Source: Scatophagus argus
Lineage: Eukaryota; Chordata; Actinopteri; Scatophagidae
Length of the DNA stretch: 64,000 nucleotides
Direction: 5' to 3'
Assembly: GCF_020382885.2 (NCBI RefSeq)
Contig: NC_058508.1
Coordinates: 4,704,055-4,768,054 of the forward strand
Made by a program: the position numbers and the translations under genes. The notes beneath the pieces are model-generated. The model saw only the letters and a list, made by a program, of their open reading frames with translations, was not told the DNA's origin and ran no database searches. Below, piece by piece: positions 1 to 64,000 of the stretch; the first letter of the stretch is position 1, and each line of letters starts with the position of its first letter.

Positions 1-1199
1 TTGAAAAGATGTATTTGAAAAGAATACATCATATTGCAGTACTGTGTTGGCCCTGTGTCGCCCAAGCGCATGGCTGTCGCTGTGTTTGTGCTCGATGCGG
101 ACAAAATGGACCCACTCTTTATAATGCTGAACCAGAGTGCTACTGTTGGAGAAAGTACTTTTAACCAAAATTATCTGTTTCCTTCGGTCATCTGATGATC
201 TTAACTAGGGATGCTTAACCAGTTAACTGGAGCTGACTAACAAGGGAAGCAACTTTTAAGTGGATGGTTGACTAATCGTGCTCATCTCTAATTTGAACAG
301 CAGTAATTATACATGTCATAATATGGCAGTAGAAGAGATCATCATCAATTTAGATCATTTAGTCTGTTGCCTTTAACTGTAAGACACAATAGTGCACTTC
401 ATTTTACATGCTCAAATAACTTGATTCACTGCAACTCAAAAAACATTTTGTCACACTAAAGAGGTAGTGGAAGCCTTAATTAAAAGATCGGGCAGCAATG
501 ATGACCCTGTGAAAAAAATGATTCAGTAATAACACTCTGTTCCCTCCCATGCAAGCCTGTCTTTTTTATCCTGCTTTTCTTTTGAGCTTTTGGATTTTTT
601 TTTAATCAAAATTTCTGCACATTATTTTGAATTTAGGCAGATGTTTTCAGCTCACACAAAGTAATACAAATGACCCTTCGCAGTCATCCCAGCCTGCATT
701 CAAAATGCGTTCTCACTGTGCTGCCGTGATTGGATGGCTCCGCGCGATGTATGAAGTGTGCTGTTATCACAAGCTTTGATTAGTTTTAACTGTGCTGCGG
801 TGAATGCACATTACACAAAGGACTAGAACTGTGGTCTTGCTTTATCTAAAGTTTTATAATGTTTTTTCTGTTGCATAGTAACAGCAGAAGCCAGCATGCA
901 TCTGATTATCAAAGACAAAAGATCCTCCCTGTGATTTCTGATGTTGTTACCCCAAATATCTGACTTCACAGAGAAATTATCCATACTGTGAGTCAATCAG
1001 TGAGGACATTTCTGGCACATATCTATAAATGTCTAACTATTTCTTGAACAGTTTCATTGTGAGCATGTTAGTATGCTGATGTTAGCATTCAAAGCATTAA
1101 TTGTGCCCAAGTACAGACTCACACTGTAGGAGTGTTCTTAATCAAACAGTCCTGATGCCATACCTCAGACCTCCTCTTGTCCTGCTCTTGTGTTCACAG
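1..1199 (+). other. kat7: kat7 intron (partial)
   Basis: No exon was recognised here. The region directly precedes the penultimate coding exon of kat7 and is read as its intron. The upstream MYST-domain residues expected before that exon are not encoded here, so the preceding exon must lie outside the window. Around 1048-1140 there is a fragment with the phrase TGCTGATGTTAGCAT, resembling a dispersed teleost repeat. Confidence 0.6.
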
Positions 1200-1592
1200 A
1201 GATCAGCCAGGAGACGGCAGTGAACCCAGTGGATATTGTCAGCACACTACAATCCCTCCAGATGCTCAAATACTGGAAGGGAAAACACCTGGTTTTAAAG
1301 AGACAGGTAGAAAACAGTCAAGGATCAGCAGTTCTTCCATCTGTCTGTGTAGTGGAAAAATGACACTTTGCCAAGCTGGTAGTTATGATGAGTTTAAAGC
1401 TCTTAGTGCTTACTAATGAGTGCAAACACATTTCAGGTTTATTACAGAACGCTTCATTGGTGTAGCTGACTAAGGTGTATTTTATTTCTGTAGGACCTTA
1501 TTGATGACTGGAAGGCCAAGGAGACCAAACGTGGTAATGGCAAGACCATTGACCCGACAGCCTTAAAATGGACACCACCTAAAGGGACGTAG
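1200..1592 (+). CDS. kat7: Histone acetyltransferase KAT7 (HBO1), last two coding exons
   Basis: This is the C-terminal end of a MYST-family lysine acetyltransferase, which acetylates histones H3 and H4 in the nucleus within BRPF/JADE-ING complexes. Two exons are visible: 1200-1306 (after CACAG, before GTAGAA) and 1494-1592 (after TGTAG, ending TAG). They join in phase 0 and encode 67 residues plus one split codon. Diagnostic stretches are [28 protein letters not shown] and the terminal LKWTPPKGT. These match vertebrate KAT7 better than KAT5 or KAT8 as I recall those families. Catalytic-core exons are upstream of the window. An ATTAAA at 1867 could end a short 3' UTR. The next gene, tac4, lies tail to tail, as in the human KAT7-TAC4 arrangement. 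Confidence 0.93.
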
Positions 1593-1866
1593 AGGAGCTT
1601 CCTCTCACACTCCAGACTCAAAACACACGCATACATGGACAGATCCTCCTACACACACTGGCATGCTCACAGACATTGAGCCTAAACCCTTGCAGACACT
1701 CGTGTACAAAACGCTTTCAGCAGCTACAGTATAGTCTTTCAGTTCCAAGGTCAGCCATTACTCTGGGTTCAGCACTCAATGTCATGGCTTGGGAAATTGA
1801 CTTCAGTCCAACAAAAACACCATTAGCTCATTGATATTACGACTGTCCAGAGGATTTTTTTTGGAC

Positions 1867-1872
1867 ATTAAA
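1867..1872 (+). promoter_or_regulatory. kat7: Possible kat7 polyadenylation signal (ATTAAA)
   Basis: ATTAAA lies 275 bases after the kat7 stop codon. Further AATAAA hexamers occur at about 5672 and 6086, so a longer 3' UTR is also possible. Nothing in the sequence chooses between them. Confidence 0.3.
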
Positions 1873-4544
1873 ACAAAATTAGGCATATTTGCCTATTACA
1901 GAAAGAAATTAGATGAAATGTAATCAGTGTATCATTGTAGTCTGTCGATGTGCAGTCTGTGAGATCTGATTCTACAAAATTTGTAGTAGTAGCTGTAGTC
2001 AGAGTTGCCATTGAGGGATCAGAGAGGGCAAAAAAGGTTACAGGAACATGACACCCAGTAAGTGGGGGACAGGTTGTGGCAGAGCCCACCTCCTCTGGTG
2101 AGTGAGGGCTCTTCCAGGTTAACAAAAATGGCTTTGAAGTGCAGGTGGATTGCTGAGTCCTGTCCGGAGGTGTTGGCTCTCCCGTGTTGTGCCATACGTC
2201 TGTGCTTCTTAGACGAGAGGTGAAACGTCTTCAAGAACCCTAACAAGTCCAGAGGCCCGAAGAATTTACTACATAGATTCTAGCTAGTGAATGCTTTAGA
2301 TAGACTGCCGAGTACACAAACACATAAACTAAAATCTCCTTTAATTTACTTAATTTATTTACTCTCCTTAAATTGAATTAACTTGCGACCTACCTAGCCA
2401 GCTAACTTACTAGGTGGGAATGTGAGCTTGGTTTATTACTCCAAGTAAAAGGACAGTATTAACATCTGCAGATAACATTAGTCAAGTCAAGTCAATTTTA
2501 TTAATATAGCTCCTCGTGGGCTTTATAGTGTGTAGAACAGTTGTTCAAAATCTTTTTTCTTGAAGCCTCCATATATGTTTCAAGGCACATCCAACAGGAT
2601 GGAGACCGTGGGGTGTGCCCAGAAGTTGCTTTTGGAATTACATATCCTATAACAATGAAGCAACATTTCATAATGATGGCCCGAGTTTGAATAATTTTTC
2701 AATTATTTCACAAAATACAGGTTAATTCATATATTAATATTATATATTTTAGACAATTTATTCATGTAATTATTTTGGGTGTGTTTTTTAAATTTTTTTT
2801 ATATATTTAATGTTGAACACTTTTGAGGTTCCAACAAAGAGAAGCAGGAGTTTCTGGCTCCAACAGTATGACTATGAAACGGAAAATAGGCGCTATGTAG
2901 CAGCCAGTGATGTCCGTATATCAAGTATGATCACCGCTGGTATCTCCTCACCCCCATTTATCTTCTGAAAAGTGAAAGTAATTGGGCGTTGTTAGTGCGC
3001 CTCCTCCTACACACTTGATTAGCACAGGGTACCAGGCACACCCGCTAATCCAATCTGCGACAGCCAGTATTGAACCTGCACTGCGTTTCATTCCGTTCTT
3101 GAGGCAGTCAACACAACGCAGATCGGGAAAGATATTGACTCATGCAGCATATTTTGACAGATGCAGTCCAGCTGTCTGTGATTAGAAGGACATGGCCTTG
3201 GCAAAATGTTAGAAATAGGAGCCATGACCTTGATATACCAGTCAGGAGAGTGAGAATTAATTTGATCAATTCATGGAGAGTTGCATAAAAATGTAAAAAT
3301 ACACTGATGTTCAATTGTACCCATGAACAAACCATTACCTCTTATTAACAGTATTTTTACTTAGTAATGTAAAGAGTGAATATCAGCTTGTAGTATGGTG
3401 TTGTCTTACATCATACTGTACACACAGTGTACAGTTTTCACACATTTGAAATGGTTTGAGGAGTTACAATAAGATGGTCACAGGTCAGATCCTTTACAGA
3501 CTCTCTTTTAGTTTAAGAAAAGGACTAAAAAAATGTTAGACAGACCGCAATACCCTAACATTTTTCTGACCCTGGCAGTGGTTGTTTGAACCCAGAGCAT
3601 ATCAGTAATTTAGCATCTCTCATGCACCAAACGCACACATTTTGTCTAATATTTAAGACATCAGTCAAACAGCTGTCAGGGAGCTATAGCTGCCACTGGT
3701 CGTGTTTGGACTGTGACCAGGATGGGACGTACCTGGGTGTGTTCATTACCTTCTGTCTTCCCTTCTTTTTAACCTTTTATCTAAGTGACAGCTGTGCTAT
3801 TTATGTCAGTTTTATACTAAGCGGTAAAGGTACATGGGAAATCCCAATTGTTGGAGCTCACAAACATGTTGCTGTTTTTTTCTGTGTCCTTTTTGGTGGT
3901 TTTGGTAAGTTCTCAATGATATTTTATATCTTTCTACCTCTAAGGTTTACCACTGTATGAAAGCTACAACGACCCACTTTAAAGTTCCTTTTGTTTTCTT
4001 TTTTTGCTTTTTTGTATGTTATCATGTGAAACTATGTAGCTGTCTTCAGCTAGCTAGTGTTTTGTTATTTGTTTTTTTTTTTTTTACTAGATTTTTAAAA
4101 AATATATGCTATTTATATTCTTAAAAACTTTTGTTAACTGTGTAGAATGTAAAAAGATAAAGTCTGGTGGAGGAAAGTCCATTCCATAGGACACTGGTTA
4201 TTTGTGAATGTAGATATTTATCTCAAAATTATATGTAGATTTGAATGTGTCTAGAAAGGTACAGGAGGGAGATTCCAGCACCCCCACCACCAAGGACAAT
4301 GACAGAAGTCATTTACATTTCAGAGATTTATCTCCTGTAATCAAAAGTGGCATGACATGTTGCTTTTGCACATTGTCATTACTTGTTACCGCCACAATTG
4401 CTGCTGCAAGCAATTAAGAAAATACAAGCACAACCTTAAGACTAGTGAACATGGTCATTTTCTTTTTTTTTTCTTTTTTTTTTGTTCTTTACATCCTACT
4501 GTGTTTGATTAAGAACTTTAAAAATGTTATTTTATTTTATTGAC

Positions 4545-4990
4545 AATCGGATAGTTCATCATCTTGGGAAATACATCCATTTGCCCTACCCCTCTGGTTA
4601 GATGAGTAGATTGATACCACTTTCATGTCTGTGTACTAAGCATGACATAGCTTAGCGTAGTACATCCGCCTGTTTTCTATACTGCTTATTCATGCAGGGT
4701 TTCTTGAGGGGCTGGAGGTTTCAGTTGACAGTGGACGAGAGGTGGGGTACACCCTGGAATGGTCACCAGTCCCTCACAGGGCCGACTCACACAGGTTAAA
4801 CAAACAAGATGTAACATTAATCGGTGAACTTTACAGGTCCTGGTAGGTGGATTTTGTTGTTGTTTTTGGACAGGGCCAGGCTAGCTTGTCCCCCCTGTCT
4901 TTATGCTAAGCTAAGCTAATCAGCTAGTTGCAGTAGCTAAAAGCATACAGTGGTATTAATCTTCTCAACTAACTCTAAGTGTCTTTCCCA
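4545..4990. repeat. Foldback pair of a dispersed teleost repeat around a SINE tail fragment
   Basis: The left arm (about 4545-4660) has the phrases TTGGGAAATACA and GATGAGTAGATTGATACCACT. These recur in the same order near 21270-21340 and, more diverged, near 30555-30640. The right arm (about 4790-4985) carries the opposite strand of the same family (GTCCTGGTAGGTGGATTTTG, GGACAGGGCCAGGCTAGC). Between the arms, about 4668-4790, is a diverged antisense piece of the SINE seen in full at 11827 and 13858 (GGTGGGGTACACCCTGGAAT). The element is noncoding. Confidence 0.6.
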
Positions 4991-7318
4991 ACATTGTACA
5001 TAAAATTGGAGGTGTTTGGATAACAATGTCAGATTGAATCAACAATTTTTTTTTCTTTTTCAGAATGCTACTTTTTCAGCTTTTGTGTCATAAAGTGCTA
5101 TGTGGAGGAATGTTTTTCCTTCACACACTTGGACTTACATTTGCTTTTTTTCTGAGTAGAATTGCTGCCTTTAATTTCTGTAATGGTTTTCTTCATGTCT
5201 TGTGTTCTCTTTTGTAGCAAAGTTTTCTTTCTGCCATCTGTGGATTTATTTATCTGTGTTTTACACGTTTGTATTTTCTCTAATTGTGTGGTTGGTTTTT
5301 CTGTCTTCGTCTGGGTCTTACATGAAGGGGTTCAGGAGCCATGACACCGACTGCTAGATTTCCAGTCAATATAAACAGGCCAAGCATTTTATAGGATTAC
5401 ATTTATGCCCTCAGCACCTTACATTTATCCCCTCAGTACCTGTTACCATTTACAGTAAGCTGAACTTACTTTTTGAAAGATTTTCAAAGGAAAAATCCAT
5501 TCGAAAATCCAACTTTTGATGATGTTCTGTACATGACTGAGCCAGTTTAGATTATGGCTGTAATTTTGCCTTTGTCACGTTGAAATGTGACCTGCATTGG
5601 TATGATGGAGTGGGGGTGGAGGTTTTTGACTTGAAAAGCCTCACTAAACCGTAAATGACAACGCTTTGTCGAAATAAAGACCTGCAATTTGTTAAACATC
5701 ACAAATTGATCATATTTAATCATATGAAAGTGTCCGAAAGAGATTTTTTTTCCCCCCGGTTAGCCTGTCTGTCTTGACCTCACAGTCCATTTTTATTTGT
5801 CTTGTCTATTTTTTTATCCCGGTGCCAGCTTTTCTCTGTGCCAGTGGCAGCTATAGGTTGACCACCTTGTTGGTTATAAACACATCTGAACAGTGTCACA
5901 GTTACTTTGAGAAACCAGATGCATTCCATCACCTTCCATAGGCTACCAGTGAGCTGTTGTAGTATTGCAACCTGCTTCCTATTTCTAAACTACGCACTGA
6001 AAGCAGACACAAACAAAAGTAGCGCGGCATTGATATGTAGCTCAGTTGTGCTTTTGTACATGCTTCCTCGCCTTCCTTCCTCTTCAATAAATGCAAATGG
6101 TGAAACCATGGTGAGCTTTGTTTGATATGTTATTTGTATTTTCCCCGGCAACATCTTCAAACTCATTTGTGAGTAAAGGATTGCTTGGGCCTGGTCAGTT
6201 AACAATTAATGAAGAATGTATGGACCAATGACTAACGAGGTGTCACTCACTTCAGATGGTGTCTACACAACTGTAAGAGAAATACCTTACAGCTTAGCTT
6301 TTGTCTGTTTGTTTCAGTATATTGAGGTCCAGGCTTTCAGCTGCCTAAGGAACCAGTAAATAGATAATTTAAAAACTTCTAGGGAAAAAGCTCAGTGAGT
6401 AGTTTGTACTGACTGTGTTGAAACAGACTGAATTTCACTAATTCTTTAAAGGATGATGCCGCTAGGAGATTTGGTGGGTGTTTATGAGGCAGGGAGAGGC
6501 ATAACAATGACATGCAGCTGAGTCATTATTAGCATTATGGAAAATGTAGGCTAGAGTATTTTACCCATAAAAGGAACTTTATGTCAGAATATGACTACCT
6601 CAAGTGTTAATAAACTATGCCAACACTCTACTGGTTAGTGGACCACCATTATGAAACCTTGAGTTTGGTATTAGAGCTGTTGCCATCTTCTTTTTTTTTT
6701 AAAACAAAAGTGACCATAGCTGGGTAAGATGGTGGAGCTGCAGAGGGTACTGACTGATTTCACAAGGTAGTCAACCCTTTCAGCATACCCTGGTTTATTA
6801 TCTATTTTACCGTAAATGGGACCATAATTTACAAACTGAACATCGTGCCGGATTGAGGAGGACTTGAAATTGATGACTGAGACCATAAACTTGCTAGGAT
6901 ATTGTTACTAAGTGAATAAACCAAGTCAGAAGTAGGGTCATTTTACCATAAGCTTACATCCAATCAGGTTTCCTTTTGTGACTAGTTGGGACGCCCCCTA
7001 CTGACCATCAAAAAGACCGCAGGTTTATGACACTTCAGCATCAGCTTCAATTTTCAGACCTGGAAGCTCTGTTCATAATTTATATTGTCTCCCTCTGCTG
7101 CTTCAGTTACAACCTCGGAGTGCCCCTTTGAGGAATATGATGCAGTTGCATAATTTTCATCATTTTCCCAGTCTATAATACAGAAGAAGTAAATAAAAAT
7201 TTCAGGTAAAAGTGTTACATATTAAAATTTCATGTTAGATGTAACATTATCAAATATGTACATATGCGTTCATTCAGGGCAAAAGAATGGGCAGACACCC
7301 ATGTGAACAAAATATGTT

Positions 7319-7324
7319 TTTATT
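7319..7324 (-). promoter_or_regulatory. tac4: tac4 polyadenylation signal (AATAAA on minus strand)
   Basis: TTTATT on the plus strand gives AATAAA about 515 bases beyond the tac4 stop codon, a plausible 3' end for the transcript. Confidence 0.4.
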
Positions 7325-7837
7325 CATTTATCTGCAACATTATGCCGTTACTATAATACCATGGAGTCAGAGCATGATTCCCCCCCTCCCCACACACACA
7401 CAACAGTAAAGTTAAATATATGTCATGCTGGTCCATCCCAGTGATACTAAGTATTCCACTCACTGACTTTCCTTTTCAACAGCATCATTCTTTACAGTGG
7501 CAACACAGAATAAAGACACAGCTTTAATCAGCTTTAATGGATTTAACTGAACTAAGCAAACACTTTTAAAAGACATAAGGGTTACATATACATAGTTTTA
7601 AATATGACTAAATATTACTGATAACATTATAGATTATACAGATGAACAGATTTGCAGCAGCTTAAATCAATTTCATTTAATTTCAACAGGTTTGGAGACC
7701 ATCTGTTCTGGTCAGACGGTGTGACACTCTATGTCCCGTTGATCAACAACATAGGACTAAATAAGACATGGTATTTCAATCTTCAATCTGAGTTTTGATT
7801 ATGGTTGTTATGGTTATTTCTGTCTCATTTTTCATCT

Positions 7838-10272
7838 TTAGTAAGAGTCAGAGTCCCAATCTTCCAAATCTGGGAAGCAGAGAAGAAAAAAGTGAAATAT
7901 TAGATTTAGGAGCTGAGACATACCACAAACTCAAGCAGGAAGTCTTGACAAGGTGATGGCAAGAGAAGGAAAGGGAATATTTTTTTTCTTTAAAAAAGAG
8001 CCATTTCCCTACACAAATAATAGTGCAACAATCAATAGTGTTTGACAAAAAAAATGCAAAATTCCAGAGTTTTAGTTCATCATTTGGTGAGAATTTAGAA
8101 TTCGCTTCAGGAGTCTGCATTACCTCCACCTAAACTCCTTTTGCCCATGAGTCCAACAAACATCTCCCCTTTATTTCCTGATGAAGAGTGAGACGGAAAA
8201 AACAAGTCCTCATGTGAGTCAAAAGAAACCAAATAATCTTAAAACTGGTGGTAAAGGGAAAAAAAAGAAACACTCAGAGCTTTTTAATGGTGTAATTATA
8301 CTCACTTTTCCTGCCCAGCCTCACAGGCTGAGATGCACCTGAAATTAAGGATGGATGTAAATATTACAGTGATAATAAAGAAAAGCACAGGGAAACCACA
8401 AGATCCAGTACAAGTATTATTCAGGTATTACTGGAGATGTATATCACAAATATGACAACTGCAAAAATATTATAAATTAACTGTAAAATCTCCATTAAGT
8501 ACAATTGTGTATTTGTTTGCTTGTTTACCTGAGCTTCTTCCCATCAGGCCATGGAACTGCTGTGCTTTGGACCGCTTGATAAGGTCTGCCAGCCGGATGG
8601 TTATTCCTCTCTCTAGTGGGTAGCCCTGCGCACACACACACACACACACACACAGTAAAAACAGTCGTGAGTCATTGCAGGTTTGGGACGGGAATGTATG
8701 ATCTTGCTGATCAAGTTATTCCCTGCTGTCTGATGGACTGGGAAGTGCTGGTGCAGTCAGTGCTGCTGAAACTGAACACTTGTTCAATACAAATACCTCA
8801 TTCATATTTATTTTAAGTACAATATATACAAGGGCATACTTTTCACTGAGCACAGGGAAGACGTGCCCCCTCACATATCAAAAAAGCTATTTCAGTCCTA
8901 CTGTACAGTTTTAGTTTCATTTCCTTGGTAAAAAAAAAAAAATCTTTCAGAACTTTCTTTCCATATGGCAAAAGCCAAATGAGAGGTGATTAAGATGTCC
9001 ACGCACTCATCTGCCTCCATGTGCTGGCAGCAACAGCGAGCAGCAGCTAGTGGTGTGAAGGCTTTGCCCCCACACCACACCCTCTGTGAGGTGGAGGCTC
9101 TACCTGCAGCCTGAGAGGAACACTGCTGGCACTGTTAGTGCTAAACCGGTCGACATGATTATTATTTACACATTATTTACACTCAGTAAAAACCAAAAAG
9201 AACTGAACAAAATTCAAAATTCACAAGTCAATAATTACAGATTAGATTTACTGATTGAAGGTTGAAGTCAGTATAGCAGCAGAACTAAATATTATTTATT
9301 AATAACAGAACAATTTACACTGATTTTTTTTTTCAATACACTTCAATTAATTTGGAAAGCATGATAATGCGTTTCACGAAAGCGTGTTGTTTTCTAAACG
9401 GAATTAAATTGACGCAAAATGCACAAAAAGGACTCACGAGCTTTCTCATGTAGAGTTCACACATTTATTTTGAAAGCGACAGACTTGACGCTCCCTTCCC
9501 ACAATCCACTTCTCAACTGTCTCAACTATTTAAAAAAAAATAAATAAATACTCAGTTTGCTCAGTTCTTGTCGTTTTCTTGTTCAAGGGAAATATTATTT
9601 TACAGATTGTTGCTTTCTTATGTTTTTAATGTCTCCCACTGATTGGTCTGTTGCAGCTCTCTGGGGGAGATGATCATCCGTGCAGGCTGATTGGCTGTCG
9701 CTCTCCGCGGTGCTGAAACGTGCGTGAAAAGTGCGTGAAAAGTGCGCAAAGCAGACAATCGGGTGAAAGCAAACGAGGGAGGCTTCTGTACCTTTCTGCA
9801 AAATTCAAGCTGACAGTAACTCTTCTTCTGAATACTGACTTCATCTGAGAGAAATTCCAAATCGTGCAAATAGCAAAGACGAAAGTCCTATTAACGTAGC
9901 GCCAAATGAGAGTTTATTATAATCATACTGTTAACTTTCACTACTTAAAGACTAAGTTTTGCTTATTGTACCACAGAATTTTTCACTACAAGGCAGATTT
10001 CTCGGCAGATCTTTTTCTCAACACAACACATGGGAACATACTCCGCTGTTTATCCCATATAGAACTGAAAAAATAAAATCACATAACATTAACATCACAT
10101 CCATACGTCGATGTTTAGACACGTGTCCGATGGTGTGCTTTTTTACCTGCCAGTTCTCCACCGTCCAGACCTCTCCGTCTTCTTCTTCGCTGGAGAGCGG
10201 AGTCCCCAGCGCGCCAAAAACCTGCACGAACACCACCACCAACAACACAGCTGCGAACTTCAAAGCCTCCAT
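7838..10272 (-). CDS. tac4: Tachykinin 4 precursor (hemokinin/endokinin type)
   Basis: This encodes a secreted 113-residue neuropeptide precursor. Its amidated peptides should act on neurokinin GPCRs. Minus-strand exons are 10147-10272, 8529-8625, 8306-8338, 8124-8177 and 7838-7869, all GT-AG and in phase. Residues 1-24 form a hydrophobic signal peptide (MEALKFAAVLLVVVF...). An acidic spacer follows. The first peptide, after K59-R60, is SKAQQFHGLM, with G71 as amide donor and a single R72. The second, after GRKR, is NKGEMFVGLM followed by GKR. The tail is acidic (DLEDWDSDSY). Both peptides carry the tachykinin signature FXGLM-G. The tac4 assignment, as opposed to tac1 or tac3, rests on the adjacent kat7 and on a substance-P-like peptide followed by an NKA-like one. 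The GTG two codons upstream of the ATG is not used as start. A 5' UTR intron is possible (acceptor-like TTTTGACAG just upstream). Confidence 0.9.
8626..10146 (-). other. tac4: tac4 intron 1
   Basis: This intron separates the signal-peptide exon from the first tachykinin exon. It contains the TG microsatellite at its 3' end. At about 9700-9760 there is a short CpG-bearing patch with repeated GTGCGTGAAAA words. No additional exon is supported. Confidence 0.6.
8631..8654. repeat. CA/TG microsatellite at the tac4 exon 2 acceptor
   Basis: On the coding (minus) strand this is a TG dinucleotide run ending in GCGCAG directly before exon 2. It stands where a polypyrimidine tract would normally be. 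Confidence 0.85.
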
Positions 10273-10458
10273 CGTCACCTCGGGCTGTCAAAATAAAAGT
10301 GCAGCAGATTGTCAAGAAAAACCTCCCCGATGTGGACGCATACAGTAGCCAAATAACTTCAAACTTCTTTTTTTTTTTCTTAGACCAAAAAAAAAAAGAA
10401 AAAAAAGAAAACGTGTGTTCTGTTGTACACTTTGTGCGTCGGTCCTGAGAGAAGGTCT

Positions 10459-10467
10459 CTTATAAAG
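10459..10467 (-). promoter_or_regulatory. tac4: Candidate tac4 TATA box
   Basis: The minus strand reads CTTTATAAG about 190 bases upstream of the tac4 ATG, in a GC-richer context. It is a plausible core promoter for a neuropeptide gene, but I see no independent start-site evidence. Confidence 0.4.
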
Positions 10468-11814
10468 TCCCTCTGCTCGCTCCTCCCCACTTCCTCCAGC
10501 TTGATGTTAAAGTGAATATATCCTGCAGGCCATATATATATTTTTTTTTCTTTATCTGACTCAGACGTGACGTGCGTAGACAGTGAATAAACTTCACCTT
10601 ATCTAAAGCCAACTGACCACTTCCCAAACTGTGAAGGATGGGCCCTGTTGGTTTGTTTGTTTCCGTTTCTCACCAGTGACAGAGGAGCTCATTAAGCAGC
10701 TAAATGTGGTATGATTGAGCACAGTCAAGTGTGATACTGATGTATGACATTATGACATTCTGCTGTGTTTGAGTTATCAGGTCAATGAGCCACAAGGAAG
10801 GGGGGGGGCAGTTTACAGGCAAAGACAGCAGGACGTGCTTTATTTTACACGTTACAAGACCGCAATATGCCAAACCAAATCACAAATATTACTGACACGG
10901 TGCTATTTTCAATTTCAGGCCTCCCTTCAAAGCTGAGCCAGATCACATCGTGTTTTGTCTCATCTTTATGGCTCGTGTCACCTTCTCCAGGTGCAATTTG
11001 ATTTCCAGCTGTGATGTGTTCATGCTTTGTCTGTGTGACTGCAGGTGGGTGGCCCAGTGGTGCGATGAATCCGTATTTTAAATAATCAGTGCAGCAGCAG
11101 TCTCGGAGAGGAATACATCTCAATACTCTCCCTCGTACACCAAGAGCTTCAAGGAAACAGGATCACATTCAGCATTTAGTGCTTTTCTGTGTTTTTTTTT
11201 TGGTGTGCTCTTCTGTCCTCCATGACTCATTGGACATGAATTAATGTGTACTTCAGTGCTTTCCAACCTGTGGGTTGGGGTTCCCAATTGGTTGCCAGGT
11301 TAATCTGACATGTAGCAATGATGATTAAAAAGGGATTAAAAAAAAAAAAACACTAATACCAAACATATATTTTGTGTATTTCTTTTTGATTTTCCTCTAA
11401 TTTGGATTTTTTTGTTTTTAACGTGTTTGAAATATTAGTGTAGTTCACATCTTCAAGCCTCCCTCTCTTTCCTCAAATAAAACGATCTGAAAACCAAAAC
11501 TCAGTCTTCAGTTGAACTGCAGACATCTCAGTCTCACATTAAAGCCATAACCTTTGCTGATGGCTCCCAGGTAGACATTTACGAGCTAAACAAAACTGGG
11601 AAGCACATGGGAGAAGTTAGCCTTCGTGGCTTTCTCGTAGAAAGCTCTTTATAACACATCATTAACGTTGTGAAATGGTCTCTTCCAAACCCAAACCATG
11701 TTCCTTTCTGAAACCGAAACCAACCAAACTAGGACTGGAAGCTGAAAATAATAATAATATAATAATTTTTTCTTATTTTTCCAAGATGTGTCATCTAATC
11801 ACAAAACACTTAAA

Positions 11815-12203
11815 ATGATAAATGGTGGGCGGCACGGTGGTGCAGTGGTTAGCACTGTCGCCTCATAGCAAGAGGGTTCCAGGTTCGAATCCCGGTCTGG
11901 GCCCTTCTATGTGGAGTTTGCATGTTCTCCCTGTGCCTGCGTGGGTTTTCTCCTGGTACTCCGGCTTCCTCCCACAATACCAAAAACATGCACATTAGGT
12001 TAATTGGCTACTCTAAATTGCCCCTAGGTGTGAGTGTGAGAGTGTGTGGTTGTCTGTCTTTGTGTGTTGGCCCTGCGATTGACTGGCGACCAGTCCAGGG
12101 TGAACCCCGCCTCTCGCCCGTAGTCAGCTGGGATAGGCTCCAGCTCCCCCGCGACCCTGACGGATAAGCGGTATAGAAAATGGATGGATGGATGATAAAT
12201 GGT
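11815..12203 (+). mobile_element. Full-length tRNA-derived SINE, copy 1, with 12-bp target duplication
   Basis: The element body is 11827-12191 (365 bases). It is flanked by identical 12-mers ATGATAAATGGT at 11815-11826 and 12192-12203. The head has RNA polymerase III promoter boxes: A box TGGTGCAGTGG at 11838-11848 and perfect B box GGTTCGAATCC at 11882-11892. The middle has TGGAGTTTGCATGTTCTCCC, and the tail ends in ATGG repeats. I recognise this as a family very common in teleosts but do not assign a database name. Confidence 0.88.
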
Positions 12204-13845
12204 TATACCACCTCATCCCTTCACAATGCACTAGTTCTAGCCAAGTTGGCAGCATGTATTGATCCCCTAACGCCCAATTCATCAAACACCATCATCGGGT
12301 CAAAATTTTAATTTGTCCAACACTTTGGTTTATGACAAAATATCTTAAAAACTCACAACATTCCTCTCAGCCTCTGCTCTTTGTTTGACTGGAGAAGAGA
12401 GTTACAACTGTTTTTACTTTCTAATCAACAGATCCATTTCGCTGGTTCCACAAACACGCCGCCTCCCTTCATAAGGCCTGATCTGTCTGCACAAACAGCT
12501 GTCTGGGGATGAGCCTCGCTAACTCTTCACCTTTAGGACCACAAGGGTGTTTTCTGAGCTTCTGTGAAAGAATCAAACCCTCCTGGAGTGCTGGGAGTCA
12601 GGGCTGTAAAGGAAAGGAGAACATCAGATGGGCTCCATACAGATTCAGATACACACAGTAGAATTAAAGCAGAATACAGAAAAATAAGCAGACACACACA
12701 CACACACACACACCGCATCTCTGCACAGTGTACGTGTGTCAGATAGATACTGACAGACCAGGCAGAATTTCCCCCTGATCATCTGCTCCACTTATCAGTG
12801 TCTTAATCATCTTATTTCAAATCCCCTCCATTTCATTTTTTCTTCTTGTTGAATGCCTGAGCTTCACTGTGTACGTGTAAGATGTGTGTGCAGTCTGACA
12901 CCATTTCCACATTCTTTGCTCAAAATGTAAATGTAACCACGACCACGATTTATGACATCACAAGTGGTTCGGAAAGCCAATCCTGCTCCAGTATCGAGCA
13001 GACGTAAGTGTGATGTGGAGCTTCCAGTGTGCGCGCACACACAGACACACACACACACACACTGAGACTGAACTTTACACTGAAGTAGGAGACATCTTGT
13101 GTCCAGAGGTTAAACTTGTGAAATGAAAAACATTTGCAAATTTCATGCAGTCTGCAATCTTTAAAATGGAGTCGGTGTTATTTTAATGATTTTAATGTGG
13201 TAATTACACTTTTTCTCCTTAAAATCCATGTCAGACACACACTGGAGAATTATAATGTGTGACTTAATGCATACGCAGTGGGGATGATTAATATGTTCTT
13301 TTTAATGGGGTATGTAGCATGACGGTCTCACTGTAAAGTTGTTCTTTGTCCTACCTGACTTGCTGCAGTTTTGACATCATCAAACACTTTTGTAAGTATG
13401 TTTGTCATACTTCCATGAAATGCCGTGCCTGTGTTTCTTTAACCTGTGATGTCTTCCTTACGTCAAAGTTTGTTATCTAATAAATGACATCCTTTGTCAA
13501 AAGGGAGCACATTCAGAGTCTCATAGACACGATTTAGTTAGCCATATCCGTCTATTCCAGTTTAGGGTCATGGAGCTGACCCTCAATCAGTCATTTCTAA
13601 CTGTGGCATCCATTACAAAACTATAGCTGACGACTGATTAGACCTTAGTCTCCTTATCCACTTCTTTAATGGCTGTGGTGAGTTTCTGTTTCACTCACTG
13701 TTTTGATAGTCGCTCCTCTTAATATTAGCTGCAATCAGTCTCCCTTTGGCAATCAGGAACTATTGAGAATCGAAGAGGGAACATCAGTCTGTGCTACGGT
13801 TCGTGACTGTCATTTAATATGTAGGAAGGTGAATAACAAACTGCA

Positions 13846-14229
13846 ACATTAAACCATCCATCCATCCATCCATTTTCTCTACCGCTTATCTGTCAGGGTC
13901 ACGGGGGAGCTGGAGCCTATCCCAGCTGACTACGGGCGAGAGGCGGGGTACACCCTGGACTGGTCGCCAGTCAATCGCAGGGCCAACACACAAAGACAGA
14001 CAACCACACACTCTCACACACACACCTAGGGGCAATGTAGAGTAGCCAATTAACCCAATGTGCATGTTTTTGGAGGAAGCCGGAGTACCCGGAGAAAACC
14101 CACGCAGGCACAGGGAGAACATGCAAACTCCACATAGAAGGGCCCAGACCGGGATTGGAACCTGGAACCCTCTTGCTATGAGGCGACAGTGCTAACCACT
14201 GCACCACCGTGCCGCCCACATTAAACCAT
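13846..14229 (-). mobile_element. Full-length tRNA-derived SINE, copy 2 (inverted), with 12-bp target duplication
   Basis: The body is 13858-14217 on the minus strand and closely matches copy 1. Identical 12-mers ACATTAAACCAT flank it at 13846-13857 and 14218-14229, which shows an independent insertion. The B box is altered to GGTTCCAATCC, so this copy probably has a weaker pol III promoter. It lacks a few bases relative to copy 1 in the central region. Confidence 0.88.
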
Positions 14230-14674
14230 TTTAGGATTAAAAAAAAAAAAGTCTACAGCCATGGTTGTGAATTTGTGAGTCAGTGGATCACTAATGGCTT
14301 ACGTTCCATCCTGTGGGCAACACAAAAATCTGTGTGTCAAAAAAGCAGACTCTAACCGCTAACTTTAAATTCATTTTGTGGGCTACATTTCTATCATTAA
14401 CAGTTAGCTATTTTTCTGCCATTTTAAGTCAGCAGGAAGCATTAGTCTGTGATCTCAGTCCATAATAAATACTGAGGCCGCACATCTGCATCATCTCTCT
14501 GCTGCTTCATGCTGAGCCGGTGGGGTCCACTCAGGCTGTGTGTGCTGCTGTGTTGGAAGCAGCCGCACGCGGTTTGATACGAATGAACGCTGTTTCGTTT
14601 GTTGGCTTCTGAAAGCTCACAGTGAGTTCGCTTGATTCCACTTTATATCAGAAATACTGTTATTGGAACTTCAG

Positions 14675-14960
14675 CTTAAAGGAATAGTTTGACATTTTTA
14701 GGGAAACACATTTTTGTGCTGAGAGATGACTGCTGCTCTCATATCTGAAAGGTAAATATGAAGTTACAATCAGCTGATGATTAGCATAGCTTAGCATAAA
14801 GACTGAAAACAGCCAGCCTGGCTCAGTCCAAAGGGGAAAAATATATCTTGGTTGTTTAATCCATACAAAAACTGGAGTTCTAAGACCCAGGTTAGCTGTT
14901 TCCACTTTTTGTGCAAAGCAAAGATAACCAGCTGTATAACTTCATAAATTTACCTGACAT
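14675..14960 (+). repeat. Degenerate copy of a dispersed teleost repeat
   Basis: Phrases such as AGGAATAGTTTGACATTTTT, TTAGCATAAAGACTGAAAAC and GCCAGCCTGGCTCAGTCCAA occur in the order seen in related copies near 21260, 30550 and, inverted, 42520. It is noncoding and its boundaries are approximate. Confidence 0.5.
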
Positions 14961-16009
14961 ATTTGAGAGTGATATCAATCTATTCATGTAACTGTCATCA
15001 CAATAATAAATAAATGAAGCGTATTTCCCAGAATTCCAGATTTTCCAGCTGAGAAATGCTGACAAATGTTAAGGCACTGTTACAGCTGGTGACAGACGGA
15101 TGGATCGGATGTTTCACATTTCGGCTCGGCTTTGATACGGCTACAGTCAGGAAGAGCAGGTATTTGCATTTGAACAATGCTCAAAATCCATCTGCTAGGC
15201 AGTAGTGGTCTGTGCTCTATGCCATTAGCTTTAGAAATGTAATGAAAGTTGTTTCAAACAGCAATAAAATATGAGATCAGATGAGATATGTTTTTTTTTT
15301 TCATTTTTCCTTTGGTCAAACACCTGAACTATTATGAACACTGGGGACCGCCTGCCTTGACATGACGCTGGACGGGCTGCACGGTTCATCACCTCAGTTA
15401 TGTCTAACCATTCTATCATGATAAATAAGTGAGTCATGTAATTGAAGTGAAAATTACATGAAAGAGTATAGAACATTACGGATGTACGCCAGCCTTAAAT
15501 GAAACCTGCATTTAAATCCTTGTCATACATTTCTGCTGATATTCAATCGAAATCTGACATATTTGTCTCTATGAGTATTACAGAATATTTCTCTGAGAGG
15601 GGATATTTTAAGTTCAAGCATAGCACTGTCAAAGGTTGCACATTATTTTTAAAGTCCGCAGTGTGGGATTTTGTTAAGCAGCATTGCAGTAGTTCATAAC
15701 AAAAGAGCAAAAAATCATCAGCTAAAAATTCCTGAATTTTTGTTCATTGTCTAGTGGTATAATGTTCCACAAAATGTCATCAAATCTGCAAGAACATAAT
15801 AAATATCTGTACCTACTGACCTGGGCTGTAGCTACAATGTAAGACATTGAGACACAGTCTGCTATGGTTAAAAATAAGGCTGTCACAGGTATTAAAATGA
15901 GTCATTTACATACACTATGACGGCATGTATGAACCAGCGGCAGAGAATAGATGACATGACAGCTCCCCCAAAAGTGAAGTCAAAGCATCTTGATTGCCTC
16001 CTAGTAGCT

Positions 16010-16190
16010 GGCTGCAGTACAGGTTTGAAATATTTCACTGGACAAGTGAAAACTTTGAGCCTCTGGCACTAGATGAAAAGGGTGGCAGAGGTCATGAATG
16101 TCTGTGCAAAATTTTACAGCAATCTATTCAACAGTTGTTGAAGATATTTCAGTCTGGATCAAAGCGGTGGGCTGAACAATTGTATTTAAT
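16010..16190 (+). repeat. Degenerate dispersed repeat fragment
   Basis: The phrases CATGAATGTCTGTGCAAAAT, AACAGTTGTTGAAGATATTT and CAGTCTGGATCAAAGCGGTG resemble a family I know to be widespread in percomorph fish. The open frame across it (15994-16200) is a by-product. Confidence 0.5.
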
Positions 16191-18147
16191 CTATAAGTGA
16201 AAATACATTTAGAGGCCAAAATATCCATCTGCAGCTGAGTCACATCTGAGTTTGAGCCTTGATGAGCAAATGAGTATTGCTGAGGCGTTCATGGCAGAGA
16301 ACAGTCTAAGTGCTTAGTTTATCTCTCTAAACAGCTCTCTCCAGCTCTCTCAGGTACTACACACATTCCACTTGGTGGCTGTCAATACTGTGGAAACTGC
16401 CTTCTACTGTTTTGAATTTCAGTGTCTTTCAGCAACAGCTTGCCAGTAAAGGTCTCATATGAGAATTTTAAGGACGGATTAAAGCACTAACACCGCTTGG
16501 TTTTATATCTGCACTAATTTGAGCCCTGCTGCATTGGCTCTCAGCTTAAACATATCGCTTTCTACATTTATTAGCAGTACCTGGGGTGGAAAAAACATCA
16601 TGTACATACCAAAATTTACCTTACTACAACTTCAAAAACTGACAAGTTGTTGTCACTGGAGAATCGTTGCTTGTTTTCCTGAAAACCCAAGACACGAACG
16701 CCGGCTGTAGACTTTGAGCTCTGGGAGAGATTTGACTCAGCAGTTTGAGCTGTAAGATGAGCAACGTGTAGATTTCGATTTGGATGGATGGATTTCTTGG
16801 TGCGATTAGAGCTCTGGGTTTTTTCCTGGCAGTGGCATTATCTCGATGCCATCAGCCCAAATGCAGCACTTCTCATCAAGGATTATGCCAACATTTGTTT
16901 TGTGCAGCTGTTAAACTCTTAACTGATGTAATATAACATTAATATAACATGTGGACAGGTGTCGTTATTTTCACCAGTCCTCATTTGACTTTATTCGAAC
17001 ACATTTATTATGAAACGTCAAGATTATTCAACGTTTATTTTCCCCTTTCTTAGCTCCCAGTGCCTCCTTTTGGCCTCTCATTGCTCTTGCATTTTACAGT
17101 GACTCTTATCTGCGGACAAAGCTGAAGCTATAGCTTAGATCCAGTTAACCACCAAGGGAGCAGTTTTTGCCAAACAAAATAGGAGACATCACTCCAGCTG
17201 TCACCACCGAGACAACACACCTGGTGGGAAGAGCCAACACACTGCCAGAGTTCTCTAATCCATTTAAGGCTAATTCTTTACTACTTTTTCCCCTCCCATG
17301 TCTTTATGACTGTGTTGCTTGGAAGGAGCAGAAGAGCCAATAAAACCCAGAATGTTTATCACCATAATAATTAGAATATTAAATTACAATAATGGTACCC
17401 AGAAGAGGAACATGAGGAAGAAAAAGAATGTAATCATATGCAGAAAGAAAACTTGCTACAGATTAATTTTGTGATGTGTAATCACTGGACATGTTGGGGT
17501 TTTTTTAAATTTCTTCTTCTTTGTCAATTCTCAAGCAGCTGTGCTCTCAAACGAATATGCAGTTTAAGAAAGGTAACATTGGAAGATTTACAGCTGGAGA
17601 GGGAGTCTTCTGAACAAAAGCAAGCGCCTCATTTCTAACCGATGCTGCTGGCTGAAACTGCGGCTCTCACAGATCTTATTTGCTATCTAAGGCAAGCTAA
17701 TGCCAATACTAAAACTAAAACTCTGTGAGATGGTGAAAACTTTTTGAGGATTACAGCTTATCTGTTTGTGAGAACCCTGTCAAAGGGTTTTAAATATGCA
17801 CGTGGTGGCTGCACGTGATATCATGCCTGTATACTGCAGTACAGAGCCAGTATCCCTGGTATAAAAAATAAAATATGATGTATTTTATTTCCTTGGGTGA
17901 TTTGGACTGTAAAGAACATACATGAACAAGGTGGCTATAGACATAAGCTTGAATATATTTTCAGACCATGTTTCCCTTGTTATCCTACATGTTAGTCTTT
18001 GTTTGAAATTACTGGCATTGTGGCTGCCACAAGGAGGATGTTTCAGTCCTGAACAGGTAACAGGTGTTTTTCTGACCTAACATGTAACCTTGTGAAACAA
18101 AGCAAATGGCTATTGACAAGCTTCTTGCTGTTGGAAATAATGCTAAG

Positions 18148-18866
18148 CAGAGGTGTGGACTCGAGTCACAAATTTGATGACTTTAGAATGAAAATACTAC
18201 GCCAATGACTTGCCTTTTTGCTGGAAAATATTTGATACCTTCCCCCAAGCCCAAAGATGAAAATGTATGTTATTTAAAAAGTGTGCCACCAATCAGGTAT
18301 TTCCCTTCATTTCCTTCATCAACTAACATTGATGCCATGGGTGCATAATTAACATCTGCTGGACTTTCCGCTTGGTGAGTAAATCTCAGAAGGCTGTCGG
18401 CCACATTGGTGGGTAAATATTTGTACCAAAGTAGTCATGTAATAAAAAACTATGCTGAGAGTCTCTAATGTGTTTTTCACAGGCGTGCTGCTCCTGTCCT
18501 CTGCTATGCGCCTGTGTTGGAGTTTTGGCACATGCGCGGGGACAGTGCATGTACTAAACCAGCGATGCATTCAAATACACCTTGTAAACTCTGAAATTTT
18601 GATTGTTTTGTACGGCAAAGCAAGCGGGTGCGCTCAGGGACTTCAAGGTGAATTCAAGGTGCACCTAAGAAACAAACCACCTCAACAAAAAAACAAAATA
18701 CAGTTTAAAGAACATGTGGCCAACAATCACAGACAGCTTCTACCTTTGTTTGACATGTTGTATAAAGCATAGGCTTGTTACATTAGGTGTCTTGTTTACT
18801 TCTCAAAACAAAAAGCTTAGGACTTTGCACTTGACTTAAGACTTATCAGTCTAGACTAGACCTCTG
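18148..18866 (+). mobile_element. Non-autonomous hAT-like DNA element, degenerate
   Basis: It begins CAGAGGTGTGGACTCGAGTC and ends CTAGACCTCTG, giving short inverted termini (CAGAGGT / ACCTCTG). The start phrase is typical of an abundant teleost element I associate with hAT-type transposons. No transposase is encoded. A 106-residue frame at 18452-18772 has no recognisable domain. The flanking 8-mers do not match, so the target duplication has decayed or the ends are misjudged. Confidence 0.5.
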
Positions 18867-21254
18867 TCCGTGTACAAATGCGTCAGGCCAACTCTGGTAA
18901 AACAAAGGAAAAAGGGAAATGTCTGTGCAACCGCCCTGTAAATGAGCTGTGGCTGGGAAAAATTGAAAAGAACATGCAGGTTACAAGAGGCAGCTTCATG
19001 TCACACTGAAAGCCATTTTACTGCAGATCCAATCAGCTTTTATTTGTCTGATCAGACTCATCTCAGCTCTTCCTCCCTCTCATCTGACCTCATTCAACTT
19101 TCTCTCCCACTGTCAGCGTGTCTAAACAGAAAATATTGCATATTCAAACCCATACGAGCAAGGTGCAAATGTCAGCACAGGCAATAAGAAAGAAAAGTAT
19201 CCGCACAACTGAAGTGCTCCTTTGAATTAAACATTGCTTCCTAGCAAGAGGCTACTTTTTGAACACAGATTCATATCAGGCCTAACTGGATATATGAATA
19301 ACATAGTGCAGTTGTTTGTTTTCGTCTTTTCTACTCAATTACAGTGTCAGTGTCAGTCATGGTGGTTAGCAGGAAATCTTCTCTTTGAACAGGAAGTAAA
19401 ACAATCAATGAATAAACACTTTGGTTCAGCAAAATTGCTAAGCATTCAGGATGTAATTTCTTGGCATTGATGTGGGTAATAAAATTAAAATGGAGCAAAC
19501 TCAATCTTTAGTCTGTGAGATTCATGGAGAAAGGCTGGCTGAACCTATTACCAATCTGGTATGGGGGAAAGAAATGCTCTGGCTTGTTTGTATTTCTTTA
19601 AACCAATCATGTTCGTCTTGGACAGCGTTAAGAAAAGAGGGGTACATTACAAGGCAATTTTGACAAAGCCAGGTTTTCTTTGTGTAAGCTGTCTTGATAA
19701 AACCTAAAGCCCCAGTCACAGATAGTGACTTACCTTTTTGGCCAAATCAAAGTGAAATGACAAACACCAACAGACTAATCTATTGTCTAATTTATATTCT
19801 ATTAGCTGCAATGCCAGCAGTGTAAAACGGACATTATGCGGACACGGACCAACAGCCTACTTCCTGTGAGCAACAGTAAGGGAAAGAAATATTTGATCCA
19901 CCTGTTTGCCTCATGATGTTGCCTGAGAGGAGGCACTTGCTTAAAGGCTAAAGTCAGGGAATTATAGTCTATTGTGCACAGTAAATACCACAGAATATGT
20001 GAATGGCTGTAATATGATTCCCCTGCAGGTTCTGATCTCATCTGTGCCTATTGTTAGGTATTTATATAGTAAACCCTTCTGCCCCGAGATACACTGTACA
20101 TCTCTACATGTGCGACACTACACCTACAGTGTTAACGTGACGTCATGGAAAATATTGTAAAGTTAGTTAGGTTATGCAGAAATAAATAAGAGAGTGTATA
20201 CACCAGAAAAGTACATGACAAAAGAATAGAAAACGCTTTGTTTTATGTTGCTTGATTTATCTGCTTATTTTTTAGTCACTTGGAACTTTAGTATCCTCTT
20301 GGAAAATGACATGCTTGTGTTTGTCTAAACAATCAAGGAACAGTTAAAGCCCTGAGTTTGACGTTAACTGGAATTGCATTGGAATTTAGCAAAATCTAAG
20401 TAATAATCTAAAACTATAATTCTTAGTAGATTTCAGGGTTTTCAGAACTCCCCATTATCATTCAGCCATTGTGTATAGTTTCTAAACACATTAAAAATGT
20501 ATATTTGAAAGCCACAGAAACGTGCTCTCAGGCAAAACAGCCATTGTAGCCCCTAAGACACTAGAGGACACCAGTGGGACAAGACTTTATGTACCAGTTT
20601 GTTTATGCATGCCTGTGACAAAGTGCACATGTATCATTCTCAAAGTTTTCCTCCCTGTTTTTCAGCCCAGAAGCACTGAGCCCATGCTGCATTAATTTGC
20701 TCCATATGTTACAGGTCTCCACTGAAATCTCTCCTGCTGAGCAACACCAGTACACACAATGAATACTGGTGGTAAATACAACTGGATACTTTCCCCCACT
20801 TCATAATTAGATCGTTCAATCATTTGCTGTGGCATCTTTTGCCTTGCTGGGGGCTTGGAGAGAGAGAGAGGGACTTGTCCATATGCAGTGTGTTGTGTGA
20901 GCGCATTGTAATGTCTGTGTGCATTCATATGTGTGCATCAGGTAAGTGTGTGTGGTTAGAGTGGCTGCATGTCTACAATCCTATTCAGACACTGACTTTT
21001 TAGCTGTAGCTTAAGTCCATTGAATTGTATTGAGATGCGCATCAATTTTGGTCAGAGACACATACAAATTCCCCATTGCATCATAGGGATCACTTCCACG
21101 AAGCAAATGTTGCTTTGTTTTCGCTAATTGCACTCAGTACTGTATGAAGTAATGTTTCCACACAAGAGAGAGAGAAAGGCTGAAAGTAAACGAACGACTA
21201 ATTGCGTGCATTCATCACTTGCACTTTGTGTGATTTCCCCAGTAATCAACTTCA

Positions 21255-21470
21255 CCACTGTTAAACGAACAGCTCCACATTTTGGGAAATACACACTACT
21301 GTTAACTATCACTAGATGAGAAGACTGATGCCACTCTCATGGTAAATATGAGTTAGGAGAGTTTATTCCTGAGCTTTAGAGGTGCTGCTAGGCTGATATT
21401 CACATCTCAGAACTTTAGACCATTCCTTGTTTTAACTGCTTCTGAAGACCACGAGAAAGACTGAGCTGGG
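21255..21470 (+). repeat. Degenerate copy of the same dispersed teleost repeat as at 14675
   Basis: ACATTTTGGGAAATACACAC and GATGCCACTCTCATGGTAAA match the start of the family. CTTTAGAGGTGCTGCTAGGC, from its opposite strand, follows, which suggests another partial foldback or a nested pair. Confidence 0.45.
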
Positions 21471-24400
21471 CCACACAAACACACACACACACACACATAC
21501 ACACACACAGTGTCAAGGTCCCTGAGTGTATCTATATATAACATTCAACCCATGCTAAATGATAGCCTTTATAGTATCTGCTTAACTGACTGTGAACATC
21601 TGCTCCACATGTTGTCATTGCATTTATTATCAATGCATATTGAAGTCTATACCAGCTTGGTCTGACTGATTGTGTTTACCAGGACATACTTACAAAGGCT
21701 CTGGAGGAAGACGGAAGTGTCCTTTATTTGGGAAGACTGATTGGATTTATCAGGTAAATTTAAAACGCACACAGCTGTATCAACAATGAATAGAGAAAGG
21801 TGGGGAAAGACTGGTGAGGGAGTGATGAGGTGATATGAAGTAAACATGTTCTCCAGATAGCGTGTTTTAAACACACGTGCAGTATTAGACTGGCTGATCA
21901 TGTCGTTTCTCAGTGAAGAGAACAAAATGAAGCGGCTCTGAAGCTGCTTGGGTGTATCAGCAGAGGAAACTAATTGCTTTGTACAGAAAAGAAGGACATT
22001 TTTACTCCCTATTAAAAATTCATTCTGTAACAGCAGTATCTCGTCTGCTAAAGCACCAGGGTTAAGGAGTGCATTAGGTGAGAGATATGAAAAAAAACTG
22101 TATTTTTAGTGAAAGTGGTAGCAGAGGTACAAGCTTTTTTATTAAGTGTTTCTAGAGTCACGAATTCAAATTAGCAGTTTTTTGTTATTGGCCTCTTGGA
22201 GGTAAACAACAAAGGAAGATTACCACCAGTTATTATGCACATGTCTTTGTGTTAGTGGTGCAACATTAACATTCAAATTAGAGACAATCTAAGTAATATT
22301 GACTCCAATTTTACTGTAGCTCTGCTTTAGTTTCCGCCAGCTCTTGGCAAAAATATCTGATTCTGTTAGCTGCTAAACACTTGACCATCTTCATGAGCTA
22401 TTTGCTAAGTTGCCTGTCATTTGCTGATGGGCATGTAGTGTGCAATTGGTTTAGCAGAGCTTTTTTACTGAAATTAGCTGCCTGTTGTGGCTGGAAAAGG
22501 AGTTGATGAGCACAGTTCACATGGTGGAAAACCAAAACAATGAATAATTAGAGGCTAACAGGCTGCTACAAGTATGTGACTTCATCACAGACTCTAATAA
22601 TAAAATATAAAAAATATAAAAACTCCACTAATGTAAAGGACAGGTACAGGATATCCTCAGTTACAGTCAGTCCAGTCAGAAGGCAGATGTCACTGGAAGT
22701 AAAGATCAAGATGTACAGTAACTGTCTGCAAAGCTCTGAAAGCTGCCAGGTGGGGTGTGTATAGTAACTAAGACAAAGATTTGAATGAATGCCTGAATGA
22801 GCAAACTGACACACTGTGCATCACACAGTGAAATAAGCTTGCTGCTTTATTTTGTAATGTACACCACAATGCAGTGGTAGATTGAAAGGTCCATCAATAA
22901 TTAACGTTATTAGCAGGCTCCTTAGTTTTTTGGTTCCACATATAAAGGTGAAAACTGAACAGCCACATGATAATCGTAAGATTGGCCACTGACTGGACGC
23001 TACAGGAATATAATAAATGTCCCTCTAAGTTAAATGGACACATAACCTTCTATGAATATGAACCCTATTATGCAGTGCAGTGATTATAAGATCATAAAGG
23101 GTATCCTTGTTGCCAAAAACAAAGCTATTTGCTTAACTGATTACGCAATAAAAATGCAGAGACAGAAAAAACAACAATGTTGTAATACTGAATGTAATGT
23201 TAGATGCTCTGAAGGCGTAAGTGTTATATAATCATGTCTGATAGCATATGCTTAATTAATAATTCATAAAAAGGCTTAAAAACATTTCAACCATTAAAAC
23301 ATTCAAGTATTTTAATTGTATAAAAACTCTGTTTGCTCCCTTGCTCCTGTTTAAAAAGCTCAGCAACTCGACAAGTTCAACAGCATGTTTCGGATCTTTG
23401 GACCACAGCACCATTTGGTGGTGAAGAGCACCTATTACATCCTTTAACCGTACCACAGTACATACATAAGAACCAAACACTGGTACATATTAAACACCCA
23501 GGACTCATACATACAGTATATATTTATATCTATATGACTGAAACCCTCCAACTCCCATGACAGCTAATAGCTTCAGTCATCACACTGCTTTAGAACCATT
23601 AGCATACGTGGTAAGCATATCATTCCCTGTGTTATCATCATCAAACATCAGACAAGTAATTAAAATGATTTCATTTAAAGCACAGATATCAACACACTTA
23701 CAAAGTACTTTATAATACCCTAAAGAATAAAATGGAAAGATAATAATAAAATTATAAAAGAAATTAATAAAAGAAATAAAATGACGGAATGCTAAACAGT
23801 TAGATGTAGATATAGATATAGATATATGCAATTAAAAAGAATGATATAATTGAGCTCAAAAAAAGCAATTCATCACAGTGAAGTTCAGAATCTGAATATT
23901 TCAAGAAGGTGAGTAGAAAGAGCTTCTGAATACATTACACCTCATCCCTGTTTTCACTGCCATTAGTATTAAAAGCTCTAACTAAACCTTCTGATCTGAG
24001 GGTGCCTGCTTCAGCAGATCTGCTATGAGGCCACCACTGGGACAACATTTTCATTTGGTATCTCTTTGAATGCAAAACAGAGATATACACTGAATGCATT
24101 TTAAAATATTTTAAATATGTATCTAGCACTAATTATGTTTAAACGCACAGTATGCATTTTCTGCCATTAAGATTCTCTTAATTAAAGGAGGAAAAAGAGG
24201 AAAAAAGATGTAGTTTGATGATGTCATGTAGTAGCAAGGGATCATGGGATTTGCTGCCTTTATCATTGAACTACAACCAATGCCATGAAAATTTATCTGG
24301 CATGACTGAAACCTTCACGGGCAAGGTAATATTTTTCATTTTTTATTTGTATTACATGTAGCCGCTCTATGATTCATCATTTGCCGGTTCCCAGAAGTTA

Positions 24401-25119
24401 TAACAGAGGGTTAAAGTTAAACACACAGTTACCTTGACCACAAATTTATCTGGACATTTTAATGTGGAAACTCTGTGCCTCTCTCTTCTAAGTTTCTAGG
24501 AAGAAGAAAGGCATCAATCTGTCTACAAACTGCAACCATAAAATATTATCAAACAAATAAATGACATAACCAAAAATGAACAATATTTAACAATGAACAA
24601 ATTTTAAATTTTGAACATTTCCCACACTGACTTTGGAATCAAGTCCCCATGTGTACAGTATATGACTGTACACATAGCTCTAAAATAAGATCTGATCTCA
24701 AGGCAGTAATGACCACGGTGGTTACCAACTCAATCAAATCAATTGTCCCTAAGCCTGAAGCCAATCTGTCCACCAAGCTGCAGGAAAACCATCCCTAAGT
24801 GTTTCCTGCTGACATACAGAGAGACGAACGTGGGTGAAAACATAACCTCCTTCACAGAGGTGTTAACGCCTCAACTGCGAATGGAATAAAGGCATTTATA
24901 TCAGTATCTGGCACACCAGGACACGTAATGTAATAGATATTATATCAAAACACATCAGCCTGTATGAAACTACATGAATCAAAATGACAGCCGCATTCTG
25001 TGTGTGTGAGTGTATCTGTGGAGAGTGAGAATACTAGTTGAACAGGCCACTCCTGTTAAAACAAGATTACACTTTCCTCCATATAAACATACATATTGTA
25101 AAAGATGTAAGAAGAAAAG

Positions 25120-25890
25120 ATTCAGAACTGGAACATTCCATTTCATTCCATGGCAGAAACTTATTTTCTATTTCATTGAATTTTGGAATGGGGACTCAAT
25201 GTTCTGATCTATTTCTTTGTTCTACAACTGAGTCTTTTATTACAAAATAAAGGGCATTTGAGATTAGAAAATGGCATGCCATTGTAGAAAGTTATATTCA
25301 TCTTCTATTTTTTGAATAAAAACTAGATATTCTATTCTATTTCTATGGTAAGCAATCCATTATAGAATATTCTTTTCTAGAGTGTTGTATTCTGGAATAA
25401 TAAGTCTATATTCTGTTCTACTTCTATGTTCAACATTTATGTGTTTTATTACAAAATAATGGTCATTCTATCGTCTATAAATTGGAACTGGAACATTCTG
25501 CAGAAAATTGTATTATAAAATGTTGAGTTTTGGAATAGGGACCAGGTATTCTATTCTACTTCCATGTTCTACAATTGAGTCTTCTATAACAAAATAACAA
25601 TCATTTTAAATTTAAACATTTGAAACAGAACATTCTGTTATGTTTATTTTCCACTTCTTATTGAGTCCATGACAAAAGAACGGTTAACGTGGATTGGAAC
25701 ATCCCACTGTGGAACATTCTATTCTTGAATTTCATATTTAAAAATGGGAATCAGATATTCTATTTGATTTATATGTTTTACAGTTGAGTCTTCCATTACG
25801 ATTATTGTACATTACAACATTCCATTCCCCAGTTACCCATTTCATTGTGAACTGGAACATCCCATTACATTGTGGAATAGAAAACATGTG
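25120..25890. repeat. Diverged tandem array (GGAACATTCYATT / ATATTCTATTCTAT words)
   Basis: A block containing TTTTGGAATAGGGAC, then ATATTCTATTCTA, then ATGTTCTACAATTGAGTCTT, then TATTACAAAATAA recurs in more or less eroded form near 25179, 25309, 25388, 25524 and 25738. Blocks are separated by GGAACATTC words. Spacing is irregular, roughly 80-210 bases, so this is an old satellite-like array or stacked copies of one element. It is noncoding. Confidence 0.6.
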
Positions 25891-25984
25891 GTATTCTAGC
25901 TGGCAAAGGCACACTGCAGTATTGGAAAAAAAGACACATTCTAGATTACAAATCATTGTATATTCTTTATTGTTCATTTGTATT

Positions 25985-26215
25985 GTCACATCTAAATTAC
26001 TGTGTGGAGGTGTGAGGTAACACTTACAAAAGCACCCTCCATCTATTATGAATACTGCCAAACGGGCCATAGGGACAGTAAGTAATGTAGGTCCCATGTC
26101 TTCAAGTTTATGGATCCCACTGAATTTAACACAGCACAAATAATGTATAAAGCAAGAAATTATTTATTATCTGGCAATCACAATAAATATACAAACAAAG
26201 TTCTTGACAGGGGGG
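25985..26215 (+). mobile_element. LINE remnant, C-terminal reverse-transcriptase-ORF fragment (L2/CR1-like)
   Basis: The conceptual translation reads LLCGGV, a stop, then HLQK, NTAKRAIGTVSNVG and later CIKQEIIYYL. The order and spacing resemble the region of fish L2-type LINE proteins that reads roughly EVWGNTY, LQKRAIR, then a KAKNNLLP-like motif. It is broken by stops and shifts and is a dead fragment. Confidence 0.4.
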
Positions 26216-26432
26216 TAAGGGGGTCATAATGTGATGAGAAAGTATGACCATATCATATCAAAGGCACAATCTATGGGCCAAATACTGTATAAATGTGAAC
26301 TCACAGATCTTGTAACAGAGTAACTGTATTTACAAATCAATAGGTAATCATATTTCCTGATGCTATTTCCATCAGAATGTTGATAAACAGAGCAGGGAAA
26401 CATCAATTCATTGAGAAACACAAAAATGCCCT

Positions 26433-26438
26433 TTTATT
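26433..26438 (-). promoter_or_regulatory. Polyadenylation signal of the GPCR gene (AATAAA on minus strand)
   Basis: TTTATT on the plus strand gives AATAAA about 180 bases past the receptor stop codon. Confidence 0.45.
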
Positions 26439-26619
26439 ATCTGTACATCAAAACTCTCACTGTGTCATTGCTGACAACTATATAATTGTTTTTTTTTTTT
26501 ACAATATGACATTTAATTCAATCAAAAAGCAAACAAGTTTTAAATAGAGGCCACAATGTGTTGTTTCTGTTTTTTGCATGCAGTCTGTGCGTGTATTTCT
26601 GTGCGCACAGTATTTGCCT

Positions 26620-29600
26620 TTACATAGTGGTCGTGGAGTGCCGTGCCGTGAGTGTGGGCAGGCGGTGAGAGTGTGTGTGAGAACGTGTGTATATGAGGCT
26701 GTGTACAGCGTGTCTATATCTGGCAGACATAAGATTGTACAGTAAAGGGTTGACAGCAGCACTAAGGTAGAAGAAGACAGAGGACACCAGGTTGAAGTAC
26801 TGAGACAGATAGTATGAAAAATAGTGTGTGTCATCGTGTGTATGTGCGCTGTCAAAGGGTGGGTCATCCTGTGTGTTATCATTGTACAGGTTGGCTGGTG
26901 TCACAGCATATGTGTTTGTCCCCGCGCTGGGAGGTGCGTGATTGGGTGTGTTTTGTGCGTTTATGCAAATGGATGTCAAGTTTTGCGTGCTAGTGAGTGT
27001 GCGTGTATCCGCACAACACGGACTGTCAGTGCGCGTGTTGGTGTTTGTGTCACTATTTAAACCATTTTTTGAAGGCGCAGTGGTGTCAGTGCTGTTCTGC
27101 ATATGGCTGATTGTGTCTCTTTTGTCTGTGGATCTCTCAAGTTGTGCAGCAACATGTGAGGTATCATGTGTTTCAGATTGTTTGGCTGTGCGTCTATCCG
27201 TTTCAGTGCTGGGATCCAGATTATGTGAGGTCTTTTCAGTGCTTATGCGTTGTCCCCTGGTGTGTGATACAATATGAGAATATAAGTGTCTGCCTGTGCT
27301 CATGTCATCAGATTGTGTGGCCATGTCGGCGTGGGTCTCCGTTTCTGTGTCTGCCAATTGTGTGTCTACATCAGTGCGTGTGTTGGCTTTGACTTTATTT
27401 TTTGCAAAGATATCACAGAATATTTCATATCTGTCTGTGATCTTTCCAGGCCTAGTAACAGTATTTGCGTTGATAGTTCTGTCTACGCTGTCATCAAAGA
27501 CAGACTTGATGTCTAAGTGTGAGTTTGTGTCCATGTTTGTTTCCTGACTGTAGAAAATGGTCCGACCCACATGGAAAGGCAGCCAGCACAGGACAAATGC
27601 CAAGACAATCACTCCTGGAGAGGGTGAAGGGATAGAAGGACAAGGAGGATAGAAAAACCACAGGGGAGGACATTAAAATACTTAAAGATTATAAGTTAAT
27701 ATGTGTCTCTTACCTGAATAAACTGTGAAAATACTATCCCTGTAATTGTGTGGTCTCTAAATACCTGTCCTAGAATATGCTGGACTAGTTATTCCTGAAT
27801 CCCTCATTAAGTTTGTGACTCAGAAAGAAGAGGGACTGGAATACACTGACTTAGATTTTTCCCTTCAAATAAAATAATAAAGTAAATAGCGGTGTTAGAT
27901 AGTTAAGACTTCAATAGGAATTTAAAGGGGTTACTGTGAAACATCTTCATCACTGTCCAACCAAAACCATCAAATGTCTAATTAGGAAGTCACTGTAATA
28001 TCTTGTGTGGCCAAACAGATGAAAAAATGGATGGATGCATCACCAATAAAACACTGGGAAACTATTAAACTATAACTATTAAACTCAGTATTAAATTGGG
28101 TCTAATATTTGTGTTATTTTAATACCAGACATTGCCAGCTCCAATAAGTGCAATATGCTTTATTTGTTCTCTAGTGGGTCCATCTGCTTGGTGAGAAAAG
28201 CAACATTTGGATTCAGTGGCCAAACAGAGCTGCTGGATGGAGCCCATTTGTTTTCCTAATTCAGTTACTGAGTAAATGCAACAGTCCTCTACAGCTGAAG
28301 TCAAACAAACTAGACAACAGCATTGTTAGCACTGTGTCAGCAAAAGCCCTGAATGTCTGTAGCCCCGCACAGGTAAATACCCACCAGCAACTACTGTTTG
28401 TCAGTTTGTCCAATTGGCATGTTTACAATAAATATTTAGCCTAAGCTAATCTCTATCTAAGCAATTGTTGCTATTTGTTCTTATTACAGTAAAAGTAGTG
28501 CCTAAGGGTGGATGGTGGAGAGTGTTTGTTTCTCACCCAGCATTTTGACGGTGTGCCGGTGACTCTGGTCTCTACGGCTGCTTTGTGGACGGAGCCATAG
28601 TGTCCGCCCAATCAGGCTGTAGACCAGGCCCAGGATGCAGAGGGGCACCAGGAAGTACAAGTTAGAGAGAATCATCATGGCCGACAACAGACCAGAGGAG
28701 GCAGCGTAGTGTGTGCAGCGACACTCTCTCTTGTCAATCTCTCCTCCCTGACCTCCAACCACACCTTCTGCCCTTCCTCCTCCCTCATCTTCTTTCATTT
28801 TATTTTGACGCTCTGCCACAACTTCCATCTTTCCTTCCTCTTCACCTCCTCCCTCACCTTTTTGTGTCCTCTCATCTCTTTCTCCTATTCCCAATTTTCT
28901 CTCTTCTTTCTCCCCAAAGCTTTTAAACTCCCCAACTCTTTCATTCCATTCCCTTTTCTCTTTTTCTTCCCATTTTAGTCCTTCTAGCTCTCCATCCTTC
29001 AAGGCCATGTGTCTATTTTCTCTTTCCTTTCCACTAATCATGAACCCTCCCTGTTCTCCTTCCCTGCTTGTCCACTCTCCGCCATCTCTCCATCCACTGA
29101 GTCCTAACTCCTCTCCCCCGACATCCTCCACTCCAACCATGACCAGCACCGGTGCTGCACTGATGGCCGCACCCAGCCAGAGGCACCCAATGATAGTCCT
29201 GGTTCTGCGCCGTGTTACCAGGGTCTTGGCGGTGATTGGCCAGCAGACTGCCAGGTACCTCTCCAGGGAGAGGAAGGTGATGTGGAGGATGGTGCAGAAG
29301 GTGCAACACTCTGAGAGGAACATGGTCAGCTTACAGGCAAGGTCTCCGAAGGGCCAGGGACTGGGCCTCCAGAGCTGGAAGACACAGAACATTTATTTTA
29401 CCCTGATGACTGTCACATTCGGGTGTACACCAACATTTTTGAAATAATAGCATGTACAGTGACATTTTACAACAAGACAATGTATTTAGTCAAGAACCAA
29501 TTAAAATCTGTGTCAATCAAAGACGAAGAATAATGATACATGTTTCAAATGAAAATGATTTCCACAAAGGTGAGAATGAACATGAGCATGTGGTCAGACC

Positions 29601-31257
29601 AGAACCAGCAGGGCAAAACAAGACACTTTGTAATATTATTAACAAAAAATAATGAAAATGTAATTTGGAATATCATATTCAGTGTTTGCCCCTCAATTCC
29701 CCAAAATACTAAACACAGGACCTTTCACTGTCAAGCTGAACTGCTCCTAGCAACTCCTACCACAGCTTTTATATCATCTGAAAATGATGCTGACATGTAC
29801 ATTAGTCACTACTGATTGGTTAGATCAAAATCACAGCTGAGGAAGAAAGAATTGCATATTTAGCAACAATTCTTAAAATGTACCATTATTACTAACTATA
29901 CTATTATTATTAATAACTATTGCGCATTTACTCACATGTAAAATTTGATCTTCCCTTGCCACTGTACAGGCAAAATGATGGAAGAATGATCTACGAACAC
30001 TCTGGGTATGACATGTCGTGGATTGTAATAGAAAAAAACTTAATTTAGCAGCAGGGATTCCCCTCGGGGGAGGCACTGAGGGTGTGGTTAAACCACTATT
30101 GGACCACAGTTCTCAAAAGGAAACAAATGCATCATGTCCCCTTCATTCACATTAGCTGTCTGAAATTTCTGCTGTGACTTTACAGCATCAGGTCAGATCG
30201 TACCTTATATCATAACATGCATGTATTAACACAGCTACACTTTGAGTAAGTGTCCATGTACCTTATACAGATCCAGAGGCAGCAGCAGCAGTATGAGCAG
30301 ATCACTGACAGACATGCTGCTCAGGTAGAGGTAGGTAGAACTTCTCATGTGAGGTCGCAGCCAAACCACCAGAATTGTTAGCATATTTCCCAGAAGGCCG
30401 AAGAGCATCAGTGGAATGTAAATGACCGTCACACACACTAGAATAAGAACAATTGTTTTATCAGAACAGCAACTGTATTTATTTCATAACTGTTCACACT
30501 CTCAGGCTTATAATTACCACATCAGATAATCTGTGTAAATTTTGTGGAATAGACATTTTGGGAAATCCACTTATTGGCACTCTTGCTGAGAGTTAGTTAC
30601 TTTCACATCTGATAAAAAAAAATAGTCAGTTAATTTATCTTAGCATAAAGACTGGAAGCAGTTGGAAACAGTTAGCCTGACTGTCAAAAGGTAAAAATAA
30701 AAAATAAATAAGCAATCTAGAGTAGCACCTCTAAAGCTCACATATGTCTCTGAAAATCAAAGGTTATGTGCAAAAATGTGACAAAAATGGTTTTAGTACC
30801 TTTAATCCTAAGCTAATCAGCTGCTGTTAGTAGCTTCATATTTACCAAACAGACAGGGAAGTGGTAGCTAGTGGTAGCTATCTGTCATCTTTCTTTTGCT
30901 GTCACCTACAAATAAGCTGTTGAACTACACCTTTAATCTCAAAGCAAGCAGGAAAGCTAATTAATGACTGTTTTGAATTGTACAAACAGCAAAGATAAAA
31001 TCAGATATCAGAAAACCAAATATCTTGCCTTTTGCAGCTTCAAATTTTCCTTTACAAAATATTACACTGAAGTACTTTTTGCTGTTTTTTTTTTTTGTTG
31101 TTGTTTTTTTTTTATACCCACCTAACTCAATCAGTCCAAACACTGATTCATCCCCCTGGCACTCTTGGTTTGTGCAGCTCTCTGGGAAGCCGGATGCAAG
31201 GCTACAGTTTTCATCTTCACAGCCGCTGCCCAGGTCCCCCAACTCCAAAAGATCCAT
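26620..31257 (-). CDS. Ghrelin/motilin-receptor family GPCR with giant extracellular loops 2 and 3
   Basis: This is a class A peptide receptor for the plasma membrane. Minus-strand exons are 31122-31257, 30262-30437, 28537-29374 and 26620-27614, all GT-AG and in phase, giving 714 residues. The family norm is about 360-410. TM1 has GN at 62-63, TM2 SVSDLL (D91), TM3 C118 and ERY at 142-144, TM4 W170, TM6 CWLPFHVGR from 393, and TM7 NPLLY at 672-676. The intron before TM6, after HTVKML, sits where GHSR is spliced. ECL2 gains about 130 Glu/Lys/Gly/Arg-rich residues (190-321) before the conserved Cys322. ECL3 gains about 240 Thr/Ser/Asp/Asn-rich residues (407-650). Phrases match both GHSR and MLNR. 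A long ECL2 is known for the fish GHS-R1a-like receptor, which is my best guess, so no symbol is given. Ligand unknown. Confidence 0.85.
27615..28536 (-). other. GPCR intron 3
   Basis: This intron lies between the TM5/loop-3 exon and the TM6-TM7 exon. The donor is GTGAGA and the acceptor CTCTCCAG. I see no other gene in it. Confidence 0.75.
29375..30261 (-). other. GPCR intron 2
   Basis: This 887-base intron between TM2 and TM3 has donor GTACATG and acceptor TGTCTTCCAG. No repeat or coding content is recognised. Confidence 0.75.
30438..31121 (-). other. GPCR intron 1 with a dispersed repeat copy
   Basis: The intron separates the N-terminal exon from TM1. Within it, about 30545-30830, is a copy of the repeat also seen near 14675 (TTAGCATAAAGACTGGAAGC, GGAAACAGTTAGCCTGACTG, AGCACCTCTAAAGCTCACAT). 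Confidence 0.65.
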
Positions 31258-31959
31258 GATAACACAGGATGGGGCTGGGGGAAAAAAAGTGAAAAGTGGA
31301 GAAAGTGATCAGGGAGAGGTGTGTGTGTCCCAGGTTACAAGGCACAGAGGTGACGCACACAGATGGATTTCCTATGACACTCGATCACGACTAACACTCA
31401 AGGGGACGGTCAAGGTGGCAAAATTCTGTCTAGTTAGGAAAGAAAAAAGAAAGAAAAAAACCATATGAACACTTTTCCATACAAATATATGGAATTTACT
31501 TTAGTCTCTACATATTGTGTATGAATACACACACATGCAGTTACATTTGCAGCTCAGGTGTTAAATCAACACTGTGCCACTGTTTATGATATGTTGATGT
31601 TCCTTAAAAATAAACCTTTATTAACACTGAGAACATGGCTGACTACAAATGGGCACACACACACACACACACACACATAGTCTGTATCTGCACTGTTATT
31701 GCTATTAAACATTTCATTAATGAAACCGTCGATGCCAATGAAAATGAACCGCTTAAAGAGTCAGCTGGTCGTTTTTACATCCGGCCGCAACCAGTCTGTA
31801 CCAAAAACTACACATTAGAGTGTACAGCTACAAAAAACATTCACACAAACGCATCATGTCTGTTTTTTTGATATATATAATGTTTACTCACTGATAGAGA
31901 GGAGCTTCAGTGCCTGGAGTGTCTCTCTGCTGCGGTCACACTTGCGCTTTGGCTGTGAC

Positions 31960-31994
<35 letters not shown>

Positions 31995-32752
31995 TCTCAC
32001 TCCTGCTTTCTCTGTCTTCCTCTCTATTTCATCCTCGATAGGCTGCATTACACATTGGACTTAAACTGTTTTACATTTTAAGCTGATTCTCAAGCAGGTC
32101 AGGCCAAGTACCTAAAACATGACTTTATCATTACTTTTCACCTTGCTAACTAACATCCATGTCATAAAAGTATTAAGATCAGGATGTCTTCAAACTCTTA
32201 AAATGCTCTTTCTTAAATTTTTAATATACAATCTTAAAGAGCTATTTTAAAGTTTTGTGTACAGTGTGTATTCAGATTTTGGTCTGAGATTCTGGTGCTG
32301 ATATCTACTGCCAGTTGGTGTCGTATATTTCACCCTTAAAGTATGAAAAGCTAAAGAACTCAATGGATGGATGTATCATTGAATGAGCAGCATTTCCTGG
32401 GGTTGATCCTCACTGAACAGTCACATGATAAGTAAGGTAGGCAGACTTGCTAAAGAAGCTCTGCAAAAAGACACAATTTACATGCAACTTCACAACTAAT
32501 CCAAAATGCTCTGTAAAGTAAACAAAAATATGGTCCACTTATGGGCCAAGTAATAACCACTGTTATCACTGACTGCATTAGTATTAGCTCATTACATATT
32601 TAAACCCTACACACACACACACAGAAAATAAACATACTAAACAAAGCTGTTGGTTTTTGCTGTCATGGTCCCGCCCATGGATGCTGGCCTATATTATCCA
32701 GTCTTGTCATTGCAGAAGCATCAGTTTGTTGTCTTGGTCTGATTAAGACAAA
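31258..32752. other. Divergent promoter interval between the GPCR gene and eci1 copy A
   Basis: It holds two CA microsatellites (about 31653-31677 and 31962-31990). On the minus strand there is a possible untranslated GPCR exon ending at 31892 before GTGAGTAAAC. A CCGCCC element near 32672, about 80 bases upstream of the eci1a ATG, may belong to the eci1a promoter. Confidence 0.45.
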
Positions 32753-35576
32753 ATGGCACTGAGAGCTGCACTGAGGAACAAGCACAGCTTATCAGGTATG
32801 TCTGCATGCATGGACACTTTCTGCTTTTATGAGTGCTTTTATTTTTAAAAGAGCTTCAGGTCTTCTTTGGTTAAGACAAGGTCTTTGAGGTGAACACACA
32901 CCTCATTCAGGTATTTTAGTGTAAAGAATGTCATTCCTTATGATGAATAGTATGTTATCTGAAGCAATATGTACAGTAGAGCTGTTGATTGTTTAGTTAA
33001 TTGACAGGAAATTTATCTGCAATATTTTAACAATTAATATAGTCACTTAAAATTGAACATCTTTGGGCTTCAGCTTTGCTAAACTGCAATGGATTTTTTG
33101 GTTTTTACTGTTAACTTCCATTTTCTATTACTACTTTTATAGAAGCAGGTGATTAGAAACAAGTAATGGAGAGAATAATCTGCAGATGAAATTATGATGA
33201 AACTAATTGTGTGTTTCAGCCCTGATGTACAGTACCGTATAATTCAAAATATGGTATTTTTAGTCTATTGATCGACTGAACAGTATGGCAGTATGGTTTG
33301 GTTTTGTTCAGAACGTACATGGGATTTATCATGTGGTCACGTATTAGATGTATGATAAGCATCTACCAAGGACAAGACAACAGTTAAGCCACATCATGGT
33401 GTTGTACTAATCATTTAATAGCAGTGACAACATAGTAGTATTGTGTGTGTGTGTGTGTGTGTGCAGGTCTTCTTTCCCAGCAGTCCTCCTGCAGCCGTCA
33501 TGGCGGAGTGTGTGTGTCTCCTGTCCTTGTCACTCAGCGGAGGAACAACTCCACCTCACCTAAAATAAAAGTAGATTTCGACCAAAAAAGGGGTAAACAT
33601 TTTTCCATCATCACCATCATCCCTCTTTTTCTCTCTGTTCACTGTTCACTGATCTGTCACTCTTTAATTTTAAAGCACCCTTTCACACACGAAACCCAGA
33701 GGATTGGTGGGCTCTTTCATTCAGACACCGGAGTGGATATCAGAAGTCACATAAGTTTCATGTATTGTAAAATTCATGACATTAGTGTTAGGAGTTTTGC
33801 CCTTACAGCAGGTGGCTGAAGAGTAACAAGTTGGGTCATACAGACGGTTGGAGAAGAATGGCAGCCATGATAAATATTTGTTTTGTATTTTGAGAATGCT
33901 TGAGGGCATTTACCAACCAATATGTATATTTAAAAAGTCTCAAAACCTGCTTTACAGACATTTATCTCTCTGTTTTCAGATATACGATCACTTCCAAAAA
34001 AGTTGGGATACAGTGTAAAACAGACATAAAACACAATGTAATAATTTGCTAATCCTTTTTTGACATATACTCAGCTGAAAACAGTACAAAGACAATATAT
34101 CTGATGTTTTTACTTCATCAGCTTCATTGATTTTTATAAACACCTGCTTATTCTGAATTTGATACCAGCAGCATGTTTCAAACATGTTGAGACAGGAGCA
34201 ACAGAAGACGGGCGACGTTGCTGAATGCTCAGAAAACACATTCTGTTGTGTTTCCATTAGCCTTCCTGAAGAGTTATTGTGAGTGGTGTTGCTGTGGGAC
34301 TTGTCTGATTTTTAAGACTTTTGAACTTTTATGTGTTGGTTACGTACATTGTTGTTGAAAATATATAGCACGCTCGTCTTGTGTGCATGATTTTTCCTAG
34401 TTTGTGTTAAAGCTGGCAACAGTTAGCTAAATCAGAGGAGGAGAGAGCTCAAGAAACACTGCATCAACAAAGGCCATTTCAAGTGTCTCAGATCCACTTC
34501 ATTCACATTTAGCCACAGACAGGTGTTTCCAGTGGCCAGACCACAGACATGCTTGCACTAGACCTTGATCTTGGCTTTGCAGAGTCTGCCCCACTCCACT
34601 CCAAAGTGGTGATGATACCCTGTTATCACCCAAAAACGCCAGAAGAAACTTAAATATTTTACTTACAACAACAACAGTCACACCAGAACTCTCAAGCTGG
34701 CAACTATCAGTTAATTCACACAAACACATAGATGAATCACATTAACGAGCCAGGAGTAAGACACAAGTTTTATCGACTCAAGATGCTCCCTCACCCTCAC
34801 AAGTCATTCAGTGACTGAACTTTCCTGGGGTCAGCTGAATACTGAAAAAAGATCAGTGTGTCTTCTGTGTGATAACGTGTGCTAAAGTAACTGATGATGG
34901 TTTTTTCCTGTCTCTAATGAAAGAGCAAATTACAACTAATTTGACTGTAATTCAGTGTAATTTCAGCTGTCATCATTACTTAACCTACCCAGAGACAGCC
35001 AGACCCTGAGTTTGACTTTAATAGGCAAATGTGCATTTAGTATCAGATTTGCCATGTACCATATAAATTAGATATTGTTGTTGGCCTTGAAGGCCTTGTC
35101 CACATTCCTTAACTGACTACAAAACACCATGTTGTCATTACCTAATAATTCCTACCCTTTCATATAACTTTTTTACATTTTTGGATGAATCCGTAGATAG
35201 TTTATGTTGAGGCTAAGGATCATGGTCTCTGTCTCTCTGCAGGTGTGGCTTTGATGCGCATGCAGAGTCCACCCGTCAACAGCCTCAGTTTAGATTTCCT
35301 CACAGAGTTCTGCACCGCCACAGAGAAGCTGGAGATGGATAAGAGTTGCCGAGGCCTCATCATCACCTCGGTACAGTATAACCTCATCGTTTAAAGCAGC
35401 AGTTTAAGATGGATCTTTTGGCTTTGTGTGTGTGCGTGTTTCAGAGGGGGTAGATATATATAAAATGCTTCACTTTTTGATGTTTTAGAATGTTGTTTAA
35501 TCAGTTGTGCAAGCACTGTCACTGTTGGACTGTGTGACAACTTTTAAATGTTGTAACAGAAAACGACAATTTACTC

Positions 35577-35611
<35 letters not shown>

Positions 35612-37047
35612 TGCTTCAAATCCAGAGCAAAACCAAGGCGTTCTCAGCTGGGCTGGACCTCAAGGAGATGTACAGGAAGAGTCCAGAGCATTATAGAGAG
35701 TTCTACAAAGCTGTTCAGGAGATGTGGCTGAAGCTCTATAGCTCCAACATGATCACTATAGCTGCAATCAACGTACGAATAAATGACTCACCCCAGTTCC
35801 CCACTCTCCCATAGGAGGTTTTCATATTTCCACCTACAACACCAGTATTTTTATTGAAATGACTCTAAAACCTCTGTTATCGCTCCCTCCACAGGGTTCC
35901 AGTCCTGCAGGAGGCTGCCTGATGTCTATTGCCTGTGACTACAGGATAATGGCGGACAACCCTCATTACAACATCGGCCTTAATGAGGCGCAGCTCGGCA
36001 TTGTAGCACCTTTTTGGTAAGGAATTATAAATATGGCAACACCTGACAGTGTGTGACAGTGGTAATGTTCATGGTGATGATCATGTTAATATTTACAATG
36101 AATAAAACAACTAATAAGTAACTGTTAATTGTAGTAAACCACTACTGCTGCTGTGTGCAGGGTTAGGGACACCATGAAGAACACAGTGGGCCATCGAAAT
36201 GCAGAGATATCTCTGAAGCTGGGGCTGCTTTACAACCCTTCAGAGGCCCTGAAGATAGGACTGGTGGACCAGCTGGTACCTGAAGACGAGATCGTCACCA
36301 CAGCCATACAGACAATGACCAAATGGTTGGCTATTCCAGGTACATTAATAGAATAGGAGATTTGTGTTACAAAATATACTACTTGCAACATTCTGGAGGT
36401 GGACTTGTTCACTTGGAAAAGAGAATAGTAACTCATTTTATAGCAAAAGTGCAAAATTACATTGTTAATTCTCCTCCTTGTTCAATATTTTTAGCTGGAT
36501 TTACCTTACAATCCTGAAATATTTGATAGACATTAGCTTGATATCATACCTAGTTATGGTTATGTATGAGTTAACTGAAGAATGAATTTGTTTTTGCTGA
36601 CCTTCTTTAGTAGAAGTTATCATCTTTCCGTGATAATGTAAAAGTGTACTCCTGGGTACACCATGACATCACTGTTGGGGGTGGTTGCACATGGTCTGGG
36701 TTGCTACAGACCTTAACTTATCAGGACCCTCACTTAATGAGACTTTGTCCCAAGGAACTAAATCACTGAATAAAACACAATGAAAAGAAACCCAACACTG
36801 CTCAAAATACAGGCAATAAAATAAGAACAAATAGGTGTATTAACTTCACTATTTGGAATGTCCATCTGTTCACTTTACAGACCACGCCAGACACAACATC
36901 AAGTCCATGATGAGGAAGCCAACCATCGACAAGCTGAAGTCTAACAGAGAGGCTGACATCCAAGAATTTCTCAGTTTTATCACCAAAGACTCCATTCAGA
37001 AGTCACTTGGGTTCTATCTTGAGATGCTTAAATGGAAAAAGGAATAA
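32753..37047 (+). CDS. eci1: Enoyl-CoA delta-isomerase 1, mitochondrial; tandem copy A
   Basis: This crotonase-fold enzyme shifts 3-cis/trans-enoyl-CoA to 2-trans-enoyl-CoA so that unsaturated fatty acids can enter matrix beta-oxidation. Exons are 32753-32795, 33467-33592, 35243-35370, 35626-35772, 35895-36016, 36161-36339 and 36881-37047. They total 912 bases, 303 residues, matching the usual ~302. The N-terminus is Arg/Ser-rich without acids (MALRAALRNKHSLS, then QRRNNSTS), fitting a mitochondrial presequence. Core motifs are PPVNSLSLDF, FSAGLDL (oxyanion hole, about 105-111), SSPAGGCL (150-157) and GLNEAQLGIVAPFW, with E179 at the catalytic Glu position. The end is SIQKSLGFYLEML. All splice sites are GT-AG. 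Neighbouring copy B has identical exon lengths. Many eci1 proteins read NETQ where this copy reads NEAQ. Confidence 0.92.
33991..34262 (+). mobile_element. Dispersed DNA-transposon-like repeat, copy 1 (in eci1a intron 2)
   Basis: TTCCAAAAAAGTTGGGATAC opens it, and GAATTTGATACCAGCAGCAT and GACAGGAGCAACAGAAGACG follow. The same series of phrases recurs at about 55095-55330. I recognise the family as widespread in fish but do not assign a superfamily. No protein is encoded. Confidence 0.5.
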
Positions 37048-38233
37048 GCCAGTAGGTGGAGGCATCATGATGCAGCTGTCTGCAGGAATGTGCAAGTGGA
37101 GGCTGCAGTGGATGTTGCCAACGTTGACTGTGCCAGAATGCGCACATTGGAGTGGCTGTGGATTTTTCTAGCAGTGCCTGTAGGTGGAGGAAACTCCATG
37201 TTATTGGTAGAGGATGGAGGTGGATGAGTCCAGCCCCATCAAAGCTGTTGGGACATTTTTTGTTATCTATCTTGAACAGGTGCCAGTTTTATTCAGTCAA
37301 GATAAAAAAATCTTTACCAACAGAAATGTGGAGAATGTATCATGTTTATTTATTAAACCTATTAGCAGTGATGAGATGAAGACTGTGTCTGTATACTATG
37401 ACTTCCTTGTGGCCACTGACCTTTCTTTGGTAAAAAAAAACAAAAAACTGACACAGTATGTTTACAAGTATAGTCCACCTTAATAAATATCTTAGCAGTG
37501 GCCTGGGACCTACAATGCCAACTATCGTTCATTTATCACCCATAACTGGCACTACCTTTAAGAAACATGGCATGCCTCACAGCTCTGTTTTCGGTCTTCT
37601 CCTGTTCTCTTTATATTTTTCACCTCTTACCCAAATTATACACATTTCCACATTTTGGGGAATCCCTTTGTCAAATAATTTCCAACCAGTGACATTTCCA
37701 GCCAGACTCCTAACTAAAACCAGAGAATCTGACCATATTATACTAACTTCAGCTTCACTTTATCGGCTCCCTATCACTGTCAGACTTTAAGGTGCTTCTC
37801 ATGACTTAAAAAACTGTAAATGAGCTCACCATTTCCTATCTGTCTCACCTTTTTATGCCTTACATTCCTTCCCATGCCCTATACTCTGAGTACTGATCTC
37901 CTGTCAGTCCCAAGAGTTTCCTATCATGCCTCCCTTTCTCTGTTACAAACTGTTTATAAAACTATAACTACCAAACACATCTTTGTCTACGCCCTGTATA
38001 ACTCTCTTAGCACCACCTGTGATTTTGGAAGTGCAATTATTTTTCACATCAGAGATTAAACATTGCATGGAGAACCAACCACCTTCACACGCCTCTCAGT
38101 GTGCGTCTCTCTCTCTGTAAGAACGGCAGCCCACTCCGGAGCACAAGGTGGCGCTAATGCTTTTAAAACGGTGGTTACCACTCCGACTCCGTGAAGAAGT
38201 TCAGTGGCGCAGTCGGTTCGACCAGTTTCAACA
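37048..38233. other. eci1a 3' UTR and spacer between tandem eci1 copies
   Basis: The first part is probably the eci1a 3' UTR. A LINE remnant fills about 37555-38030. The last 200 bases are GC-richer and probably hold the eci1b promoter. Confidence 0.5.
37555..38030 (+). mobile_element. LINE remnant, reverse-transcriptase fragments
   Basis: The conceptual translation gives KHGMPHSSVFGLLLFSLY, which resembles the GVPQGSVLGPLLFSLY motif of LINE reverse transcriptases. After a deletion come ARLLTKTRESDHI and ASLYRLPITVRL, then LLSVPRVSYHA, as in the C-terminal part of fish LINE proteins. Stops and shifts interrupt it, so it is inactive. Confidence 0.6.
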
Positions 38234-39178
38234 ATGGCACTGAGGGCTGCATTGAGGAGCAAGTGTGGCCTGTCAAGTATGTTTGCGTCTATTAAGCACT
38301 TTGTTGCGATTTGATTGTAGGTGTGCGCGTCAGTTTTTTACAATTATTCTAACGTAGTTTGAGTTAAAAACTGTCATCTCGTCTCCGCCGGCTGTTAGCT
38401 GCGTTAGCTCTGAGCTCTGCAGAAACTGGATCAAAGGTCACTGCTGGGCTTTTTACCTTTAGCCACCAACTGTCACACATAAACCCTCCAAGTTTATATC
38501 AGCTTATACCTGCCATTAGCTATCACTGCCAGTCAGCTCATGGCCAGTTTGTTCTGAAAAATGAAGGCGTAAAAGAATAATTCAAACCCAGTTAATGTCA
38601 GTTATAGATTGATGGTGATTTATACACTGATTTGTTTTGTTCAAATTTATGCAGTAGCCAGGACGTAAAAATGCTTTTAAAATGAAGCTGCACTTTAACA
38701 GGAATACATGTGAGACACGAAGAGACAGAAATAACAATAAACTGACATAAACTTACCTGAGTTAAACTGACTAGATTTCTCTACTCTCCATAAATCTTCA
38801 TTCAGTGTGTTACTAAATCCTGTTTATACCAGCAGCAGGATTTCTCTCCTGCTCCACTTTCCTTATTATTTCAGCCACTACTATTAGCCATCTGTTCAGA
38901 ACTGTATTAGGTTGTTGTTAACATATTAATTGTTACTGCAGTCATTTGAAATAACAATTACGCTTGTTTTTGCCAGTAAGTGAAATGAAATTGTGAACTG
39001 AAACTTCTGTTCTCATTTATCATGTATGGGATTAATCATGTAGTCACATAAGAGCTGCTCTTAAAGTTTACTTTTCCAAAGTTTACTCTTTCAAGCACTC
39101 TTACGTGTAATTCTTAAAGTTTGATAAATACGTGCCAAGGACGAGACACATTATTTAAATCATGATGTTGCTTTCTTC

Positions 39179-39227
<49 letters not shown>

Positions 39228-40284
39228 GTCTTCTTGCCCAGCAGTCCTCCTGCAGCCGTCATGGCAGAGTGTGTGTGTCTCCTGTCCTCGTCACTCAGCG
39301 GAGGAACAACTCCACCTCACCTAAGATAAAAGTAGATTTCGACCAGAACACAGGTAAACATTTTTCCATCATCCCTCTTTTTCTCTTACTGTTATTGATC
39401 TGCGTCTTTCTTTTTTCTCACATGAAACCCGTAAAATCACGACATGGCTGTTCCAAACAGCATTTTCTCCTCCTAGCAGGAGGCTAATGTGTAGCGAGTT
39501 GAATCATACGAGCACAGAATTCTGGCAGTCATAAATGTTTGTCTTTGATTTGTTGATTAATTTTTTTGGTGAATTCTTTTAGTTCATGGTCTCTGTCTCT
39601 CTGCAGGTGTGGCTTTGATGCGCATGCAGAGTCCACCCGTCAACAGCCTCAGTTTAGATTTCCTCACAGAGTTCTGCATCGCCACAGAGAAGCTGGAGAT
39701 GGATAAGAGTTGCCGAGGCCTCATCATCACCTCGGTACAGTATAACCTCATTGTTTAAAGCTGCAGTTTAAGATGGGTCTTTTGGCTTTGTGTGCGTGTT
39801 ACAGGGGAGGTAGTGTATTATAAAATGCTTCAAATTGCATCGTAGGACATACTTTTTAATGTTTTAGAATGTTGTTTAATCAGTCAGGATAGCACTTTTA
39901 ATGTTGGATTGTATGACACAATTTTTAAATGTTGCGGAAGAAACTGATAGGTTACCCGATGTGTGTATGGATTTAATGTAGAGCCAACCCAAGGTGTTTT
40001 CAGCCGGGCTGGACATCATGGAGATGTACAGGAAGAGTCCAGAGCACTGCGCAGAGTTCTGGAAAGCTGTTCAGGAGATGTGGCTGAAGCTCTATGGCTC
40101 CAACATGATCACTATTGCTGCAATCAATGTACGTATAAATCAGAAAAATGAAAAGATCAGACATCTTCCAGATACACTACATGATATCAGGAACATGACA
40201 CCTTTCACTACCTCTCCAATACCTGTGTGTGTCTGTGTGTGTAGAATATGTTAGAGACATGAAGAAGTTTAAACATCTTTTGTT

Positions 40285-40335
<51 letters not shown>

Positions 40336-41606
40336 GACAGTAAACCACAATTACTTAACCATCATTATTGATAGCCATTACCAAAGGCAAACTAAGTGCA
40401 GAAAGACAGGGCTGGCAGCAGCAACACCACATGCAACCAGCCACAGTATATCAGAGACAGAGGCAAGGTAGTGTGTCCCGGGTGTAACTCCTCGCTCCCT
40501 CCACAGGGTTCCAGTCCTGCAGGAGGCTGCCTGATGTCTATTGCCTGTGACTACAGGATAATGGCGGACAACCCTCGCTACAGCATCGGCCTTAATGAGA
40601 CGCAGCTCGGCATTGTAGCACCTTTTTGGTAAGGAATTGTTAATATGAATATGACAAGGGGGTTGGCTGATTGTTTGTATTTTAATATCTTCCGATTGAA
40701 GATGAACCAGATCGCAATTAATATGTGCAGCTGTGCACACTCTGCTCTGCCCCTGGCAAAATGGTCCAAAAAACAACTGCCAATCTCCCATTCGATCATC
40801 GATATACAATCTGATTGTCAGTCAGCACAACCCTGTATGACAACGCCCATGACAGCTGTGGTCAGTCGCTTTCACCTGATTGACTGTGGTAAACAGGTAG
40901 TGCTGCTGTGTGCAGGTTTAAGGACACCATGATGAACACAGTGGGCCATCGAACCACAGAGATGGCTCTGGAGTTAGGGCTGCTTTACAACCCTTCAGAG
41001 GCCCTGAAGATAGGACTGGTGGACCAGCTGGTACCTGAAGACGAGGTCCTCACCACAGCCACACAGACAATGACCAAATGGTTGGCTATTCCAGGTACGT
41101 AAATCGCAAAGTAGCACTTTTTTTCATTTGTACCTAGTGTGTTGGGGGGGAGCAATTTGATAATTTTAGACCTTGTTCAACAAAATCATAGCATAACTAA
41201 TGTCAATGTCAGCCATCTGACTGAAATTAAACGGATACAGCAAACCTTTTTGTGACTTCCCATATAGATACTGCACCAATTAAAATATTAGTTATTTCTA
41301 GTTATTACACTTTTGACCAAATAAGTGCTGATTTCTTAACAAAAGTTTTAAATAGGTCAGAATCTGATACTTTGGTTGGAGGTCCAGTAACTCCACTGGT
41401 AGAATCTGTGAGCTAACTGTCCATCTGTTCACTTTGCAGACCACGCCAGACAGATCAGCAAGTCCATGATCAGGAAGCCAACCATCGACAAGCTAAAGTG
41501 TAACAGAGAGGCTGACGTCCAATACTTTGTCAACTTCATCACCAAAGACTCCATTCAGAAGTCGCTCGGCATGTATCTGGAGATGCTTAAAAAGAGAAAG
41601 GGCTAA
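38234..41606 (+). CDS. eci1: Enoyl-CoA delta-isomerase 1, mitochondrial; tandem copy B
   Basis: This is a second intact eci1 with the same role as copy A. Exons are 38234-38276, 39228-39353, 39607-39734, 39982-40128, 40507-40628, 40916-41094 and 41440-41606, each exactly as long as its copy-A partner, giving 303 residues. Motifs are PPVNSLSLDF, VFSAGLDIMEM, SSPAGGCL and GLNETQLGIVAPFW with catalytic-position E179. The end is SIQKSLGMYLEMLKKRKG. Its NETQ and PRYSIGLNE read closer to the family consensus than copy A. Divergence from A is very uneven: exon 3 differs by one base in 128, while exons 1 and 7 differ at many positions. No inactivating change is seen. The first-exon junction codes Ser where copy A has Gly. 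It is convergent with dnase1. Confidence 0.92.
39185..39224. repeat. TG microsatellite at the eci1b exon 2 acceptor
   Basis: A long TG run ends directly in TGCAG before exon 2. Copy A has a shorter equivalent at about 33441-33463. Confidence 0.9.
40288..40335. repeat. CT microsatellite in eci1b intron 4
   Basis: A run of CT dinucleotides with one TTTC interruption, absent from the matching intron of copy A. Confidence 0.9.
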
Positions 41607-41812
41607 GGGAGAGTGGGAAACAAAAAAATCACACTCACATATAAGAGCCATAACAAGAAATGACAGTGAGCTTGGCGTGCAGTAGCCCACAGTGGGCAAA
41701 GCTTTTGTCATGTCTAACAGATTTATCTACATTCACTTTTTCTAACTGCCTTTTAGACAGAAATTTCCATATAAATGGGTCTGTTAATGTGTTCAGCGTG
41801 TTGATTGGTGTG

Positions 41813-41818
41813 ATTAAA
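41813..41818 (+). promoter_or_regulatory. eci1: Possible eci1b polyadenylation signal (ATTAAA)
   Basis: ATTAAA lies 207 bases beyond the stop codon. An AATAAA at about 41930 is an alternative. Confidence 0.35.
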
Positions 41819-42144
41819 GAATGAAGGTCAAAATCACATTGTTCTCAGTCATTGTCACTTTCATTTTTTCATTACTTTATCTCAAGAGGTTAAAAAAAAA
41901 AAAAAAAAAGGTCTCAGGTCTCATTCAAAAATAAAAGGTTGCTATTCGGTACCCAGTCACTCAACAAACTGCCAGTACTTTCAGTCTGAGAATCATCATC
42001 CCAGATACTCCAGAGAAATTGCTTTTCTTAAGTAGAAATGGATTCCCAGTTAAATCAGCAACCTCTTTTCTGGAGCTGAGAGACTTGTTTTCCACATGCC
42101 TGTTCCAATAAGCAAGTTTGCAATGAAATAATTTGGAAGATTTG

Positions 42145-42150
42145 TTTATT
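42145..42150 (-). promoter_or_regulatory. dnase1: dnase1 polyadenylation signal (AATAAA on minus strand)
   Basis: TTTATT on the plus strand gives AATAAA 109 bases beyond the dnase1 stop codon. Confidence 0.4.
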
Positions 42151-42258
42151 GTGGTATTGTAATTCATTGTTGGAGAGAGTTCCTCCGCTGAATAATCATT
42201 ATTCAGATTCAGCCTGGCGGCCTGCAGCTGTTGGAGTCGTGATTCAGACAGCAGGAGT

Positions 42259-43053
42259 CTAGCCAATCAGCTTCACCTCCACAGGGAAGTGGTCACTGAC
42301 AGCCAAGGCCTGAGAGGGATACAGAAAACACTGTAGAGAGTTTCCCCATGGCGATTTGTTGTCAGTCCAGCTCTGGCTACAGACAATTGTTTGAGTGTAT
42401 GCAGTTAGACAGAACACAGGTGATTACCTTCTCAGCAGTATCATAAAGACCTACATACAGTACACTGGTGGTTTTGCTTGTTTTAGCCCATCATCCAAAA
42501 AATAGCATCATAATTAGCATCGGTGCTGAAATAGTCCAGCACATAACAATCCTTAAAATGAATGAAACTAGTTACAACATGTTAATCAGTGAGCTTTAAA
42601 GTTGCTTGTACCTTTGGACAGAGCCAGTTTAACTTGTTGCTGGGATCTCTCCGGCTTGAGATACTATTTTGCCAGGATGGCAAAGGCATGAAAGGTCAGA
42701 TATTCTTACCTTAACCCTAACAATCAACCGAACCAGCTAACAAAGGTAACAAACAAAGGTGTTGCACCAGTCAGCCACAGTGCACAGACCATACCCTGAC
42801 TAGACTCCTACATCACTGCTGCAAGGTGGAAACATTAACCACTGGAGGTCAGAAGTGAATTGTATCATGGAAGAGAAAACAAAAAAAAGCAAAACTTGTT
42901 TTTACCAGACTCTGGCTGAGATTTAATTCCGTCATGTAGTTGTAGACCCGAGCGCTGCCCTGCACCACTCCTTTCATCATGTCAGTGGTTACCACGATCC
43001 TGCAAATTCAGGAACAAGGGTGGAATCCCAGAGCCCTCATATGCATGTGTTTG

Positions 43054-43084
<31 letters not shown>

Positions 43085-44661
43085 CTGTCCACCTGTCATA
43101 AGGGCAGTTGGTGTGTGACACTGTAGTGTCGGCTTGATCAGTGATCAGCCAGTGGAAACTCTTGTCGGTGAAGAGGCGGATCTGCTGCCATTCAGAGCCC
43201 GTCACATAACTGCAGCCTGCGTTGAAGTCGCCCAGCAGTATGATGTCCTGCAGGGAGATTGTATCGTATCATCCCCATCTCATATTTAATAACATCAGTT
43301 ATCCTTTGCGCTCTACCTTTTCTTATTATGTAATCCATAAGTGATTTTGCGTGTGGGTGCGTTTGTAGAGTCACACTCACGTTGGTGTTCCAGCGTGCGC
43401 GGACGTCAGCCACCACGTCATAGAGGGAGTTCACTTCCTTCACAGCGGATTCTGGAGAGGTGTGCTGGGGGATCAGAACAAAGTCCCTCACAGCTGGAAA
43501 ACAAGGGAGGAAAGGAATGAAAAGTGACATTCTTGCCTTTTAAATTCAAGTTAACAAGTTTTTTTAAAGGGTGCACTGGTGACCAACAGACCTCATGACC
43601 TCATAGTCTCATCCTACACAAGTCTCAGAGCTCAGCTGATCACCTAATGAAAGAGAAAATCTACAGCTCTGGTGTCTGAAGGTGAAAAAGCAGCCTACCG
43701 GTATATCTGGAGGAGAACATGACAGTAAAGGGCTCTCTGTTGAAAGTGTCTGTCCCACAGGGCTCGCAGCCATCATCATAGGTGTAGCTTTTAGCCACGG
43801 ACACCATCTGCACCCTGACGAGGAAAGATACAACTTACACACACGTTGTTCAGCTTCTTCCCTGACTGAGTTATTGCCTGTAAAACCTTGCTTTTGAAGA
43901 GGCTTTCTAACAGCGGGTAAGATCCATCAACTCTGATGCCTATTAGTCAGCAATTCACAGCATCACAGGACCATTTCCAAAACTCAGTTGTCACATATTT
44001 CACTCATTGAGTTACAGTCCTGTCAGTTCTGTGCCTTCTATTGGCCACTAATGTGTAATTCTACATATGTGAATGGATGAAACATAAAACTTCTACTGCA
44101 CCATTTATTTAAGAGGAATGTCTGCAATTCACTAATGACTGTTGTTACTTTTCAGATTGAGATACATACAAAACATACATAGCATCCATAATAAAATATG
44201 ATACATTAAACTGCCTAACTGGAAATTAGCTCCACCGGGACCAGCTACAACATTAAATGCTTTCAGCAATAAGCACAAGCCATAACAATGTGATGTACAT
44301 TTTGCTAATAGCACTTTTTTTCTTAATTAAATAAGGTTTTGAAAGTGGGACTTTTTACTTGCAGTGGAGTATTTTAACAATGCTGTTTGGCTACATGGCC
44401 TCTGTCTGACCACCGTCCTCACAATCAGGACACAAAGTTACTGTGGAGCTGAAGGAAATAATGCTTTAGAGCGGAAACTTTTCTGTTTCTGTGAACTGAT
44501 GTGGGGTCTCTACAGCGGATTTCTACAAAAAGCTGTTTTAATGGCTTTGTCTTTTGCCTCACAGTGTACCTGTACAGGAACAGATATCTCTCCTTGTAAG
44601 TGCTGCGACCCAGAGGCTCGCTGACGATGTAACCGTATGTGAACTGAGAACCTCTGTGAAA

Positions 44662-44700
<39 letters not shown>

Positions 44701-45561
44701 TATGAAGAGCATAATTTTGTTTATCATACATCATAATGTGATTTTAAGCTGAGCACCTCACTACACAGTACAAATCATGTTTTGGACACCATATTCTGTG
44801 TAATAACATGATGCTATGTGAACGTGTGTAGTTTGTCTAACTTGTTGACATGCTCCATGAGTTTTTTGGTTGCTGACAGATCGCTGTCCCTGACCTCCTG
44901 GATAAGAATGATGTCATAGCGGTGGACAATCTGAAAAACAGGAAATGATATATATATATCTGATTTAAGTTCTCTTTCACCTCAATGTCTAATTTCTAGT
45001 GTAGCTCATTGAAGTATGGCTCTCCTAGAATAAAATAAATAAAGAGATAACCCAGTAAAATCTATTTTTCCTGCGTAATTATGTTTGCACATCTGTGCTT
45101 CTTATTGTTCCAGGTAGTAAGTGTACTTAGTATTTCTCGGCCAAAATAACCCAGCAGATGTCATAGTGATGTAATCAGGTTTTCACTGAGCTCGGTTTCG
45201 CACAATACAAATTTATAGCAGAAACCTTGCGATACGTACTGGGGACATACAAAGACTTTGTTTTTTGTTTTTTTCAGAGTTTAAAGAAATTATGAAAGCA
45301 GGAATTGTGGAATGCATACACATACAGTCTTATGCACAATATATTAGTCTGTGCTGTATTTCATATTTGGGTACTGGTGCTGAGATACAAGCTCAGGAGA
45401 AAACAGGAATAGCAGATTCAGACCTTGCTGATGATGTTCATCAGAGTTGTGTTGGAGGCTTTCGTGTCTCCAAATGACTTGATGTTGAAGGCTCCCAGCA
45501 GCAGAGAGTTGGAAAGATGCAGCAGGGCCAAAAAGAGACCCGAAGTACACACCAAACGCAT
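42259..45561 (-). CDS. dnase1: Deoxyribonuclease I, secreted
   Basis: This secreted Ca/Mg-dependent endonuclease cleaves extracellular and dietary DNA. Minus-strand exons are 45424-45561, 44842-44930, 44570-44653, 43699-43814, 43381-43493, 43093-43247, 42906-42999 and 42259-42309: 840 bases, 279 residues, against about 282 for DNase I. A signal peptide covers residues 1-19 or so ([11 protein letters not shown]), then GAFNIKSFG. Counting 19 ahead of bovine mature numbering, E58, E97, H153 (IPQHTSP) and D187 ([10 protein letters not shown]) sit at E39, E78, H134 and D168. SDHFPVEV supplies the second catalytic His (H270). Cysteine pairs 120/123 (GCEPCG) and 192/228 are present, which favours DNASE1 over DNASE1L2. 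The sequon N37-T-T matches the bovine N18 site. Actin-contact positions Y84, V86 and E88 are kept, but bovine A114 is F133. Exon 1 uses donor GTCTGA, which is weak. Confidence 0.93.
42510..42690 (-). repeat. Dispersed teleost repeat copy in dnase1 intron 7
   Basis: GAAATAGTCCAGCACATAAC, CAGTGAGCTTTAAAGTTGCT and TGGACAGAGCCAGTTTAAC are antisense phrases of the family seen near 14675 and 30545. Confidence 0.5.
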
Positions 45562-48500
45562 CCTGTGTCAAAGATTTCAGACATTCAAAAAAACAGACTT
45601 TTTCAGATTCCCCCAGTCTTTTTTTTTTTTTTAGTGACATATTGTCTTAGTGTGGGACTGAGAGACGGACGGGACACCTGCACTCCTGGACACATGACAA
45701 CGCGATCCCTGTTCCTGGCACTTTATCTAACTGCAAGTCTGCAACTTGAAATGTGATGTGCTACTTTATGCAGAAGCAGCAGTCATGCTGGCTACTGCGT
45801 AAAACATTACTCCTGGAGGAGAGTATATTATCCTGTTACCCTGGTTATGCTGGAACGAAGTGACTCTTGGGCAAAGGTTGTAAAATATTCAAATGGAAAG
45901 CTGCAGCTCTAGAGTGGTGACCACACTGTTTGTCAGTAAAACCACATGCTATTGTAACACAGGATACAATCTTTGCCTTTAAAGAAACATGTTGCAGTGT
46001 TACACAGCCACCAATAATTGCAATTCCAAGCAACCAACAGGTTCATAGCTTTGTTATACTAAATAATTCATCCATATTACCAAGACAAAAAGTTTCTAAA
46101 TGTGCTTATCCCTCACAGTGTAGGCTTTGTTCTGCTGATCTACCTGCTCGCGTGAGTCTGTGCGGGGGAAGACGAGGAGGAGGAGGCCTGTTGTAAGCAG
46201 AGCACAGAGGCTTGCTTGTGTGAATCCCAGGAAGCTTCTGAGCAAAACCATGGATAGTGTCACACGGGAGGTTTTTATTTACCTGCATGTGCATGTGACT
46301 GGGAAGGGGCGGAGAGGCAGGGTGTGCTGTGGATGGGGTGCAGGGTACAGGTGATGGTGGTCTGACTCTGACAACAGTTTCATGTATATATATATATGCA
46401 AGTGACGATTTGGCCGTCTCAGTAGGAATTAGTAGAAACGCAGAGGGGTGTGTCGTTTTGCCACAGATTTCATTTATTTTCCAGGCTTATCATCTGATGG
46501 CATTCTGTGTTAGTAACATCCAATTTATGTAACAAAAGGAAACATTAATAAGGCCTCACAGTTAAGCCCAGCTGCCCATATAAATCATGGATGACCTTCC
46601 AGCAACACCAGAAATAGGTGCGCAAATACTTTATTAAGTATTATGTCCTGTCAAACAGTTGAGGAGTCACATACATTCTTTCACTCCCAAACAAGCTTTA
46701 TTGAGCTTTAATGGACAACATAGTGTGTGTTCTTAAATTCAGTGACAGACTTATCAATATTCTGCTTTGCTGAAAGACATGCATCAGGGATTTTTGGAGG
46801 TAATTACAATGTGAATATTTGGTAATACGGCATGTACCATGTTTTGTTCTGAGTCAATAATACCCAGCGCAGTCTATGTCCACAATAACTATCATTAAGC
46901 GGGAAACAAAATATGTAAATTTCAATCTTTCATCAGATGATGGCTTATGAACATCAGATCTGTGAACAGATCAGGGGTACATCCATGGCAGAGAGTCACC
47001 TGTCATTAGCATAATTCTCTCTAACACCAACATAGCTAAAATTCTCATACCCAGAATGCAAATAATCTTTTGTCGTAGCTATTGTAAATGGACATATAAA
47101 CTCAGCATGTTAGTCCCCTCGATTACTTAATATGTACTGGGTTTGTTAAAGAGTACTTAGAGTGTAATTCATTTGTTGATACATTTTTTTTTAAACCCTG
47201 TATTTCCCCATTAAGTACTTCACAGGTACGCTGGAAATGAAAAATGTCTAAACTGTAATTTGCAGGCTAAAATCCGAAGTGGTCTGACTGAGGGTCTATG
47301 CTGTGCCCGTCGGCTGTGGAGAGTACCGGGAGTCAGAGTGTGGATTTTGTTTTCCTAGACAGAATACGTCTCTAACCCTCAGGTTGGCGCTGCAGAGCAC
47401 AACCAGGCACAACAACAGTTTGTTTTCACACGCCATCACTCATGAACACTTACCTACAAATTCTAAATTATATATTTATGGTTTAATACATACTGTTTTT
47501 AACATACTGGTCATCACTGTCACTGTTTACTATAAACAAATGTGTTTACATGCATATATTGCATTTGTATTGTTTACACTTAACTTTTATACAGACATCA
47601 TGTGTCATTCATCACTGTTGCTTTTCATGTAGGACACACACACACACACACACACACATACATATAAACAGATAGATCAATAGATAGATGCCGTGTGGTT
47701 TTTGTACTGCCATGATGTGTTCAAATGCCTTCAAAAATTCACTTTTAAAATATCAACCTTAAATCACAGTATTAATTTTAGATTCCATGTATTTTAAAAT
47801 GTTATTCTTTTTAGTATGTTTATATGTCACCATTTGCACTGGTCAATGCATGAGATCAGTAGAGGCTATTTTTACCTGCAGTATTTGCAGTGGCAATGAG
47901 AAGACTACAGATGGCTGACTTCATGATAAGCAGAGTTGATTTAAGGTTATGTGTGATGGAAACTTTTTGCCGTGTTAAGCCACGTTTACATGGTATTCAT
48001 GCCAAAATATGTCTTCTAGTAAAAGAAAAAAAACAACTGAACAAAACTAAAACCAATAATAAGTATACAACCAACAAAAGTGCATATGTTGTTTTCATTG
48101 CAGTTCTTTTTCATTCATGTTCTTTTTTCTTTTGCATGTAAAGATTTTCAAATCCACTGCAGGTTTGAGCAGTTTGTGGTACAAGAGAACATTAGCCGAG
48201 AGATCAGAGTCAGTGTGTTAAGAAAACAAGAAATAGTGAGAACAGAGAGTGACAAGGCGCTGAAATGGTCATATTGTTCAAATAATGTGATTAAATTCAT
48301 GATCATTTTACTGCATGGTAGGTTGATCTCACTTTAGCCCTTTTTCTTTTGCTTTGTTTGCCTTTTCTTTATGAGCCTTAGTCTGCCACAACATCACAGT
48401 CTCACATTTTCACATTTTTTCTTTATGTTTTTGTTATAACATCTGTACGTGATGTGTACAGTTTGTTTAGGGGTAAGGCTTCATTTCCGGCACCTCTCAA

Positions 48501-48800
48501 AAATGCACTATTAAACTGAGTTAAACTTTACTATGACGTAAAACAGGGAGGGACACAGTAATGATGCTAGCTAGTTGTTCCTTGGAAACAGGACAAGCGA
48601 GTAGATTCTCTATAGTCCACACTTCAGGCCAGTAGGTGGCAACAAAGCGCTAATATGTTTAATACCAAACGGCTAATCACTCGAAGAAAACGCTTAGCGA
48701 GACGTCATTCGTGTAGCAGCAGTGACAAACAGGAAGAAAACATCCAGCTGTTACCTAATTACCAAAGCAGTGAGAGCTCTGGCTAGCCTAGCAGCCTGTG
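45562..48800. other. Divergent interval between dnase1 and naa60
   Basis: No coding exon was recognised. On the minus strand a GC-richer patch at about 46140-46230 ends in GAGCAG|GTAGATC and could be a dnase1 untranslated exon, with ATATATATAT at about 46386-46397 further upstream. A CA tract lies at about 47636-47660. The rest is AT-rich. Confidence 0.4.
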
Positions 48801-48947
48801 TAGCGCTGGTACAGTAATGAAACGGTCTTGTGAATTGGGAATAGACTGGTGTTTTATCATGCTTTGTCCGGCGTAGTGACTGTATCGATTGATACCCAAG
48901 GGATATAATTCTTCTTCACTTTCCTCCGGTCTGAGTGTTGAAACAAG
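48800..48947 (+). other. naa60: Probable untranslated first exon of naa60
   Basis: A moderately GC-rich segment ends AAACAAG|GTACGT, a strong donor consensus. The next supported acceptor on this strand is CTGCAG at 50079, six bases before the naa60 ATG. The 5' boundary is a guess. Confidence 0.45.
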
Positions 48948-50085
48948 GTACGTTAGCCTAACAGCAAAACGTTAGCTAGCGGTAGCTAAGTTTAGCTTGT
49001 ATGCTAATGAGAAGGAGGCTGTTACATTTGCAAAAGCTTACTTTATCAGTACACCACATTTTATCGGTTGTCTTTTGATTACCTGAGTGATTACTTTGCT
49101 ATTCTGTTAATACCTGCAGAGTGAAGAATACTTTTTTCCATAAAGCTTTAGCTGGATCTAACAAAATCAACTAATGAGAATAGTATAAGTATGTTTCTGT
49201 TAACGTCTGCAGAGTAAGCTGGGTAATTGAATGAGACATGTTCGCTTCGTATAAATACTTAATGTAGTCAGCAGTAATGAAGTGAGGTTTATAGCTGTTT
49301 GTAGCAGCTCGTTACCAAGACTAAATGGACGTAATGCATCCTCCACATCTCTACAAACATGCAACGTTGTCTGTGTTCACTATGATGTCAAAGGATATTC
49401 ATGAACTGAATTCATCAACTATTTAACTCCATAAATTAAATGTAATTTTCAATGACATCTGTTAGTGCTTTATAGACCTAGCAATCAACGAATAAAAACA
49501 AAAAAAAGGTTGAAACTAATTGATGCAAAAATGGTTAATTGCAGCCATTCTGTCAATCCAAATGCAGTCGTCAGTACAGATTAAGGCTGCAAATAATGTT
49601 TCTAAAAAGTGAAAACACTTCTCAGCACTGTCAACCTGCAGAGGTAAAGTGAATACACACATACACACTCCCACATTATTGAAAGTGTGGTATGAGGGAG
49701 GGAGAAGCCCGCACAATGATGGAGAGCAGCTAGCCTGTATCTTGTTTTTTTCAAAATAAACCAAACTAGTGAACCCTATTGGAAAGTGTCAAGCTTTGTT
49801 AGAACTCCAGCTGTGGTTGCTAAATTAGATAGCATTTTTGGTGCTGTTTGAAAACCTTCACTGTCTTAAAGGTGTTACTCTCAAACCTGTGCATAATCTA
49901 CATTGGATTCTTTTGAGTATAAATGACCCCTCTTCGCTGAATTTACAACTCACTGTCGCTCTGTCACATTTTTGAAAAACAAACCTCGCTCGCCCTGATC
50001 TCTTATTTGTCGATTTAGGTCGATGTTGTTGACACTGGGACTGACCAAACCTGTCTGTGCACTCTGTCGGTCCCTGCAGGTGTGA

Positions 50086-52879
50086 ATGAGTGACGTGGTG
50101 CCTCCCACAGCCCTCAGTGAAGTCCAGCTCCGCTTCCTCTGCCACGATGACATAGAGAAGGTCAAGCTGCTCTGCGGTGATTGGTTCCCAATTGAGTAAG
50201 AGTCGTATTCAGTCAGTGTACCAGTGATGCTGTTTGTTAGGGTTGAAGTATCTTGCGTTCAAATCAGAATTTGGATAGTATAATTGTACCCCTTTAAAGC
50301 TGTCGATGAACATGTGTGCATAATTTATTGGGAAACAAAAAAAATTATGTAGCTCTAAAGTATGCATTACTGAGCTCATTAAGCCCCTCTCTTCCTGTAG
50401 TGTAGTTCAGTATCAGGGAGACGTGCACTTCAACTCCGGTATATGTCGATATGGGGGAACAGATTTGTTGCATGAATGGTAACGTTTCTGTCCTCTGGCT
50501 GCAGGTACCCAGACTCATGGTATCAGGACATCACCTCCAACAAGAAGTTTTTCTCCCTCGCTGCCACCTTCAGAGGAGGCATCGTGGGAATGATTGTGGC
50601 TGAAATCAAAGGCCGGACCAAAGTACACAAAGAGGTACAGCGATCAGCTTGGTTACGCAGTCACTTACACAAAACACTGGGATTTTACAAAGTGTATCCT
50701 TCGATGGTGTCACTGAGTGTGTTAATCGCTCAGCTGTAATTTGGAAAATGTCTTAAGTGGAACACATAGACATAGTACAGTCTGTTTTTAGTCTCCTAAT
50801 TAGATGATCCACATGCCCTTGACTGAGTTACACTCTGTCCTCTGTCATGAAACCAGAGTACCATATAATGGATACTAAGGTGAGGAGAAAGAAGCTGATG
50901 ATGGGAGGGCTGCTGCTAACTAACTGGTCTTTTCATTTTGAGAAACATAAACAAGGAGGAACACTAAAGAAAGAATGTTTTTCTTCTTCTCGTATAAATG
51001 AATGTGATAAGCCTTGTGCTGCTGTGCTTTGAACGTGGGTATTTGTAAATGTATACTGTCTGTAACAAGCTGTATGAAGTGGCACTAGAACATTACGGGA
51101 AAGGGTCTAAGTCCTATCCTAAAACAATAGGAAACTTGTCAGATGTGCAGTAACAAAATACAGGAGATTCAGTTTATTTAATGGGCTGAAATCTCTTCTC
51201 ACTTTAGGCGGTAGTTTTTTGAAAGCTGTTCACTCAGGAGTGCTTGCGGATAAAACTTAATTTTCCTTTTTAAGGAGTATTTGCATTTTGGAAAGTGCCT
51301 TCCTGGTGGGTAATTTGCCTAGGCAAATATGAACACAGAGTAACATCAAATTACCAAACTGAAAGATCTTTTTAAGTGATATGTTTGAATTCGATAAAGA
51401 ACCAAATTTAGTTTTTACAATCTATTTTGTGTTCCTAGAGTTCCTATTGTGTGATTTTAATCCATTATTATCTCTCTGTCTTTGTGTGTAAATGTGTGTG
51501 TGTGTGTGTTAGGATGGAGACATCCTGGCCTCCAGTTTCCCTGTGGACACACAGGTAGCCTACATCCTCAGCCTGGGAGTGGTCAAAGAATTCAGGAAAC
51601 ATGGCATAGGTACTGATCCCCTTTTCCCAGAAACTCTCTCACACAGTGACTTGCTTTGACACTTTGGAGGACATTGCATTGACTCATATCCATTACCTGG
51701 ACACTTTTCATAATCTTAACTATCACCACTAGTAGCTAAAGCACCACCCTTTACCCTAATCCAGAGGTAAAGGCAGCTAAGCCTGAACTTAAGCTACTGG
51801 AGGCAACACAGACAGGTTAATAACTGATAAACTCACCATAGAGTCCGACTTCTGCTCCTTGTCTTTGATGTATTTCTCACTGTTGATGTCCGTCAACAAC
51901 TTACATGCAAGAATCCATAACCATTTTCCATAAATCCCCATACATGTAAATGACCTAAAGCACAAAAAGGCCACCTGATGGAACAACATACAGTTTATAC
52001 AGTGGCTCCTACATGCACACTAATTGAATAATAATAATTAGTTTAATAACCAACTAGTATTTCTGATATTTCTGGCGAGGGAAGCAGCATTTAAACGGCT
52101 AGTCGCACACATCCCTACTTGTAACAATGACCTATAAATGACAAACATTCATAATTCATTTGAATTGCGATGTCCTCAATAATATTCTTGAAGGTATTTG
52201 TGCTAAAAATACACACAACATTGTCCTTTTGTGCAGCATTAATAGATCTTGTTATTGCTTAATCACTGCATTTACTGTAACCCACCTTTAAACCATTCAG
52301 GCTCCTTACTGCTGGACAGTTTGAAGGAGCACATCTCAACGACAGCGCAGGACCACTGTAAGGCAATCTACCTACACGTCCTCACCACCAACAACACTGC
52401 CATCCACTTCTATGAGAACAGGGACTTCAGGCAGCACCACTACCTGCCCTACTACTATTCCATACGAGGCGTCCTCAAAGATGGATTCACATATGTGCTC
52501 TACATCAATGGGGGTCATCCACCCTGGACAATATTATATCCTTTTGTGGAAGCAGGAAAAGAAATTTAATATTGTTTATTGGACAGTTTGTTTTCATATC
52601 TCACTCTGTATTGTAGAATCTTCAGCATCTTAATGAGAGGAGTTGTTATGCTGAGATACTAAATAGACAAACCAAACATAAATGTGCCATTTTTCTAGAT
52701 TTTCCTTAACTTCCCGTCCCACTGACTATATCCAGCACATCGGTTCAACCCTTGCGAGCCTGAGCCCCTGCTCCATCCCTCAGAGGTTGTACCGACAGGC
52801 CCAATCCCTGCTGCGCTCTCTGCTGCCCTGGTCCAACATCGCCTCCAAGACCGGCATACAGTACAGCAGAACAATGTGA
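50086..52879 (+). CDS. naa60: N-alpha-acetyltransferase 60 (NatF), Golgi
   Basis: This GNAT-fold enzyme acetylates N-termini of membrane proteins facing the cytosol at the Golgi. Coding exons are 50086-50195, 50505-50634, 51513-51609, 52301-52535 and 52723-52879: 729 bases, 242 residues, the same length as human NAA60 as I recall it. F34 (GDWFPIEYPD), Y97 (VAYILSLG) and H138 (IYLHVLTTNN) occupy the positions I recall as substrate-gating and catalytic in the human protein. The acetyl-CoA loop RKHGIGS is at 108-114. After DGFTYVLYINGGHPPW comes the C-terminal amphipathic membrane anchor (DYIQHIGSTLASL... to YSRTM). Introns 1-3 are GT-AG; the last is AT-AC of U12 type. The ATG is chosen because it restores the full conserved N-terminus. 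The intron 2 acceptor is preceded by TG repeats (about 51494-51509). Confidence 0.95.
52536..52722 (+). other. naa60: U12-type AT-AC intron of naa60
   Basis: The 187-base intron starts ATATCCTTTT and ends CCCAC. A branch motif TTTTCCTTAAC sits at 52700-52710, about 13 bases before the 3' end. These match the minor-spliceosome consensus for donor, branch site and spacing. Removing it joins codon 191 in frame and restores the conserved DYIQH C-terminus. No GT-AG solution in this interval does so. Confidence 0.9.
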
Positions 52880-53820
52880 CACAACGTGGTGGGTGTTGTG
52901 GCGGCAGGAGCTTATTTGAGTAGCTAGTACCATAACTATTTCTGTCCATTAGCAGATGTCTGATTTTCTCTTTTTCCCTTCTCTCTTCTCCTCTCCCTCC
53001 CTCTCTCTCTTTCTCTTTCTCCTTCTCTCTTTCTCTTTTTAGGAATTTCTCATCAGTCTTCCCCTGTACACACCAAGATGTACACGCACACTCTCACACC
53101 CCGTCTCATATGGCCTTCCACGCCCTGTCTTTGATGCGGCGACGCAGATTCAACCTGCTTTTCACCATTCGCATATTAGAATATTATTCCAGATTCAGTA
53201 CATCATTGTTCACACTAGATCCAGGTCTGCAGCTGTACTTCTCGGCTCAGTTCTAAACAGGGTTGTTGCATTTAATCAATCAAAGTGCAAGCTTAGTTTT
53301 CACATCGATGGACTGTGTGATTTGGTTAAACTATGCCATTTCTTTTAATTATTCACTGACTATACTATCGTGTTTATGCTTCACTGTCCCATAGTTGTTA
53401 TATAGTGACTAGTGTTTAAACAGCCATACCAAAGTCAAGCAGTGCTAGAACCGCATTCAACCCGGGCAGCAGAGCAAAGCGGAGGACCTGGTCCAGATAA
53501 ACCACGCTGACCCACGCAGATGGTGAACACAGGTGTGAAAGAGGTGTAACACACACACGCTGGCATCCCTACAGAGACTAAAGGTTCGACTCTGCTTATC
53601 TTTCTTTCCTCATCTTGTCCACCACTGTCACAGAGACTATGTACACTGTTTCTATATTGTATATACTAAGCTAATATATAAATTTCTCTCAATATGTATG
53701 TCTATTCTATGCTGTTCATAGGTCTAGTTGGAATATAACCCATCCTGTCCCCCTTTTTGATTATAGACTGAATCCAGAGTCAATTCCAGCTTGTGAAATA
53801 AAGACTCAAGAACAAGTTAA
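52880..53820 (+). other. naa60: naa60 3' UTR
   Basis: The region following the stop has a CT-rich tract at about 52970-53040 and ends near an AATAAA at 53797-53802. No other gene is seen. Confidence 0.55.
53797..53802 (+). promoter_or_regulatory. naa60: naa60 polyadenylation signal (AATAAA)
   Basis: AATAAA in the context GTGAAATAAAGACTC, 918 bases after the stop codon. Confidence 0.5.
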
Positions 53821-54377
53821 ATTTAATTGGGCTGTGATTCTAGCTATGTTGATAGGCTAGTAGACTAGAATAAGGCTAAATATACGCAGTACACAATGTA
53901 GATGGCTGATTGTAGATGGCCATATTTAGTAGCAACTGGAGTTTTCAAAAGAGGTTCTTCCCTTTTGAATATTCATGGAGTTGTCTGATTGTCTTTTTTC
54001 AGTAATTATACTGGTGACATCAGTACAGAAACATGTGCACATGTTCTAGTATGTTACTCAATACTTCCTGCGACGCAGAGTTTAGAGACACTTCACTTAT
54101 TATGCAGTGCTGTTTGAAGGTCTTACAAAAACAACTATCATCAGAACTCCAAGCAGAATGGCCTATCTACATTGTTTCCAAATGTTGCTCATACATAAAA
54201 GTGTAAAGGGGAGTTGCTCTGGTCCTTATTTTAGATATTTTAAATGCCTGTCTGTCTGCTCTGTGGCTGTAAAAATGCTGCTAATGTAGAGAAATGTCTA
54301 TTTGTTTGTCCAGATTTTAAAACAAGGCCCAGATTAGATTTTTATGTTGGCCTTTAAAAGAAATAAGAAAAAGCAAG

Positions 54378-54460
54378 TACACAGACACACACACACACAC
54401 ACACGTATACATATATATATATATACATACATATGTACACGTGTGTGTGTGTGTGTGTGG
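54378..54460. repeat. Compound AC-AT-GT near-palindromic microsatellite
   Basis: An AC run (about 54385-54404) is followed by an AT-rich core and then a GT run (about 54441-54459). The two arms are complementary and could pair as a hairpin with about ten or more GT/AC steps. Confidence 0.85.
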
Positions 54461-55094
54461 ACACAGAGTCAGAAATTAGTGACCAGCAAGTGCCAAATGT
54501 TGATCTGATCTGTCAATGGAAAGACAAATTAGCAAAATTCACCCTTGACTGGTAACTTTGTCAGTGAGTAACAATTTTACTGCATATTGTTGCACTTCGT
54601 AATGAATTATAAACCTGATCCAATATATCAGCGTCAGTGTATCAGTGAGCAAATCCTAGATTTTATACATGATAACAGCACTGAAAAAAGTAAGGGAACT
54701 GTGTGAAATGTGCATTTATAGTTACCAGGTGAACTTTTTTCACTTTACCAGCTCTGGGAAGGTAACTCAAGTAAATTTCAGATGTTGTGTATGCAATAAA
54801 CATGTTTCATTTTTTGATTGATTGTAAAGACTGAGTCAGTGTGACCACCCCTACTGTGTGACTGTTTTACATTGTTGTAACGTTTTCATCATAATACATT
54901 GTCATAAACCAGAGCCTTGTTTCCATTCACAAAATGCCATGGTTTCAGCTGTTTGTCTTAAAGGGGCACACCAATGGATTAACTTTGTATTTCCATGAAT
55001 TTGGTAATACTTTAGACAGAGACTGTGTTCAAAAAACAAAGGTCACACCATATCAAAGCACCAAAGACTGAGATATCCTCATTTTTACAACCAT

Positions 55095-55330
55095 GATTCC
55101 AAAAGGTTGGGACCCTGTGCAAGATATTAATAAACAGAATGTTTGACAGAATGACATAAACTCAATGGAAAACGGACAGTGTATTTTATGCTTTACCTCA
55201 TCAACTTCATTGATGTGTGTAAATACCCGTCTATTCTAAATTTGATGCCAACAACATGTCCTCAACAAGTTGGTACAGGAGCACCAAAAGACTGGGAAAG
55301 CTGTTGAATGTCCCAAAAAAACACTTGTTT
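55095..55330 (+). mobile_element. Dispersed DNA-transposon-like repeat, copy 2
   Basis: ATTCCAAAAGGTTGGGACCC begins it. AAATTTGATGCCAACAACAT, GGTACAGGAGCACCAAAAGA and CTGGGAAAGCTGTTGAATG follow, parallel to the copy at 33991. It is noncoding and degenerate. Confidence 0.5.
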
Positions 55331-58300
55331 GTGCCACAGTTTGTTTGCTAATTTCTGTTTATGTTAAAGTCAGGCCTTTCAAAATCAAAGTGTGAGTCAA
55401 TCTTCAAAAACACTGGATCCTACTCTACCCATAATGCAACTTGAAATGATCTTTGTTAGACCTGCCCTAACTGTTAAACACATATGTCTTTCAGACTCCC
55501 AGTGTCAGTGCTGTCTTTTTCCAATGCCCAAGAGATATGACATTGTCAGGGTTATTTCCCCCATCCACAGCAGACATGATACAACTGTTTTCAAAGGCTG
55601 GATGGTACGCCCTGATGATTATACTGATACACTTCATGTGTAATACCAGTGGAGTGCCCACTTAAATATATTGTAAAAAAAAAAAAAATACAAAACAAAA
55701 CAAAAAAAAACTGTTCTGTTCATTATATCCTTATCACCTAGAATATCTGGTGCCTCACAGGTGCATTAGCAGCATCAGCATCCTGCTGAAAACAGTGCAT
55801 CTCAAGAACCTCTTAAGTGCTTCCAGGGAATGGAAAAAAATTGGTTGATTTTCTCATTAACCCTCATTCATTTTTAATACTGAGTGCATATGAGGGGGGT
55901 GTGCTTGGTCCAGGACCATGAAGGCCTTTCTGCATATGATATGGTTTGAAAAATGTGTTACAAAAAAAAAAGAAACAAATGGGTTGTTGTTTTGTTGTTA
56001 TTTAGCTGATGCAGCGAGGCCAGTGGATTTGTTTTATTCTACCAGGTTCAAATCTTTGAGCCTCTTGTAATGTCACTCGTCATTAACCGTAGAGCAGCAG
56101 TCAACTTCCAGTATTCCTCTGTGGCAAACGACACACATTTATTTAAAAGGAGAAATAAAGGTCATGTCTGTACTTAGTAGTAAATCTGTTTTTGCTGATT
56201 TGGTGCATGTACAACTGCAAAATTAAAATGTCTCATCATTCTTTGGGAAATGTCCATTATCAAAACTGTACATTAGAGTGGTGTTTATTTCCACACATAC
56301 ACATAAAAAAGTCTATTCTGTACTAATCTGTTTTTAAAAGACCAAGAGAATCATTTGTGGTGCACAACTGTAGCAGCCATTGTTGTGGTACTGACCCACA
56401 GTCACAGGCACCCAAGACCATCATTAATGCTCAGTCACCATAGTAGTCAACTTGTGTCATGAGAACATCATGCTAGCCAGTCTCCAACTGTACTGCAACT
56501 GCAGGGACATGCATAGAATAGCAGCAGCAAGATATCCATATTAGTCATATCTATCTGTGTGTCTTTAGGCTGCACAGATATGTGGTCAGTGTGTTCTTTT
56601 CTGGGTTGAATTCACATTTTTCTGGAGGTGGGGATAGTCAGATCAGCCATATTTTCTGTGCATAATGATGTTAATGTCATTTGTCATTCAGTTTCAAGTT
56701 CAAAGTTTCAACTTTGTAACATAACAAACTTTGTTTTATATCATTTTGCTGGTTGCCTGTAACTTATTTTCCTTGACAAATTTCATCAAATAAATAGCTG
56801 ATAAACAGCTGAATGTGATATGGCATGTGATCAGTTTTCACAGTCTGCTCTTGATAATGTATGTATAATTGGTTACAGCTGGGAAAATGGGATTTTTTTT
56901 TTCAAATATTACTTTGATATTTTCCTATTATGTTTATATATAATAATAACTGCCTCAGTGTGTGTGCCTGGGCCCACTGCTCGCATCACATCACATCACA
57001 TCACATGCTTATTGACCAAAGCGATAGCGATATTTAACACCAGAGCTGTGCCAGCATTACGCAGAGCCACTGTTATGCATGACAAACACAGAGAAGTCTG
57101 AGGGGAAAATGACAGGGGCTTTGTGGGGGTCTGTTTGTGCACATGCCAGCTGTACTGTAACTTCATTTCAGTCAGTGTTTTCAGTCAAGGACAAGAGAGT
57201 GAGAAGAAGGCGACCAGATAATGATTGTATCATTGCGTGCTCTCAGTCAGTGGCATTTATTACCAAATGTGTCTGCAGTGTGCCGCAAAGTGGGTTTCAG
57301 GGGTCCATGTTGAAATAGAAATGACTGCAAACCAGAAATGGTTGGTCAGTTTTATCTTGTGAGAATGCTTTGGCTTTGTCAGTGCAGTTTTCCTCACTCT
57401 TTGATGAGTAGATAGGCAAAGATAATTTGGTCCCTTTAGAGTGCTCTTTATTTTTATTTGATTTGTTGCATGTATTAAAATAGTGTGTGCCAAGCCAATT
57501 TTATAGCTGATGCTTTTTGGAATTTAATCTAATACAACTCGCCTTGGTGGTGTTGCTGTGATGAATAAGTAATTTTTTCATGATGTGATTTGTTTGTTTT
57601 TGCTTAACCTCTGTGCATATGAAGGGCAAAATGGGAAATCTCAGACTCACCCTTTGTTAAAATCTCAGTACCTTTACTCCCACTGTCTCTTTTCCCAAAG
57701 TAACACCAGTATGTATGCTCTGCTCCCACCTCTGCTCTTTTTTTGTTTTTCTCACATGGGTTGTACAAAAGGGAAAAATAGTCTGTGGAAGTGATAAAGG
57801 AGAGCAATTTAAAAAGTTATTACACATTACACAACTGCTGTGAGTTCATTATGTAACCACAGAACACATATACAGAAATATAGTTCTCATTCACGTTCAG
57901 ATCCAATAAATATGTAGTTATGTCTCCCTCTGCTGAATAGGATGAGACACTTCATGTGGACTTTCTTTCTGGTTCATCCAGTTTAATACCAGGCCACTTT
58001 CTATAGTCCAACTGTCCTTGTCACTTTTTTTTTACCCAGGGTTCAATTTTTCTGGAAGAATCATCATTTAAAAATCTATCTAATCTAAGAATCTGTCTGT
58101 CTAGTTTTGATTTGAGATTACATTAGAGTCATAAGAGACAAAACTAAGCATCTGAAAATACCCTAGAAGGTAATTTAACAACACTTTTTGCCATTCTGTA
58201 GGCATTTTCACAATTCTTAAACACTCTTTTAAACGTGATTAAAAAAAACTTCATTTGCAGCAGAATATATTAGATTTTTAACCTGTTTCCCATGTTATTG

Positions 58301-58619
58301 ATGTATTTCTTAACACAAATGTATATCGTCTTGCTCATTTTGATGATTAGAATAGTCCTTTGGATTCTGGAAAAAATAGATTTTTTTTTAAGATTTATTT
58401 TTTTTAAAAAATGTATGCTTTTCTCCATAGTATTGAATTTCCATGAACATCTTTATTTTTGCGATTGCTAACAGCTCATCATTTCTTTTCCTGGCATAAA
58501 TGCACTTCCATGAAAATCACTTGCAATAACAATCCAGCTGCTCACATTCAAACTATCCTCGGCTGTTAGCTTTGCGGGTTGTGTAATGTGTTTACGGTAC
58601 ATTGCGTGTTTTTTGATGT

Positions 58620-58878
58620 CGCATTGTAGGGTCCGTTACGGTGAAAGAGCTCTCAAGTGACGCCACTGTGGAACCAGTTACGCCCACTCAGAGACCCAGG
58701 GAGAGAGAGAGAGAGTGAAAAGAGCAAGTATTTACTCTGCTGTGACTCTGGCGTACTGAACTCATCCCCAGAAGGAACAAACAATACGTATTCAGCTAAA
58801 CTTTGATCAAAGTTTTACTTTTGTCTGCTTTTGTTCGGCTGGAGAACATCCTTCAGTCGTTAAGTTGGAGGAAACAAG
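58620..58878 (+). other. Probable promoter and untranslated first exon of an unidentified gene
   Basis: A stretch with GAGTGAC-like GC-richer sequence, a GAGAGA tract near 58700 and a strong donor GGAAACAAG|GTGAGTG at 58878. There is no good start codon in a sustained frame, so it is most likely 5' UTR. The coding exons were not found before the window ends at 64000. Confidence 0.4.
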
Positions 58879-59264
58879 GTGAGTGATGGACTCAAACACT
58901 CACGAACAGCTAAGTCAGACAGGTTTTACTCAGTGAATGCCACATAGTAAATTCCCGCCGCAGTTAGCTAACTTCATTTTTTTTTTTTTTTTATCAGAAG
59001 CTAGCTGTCAAAATTTAAGATAAGTTCCATTAAATAAAGCATTTGGTATACAGAACGGTAATAATTGTGTTTTGTGGTTGCTGTCGAGGTTGTCACTTTA
59101 TCGTTTTTGCTTTGAAACTTATTAGTGGCCCTGAAGTCCATTTGGTTTCCACAATGTTTCCTTCCCATTACGAATTGTGTTTTCCTGGGGCGTTCATTTC
59201 CTTTGAGGTTGGGGCAAACAACCAAGCAAGCGGACGCCAGCCAACAACATAAAGAAAGAGGAGG

Positions 59265-59265
<1 letters not shown>

Positions 59266-59317
<52 letters not shown>

Positions 59318-59340
59318 TGTCTGTCTGTCTGTCTGTGTGT
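59266..59340. repeat. Long GT microsatellite with TCTG block
   Basis: An uninterrupted GT run passes into CTGT tetramers and back to GTGT. Confidence 0.95.
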
Positions 59341-59401
59341 ATGCGTGAGAGTGTACACTTTGTGTTATCCAATTACCTTTGCACACAAGTCTGAGACGAT
59401 G

Positions 59402-59403
<2 letters not shown>

Positions 59404-59484
<81 letters not shown>
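59404..59484. repeat. Long GT microsatellite with GA tail
   Basis: A GT run of some thirty units ends in a short GA run. It lies only about 60 bases from the previous tract. Confidence 0.95.
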
Positions 59485-62400
59485 TGAACAAGACAGAAGC
59501 TTTCATTCATAGATTTGAAAAGGTTTTCTCTCAACACAAACCTCTCACTCTGGGTTAATGAAGTGCAGGAAGATGAGCTTCTGTGGGTGCTTAAGAGCTG
59601 TAGGATGTTGCCAGTATCTTTGAGCAGGTTATTATAGGATGTGAATGTGTGCATTAATCACAGAGGAGAGCAGATTTGGAGGGGAGCCCTTGTTTTTGTG
59701 CCCCATCTCAGGCCTGTTGTTGGTTGAAACAAAAAACATCAGCTGATGAGGTGGGCATGGGATGTGTGTGAGTTCTGTGAGTTTGCACACACAAAAAGTC
59801 CCAGGTTTCTAATGAAGGGCATCTTCTTGGTATGATGACAGTTTCAGTCAGGATGTGGCTGTTCTATAAGGTTGACGTGTCCCCCTCCAACTTTAGATTT
59901 GCATGCACGTTTGCAGAAACAGATTTACGGGCCTGAATTTCATCAGCCTACTTCTGTTCCAGACATCACAGATTGACTGAAGTTGTTGTGGAACACCCAC
60001 ATGCATATTACTGCATGTCTTAGCTTGTTCAGGGGCTGACAGGACTTTCTGGTGCTCCATGTAAAGAGGCCTCTTATATGAACTGAGTTAAATATAAGGT
60101 TGCTTTTATATTGGTTTACAGCGCAGTATTCTTCTTATTTATGTGACAACTCCTCAGAGGAAGACAGCACAACATCATGTTCAAACATTTGCTACTCAGC
60201 TCATGTTTGGTAACATAAATTATTTTTTATCATTTAAAATAACATTGAAGGGCAAACCGTTTCTTCAGCAGTTTTCATGAGCGTCTGGAAATCATTCATG
60301 GAGAAATCCATGACAGAGGATGATATTCCGATGTCACTGTCAATAGACCAGAATGCACTGCAGCCAGAAGACATCCCCTTCTGGGGAAAATGGGCATGAT
60401 TTGGCTAACTGTATATGTCAAGGATGGGCAGCATTTTTTCCCAGAGGGTCATACTGATCGAGATGAAGTGAGTGTAGGACCACAAATCTGGCCATTTTTG
60501 AACCGCCCTTTTAGCACAGAATGATGGTCCTTCTGTTTTGCAAGCTTGTATGATGACATGTTTTGTTTTCATTTCTTGGATGGTTGATTGTTTTGTAAAA
60601 AAGTAATCCACCTGGCAATCAGATTGGGACAAAGTGTCAAGGCTTTTTATTTTCTTTCCCACAATGACAATTTTGTCAAGCTTAGTCTGAGAAATGTCTG
60701 TTGATGTTGCATTCCTTGTACATGATGATATTCTCTTGACATGTGGAACACTGGCCTACTGCCTTTTGTGAGCAAATATATAGATGCCCATTCCTGGTTT
60801 AAAATAATAATCAGAGCCAACTTCTTCTCTTTTAGAACCATTCATCCTTAACATAACAACTGCTAACATAACCTGTGAAATGAGGGGAGTGGGCATTGGC
60901 CATTGTAATTCATTAACAACGCTGTCTGTCGCTCATTATTTTGGGGTTCATTTCAATTTTCTTTGAGGACACTGCAGACCGGATTGAGATTGTGTGGTAT
61001 ACGGTATGTACTACATACTAATCTTTATGGTGGGCAGTTGGTAAACATGAAGTCCACATACTTAAATGTTTTCTGTGGAAATTATACAGATATTAATCAA
61101 ACTGTTTCTTCAGAATGTTGCTTTCACTGTAACTGAGCAGCTTCCTCATTTTCCTTCGCATTTCGCATTGTGGGAGAAAAATGTACATCAGCAGGTTTCT
61201 CAAAAAGTGTTATCAGTAGTCTTTATTTTGTCACTTTTCCAGTTGAACCCACTGCATAATCTACACTACCAACCTGCTTACAATTAGCATGTAGTATGGA
61301 GTTAGGGCAAAGCTTCAGTATTGTCAACTGAGAACTAAGTGGGGGATTCAGAAGGAAAACAGCCTCTACATTAAAACAATGCAGGGGCTTCATTGGTGGG
61401 GGTATGTAGACAATGGGAAACAGTGCAGGAAGTCCAGTTTGAGTAACAGATTAATGCATTTAAAGGCGTATCGGACAACAAAACACTGCACAGCAGTTTG
61501 TAATAATCACAGGCAGGACTGCACAACTCGGTGGAAACAGTTATATCTTTCATTTTTTTGCTGGAGACCCCTGTGTCGGTCAAAGTCATTCTGAACTGTC
61601 ATCCACATACAACACTCAGTGTGAGTGTTTTGAGTGTCTGATTTATGGCCTGCTCTGTATTTTTTTTTCGCCCCATAAAACTGCTAGTTTAAGGGTTTTA
61701 ATTGTTTTGCATTCTCACTTTTTCAGCCATATCACTCCAGTGTTTTTGTGCTGTCAGTCTGAATGTGTCTTCTCCCCACCATCTGAACTGAAGGAGCAGC
61801 AGAGTTGATATGATATAATAATGATATCTTTAACAATTCACCAGTACATGTTCTGTGAGAAGTGATCTGAGTAAAAGCATCCAATTTTGGGTTGCTTGTT
61901 TCCCACATGACACTGCAAAAATTCAGGGGACGTCTTTATCGTTACGAGACCAAAGGTACACAAGCTGCAAGCACAGGCTTCATGTTTGTCTACTCTATCA
62001 TAAATGCTTGCCTTCAGAATGTCTGCTGTGCTGTTAATTGTGCTGTTATGGCACTTTAAAGATTCACTATGGTTTTTATGGCTGTGCCTTTTACAGCTGG
62101 AGATGAGCTTGTTGTGAAGGTCTTCCATGTTGTTGTGCAATATGATCAGTTGTAATAGTCCCCTGTGATTACTGGCTGAAGGCAGTGAGAGAGAGGTTGT
62201 CTGTTACAAAGGCAGGAGAAGCTGGTATGAGCTGATGGCTTCACACTGTGGCTTGAAAAATGATCAAAGTCATTCTCTGTCAATTAATGGACTCATTATT
62301 TCAGCAAAAATTGAGGAACACGCTATTGTGTGTATATTGTGTATAGTGTTCGCACAGAAGGTGAAACCAATCCACAGTTAAGGAGACAAAATGTTACTGG

Positions 62401-64000
62401 GGCTTTGGAGAGATGAGATGAAGCAGGAAAGTAAAACAAGAAAAAAGGGAACGATTTAATGCTGTTTTGGCCTACCTGCATTCATTCACCTCTGTAAGCT
62501 GTATATACCTGTGCACAAAGCAAATGCATATCTATGTGTGTGGATATTCGTATGTGACCATTATCTGCCATTTGCCTCAAGGGCAAATTCCACTCACTCA
62601 CTGACTGAAATATGACTGGAATGGTGTCTGGAGGCTGTTCAATGCTTATCTTCACCTCACTCGCGTTCATAGTCAGGGAAAGGTGTGTGTGAAGGGACAG
62701 CACTAAACAAAGTGCAGTCAGGTGATGATCCTCACACTTTGCGTGTAAATAGATAACTGCACAAACGAATCAATCACCGACATTGTTGACTGTCTCAAGC
62801 AACCTCAAGCATCATGGCTGACTGACCTCTTTTTTTATGTGTATTAGCAATAGATGTTGTGTGAAGAGCCTGGAGAGTTTTTATTTTTTTTGTTGTGTCC
62901 CAACATTTGGGCTGATTATGTAGTGAGAGAACAGACTGTGGTGAGAAAGGACACAGTGAAAATGTGCAAGAATTTAAGGACTATTTATATACTATTTTAG
63001 CTCTAGTTACATGTGATTAATATGGATAATGGGATGCAGAAATGTTGCTATGTAATTAGGGATGCACAATCCACTTTTTTCACTTTCCATGGATATCTGC
63101 AGCTACAGAGTACCTATCTGATATCAGTGTTTAGCTAATAAGTTTCATGTCTCACAGTGTGGAAGAGACTGAAATCTTTGTTTTATGTGTAAGGCAACAT
63201 CAGGCTTGACTTAAACATTGCTTTCCTAACTTTGTAAATAAAAAAAAATCAGCAAAACTTAGTGATGGATGTAGTGAATTATATGTATTACTAAAATAAT
63301 AAATACTCCTAATAAATAACTGCACCAAAAGCTTGGAAAAATATTCAGTAAATTCACAGGAATTACTTCTCAAGTTTAAACAAAACAACAACAAGTGCAG
63401 CAATAAAATGATTAGAAATTATTGTAAGCCCTAACCTACATTCACAAACTGGTGCAAAATATCTGTGTAATCTCACTGATTTTCCCTCGGTTCTTCACAT
63501 GCAATGAAGGAAACTGCTTCTCATGTAACATGTTCAGAAGATTAGTGTGCTTCAGAGAGAAAGCAACGACTATGGCCTCAAAATGCACCCACAGAAAGAA
63601 GAAAAACCTGATTCCACAGCAACAGAAAATTCACAGCACAGTTAAAGATGTGTATTAAAGGTGTAGTTAGAACAACAACAACTTTTGTGTATGTCTTCCA
63701 GTGTGTGAAAGGGGCAGGGATGTGTTTCGCAAGAGCAACACAAAACATCTGCTTTGTTTAGCAGAGTTTAGCCGTGTTTTGTTTTTCATTTTAAGATCAG
63801 AGGACGTATTCACAAAACATCCTCAGGATAAAAGTAGTTTGAGAAACGCGTAACAACGGGGACAGTCTCTTGGTGATGTGCTGCAGGTAATGTGCCTTGT
63901 TGCACCAGTGGTTTGTAAAAATGATCCAAGCGCATATTCGCTGTGGATTACATGGTAACATAAACAGTGTTTCTACTGTTTACCTTAGGATTGTGGTGGT

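Follow-up and report, generated by a model that had tools for sequence, protein, structure and literature searches.

A ghrelin/motilin-type receptor gene with two giant predicted extracellular loops in Scatophagus argus

INTRODUCTION

Among fish members of the ghrelin/motilin receptor family, the closest described system is GHS-Ra-LR2a of percomorph fishes, whose gene is flanked by ECI1 and TAC4 (Tine et al. 2016, PMC4797157). In the published rows with ECI1 upstream, all four proteins are oversized, at 465, 543, 576 and 577 aa, and 7 of the 12 rows list proteins of normal length (303-344 aa) with different flanks or none stated (PMC4797157). The entries flanked by ECI1 come from O. latipes (XP_011477016.1), X. 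maculatus (XP_005802866.1), P. formosa (XP_007573217.1) and D. labrax (DLAgn_00195800). The same paper labels the giant loop of GHS-Ra-LR2a as the third intracellular loop (ICL3; 90-237, up to 275 aa) and calls the second extracellular loop (ECL2) similar to that of GHS-R1a/2a in most species (PMC4797157). GHSR2 of gar, fishes and coelacanth is presented as a fish GHSR-family clade separate from the human GHSR orthologues (PMC6504862); GHS-Ra-LR2a, and hence the gene described here, is probably the same as GHSR2. The literature listings and passages surveyed yielded neither an account of a giant third extracellular loop (ECL3) in the ghrelin/motilin family nor a report of a ligand for the GHS-Ra-LR2a clade.

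Here we describe a receptor gene in a 64 000-nucleotide stretch of the Scatophagus argus genome (contig NC_058508.1), called the window below. Both the lineage of this receptor and a giant loop within it have been published, but as an intracellular loop; here the giant loop is extracellular.

RESULTS

The 714-residue receptor is encoded on the minus strand of the window (31257-26620) by four exons. Exon 1 (31257-31122) carries an acidic N-terminal segment of 45 codons plus one base, has one sequon, is without homology support of its own and ends in phase 1 at the donor TAG/GTGGGT, which scored 8.2 bits with splice-site matrices that, here and below, are approximate. Exon 2 (30437-30262, minus strand) encodes TM1, ICL1 and TM2 and ends in phase 0 at LDLYK/LWRP, and exon 3 (29374-28537, minus strand) covers the stretch from ECL1 through TM5 and ICL3, with the ECL2 insert inside it, and ends after VKML. 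Exon 4 (27614-26620, minus strand) encodes TM6, a giant ECL3, TM7 and a short C-tail, with the stop codon at 26622-26620. Every exon junction is GT-AG, and the 715 codons counting the stop give 714 aa; the versions of 708, 709 and 713 aa from the same exon search are the same protein with alternative acceptors or junctions. The two longest frames in the ORF lists are exon 4 (350 aa) and exon 3 (296 aa). The exon 3/4 boundary at VKML coincides with the single intron of GHSR, which follows TM5 at human residue 265; the two other introns of the window gene are extra.

The translation contains the class A motifs ERY, CWLP and NPLLY and matches Pfam 7tm_1 (4.7e-46), as a class A (rhodopsin) GPCR does. 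Human GHSR was the best phmmer match (E 1.4e-77), followed by the motilin receptor (1.1e-72) and NTSR1 (2e-44), and a search of its own genome returned, after the receptor itself, the GHSR1a-LR (60%) and then the MLNR-like (53%) genes. Core identity was 57.6% to fish GHS-R1a-LR, 54.2% to human GHSR, 51.3% to human MLNR and 50.4% to fish MLNR-like. In a nine-row tree, where the NTSR and NMUR rows were flagged as long branches, GHSR, MLNR, NTSR and the window gene formed an open fork with GHSR/MLNR unseparated from NTSR. Judged by sequence, the window gene is a member of the ghrelin/motilin receptor family, nearer to GHSR/MLNR than to NTSR/NMUR, so that the family and the span (26620-31257) given in an earlier note on this DNA, made from its letters, agree with the phmmer result and the complete four-exon frame. 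Relatives outside the genome were sought in one viral_contigs scan, whose 18 pattern matches included 0 relatives.

The equivalents of D99, C116, E124, C198, M213, S217, W276, F279, H280, R283 and F312 of the binding pocket are all kept, and with them six of the six residues that the literature names as key to activation (D99, C116, E124, M213, S217 and H280). Three positions are changed (F309 to Ser, Q120 to Met and F119 to Thr), so ligand recognition may differ. Both cysteines of the C116-C198 pair are present, and a second Cys lies two residues past the ECL2 disulfide Cys.

The ECL2 insert (29113-28736, minus strand; aa 192-317) comprises 126 residues rich in Glu, Gly, Lys and Arg, encoded by DNA that is 81% purine; Lys, Arg, Asp and Glu make up 57 of the 126, in line with the charged ECL2 noted earlier. 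The ECL3 insert (27546-26815, minus strand; aa 407-650) comprises 244 residues rich in Thr, Asp, Ser and Asn, and its DNA is CA-rich, with CA and AC steps at 31% against 15% in the core. The distance from CWxP to NPxxY is accordingly 275 residues, compared with 32-44 in receptors of the same genome (60 sampled, 55 readable). ICL3 has ~20 residues and is thus not the giant ICL3 described for GHS-Ra-LR2a.

Both inserts are open solely in the coding frame, with 0/7/9 stops in the three forward frames for ECL2 and 0/9/26 for ECL3. The probability of an open frame under order-1 and order-2 Markov models was 0.0014 and 0.0032 for ECL2, and 0 of 5000 simulations under each for ECL3; the observed codon-position periodicity was reached in 2 and 3 of 2000 simulations for ECL2 and in 0 of 2000 for ECL3. 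Synonymous codon use in the inserts is unlike that of other receptor genes of the genome and atypical in every frame, and codon bias therefore gives no support for coding. The highest 19-residue Kyte-Doolittle means of the two inserts are -0.74 and 0.31, without a hydrophobic helix. The two enlarged loops that the earlier note had reported are thus borne out by these in-frame, open and periodic inserts. A transposon or repeat origin was rejected, each insert matching once in the genome, to itself, in a DNA search that skipped simple repeats, and neither insert contains a tandem array.

Upstream of the receptor lies an exon (39982..40251, plus strand; Pfam ECH_1, 4.1e-11) that, by eye, we take to be ECI1 within the enoyl-CoA isomerase family. 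Downstream are two tachykinin-peptide motifs with amidation sites (8146..8556, minus strand), FHGLMGR (FHGLM at 8556-8542) and FVGLMGK (FVGLM at 8160-8146), the two matches to F-x-G-[LVM]-M in six frames of the 64-kb window; from the motif and by eye this is presumably TAC4, with room for further genes between the receptor and its flanks. Since these are the flanks of GHS-Ra-LR2a, the window gene is not a new lineage. From locus and family it would be a GHS-Ra-LR2a orthologue, an assignment that would fall should the published topology prove correct. Given the ~20-residue ICL3 and a giant loop placed at ECL3 here, the published ICL3 label is probably wrong, a topology error, and the window gene suggests that the giant loop of this locus class is ECL3. 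The statement in the earlier note that its author knew of no described family member with a giant ECL3 needs to be qualified: a giant loop is in print for GHS-Ra-LR2a, under the label ICL3 (PMC4797157).

DISCUSSION

The gene has a complete frame, an intact seven-helix core, kept agonist-pocket residues and inserts of coding character placed between TM4 and TM5 and between TM6 and TM7. We favor, at a probability of roughly 0.6, a third, orphan receptor of the ghrelin/motilin family (GHS-Ra-LR2a) beside the GHS-R1a-like and motilin-like receptors, with ordinary signalling and with loops that are tolerated as disordered tethers. The receptor would signal as an ordinary Gq-type peptide receptor via its conserved helix bundle, and ECL2 and ECL3, predicted from composition to be disordered and solvent-exposed, may be outgrowths of degenerate GA- and CA-rich sequence. 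The anchoring of both helix ends, with both cysteines of C116-C198 kept, would make such long loops tolerable, and their main effect, if any, would be to slow or filter ligand entry, not to build a binding site. The spread from the four published lengths to 714 aa here shows how labile length is, and with the pocket residues conserved we read the gene as an orphan receptor of the GHSR family whose outer loops change readily in length and are probably disordered.

It is possible, though in our view unlikely, that ECL2 and ECL3 instead act as an extracellular functional module, be it a hood, a gate or a ligand-capture domain, that alters access or specificity, as the earlier note suggested, perhaps with disulfides between the Cys-rich N-terminus and ECL3. 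Both extracellular loops are enlarged while ICL3 is not, four Cys in the N-terminal 45 residues are matched by four in the ECL3 insert with the extra Cys near the ECL2 disulfide Cys, and the published proteins with ECI1 upstream are oversized without exception; a parallel is fish GHS-R1a-LR, whose ECL2 is lengthened and whose ghrelin response is weak or absent. However, the insert composition is simple and biased, and lengths vary widely between the published species. The heavily O-glycosylated hood proposed earlier has weak support, since the ECL3 insert has 27% Ser+Thr but scarce proline (4%) and few N-sequons (two in 244 residues); a putative glycosylated hood or gate is possible. More doubtful still is a clade-wide combination of giant ECL3, ECL2 and Cys-rich N-terminus acting as a new ligand-capture or filter module over a ghrelin-type pocket, possibly for a non-ghrelin ligand.

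We consider it improbable that either insert, or the two together, is intronic or is lost by alternative splicing, leaving a usual mRNA for a receptor of ordinary size. The ECL2 insert does contain a strong cryptic donor at 28858 (AAG/GTGAGG, 11.1 bits), but its use would skip TM5, and exon 3 has a single in-phase pair, scoring 7.8 bits, whose use would take out parts of TM4 and TM5 as well. In exon 4 the best internal in-phase pairs reach 11.4 and 11.2 bits, whereas the best pair has a median of 15.5 bits across 300 stretches of 995 bases drawn at random from the window; the 11.4-bit pair cuts into TM7 and the 11.2-bit pair (27571-26799) would leave no ECL3. With the open frame and codon periodicity also against excision, the inserts are likely kept in the product, as the earlier note had it. 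A decaying pseudogene with expanding unconstrained loops is highly improbable: insert composition and codon use are atypical and published fish GHSR-like clusters have a mean dN/dS of 0.25-0.29 against 0.08 for GHS-R1a/2a, but 714 sense codons span four exons with GT-AG junctions, class A motifs and pocket residues are kept, and the two longest ORFs fall in exons 4 and 3.

If the giant loop is extracellular, the only structural description found of the GHS-Ra-LR2a clade misplaces it across the membrane, and functional guesses would therefore shift from G-protein coupling to ligand access. Since class A receptors normally have a short ECL3, a natural insert of ~240 residues would be a ready test of what the receptor mouth tolerates.

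The GHS-R1a-LR of the same genome (contig 15, L019), which we so name from its similarity and long ECL2, shares the TM5/TM6 intron and a lengthened ECL2 with the favored third family member; it differs in that TM4 is followed by the disulfide Cys of ECL2 after 27 residues, not 134, and CWxP by NPxxY after 40, not 275, and in encoding TM1-TM5 in one exon. The motilin receptor (contig 5, L020 in the same genome; human MLNR) has ~50% core identity and keeps the pocket Glu, Arg and His, and the TM5/TM6 intron is common to the fish gene and the window gene, but its ECL3 is normal (CWxP-NPxxY 37) and a single exon of the fish gene encodes TM1-TM5. GHS-Ra-LR2a resembles the window gene in its ECI1/TAC4 flanks, its GHSR family, a length far above 366 aa and a giant loop, and differs in that the protein here has 714 aa against a Table 2 maximum of 577 and that ECL2 and ECL3, not ICL3, are giant.

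Structure of the receptor gene

The ghrelin/motilin-type receptor gene was found on contig 16 of the 570.7-Mb assembly (48 contigs) as four minus-strand exons, 31257-31122, 30437-30262, 29374-28537 and 27614-26620, which are joined at GT-AG junctions and of which the last ends with the stop. The joined exons comprise 715 codons (714 residues and the stop) and their translation is a full class A receptor, bearing out the earlier note's proposal of a complete receptor from four exons with ECL2 and ECL3 both enlarged; the inserts occupy aa 192-317 (29113-28736) and aa 407-650 (27546-26815), respectively. The start ATG is preceded by A at -3 and followed by G at +4, and AATAAA/ATTAAA motifs occur past the gene end at 26517, 26438 and beyond, which is weak evidence in such AT-rich DNA. 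The nearest solved structures were human GHSR (E 1.4e-77) and the motilin receptor (1.1e-72), neurotensin receptor 1 being far weaker (2e-44).

Two nearer relatives were located in the genome. One, a GHS-R1a-LR type gene, lies on contig 15 (60% over a probe of 87 residues); the other, a motilin-receptor-like (MLNR-like) gene, lies on contig 5 (53%). In the tree, the MLNR-like gene was joined to human MLNR (95/96), and this pair formed one open fork with the NTSR pair, the GHSR rows and the window gene. Both relatives encode TM1-TM5 in one exon, whereas the window gene has two additional minus-strand introns, intron 1 (30438-31121, phase 1) following the N-terminal segment and intron 2 (29375-30261, phase 0) following LDLYK. 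Mammalian GHSR has two exons and so lacks both introns too, suggesting that they may have been gained in the lineage of the window gene.

Elsewhere in the window, an exon at 52246-52569 (plus strand), with acetyltransferase Pfam matches under the cut-off, was read by eye as a putative NAA60 exon. The segment at 10018-10287, a possible signal-peptide exon, had no match in Pfam. Two pairs of listed open frames that closely resemble each other, 11853-12167 (plus) with 13886-14191 (minus) and 33439-33819 with 39128-39487 (both plus), are probably dispersed repeat elements.

Coding potential and splicing of the inserts

Neither insert has a stop in the coding frame; the two other forward frames have 7 and 9 stops in the ECL2 insert and 9 and 26 in the ECL3 insert, and the antisense frames 2-10 each. 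For ECL2, Markov models of like composition gave an open frame by chance in 0.14% and 0.32% of cases; for ECL3, they gave one in 0 of 5000. Base differences among codon positions reached the observed level in only 2 or 3 of 2000 simulations for ECL2 and in none of 2000 for ECL3. In the ORF lists, the longest open frame was in exon 4 (350 aa), the second in exon 3 (296 aa) and the third, of 212 aa, antisense to exon 3, with a maximum of 152 aa in the lists for 1-25500 and 32000-64000. Synonymous codon choice gave no coding support, as that of the inserts was unlike a reference set made up of the receptor core and eight further receptor genes from this genome, which fits young, composition-biased sequence. 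As far as the sequence alone tells, both inserts appear to be coding.

Splice sites were scored with approximate matrices, with the best in-phase pair in 300 random window stretches per exon size as the control. Exon 3 held only one in-phase candidate for an internal intron, which scored 7.8 bits and would also delete TM4 and TM5 sequence, and exon 4 held seven, the top two scoring 11.4 bits (running into TM7) and 11.2 bits (leaving no ECL3); the medians for random stretches of these sizes were 14.6 and 15.5 bits, respectively. By the same matrices, no acceptor above 2 bits was found inside the ECL2 insert. Strong donor-like sites within that insert at 28858 (11.1 bits) and 28765 (8.1 bits), compared with 6.9 bits for the exon 3 donor, would keep the frame and skip TM5 when joined to exon 4, by which a truncated isoform is possible.

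Loop lengths, pocket and possible mode of action

The distance from CWxP (TM6) to NPxxY (TM7) was 275 residues in the window gene, as opposed to 40 in the GHS-R1a-LR type gene and human GHSR and 37 in the MLNR-like gene and human MLNR. It was 32-44 residues (median 35) in the 55 of 60 sampled receptors with both motifs readable (five unscored), a biased sample of the 65 best of 148 7tm_1 matches minus five partial or stop-bearing ones that comes from a list scoring only the best candidates, favours one-piece matches and lacks the window gene itself, so that other giant-loop or many-intron receptors could also be absent. The stretch between VGVE in TM4 and the disulfide Cys of ECL2 is 134 residues long in the window gene, compared with 27 in the GHS-R1a-LR type gene, 13 in the MLNR-like gene and 12 in human GHSR. 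Its ICL3 is about 20 residues long.

Equivalents of D99, C116, E124, C198, M213, S217, W276, F279, H280, R283 and F312 are kept, and F119, Q120 and F309 are changed to Thr, Met and Ser. C198, W276, R283, F312, F119, Q120 and F309 are presumed pocket residues. D99, C116, E124, M213, S217 and H280 are listed in PMC3713435, which also gives F279 a role in basal activity. The helix bundle and agonist pocket thus look functional from their residues, which would make GHSR-type peptide-driven signalling likely, with an uncertain ligand.

Neither insert contains a hydrophobic stretch, and the DNA of both is biased (81% purine in ECL2; 31% CA+AC steps in ECL3), which suggests that they may be flexible tethers that grew out of degenerate simple sequence. 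Since trout and tilapia GHS-R1a-LR, with a modestly longer ECL2, give no Ca2+ response, an effect of the inserts on ligand access is plausible by analogy. The extracellular Cys residues (four each in the N-terminus and ECL3, and one extra in ECL2) could, as a speculation, cross-link the extracellular module.

Locus and comparison with published fish receptors

An ECI1-like exon was found at 39982 (plus strand; ECH_1, 4.1e-11), and two tachykinin motifs at 8146-8556 (minus strand; near 8556 and 8160), with FHGLM and FVGLM ends and amidation sites, were the sole two such matches in the window and were read as TAC4 by motif match; other genes may lie between either feature and the receptor. ECI1 and TAC4 are the flanks of GHS-Ra-LR2a (LR2a), a published fish receptor of this family, in Tine et al. 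2016 (PMC4797157), and these neighbours point to the LR2a locus. In Table 2 of that paper, all four ECI1-upstream rows are oversized, with 465 aa in medaka, 543 in sea bass, 577 in platyfish and 576 in Amazon molly, the platyfish and Amazon molly rows being classed there as LR2b. Five of the 12 LR2a rows have 451-543 aa and seven have 303-344 aa, the short rows having other flanks or none given. The accession XP_008329002.1 appears twice, once as LR2a and once as LR2b, and one LR2b row flanked by FNDC3B may represent a motilin receptor (PMC5840709 gives FNDC3A as neighbour), so the two labels appear mixed. The clade of gar, fish and coelacanth receptors named GHSR2 in a 2019 survey (PMC6504862) is probably the same as LR2a.

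PMC4797157 marks LR2a mainly by a large ICL3 (90-237 residues; 275 in Fundulus), with an ECL2 like that of GHS-R1a/2a in most species, and neither 'ECL3' nor 'third extracellular loop' is present in its main text. A 275-residue ICL3 would leave 226 residues of the 501-aa Fundulus row, and the non-insert part of the window gene has 344 residues. We infer that the published ICL3 is really ECL3, perhaps with TM6 counted in; if the published species truly have a long ICL3, the window gene would be an independent oddity. The literature searched on this receptor family yielded no account of a double extracellular enlargement to 714 residues. The earlier note's statement that no family member with a giant ECL3 had been described holds for the name, none having been met under it in that literature, but probably not for the loop, which would be in print as ICL3. 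The window gene is known in kind, with a giant loop already published but on the opposite side of the membrane: it is termed ICL3 in GHS-Ra-LR2a, whereas the long loop of the window gene lies past TM6.
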